In this document: positions 1 to 7,418 of the stretch, in pieces | Layout: every line of letters starts with the position of its first letter | Numbering within the stretch: position 1 is the first letter of the stretch | Assembly: GCA_027083075.1 (NCBI GenBank) | Contig: JALWQQ010000066.1 | Span: 1 to 7,418, forward strand | Source: Campylobacteraceae bacterium | GTDB lineage: Bacteria > Campylobacterota > Campylobacteria > Campylobacterales > Sulfurovaceae | DNA length: 7,418 nucleotides | Direction of reading: 5' to 3' | Program-made: the position numbers and the translations under genes | Notes under the pieces: generated by a model | Databases searched by the model: none | What the model was told of the DNA's origin: nothing | The model's input: the letters and a program-made list of their open reading frames with translations, nothing else

Positions 1-1505
1 GTATGGACGGCAACGACTTCTCCGTGTGGTCGATCTTACCGCCTTATAATAACCTGCATGCGCAACTGCATGATCTTGGCAACAGGCGTTTGATCACAAG
101 CGGTGTTGTCTTGACCTATGAGGCAACGACAGGAACGGATGGCAAGATCAATAGTAAAAGCGCTACAAAGACCAACTTCTGGCAGTATAGCGACAAGCTC
201 TTCCCGGGATCCAACCTGCAACCTGATGTCGGGTTAGCAGGAAATAAGACGCCGGGTACGACACCGCAACCGCTTACATTCAATGCAACACACCAATGGT
301 GGGAGGCCGAAGGTATCCCGTTGACACCCTACAATGACGACGGTAGTAAAAACTACTATCCGCTTGTAAAGGTGACGGCAAAAGATATGCAGGGCAATGT
401 CTTGGCTACGGCAAAGGTGGTATTGCCTATTAGCGATGAGATGGATTGCAAAAAGTGTCATGCCAGCAATTCGGGCGTGACGGCAGCCAGACCATCAGCC
501 GGCTGGGTTGACATGAACGATAGCGAAAAGGATTTCAAGTACAATGTACTACGCTTACATGACGAGCGCATCCCCAATGCCGTAAGTGCTCACATCGCCG
601 ATCTGAAAAAGGCGGGTTACGATTATAATACTACGGGACTTGAAGCGACGGCAAGGACGGGTACGCCGATCCTTTGTGCGGCGTGCCATAGCTCCAATGC
701 TTTGCCGGGCACGGGAGTGCCGGGAGTGAAACCATTTACGGAAGCAATGCATGGCTTTCATGCTCATGTGATCAATCCGGACAACAATATGAGCTTGAAC
801 AATATCGCCAACAGAAGCGCTTGTTATATGTGTCACCCGGGCGCGACTACCAACTGTTTGCGTGGCGCAATGGGAGATCGTAAAGATAGCAATGGCAATA
901 ATATTATGCAGTGTCAAAGCTGTCACGGTAAGATGAGCGATGTGGGCAACCCCACGCGTAACGGATGGTTTGACGAGCCTAATTGTCAGGCGTGTCACCA
1001 AGGAAGCACGGTCTATACCTCGGCGATCGATCCGAGAACCCATACGCTTAGACACGCCGTCGATACCCGTTTTGCCACCAACCCGGATACGCCTGCACAA
1101 GGTGTAAGCCTCTATCGCTTTAGCAGGGGTCACGGTGGATTGCAGTGCGAGGCGTGCCATGGAAGTCCCCATGCGATCTATCCTGCGCATACGGCAGATA
1201 ATCTCTTGGCTCAAGGGATCCAAGGTCACGCAGGCGCGATCGGTGAGTGTAGTGCATGTCACAATAGCGTGCCCAACACCGTTAGCGGCGGTCCTCACGG
1301 CATGCACCCGGTCGGATGGGTCTATGGCCACCAAGCACCTGCCGGATATAATCTCCAAGCGTGTGCGGCATGTCACGGAAGCACTTATAGGGGTACGCCG
1401 CTTTCAAGAATGTTTACGGATCGTACGATGCTCGGAAGAGTCTTTAAGAAAGGACATCAGGTCTCTTGCTACGACTGCCATAACGGTCCGTACGGGGGCG
1501 AATAA
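1..1505 (+). CDS. Multiheme c-type cytochrome, C-terminal part (5' end outside window)
   Basis: The frame is open from the left edge to a TAA at 1503-1505. An ATG at 3 exists, but the protein begins mid-domain with no signal peptide, so the gene almost certainly starts upstream. Counting from that ATG, residues 1-145 are a haem-free, beta-rich region, followed by nine CXXCH haem-attachment motifs at about residues 149, 225, 274, 304, 328, 382, 416, 454 and 489. Additional histidines between them could be distal ligands. Such proteins are exported, receive haem covalently in the periplasm, and act as electron conduits in the periplasm or at the outer membrane, in anaerobic respiration or extracellular electron transfer. 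The haem-free lead (with WWEAEGIPLTPY and LPISDEMDCKKCH) resembles cytochromes I associate with Geobacter-like Deltaproteobacteria, recalled rather than searched. Electron acceptor and localisation are unknown. The last haem motif is only seven residues from the C-terminus, which ends NGPYGGE. Confidence 0.93.
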   Translation, partial: MDGNDFSVWSILPPYNNLHAQLHDLGNRRLITSGVVLTYEATTGTDGKINSKSATKTNFWQYSDKLFPGSNLQPDVGLAGNKTPGTTPQPLTFNATHQWWEAEGIPLTPYNDDGSKNYYPLVKVTAKDMQGNVLATAKVVLPISDEMDCKKCHASNSGVTAARPSAGWVDMNDSEKDFKYNVLRLHDERIPNAVSAHIADLKKAGYDYNTTGLEATARTGTPILCAACHSSNALPGTGVPGVKPFTEAMHGFHAHVINPDNNMSLNNIANRSACYMCHPGATTNCLRGAMGDRKDSNGNNIMQCQSCHGKMSDVGNPTRNGWFDEPNCQACHQGSTVYTSAIDPRTHTLRHAVDTRFATNPDTPAQGVSLYRFSRGHGGLQCEACHGSPHAIYPAHTADNLLAQGIQGHAGAIGECSACHNSVPNTVSGGPHGMHPVGWVYGHQAPAGYNLQACAACHGSTYRGTPLSRMFTDRTMLGRVFKKGHQVSCYDCHNGPYGGE

Positions 1506-1591
1506 CCCCTCCTGCTGCTTCGTGCCTCGTCCGACTTGTCTCTCTTTTGTGTGATGCATTCTTCCTTTTCCCCGGTTTTGGGCGAGGCACG
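1494..1591 (+). other. Stop-codon hairpin plus 12-bp inverted repeat after the cytochrome gene
   Basis: GGGGG (1494-1498) can pair with CCCCT (1506-1510), putting the TAA stop in a seven-base loop. Eleven bases on, CGTGCCTCGTCC (1521-1532) pairs with GGGCGAGGCACG (1580-1591): 12 pairs with one G-U, closing a 47-base pyrimidine-rich loop containing ATTCTTCCTTTTCCCC. The right arm is followed by CTTTGTTGT, not a clean T tract, so a classical intrinsic terminator is doubtful. It may still end or protect the cytochrome mRNA. Its layout (stop in a hairpin loop, then a long stem with a C/U-rich loop) echoes the two downstream elements at 1711-1873 and 2627-2793, so it could be a diverged relative. 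Confidence 0.6.
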
Positions 1592-1602
1592 CTTTGTTGT
1601 AC

Positions 1603-1648
1603 CATTAACATTTCGCTAACAAATCGCTTACGAAGATTATCTTATACT
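1603..1648 (+). promoter_or_regulatory. Promoter P1 with tandem 11-bp-spaced heptamers (OmpR/PhoB-type site)
   Basis: Two heptamers, CGCTAAC (1614-1620) and CGCTTAC (1625-1631), lie in direct orientation with starts 11 bp apart. A weaker third, CATTAAC (1603-1609), sits another 11 bp upstream. Exactly 11 bp after the last heptamer comes TATACT (1643-1648), a good -10 box; no -35 box is present, its place being taken by the heptamers. Seven-base direct repeats with four-base spacers match the known binding mode of PhoB/OmpR-family regulators at activator-dependent promoters. The predicted transcript starts near 1655 and leads into micro-ORF 1. Promoter P2 at 1942-1987 has the same layout base for base in spacing. 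Confidence 0.7.
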
Positions 1649-1710
1649 ACGATTAAAGAAAATTTAAACAACCGTTTTTAGATTTTGCAAATTGTGGAGA
1701 ACAAAAGTTT

Positions 1711-1873
1711 AGGGAGGGTAAGAATGCAGATGACATATTGTCTATTGTGCGGATCGAAGGGCGGTTAGTTATTCGCCCTCGATCCGCTGTTGCCCCAAGA
1801 ACCCGAAGACGCAAAAAAAGAGATTCCCCCTACCTCCCTTTTTCCTGATACTGTCGGGATCTTGGTGGCAACA
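1711..1873 (+). ncRNA. Structured RNA element, copy 1 (contains micro-ORF 1)
   Basis: In order, the element holds a strong Shine-Dalgarno AGGGAGGG (1711-1718), a 14-codon ORF, a hairpin and a long stem. In the hairpin, GGATCGA (1751-1757) and GGGCG (1759-1763) pair with CGCCC (1774-1778) and TCGATCC (1779-1785), with A1758 bulged and the TAG stop in the loop. The long stem stacks three helices: TGTTGCC/GGCAACA (1788-1794/1867-1873), CCAAG/CTTGG (1795-1799/1861-1865) and CCCGA/TCGGG (1802-1806/1854-1858), 17 pairs in all. The 47-base apical region carries AAAAGAGA, TTCCCCCTA and then C/U-rich sequence. CCTCCCT (1833-1839) in that loop is complementary to AGGGAGG of the element's own ribosome-binding site. 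A second copy at 2627-2793 keeps the architecture. It could be a dual-function RNA, a cis-acting leader or a 3' stabiliser. No known family is recognised. Confidence 0.65.
1724..1768 (+). CDS. Micro-ORF 1, 14-residue Cys-pair peptide (MQMTYCLLCGSKGG)
   Basis: The start ATG at 1724 lies five bases after AGGGAGGG, an ideal ribosome-binding site; a second in-frame ATG at 1730 would sit too far away. The product has a CXXC pair, CLLCG, reminiscent of a rubredoxin or zinc-knuckle half-site, and ends in Gly-Gly before TAG. It has no signal peptide or membrane segment. The case for translation is comparative: the paralogous ORF at 2640 encodes the same last ten residues although codons differ at Tyr (TAT/TAC), Leu (CTA/CTG), Leu (TTG/CTT) and Lys (AAG/AAA). 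It is expressed from promoter P1 with no other gene in front of it. It could be a sensing leader peptide, a metal- or thiol-reactive peptide, or a peptide precursor; the sequence does not decide. Function unknown. Confidence 0.7.
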   Translation: MQMTYCLLCGSKGG

Positions 1874-1941
1874 ACTTACTATATAATTATTTAGTTTAAA
1901 TATTTTTTATAATTCGGGTATTTTGATAATAATTTATTATA
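1874..1941. other. AT-rich intergenic stretch upstream of promoter P2
   Basis: Between the end of RNA element 1 and the P2 heptamers lies a strongly A/T-rich segment with runs such as TATTTTTTATAATT. No ORF with a ribosome-binding site and no hairpin-plus-T-tract terminator is evident, so P1 transcripts may read through. It may serve as an UP-like element for P2 or as a curved spacer. The first ~20 bases after the stem (AACTTACTATATAATTATTT) still resemble the sequence after copy 2 (AACTTTACAATATTTATGG). Confidence 0.4.
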
Positions 1942-1987
1942 CCGTTTCGTTGCGCTAACACTGCGCTTACACGCAATATCGTATACT
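1942..1987 (+). promoter_or_regulatory. Promoter P2 with tandem 11-bp-spaced heptamers (OmpR/PhoB-type site)
   Basis: CGCTAAC (1953-1959) and CGCTTAC (1964-1970) have starts 11 bp apart, with a degenerate third heptamer CCGTTTC (1942-1948) in register. TATACT (1982-1987) follows after exactly 11 bp. Transcription would begin near 1994, giving a leader of about 26 bases before the dihaem lipoprotein ATG at 2020, and would include micro-ORF 2. The heptamers and -10 box match P1, while the four-base spacers (ACTG versus AAAT) and the 11-bp gap sequence differ, as expected for functional sites rather than a recent duplication. The response regulator encoded at 3394 is the obvious candidate activator; this is inference from proximity and site type. 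Confidence 0.72.
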
Positions 1988-2019
1988 TACATAAGGCTTA
2001 ACAAAAAAAGGGTATTGAG

Positions 2020-2628
2020 ATGAAAAAAAGATTGATTAACATGGTTTTGGGATGCACGGTATTATTTTCCTTGTGTGGATGCGGTACGGGCATCAACGGC
2101 GTTGGCGGCTTCGAAGGTAGCGAGGGTGGCTTCGAAGGTAGCGAGGGTGGATACTACCCCGGCGGAACGTCACAAAGCGGGCAAACAGGAACGACCGGCA
2201 ACAGTTCGACACAAGCGGGCGCAGGGCTTTTGGTTCACAATCAAGGTCGAAACTGTCTCTCTTGTCATAGCAATCGCTTCGGTGCTGCAGGTACCATCTT
2301 TACAAAGAAAAATGCACAAGACGGCGACGCGGCATCTGCGGCAAGTTCTGCATATACGATCGAGCTTGTGTCCGATAAGGGTACGAAGATACGCTTTGCC
2401 AAGGCGTGGAACGGCACCGGCAATCGCTATGCTTACCCTACGGCAGTACAAAACATAGCCTATTTTACGCCACAAGTTGTCAATACCGCTACCGGTCAAG
2501 TGGTCAACAGATCCAGATATCAGCATGATGCTAATCGCTTTGCTTGCAACCGGTGTCATACCGCAACGGGAGCCAACGGTGCACCGGGGAGGGTTGTAAA
2601 TTATAACTATTACAATCAACAACTCTAA
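2020..2628 (+). CDS. Dihaem c-type cytochrome lipoprotein
   Basis: This 202-residue protein has a lipoprotein signal (MKKR, hydrophobic core, lipobox L-C-G-C with acylated Cys21), so it is exported and anchored in a membrane by lipid. A Gly/Ser/Thr-rich linker (residues 22-70) contains two perfect GFEGSEG repeats. Two haem-binding motifs follow, CLSCH at 79-83 and CNRCH at 176-180, the second near the C-terminus. The start is supported by AAGGG (2008-2012) seven bases upstream. Small dihaem lipoproteins of this type usually shuttle electrons between the inner membrane or periplasm and larger outer-membrane cytochromes, so a partnership with the multiheme cytochrome upstream is plausible but unproven. 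It is read from promoter P2, and its TAA stop overlaps the Shine-Dalgarno of micro-ORF 2, suggesting the two are co-transcribed and perhaps coupled in translation. No named family is recognised. Confidence 0.88.
   Translation: MKKRLINMVLGCTVLFSLCGCGTGINGVGGFEGSEGGFEGSEGGYYPGGTSQSGQTGTTGNSSTQAGAGLLVHNQGRNCLSCHSNRFGAAGTIFTKKNAQDGDAASAASSAYTIELVSDKGTKIRFAKAWNGTGNRYAYPTAVQNIAYFTPQVVNTATGQVVNRSRYQHDANRFACNRCHTATGANGAPGRVVNYNYYNQQL
2107..2148 (+). repeat. Perfect 2 x 21-bp tandem repeat inside the lipoprotein gene
   Basis: Two identical 21-base units (2107-2127 and 2128-2148) encode GFEGSEG twice in the linker between the lipid anchor and the first haem domain. Identity at the DNA level implies recent duplication or ongoing slippage. 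Each unit keeps the frame, so copy number would change linker length without breaking the protein. Confidence 0.95.
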
Positions 2629-2793
2629 GGAGGGCTCATATGAAAAAGAGCTACTGTCTGCTTTGCGGATCGAAAGGCGGTTAGGCGTCTGTTTCGATCC
2701 GCTGTTGTCACACCGTGGTATCACATTGTGAAAAGAGAATTCCCCCTATCTTCCTTTCTTCCCCTCCTGTGGTGCGCGCGGTGACTGACAACA
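2627..2793 (+). ncRNA. Structured RNA element, copy 2 (contains micro-ORF 2)
   Basis: It has the same order as copy 1. The Shine-Dalgarno AAGGAGGG (2627-2634) overlaps the lipoprotein stop. The hairpin pairs GGATCGAAA (2667-2675) with TTTCGATCC (2692-2700), with an inner AGGCG/CGTCT option, and the TAG stop lies in the loop. The long stem consists of TGTTGTC/GACAACA (2703-2709/2787-2793), CACCG/CGGTG (2711-2715/2779-2783) and ATCAC/GTGGT (2720-2724/2769-2773). The outer helix differs from copy 1 by a compensatory C-G to T-A change, and the two inner helices differ in sequence but keep pairing. The apical region retains AAAAGAGA and TTCCCCCTA, the latter starting about 57 bases after TAG in both copies. 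CCCTCCT (2762-2768) is complementary to AGGAGGG of its own ribosome-binding site. It lies between the cytochrome lipoprotein and the PAP2/two-component cluster. Confidence 0.65.
2640..2684 (+). CDS. Micro-ORF 2, 14-residue Cys-pair peptide (MKKSYCLLCGSKGG)
   Basis: The ATG is five bases after AAGGAGGG, the same spacing as in micro-ORF 1. The product is the same length as micro-ORF 1, identical over the last ten residues, with Ser for Thr at position 4 and two Lys at positions 2-3. Tyr, both Leu and Lys use different synonymous codons from micro-ORF 1, while the codons falling in the hairpin arm (GGA TCG, GGC GGT) are unchanged, as expected if both peptide and RNA are constrained. It begins 11 bases after the dihaem lipoprotein stop, so it should share the P2 transcript. 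There is no signal peptide; the CXXCG could bind a metal or form a disulfide. Function unknown. Confidence 0.7.
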   Translation: MKKSYCLLCGSKGG

Positions 2794-2865
2794 ACTTTAC
2801 AATATTTATGGATACCATAATGAAATAATAGGTTAGAAAATAAAATGTTTTATTCGGGAGTTTCT

Positions 2866-3390
2866 ATGGGAAAAATGCTTTTGACCCTTTTCCTCTTCGG
2901 CGTGTGGCTTCATGCCAAAAGTCAAGTTGAGAAGGCGGGCGATATCTTGACGTTACTTATACCCGCCGTCGCTTATGGCGCTACGCTCTATACCGGAGAC
3001 AAGGAGGGGCAACTCGAGTTCTATAAGAGCTACGCTACAACCGTGATAACAACCGATATACTCAAACGGATCGTTAGGGAGAAGCGACCCTGTTGCGATT
3101 CGCCGTACTCTTTTCCGTCCGGTCATAGTTCGAGCGCCTTTGCGGGCGCTGCCTTTATTCACGAAAAGTACGGATGGAAATACGCCGTTCCCGCCTATCT
3201 TGCCGCGACATTTACCGCTTACAGTCGCGTCTATGCTAAAAAACACTATCTCCATGATGTTGTCGCAGGAGCGCTGCTTGGCATCTTCTTTTCTCGGTAC
3301 TTTGCGACGCCCTATCGAAAAAAGGGCCTAAGCGTAGCACCGCAGTCCGATGCGGATTTTGTAGGTGCGACATTACATTACAGGTGGTAA
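2866..3390 (+). CDS. PAP2-family phosphatase (type 2 phosphatidic acid phosphatase / lipid phosphatase)
   Basis: All three catalytic motifs of the PAP2 superfamily are present, numbering from the chosen start: KX6RP (K67, R74, P75), PSGH (84-87) and SRX5HX3D (S120, R121, H127, D131). The family removes phosphate from lipid pyrophosphates or phospholipids (undecaprenyl-PP, phosphatidylglycerol phosphate, lipid A) at the outer face of the membrane; the exact substrate cannot be told. The N-terminus is a signal peptide or first membrane helix (LLTLFLFGVWLHA), and further hydrophobic segments flank the motifs. I prefer ATG 2866, five bases after CGGGAG; an ATG at 2845 would add seven residues but lacks a good ribosome-binding site. 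The C-terminus, VGATLHYRW, alternates polar and apolar residues and ends in Trp like an outer-membrane beta-signal. The stop is three bases from the response regulator start, so the genes are probably one operon. Confidence 0.9.
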   Translation: MGKMLLTLFLFGVWLHAKSQVEKAGDILTLLIPAVAYGATLYTGDKEGQLEFYKSYATTVITTDILKRIVREKRPCCDSPYSFPSGHSSSAFAGAAFIHEKYGWKYAVPAYLAATFTAYSRVYAKKHYLHDVVAGALLGIFFSRYFATPYRKKGLSVAPQSDADFVGATLHYRW

Positions 3391-3393
3391 GAG

Positions 3394-4020
3394 ATGAGGA
3401 TACTACTACTGGAAGACGATCGGATGCTTTCCGAAACCATTGCGTACCTTTTAGAGAGCGAAGGATATACGGTCGAGACGGTCTACTCCGTCGAGGAGGC
3501 GGAGAATGCGACATTCGATGCGCACTACGATCTCTATCTTTTCGATATCAACCTGAACGACGGCAGCGGTTTAAGGCTGCTCGAGTCGCTACGCAATGCC
3601 GAGGACGAGACACCGACGATCTTTATTACTGCTTTGCAGGACATTAAAACCATAGAGGAGAGCTTCAAGCTCGGAGCAATCGACTATATTAAAAAGCCCT
3701 TCGAGCCTGAGGAGTTGCTTATCCGTGTGCGTGCAAAATTTACACAAGATCTGCTACACTACGGTGATGTCAGCTACGATCCGAAAAACGAGATCGTGCG
3801 TAAAAACGGTAGGGTGGTCAATCTCGGATCGGTGCAGATGGCGGTTTTTGTCGAGCTCTTAAAGCACTGCGGCGAGGTGGTCGGCAAAGAGCGGCTCTAC
3901 GACTGTTTGGAGTACGGCTCCGATAGTGCATTGCGCGTTGCCATCAGTAAGATCAAGCAGCGACTCGATGTCAATGTGCGCAATATACGCGGTAAAGGAT
4001 ATATGCTTGAAGCACTATGA
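3394..4020 (+). CDS. OmpR/PhoB-family response regulator
   Basis: This is a 208-residue two-domain regulator. The receiver domain (1-115) shows the acidic pocket E7-D8-D9, the phospho-acceptor D51 in LFDINL, the switch Thr at about 79 (FITA) and K101-P102. A winged-helix DNA-binding domain (about 122-208) ends in the typical wing, NIRGKGYMLE. It would be phosphorylated by the kinase encoded immediately downstream and bind tandem direct repeats as a dimer. The length is slightly short for the family (about 220-240) but complete. The start is three bases after the PAP2 stop with only a weak ribosome-binding site, suggesting translational coupling. The CGCTWAC heptamers at P1 and P2 are its best candidate targets; I see no such pair in front of its own operon, so autoregulation by the same site is not evident. 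Confidence 0.95.
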   Translation: MRILLLEDDRMLSETIAYLLESEGYTVETVYSVEEAENATFDAHYDLYLFDINLNDGSGLRLLESLRNAEDETPTIFITALQDIKTIEESFKLGAIDYIKKPFEPEELLIRVRAKFTQDLLHYGDVSYDPKNEIVRKNGRVVNLGSVQMAVFVELLKHCGEVVGKERLYDCLEYGSDSALRVAISKIKQRLDVNVRNIRGKGYMLEAL

Positions 4021-5062
4021 AAAAGAGGCGCTTCTTAAAAATTTCTTTCTCTTCTTTTTTCTTATGGAAGCGCTTGTAGTGCTTCTGTTTTGGGAGCTTT
4101 ACCGCGAGGCTAAAAGTGACTTCAATGACAAGCTTTTGCAGCGTATGGAACTTTGCAGCTATACGCTTGATTGTAAAGCATTCGGCTACGATTTTGTGCC
4201 GCTGGAGTACAAAAAGACCCATAAACTTATCGCTTCCAACGGTTATCGCGCCTATTTTCCGATTCCGGATTCGCAAAAATTTATGTTAGAGATTTCTTAT
4301 CCGATCGATCGCTATCGTGCGGCATTTGGAAAGCAGACGCAAAGACTCAAGATCGCCTTTGTCTTTGCCACGATCCTGTTAGCACTTATGGCATTTTTCT
4401 TTACCCTTTATGCGCTTAGACCTCTGCGAAATGCTCTGAGGCTCAATGACGAATTTGTCAAAGATATCTTGCACGATTTCAACACCCCGATCGCTGCGAC
4501 GAAGCTTAATATTGCCATTTTTCAGAAAGAGGGCGGCAAGAGCGAACGTATCGAGAAGGTCAAAAAAAGTATAGATCATCTGGTAATGTTGCAAGAAAAT
4601 CTCAAAAGTTTTCTGCTTCGTTTGCCTACACAGACCGAACCCGTTGACGTTGCGGCACTATTGCGACAACGCAGTCGTCATATTGCCATGCTCTATCCGG
4701 ACATCGATTTTGTCGATAAACTTGGAGAAAAAGAGTATCGACTGCAAACAAGTCGTGAGCTATTGATACGCATTTTTGACAATCTTTTGAGTAATGCGGC
4801 AAAATACAATAAAAAAAACGGTAAGGTTATAGTCGGACGAGACGGAAGTGTCTTGACGATCGAAGATACGGGTAAGGGGATCAAAGATACCGAAAAGGTA
4901 TTGCGTCGTTTTCAGAAAGAGCAGGAGAGGGGGATTGGCTTGGGATTGCATATCGTCTCCAAGCTTTGCGATGAGGTAAATATCAGGCTGGAAATCGCGT
5001 CCGAACCGGGTAAGGGTACTATTGTCAAGCTTGACTTTGCCGCCGTGGAGAGAGAGCGATGA
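4007..5062 (+). CDS. Membrane sensor histidine kinase
   Basis: I choose the TTG at 4007 because AAAGGA (3994-3999) lies seven bases upstream and it leaves an intact first membrane helix (MKHYEKEALLKNFFLFFF...). An in-frame ATG at 3926 would run deep inside the regulator gene, and ATG 4064 would cut the helix. This gives 351 residues overlapping the regulator by 14 bases. Layout: TM1 about 12-30, a periplasmic sensor of only about 80 residues, TM2 about 114-136, a dimerisation/phosphoacceptor helix with H156 in ILHDFNTP, and an ATPase domain with N box (DNLLSNAAKYN, 258-268), G1 (DTGKGI, about 287-292) and G2 (GIGLGL, 309-314). The HDFNTP form of the H box is one I associate with Campylobacterota kinases. 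Two cysteines, C50 and C57, in the periplasmic part could sense redox or metal; the signal is unknown. The stop overlaps the next start (ATGA). Confidence 0.93.
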   Translation: MKHYEKEALLKNFFLFFFLMEALVVLLFWELYREAKSDFNDKLLQRMELCSYTLDCKAFGYDFVPLEYKKTHKLIASNGYRAYFPIPDSQKFMLEISYPIDRYRAAFGKQTQRLKIAFVFATILLALMAFFFTLYALRPLRNALRLNDEFVKDILHDFNTPIAATKLNIAIFQKEGGKSERIEKVKKSIDHLVMLQENLKSFLLRLPTQTEPVDVAALLRQRSRHIAMLYPDIDFVDKLGEKEYRLQTSRELLIRIFDNLLSNAAKYNKKNGKVIVGRDGSVLTIEDTGKGIKDTEKVLRRFQKEQERGIGLGLHIVSKLCDEVNIRLEIASEPGKGTIVKLDFAAVERER

Positions 5063-5478
5063 TGCGTACCCTTTTGCTCTTTGCCGTTATCGTTTTGTCC
5101 TCTTATGCACAAAGCGCCATTGATCAGCAGATCGAAAAGATTCGTCACGCTTCGGCACAGGAGCGTTATAGGTTGATGAATGCTCTGAAAAAACATCTTG
5201 TCAACCTGCACAAACAAGAGAGACTTAAGGTGATAGAGAGGCTTAAAAAAGCGGTGATGAACGGCGGTGAAGAGAAGGGAACTGCGCTTTCCAAAGTCGA
5301 AAAAACGGCTGATGCGAAGCATAAGTCAAAAGATCCCGGTAAGATAGCCGTACCAAAGGGTGCTAAAAATACCACAACGATTGTCGAGCACGAAACCGTT
5401 TCGCACGAAATGCGTAGCGATATCGTCGAAAAGGAAGGTGGTCACGATGAACTTGAGCGAGAGGATAGAGATGAGTAG
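5059..5478 (+). CDS. Secreted lysine-rich helical protein of unknown function
   Basis: This 139-residue product starts within the kinase stop codon (ATGA overlap) behind a purine-rich GGAGAGAG. Residues 1-18 form a signal peptide (hydrophobic core LLLFAVIVL, probable cleavage after SYA), so it is periplasmic or exported. Residues 20-68 are charged and rich in Leu, Lys, Arg, Gln and Glu in helical spacing, suggesting an alpha-helical or coiled-coil segment. The rest (about 69-139) is low-complexity, hydrophilic and probably disordered. No cysteines or catalytic motifs are seen. Its position between the sensor kinase and an outer-membrane barrel suggests an envelope role, perhaps as an accessory to signal sensing; this is inference from context only. 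It overlaps the next gene by 32 bases. Confidence 0.75.
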   Translation: MMRTLLLFAVIVLSSYAQSAIDQQIEKIRHASAQERYRLMNALKKHLVNLHKQERLKVIERLKKAVMNGGEEKGTALSKVEKTADAKHKSKDPGKIAVPKGAKNTTTIVEHETVSHEMRSDIVEKEGGHDELEREDRDE

Positions 5479-6286
5479 TCGCATTGCTTTGTTTGTTGTA
5501 TTGTCTTTTTTGACAAGTGGTGCCGCGTTCGCTGCCGATCATGACCTTGACGGTGTACCCGATGCGATAGATAAGTGCCCCGATACGCCTTTTATGAATA
5601 CGGTCGATGCAAGCGGATGTACGGTGTCGGTACTGCTTTTGCCAAAAGATAGCGCTAATGATACGTTGATCGTTAAACTCGGATACGGCTATAGCCGTGA
5701 TGAAGAGCAAAATGAAAACGAGATCGACAAAAAGCATAGTGTGACCGTGCGTCTAAATTATTATCGTGACGACTGGCTCTTCTCGGCACGTACGGGCGGT
5801 TTGAGTTACGACAACCTGCATGCAACAAGCGATACGACGTTAAAGATTGCCAAGCGCTTCAAACCGATAAAAGATCTGCGTCTCTATCCCGGCTTTGCAC
5901 TAAAGTTTCCGACACGCAAACGACAAGGAAATCGCACCGATATCAAGTTCTACTTGAGTGCAAACTACTCGTTATCGTCCGATACGACGGTTTTCGGTGG
6001 CTATACCTATACCATCAATCGCGATGTCAACGATACACAGAGGCTCCAAAACCCTTCGACATTCTATCTCGGGCTGGGACACTTCTTTAGCGACACGTTT
6101 TATGCCGACTTTTCAGTCGATTTGACGCAGAGTATCTATGCAAATGTCCCGATCCATCATGTCGTTACCGCTTCGATCTTTTATCAGGTAACACCACGAC
6201 TCTATCTGACGAGCGAATATAGTCACGAGATCGATTCGCAGATTCACGACTCTCTCGGCTTTTCGATCGGGTACTATCTGTGGTAA
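5447..6286 (+). CDS. Outer-membrane beta-barrel protein with thrombospondin type-3-like calcium motif
   Basis: The preferred start is ATG 5447 behind AAGGAAGGTGG, giving 279 residues. ATG 5471 (behind GAGAGGA) is an equally workable start that gives a shorter signal peptide. Cleavage is predicted after GAAFA (residues 25-29). The mature protein opens with DHDLDGVPDAIDKCPDTP and ends that module at ASGC (Cys44 and Cys58 probably pair), the Asp-rich calcium-binding motif of thrombospondin type-3 repeats and OmpA-like linkers. Residues from about 70 to 279 show repeated amphipathic strands (KLGYGYSRD, SVTVRLNYYRDDWLFSART, FYLSANYSL, TVFGGYTYTI) typical of a barrel, ending GFSIGYYLW with a terminal aromatic residue suited to Bam insertion. 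No named porin family is recognised. As last gene of the PAP2/two-component cluster it may be a regulated envelope component or an input to the sensor; neither is shown. Confidence 0.85.
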   Translation: MNLSERIEMSSRIALFVVLSFLTSGAAFAADHDLDGVPDAIDKCPDTPFMNTVDASGCTVSVLLLPKDSANDTLIVKLGYGYSRDEEQNENEIDKKHSVTVRLNYYRDDWLFSARTGGLSYDNLHATSDTTLKIAKRFKPIKDLRLYPGFALKFPTRKRQGNRTDIKFYLSANYSLSSDTTVFGGYTYTINRDVNDTQRLQNPSTFYLGLGHFFSDTFYADFSVDLTQSIYANVPIHHVVTASIFYQVTPRLYLTSEYSHEIDSQIHDSLGFSIGYYLW

Positions 6287-6291
6287 ACGAT

Positions 6292-6855
6292 TTAGAGCTT
6301 TTGCAGTTTTTTAAGTGCTTCTTTGACCAGTGTGGCAGTGTCGCCGCTTGCGCCCTGCAAGGCTTTGCGGATCGCCTCTTTTTTAAAGCCGAGCGACTCC
6401 AGTGCCATCGTCGCCTCTTGAAGCGATGCGCCGATACTTTGTGTATCGGCACTGTCGTCGACGATAAAATCCGCCAACTCAACCAAAATGCGACTCGCCG
6501 CCTTAGGACCGATGCCCGGAACACGTTTGAGCATCCCGACATCTTTGGCAGTGACGATCTTGCCGAAGGATTCGGGGGTAAAGGTCGAACAGATCGCAAG
6601 CGCGACTTTGGGGCCTACGCCGTTGATCTTAAGTAGGGTATCGAACATCTTCTTCTCTTGTCTTGAGACAAAACCGATGAGCAGATGCGCATCTTCGCGG
6701 ATGATCTGTGTCGTGTGCAGACGGCTTTTTGCACTCTTTTCAAGTGCTTGCGAGCAATGCAACGAAACAAGCAGCTCATAGACGACGCCGCCGACATTGA
6801 GATGTAAGAGTGTCGGCTCTTTGTGTTCGACGATCCCCTCAAGCGCAACGATCAT
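6292..6855 (-). CDS. ruvA: Holliday junction branch migration protein RuvA
   Basis: The full-length 187-residue protein begins [14 protein letters not shown], the usual RuvA start. RuvA tetramers bind four-way DNA junctions and load the RuvB motor during recombinational repair in the cytoplasm. Domain I (about 1-62) is the OB fold. Domain II carries two helix-hairpin-helix motifs, [13 protein letters not shown] (about 74-86) and [12 protein letters not shown] (about 112-123), which grip the DNA backbone. Domain III (about 140-187, [20 protein letters not shown]) is the RuvB-binding helical bundle joined by an acidic linker (VDDSADTQS). The start is supported by AAAGGAT on the minus strand seven bases upstream. 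The stop faces the barrel gene stop with five bases between and no terminator hairpin, so the convergent transcripts probably overlap. Regulation: own promoter at 6883-6912. Confidence 0.97.
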
Positions 6856-6882
6856 GATCTATCCTTTGGAAACTTTTGACTT

Positions 6883-6912
6883 ACTATACTCGCTTATCGA
6901 CACATGTGTCAA
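6883..6912 (-). promoter_or_regulatory. Sigma-70-type promoter of ruvA
   Basis: On the minus strand a consensus TTGACA (complement of 6907-6912) is followed after 18 bp by TATAGT (complement of 6883-6888), about 28 bases before the ruvA ATG. This is a near-perfect housekeeping promoter. The perfect palindrome at 6899-6910 lies over the -35 box and spacer, where a bound protein would block polymerase. Confidence 0.75.
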
Positions 6913-6932
6913 AAAAAATGTCAAATTGACAT
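6899..6932. promoter_or_regulatory. Two adjacent palindromes in the ruvA-murJ divergent region
   Basis: GACACATGTGTC (6899-6910) is a perfect 12-bp palindrome. ATGTCAAATTGACAT (6918-6932) is a perfect inverted repeat around one central base. They share TGTCA/TGACA half-sites and are separated by an A-rich spacer. The first overlaps the ruvA promoter; the second contains a TTGACA pointing toward murJ. This is consistent with a dimeric repressor or activator site, but no regulator is identified. Confidence 0.5.
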
Positions 6933-6974
6933 CTTTACAGCTATAGAGATAGTGCAAGCCAAGAACGATTTGGA

Positions 6975-6980
6975 TACAAT
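6975..6980 (+). promoter_or_regulatory. Probable -10 box for murJ
   Basis: TACAAT in the context TGGATACAATTTT matches the extended -10 of Campylobacterota housekeeping promoters, which often lack a clear -35 box. Transcription would start near 6987, about 29 bases before the murJ ATG. The TTGACA at 6926-6931 is too far upstream to serve as its -35. Confidence 0.5.
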
Positions 6981-7015
6981 TTTACACCACAAGAGATAAA
7001 CACCGAGGTGTCGTG

Positions 7016-7418
7016 ATGAGATTTCGCTCCATCTTTACCAACAGCTCCGGCATCCTCTTTTCGCGCCTGACGGGTTTGCTGCGCGATATCTTGATGGCGA
7101 CGGCACTGGGCGCTTCCGTCTGGAGTGATCTCTTCTTTGTCGCCTTTAAGCTTCCCAACCTTTTTCGTCGCATCTTTGCCGAAGGGGCGTTTACGCAAGC
7201 CTTTATGCCTTCGTTTGTCGCGGCACGCCACAAAAGTGTGTTTGCCGCGACGGTGCTGGTGCGGTTTTTGCTTTTTATCGTACTGCTTTCCATCTTTGTC
7301 TCGCTCTTTCCGGAGCTTGTTACCAAGGCGTTGGCGTGGGGATGGTCATGGGAGCGCATCGCACAAGCGGCACCGCTTACGGCGATAAACTTCTGGTATC
7401 TTGATACGATCTTTGTCG
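7016..7418 (+). CDS. murJ: Lipid II flippase MurJ (MviN), N-terminal part (3' end outside window)
   Basis: The frame is open from ATG 7016 to the window edge (134 residues). The start is supported by GAGGTG (7004-7009) six bases upstream. The sequence begins MRFRSIFTNSSGILFSRLTG and continues LLRDILMATALGAS and FKLPNLFRRIFAEGAFTQAFMP, the hallmark N-terminal region of MurJ of the MOP exporter superfamily, including the conserved Arg-Asp pair after TM1 and the PNLFRRIFAEGAF loop. MurJ moves lipid-linked peptidoglycan precursors across the inner membrane. Membrane segments are visible around residues 10-30, 70-100 and 115-134. It is divergent from ruvA. About three quarters of the protein lies beyond the window. 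Confidence 0.95.
   Translation, partial: MRFRSIFTNSSGILFSRLTGLLRDILMATALGASVWSDLFFVAFKLPNLFRRIFAEGAFTQAFMPSFVAARHKSVFAATVLVRFLLFIVLLSIFVSLFPELVTKALAWGWSWERIAQAAPLTAINFWYLDTIFV

Follow-up and report, generated by a model that had tools for sequence, protein, structure and literature searches.

A duplicated element with a CXXC micro-ORF and predicted C/U-rich-loop hairpins beside cytochrome genes of a Campylobacterota genome, tentatively read as a dual-function small RNA

Several dual-function RNAs are known in which a peptide ORF and a pairing region are combined in one short RNA, among them SpfP on Spot 42, VcdRP and SgrS. Staphylococcal RNAIII has a peptide gene together with accessible UCCC motifs (PMC3861533), and one estimate puts the share of bacterial sRNAs that have a coding ORF at no less than about 10% (PMC5521070). 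CJnc190 of Campylobacter, which is described as reminiscent of Helicobacter RepG, represses ptmG by pairing of its C/U-rich loop with the G-rich ribosome site (PMC8687705). Also relevant are the copper-responsive CruR, which has 145 residues, is predicted to be exported with a signal peptide and has a C-terminal RAPP arrest motif (PMC9426467), and the leader peptides LeuL, TrpL and MetL of Campylobacter (PMC3847290, PMC11955535).

The element discussed here lies in a window, by which we mean the whole stretch of 7,418 nucleotides that was analysed (contig JALWQQ010000066.1), from a Campylobacteraceae bacterium, and the gene content fits the attribution to the Campylobacterota. The source is a draft genome of 1.39 Mb that is 83% complete, and the element is known from two sequences of this one genome. 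A sequence-only reading of this DNA had pointed to a duplicated CXXC micropeptide. A free-standing family of such peptides is not supported: each of the two ORFs is the 5' part of a larger element of about 170 bases, present as two diverged copies, in which the ORF is followed by two predicted hairpins, H1 and H2, and no further copies of the peptide turned up in the genomes searched (see below). The similarity of the copies runs about 110 nt past the stop codons, where it shows less in the letters themselves than in the predicted RNA fold. The features of the two copies are:

1712 to 1718, forward strand: Shine-Dalgarno sequence GGGAGGG of ORF copy 1, read in the sequence
1724 to 1768, forward strand: ORF copy 1, MQMTYCLLCGSKGG and then a stop, from sequence and codon comparison
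1749 to 1787, forward strand: predicted hairpin H1 of copy 1, -27.5 kcal/mol, none of 500 shuffles as stable
1789 to 1872, forward strand: predicted hairpin H2 of copy 1, GUUGCC...GGCAAC, -30.3 kcal/mol, none of 500 shuffles as stable
1823 to 1844, forward strand: C/U-rich apical region of copy 1, with AUUCCCCCUA at 1823-1832, from computed pairing probabilities
2628 to 2634, forward strand: Shine-Dalgarno sequence AGGAGGG of ORF copy 2, read in the sequence, one base in common with the stop codon of the cytochrome gene
2640 to 2684, forward strand: ORF copy 2, MKKSYCLLCGSKGG and then a stop, from sequence and codon comparison
2665 to 2702, forward strand: predicted hairpin H1 of copy 2, -22.2 kcal/mol, none of 500 shuffles as stable
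2704 to 2792, forward strand: predicted hairpin H2 of copy 2, GUUGUC...GACAAC, upper stems unlike those of copy 1, -31.3 kcal/mol, none of 500 shuffles as stable
2739 to 2762, forward strand: C/U-rich apical region of copy 2, with AUUCCCCCUA at 2739-2748, from computed pairing probabilities

With regard to the ORFs themselves the earlier reading holds up well. Both have 14 residues, with a CXXC motif seen in the translations and the last 10 residues identical, and the strong ribosome sites are at equal distance, as GGAGGG (1713-1718 and 2629-2634) ends 5 bases 5' of the ATG in each case. The 33-nt tail (codons 5-14 and the stop) has 5 differences between the copies, all of them synonymous as had been claimed (one in the Tyr codon, one and two in the Leu codons and one in the Lys codon), and the residue is changed at every one of codons 2-4. 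In simulations of random substitution an all-synonymous tail has a probability of about 0.0009-0.0010, and the 13 nt of the tail that lie 5' of H1, with 4 differences, give about 0.0016-0.0026, both being post hoc figures for two sequences. Among the 175 short ORFs (8-50 aa, both strands) in the window the longest common C-terminus has 10 residues, and 60 dinucleotide shuffles of the window gave no more than 5, again a post hoc comparison involving two sequences. The claim of selection on the peptide survives in weakened form: the signal is present (chance about 0.001), but codons 9-14 double as a hairpin arm and are constrained as such, so that codons 5-8 alone are independent evidence for the peptide. 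From this post hoc comparison of two sequences the ORF appears to be selected as a peptide, as one would look for in a dual-function RNA.

Codons 9-14 form the 5' arm of H1 in the predicted fold, with the stop codon in its apical part, and the H1 arms are nearly identical between copies. H2 is predicted to be a long hairpin that starts with GUUGYC, ends with GRCAAC and has a C/U-rich loop on top. The whole-element folding z-scores are -5.42 for copy 1 and -4.65 for copy 2, with none of 200 shuffles as stable. In H1 the change of the lysine codon from AAG to AAA is compensated by a change of the partner from C to U, which turns a G-C pair into A-U, and in the lower part of H2 one pair is C-G in copy 1 and U-A in copy 2. 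In sequence the upper H2 stems differ such that no pair-by-pair match is possible, yet both fold. The loop is better kept: AUUCCCCCUA is invariant in both copies, and over 1823-1844/2739-2760 the aligned copies differ by C/U exchanges only, whereas the upper stems diverge. UUCCCCCUA has a computed probability of about 1.0 of being unpaired in both copies, and the U-run after it is partly paired in copy 1. The model is thus of a stable hairpin that would expose a C/U-rich loop, as in RNAs of the RepG/CJnc190 type. A search of Rfam 15 gave 3 matches at E 1.6-4.9, all under the gathering score and none across the ORFs or hairpins.

Coding explanations of the 3' part were considered and rejected by eye. 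The H2 loop has an SPYLPF frame with synonymous changes in both copies, and was dropped on finding a stop just ahead in copy 2 and no start codon; for read-through of the UAG each copy has an open frame, but the two frames slip out of register with each other and there is no evident common protein. The loop region (1811-1846 / 2731-2762) also resembles stretches of two other genes (L003 and L008) that read KE(N)SPYL, with 24 nt at 92% in its own genome and 28 nt at 96% in genome G041, possibly by chance. These genes use other frames, and we take the resemblance as coincidence, without claiming proof.

The setting of the two copies is given by the following features:

3 to 1505: multihaem c-type cytochrome gene, its start cut off in the window
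1605 to 1648, forward strand: P1, a promoter-like stretch ahead of element copy 1, with TATACT behind three TTAACA/CTAACA/CTTAC repeats 11 nt apart
1952 to 1987, forward strand: P2, a promoter-like stretch ahead of the small cytochrome gene, with P1-type repeats and TATACT
2020 to 2628, forward strand: small c-type cytochrome gene, lipoprotein-like, with two CXXCH, Pfam cytochrome matches below the curated cut-offs
3394 to 4020, forward strand: OmpR-type response regulator, Response_reg 1.8e-25, Trans_reg_C at 24.9 bits, just under the cut-off of 26.2

The other genes of the window are for PAP2, a histidine kinase, RuvA and MurJ. A repeat pattern written after P1 and P2 had been seen has 3 matches in the window, an overlapping pair at P1 and a single one at P2, and gave none in 200 mononucleotide shuffles. 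It is present at 7 of the 11 related loci scanned (L036 on contig C153, L023, L024, L025, L027, L029 and L031), the remainder (L026, L028, L030 and L034) giving no match, and on C153 it precedes a multihaem protein 92% identical to that of the window over the first 138 residues. This locus (G000:C153:2-418, against window 3-420) is a second contig end with the N-terminal part of a multihaem gene, and could be a paralog or strain variation that broke the assembly. In this family, TTAACA/CTAACA direct repeats 11 nt apart recur near cytochrome and SGTVPGT-type lipoprotein genes, often with a TATACT-like box behind them. The recurrent repeats probably serve the adjacent two-component system as operator, and the OmpR-type regulator is the likely binder of those in P1 and P2. 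To judge from sequence, a promoter-like region of its own precedes copy 1, and copy 2 would be carried along on the transcript of the cytochrome gene. The repeats of P1 are promoter-like, but a sigma-70 consensus scan lists neither P1 nor P2, its 3 hits being at chance level (shuffle mean 2.1), and no intrinsic terminator was found in 1500-2900, and for these reasons a discrete small RNA is no more than putative.

Our preferred reading, which we put forward tentatively, is that each copy belongs to the local cytochrome regulon as a dual-function small RNA, similar to the sRNAs with a C/U-rich loop and with a peptide frame embedded in it. The neighbouring two-component regulator would switch on both elements, the ORF would be translated, and a ribosome reaching the stop codon would open H1. 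The C/U-rich loop of H2 would bind other messages by base pairing at their G-rich ribosome sites, and targets would thereby be silenced in trans. The peptide itself may act, perhaps by binding metal through its two cysteines; for the earlier suggestion that it could sense metal, haem or thiols, the CXXC spacing is the sole support in the sequence. It is doubtful whether one should go further and see a new RNA-peptide module, in which arrival at the stop codon would unzip one hairpin while its neighbour offers the C-rich loop, peptide and silencing being coupled in one 170-base unit that arose in a single lineage and was duplicated inside a cytochrome operon.

The element resembles RepG and CJnc190 in being a structured RNA with an unpaired C/U-rich loop, and the promoter-like region of copy 1 is comparable to the status of RepG as a separate gene (PMC8687705). 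It differs from them in that the loop hairpin comes after an ORF that has a strong ribosome site and in having two copies in one locus, and for the element no target was found in the searches described below and no sequence relation to these RNAs is shown. With the dual-function RNAs it has in common that one short RNA combines a peptide ORF with a region presumed to pair, and RNAIII too exposes UCCC motifs (PMC3861533). The dual-function RNAs differ from the element, whose peptide has 14 residues with a CXXC, in which H1 overlaps the end of the ORF and for which pairing is presumed. CruR (DUF2946) also has a CXXC in the product of an RNA with a C-rich, G-poor stretch, but in contrast to the 14-residue peptide, which has no RAPP, it is a predicted exported protein of 145 residues with that motif (PMC9426467). 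LeuL, TrpL and MetL share with the element a very short ORF and an adjacent hairpin (PMC3847290, PMC11955535), but the element has no single-codon run, is not upstream of a biosynthesis operon, and gave no terminator in our scan.

Target pairing beyond the composition controls was not found in searches that covered the window genes, the start of the multihaem gene and one 9-base scan of the genome. Nine initiation regions and two loops make 18 pairs, and no target stands out in both controls, the start of the kinase gene being uncertain. A few low counts came from loop 1 with PAP2 (30 and 15 of 300 controls) and from loop 2, both with the gene at 5059 (99 and 2 of 300) and with that for the multihaem protein (19 and 35 of 300), but they are not convincing among 18 pairs. 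The exact 9-base complement of the exposed motif, TAGGGGGAA, has one trans site in the draft genome, against 10 matches for the reversed control pattern. This site (G000:C74:6682-6690, L040) is within a small inverted repeat in a leader-like stretch about 140 nt ahead of a gene that by eye is acetolactate-synthase-like, and it was rejected as a target because it is not at a ribosome site. For the loop and the element's own ribosome site, the two read by eye as AGGGAGG/CCUCCCU in copy 1 and AAGGAGG/CUUCCUU in copy 2 (ribosome site first), but shuffled loops pair as well (484 and 846 of 1000), and sequestration of the ribosome site by the H2 loop was dropped as specific evidence.

The strongest rival to a dual-function small RNA, though we think it rather unlikely, is a cis-acting leader in the manner of CruR, in which translation of the CXXC mini-ORF controls transcription or translation into the next gene, for example by Rho loading on the C-rich loop. 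The genes controlled would be the cytochrome gene after copy 1 and the PAP2 and two-component genes after copy 2. There is precedent in CruR, which joins a CXXC ORF to Rho termination (PMC9426467). Both elements are indeed upstream of a same-strand gene, copy 2 having the small cytochrome gene on one side and the PAP2 gene on the other. Like Rho sites, the pyrimidine loop is rich in C and poor in G, and the lack of an intrinsic terminator in 1500-2900 would allow read-through. However P2 provides a second promoter-like region between copy 1 and the cytochrome gene downstream, and H1 and H2 are independent in the folding computation, melting of H1 leaving H2 intact. In addition a nascent chain of 14 residues would still be within the ribosome tunnel, and could hardly sense metal at that stage.

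It is also possible, but in our view unlikely, that the peptide is the product that matters, the gene for a small cytoplasmic CXXC peptide having been duplicated in the regulon with hairpins that merely protect the mRNA or limit translation. The five synonymous tail differences, four of them outside the hairpin, and the strong ribosome sites at identical spacing are as expected for this. Against it, random drift rarely keeps H2 so stable: after random mutation to 62% identity, a rough figure as the MAFFT alignment misplaces the H2 stems, the fold was as stable as that of the other copy in 9 and 34 of 1000 trials. The loop letters are moreover kept while the stems change, which is beyond the needs of mere protection, and no relative of the peptide was found in the family, order and phylum genome searches or in a scan of peptide alignments. 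That scan gave 89 pattern matches and no confirmed relative, with a pattern made of residues 1-8, of which half are either variable or the start.

The genome searches used an RNA model, R1, built from the ORF and H1 of the two copies, with strict filters that distant relatives could escape, and samples of family (175), order (398) and phylum (397) genomes that overlap and include the element's own genome. Only this genome was matched in the family sample at E up to 0.05 and in the phylum sample at E up to 0.01. The order sample at E up to 0.05 gave 9 matched genomes, its own and 8 weak ones of 22.6-25.8 bits that were rejected when reading showed the peptide in none. Further copies with synonymous variation in related genomes, set beforehand as a test of the micropeptide reading, were thus sought in all three samples and none found. 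A DNA search of the draft genome with copy 1 gave the two copies and three further short matches, which were read and dropped, and copy 2 against 150 family genomes gave its own and 4 genomes with matches of 21-34 nt, in none of which the element was found on reading. The exact 20-base core was matched by no genome contig and no viral contig, in a set from which the window's own genome is possibly excluded. The peptide string was in 0 papers of the open-licence literature, and other literature searches, subscription papers being outside their coverage, showed nothing recognisable as the element. A match to the multihaem gene was not found in the one other genome of the genus, nor a 16S gene in the 3 draft genomes in which it was sought.

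Relatives of the small cytochrome were found in 11 of 174 other family genomes, at 12 loci, and none of these has a short CXXC ORF ending in GSKGG within the flanks fetched. The gap from the small cytochrome to the next same-strand ORF of more than 110 aa is 11-50 nt in 6 of the 8 loci that list one (L024, L025, L027, L028, L030 and L031), and 124 and 176 nt in L029 and L023, where the gap holds the promoter repeats; in the window it is 216 nt. As these cytochrome loci are without the element, it was either gained in this lineage or lost widely, and gain is the simpler reading.

A gain would also suit an element that acts as DNA, either what is left of a small palindromic mobile element that no longer moves or a pair of operators whose inverted repeat is recognised, and the near identity of the H1 arms is in keeping with this. 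We regard it as very unlikely, since there are only two copies in the draft genome, a search with copy 2 matched 3 plasmid records over 27 nt and none from phages, the 20-base core is in no viral contig, and a dead insertion is not expected to keep compensated stems and an ORF with synonymous changes only. Classical amino-acid attenuation was dropped, as the terminator scan and folding gave no mutually exclusive terminator and antiterminator, and a type I toxin-antitoxin system was dismissed by eye, the 14-residue peptide being too short for a membrane span; the sigma-70 consensus scan, in which P1 and P2 are likewise missed, showed no minus-strand promoter-like site in 1500-2900.

To our knowledge the small RNAs of Campylobacterota are known mainly from pathogens. 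If the dual-function reading is correct, a peptide-coding RNA with a C/U-rich loop would be tied to multihaem cytochromes, and a tiny ORF and an RNA structure would have been kept together through roughly 38% divergence. ORFs of such size fall below what gene callers report and the element is absent from Rfam, so that similar lineage-restricted modules may go unseen.

Elsewhere in the window, the ORF at 5444-6286, on the strand of the two-component genes, has a calcium-binding-like motif, DHDLDGVPDAIDKCPDTP, near its start and by eye has an outer-membrane look, with no Pfam match at E up to 0.001. In the small cytochrome gene there is a tandem 21-nt repeat at 2099-2140, 86% identical, which gives GGFEGSE twice behind the lipoprotein-type Cys.
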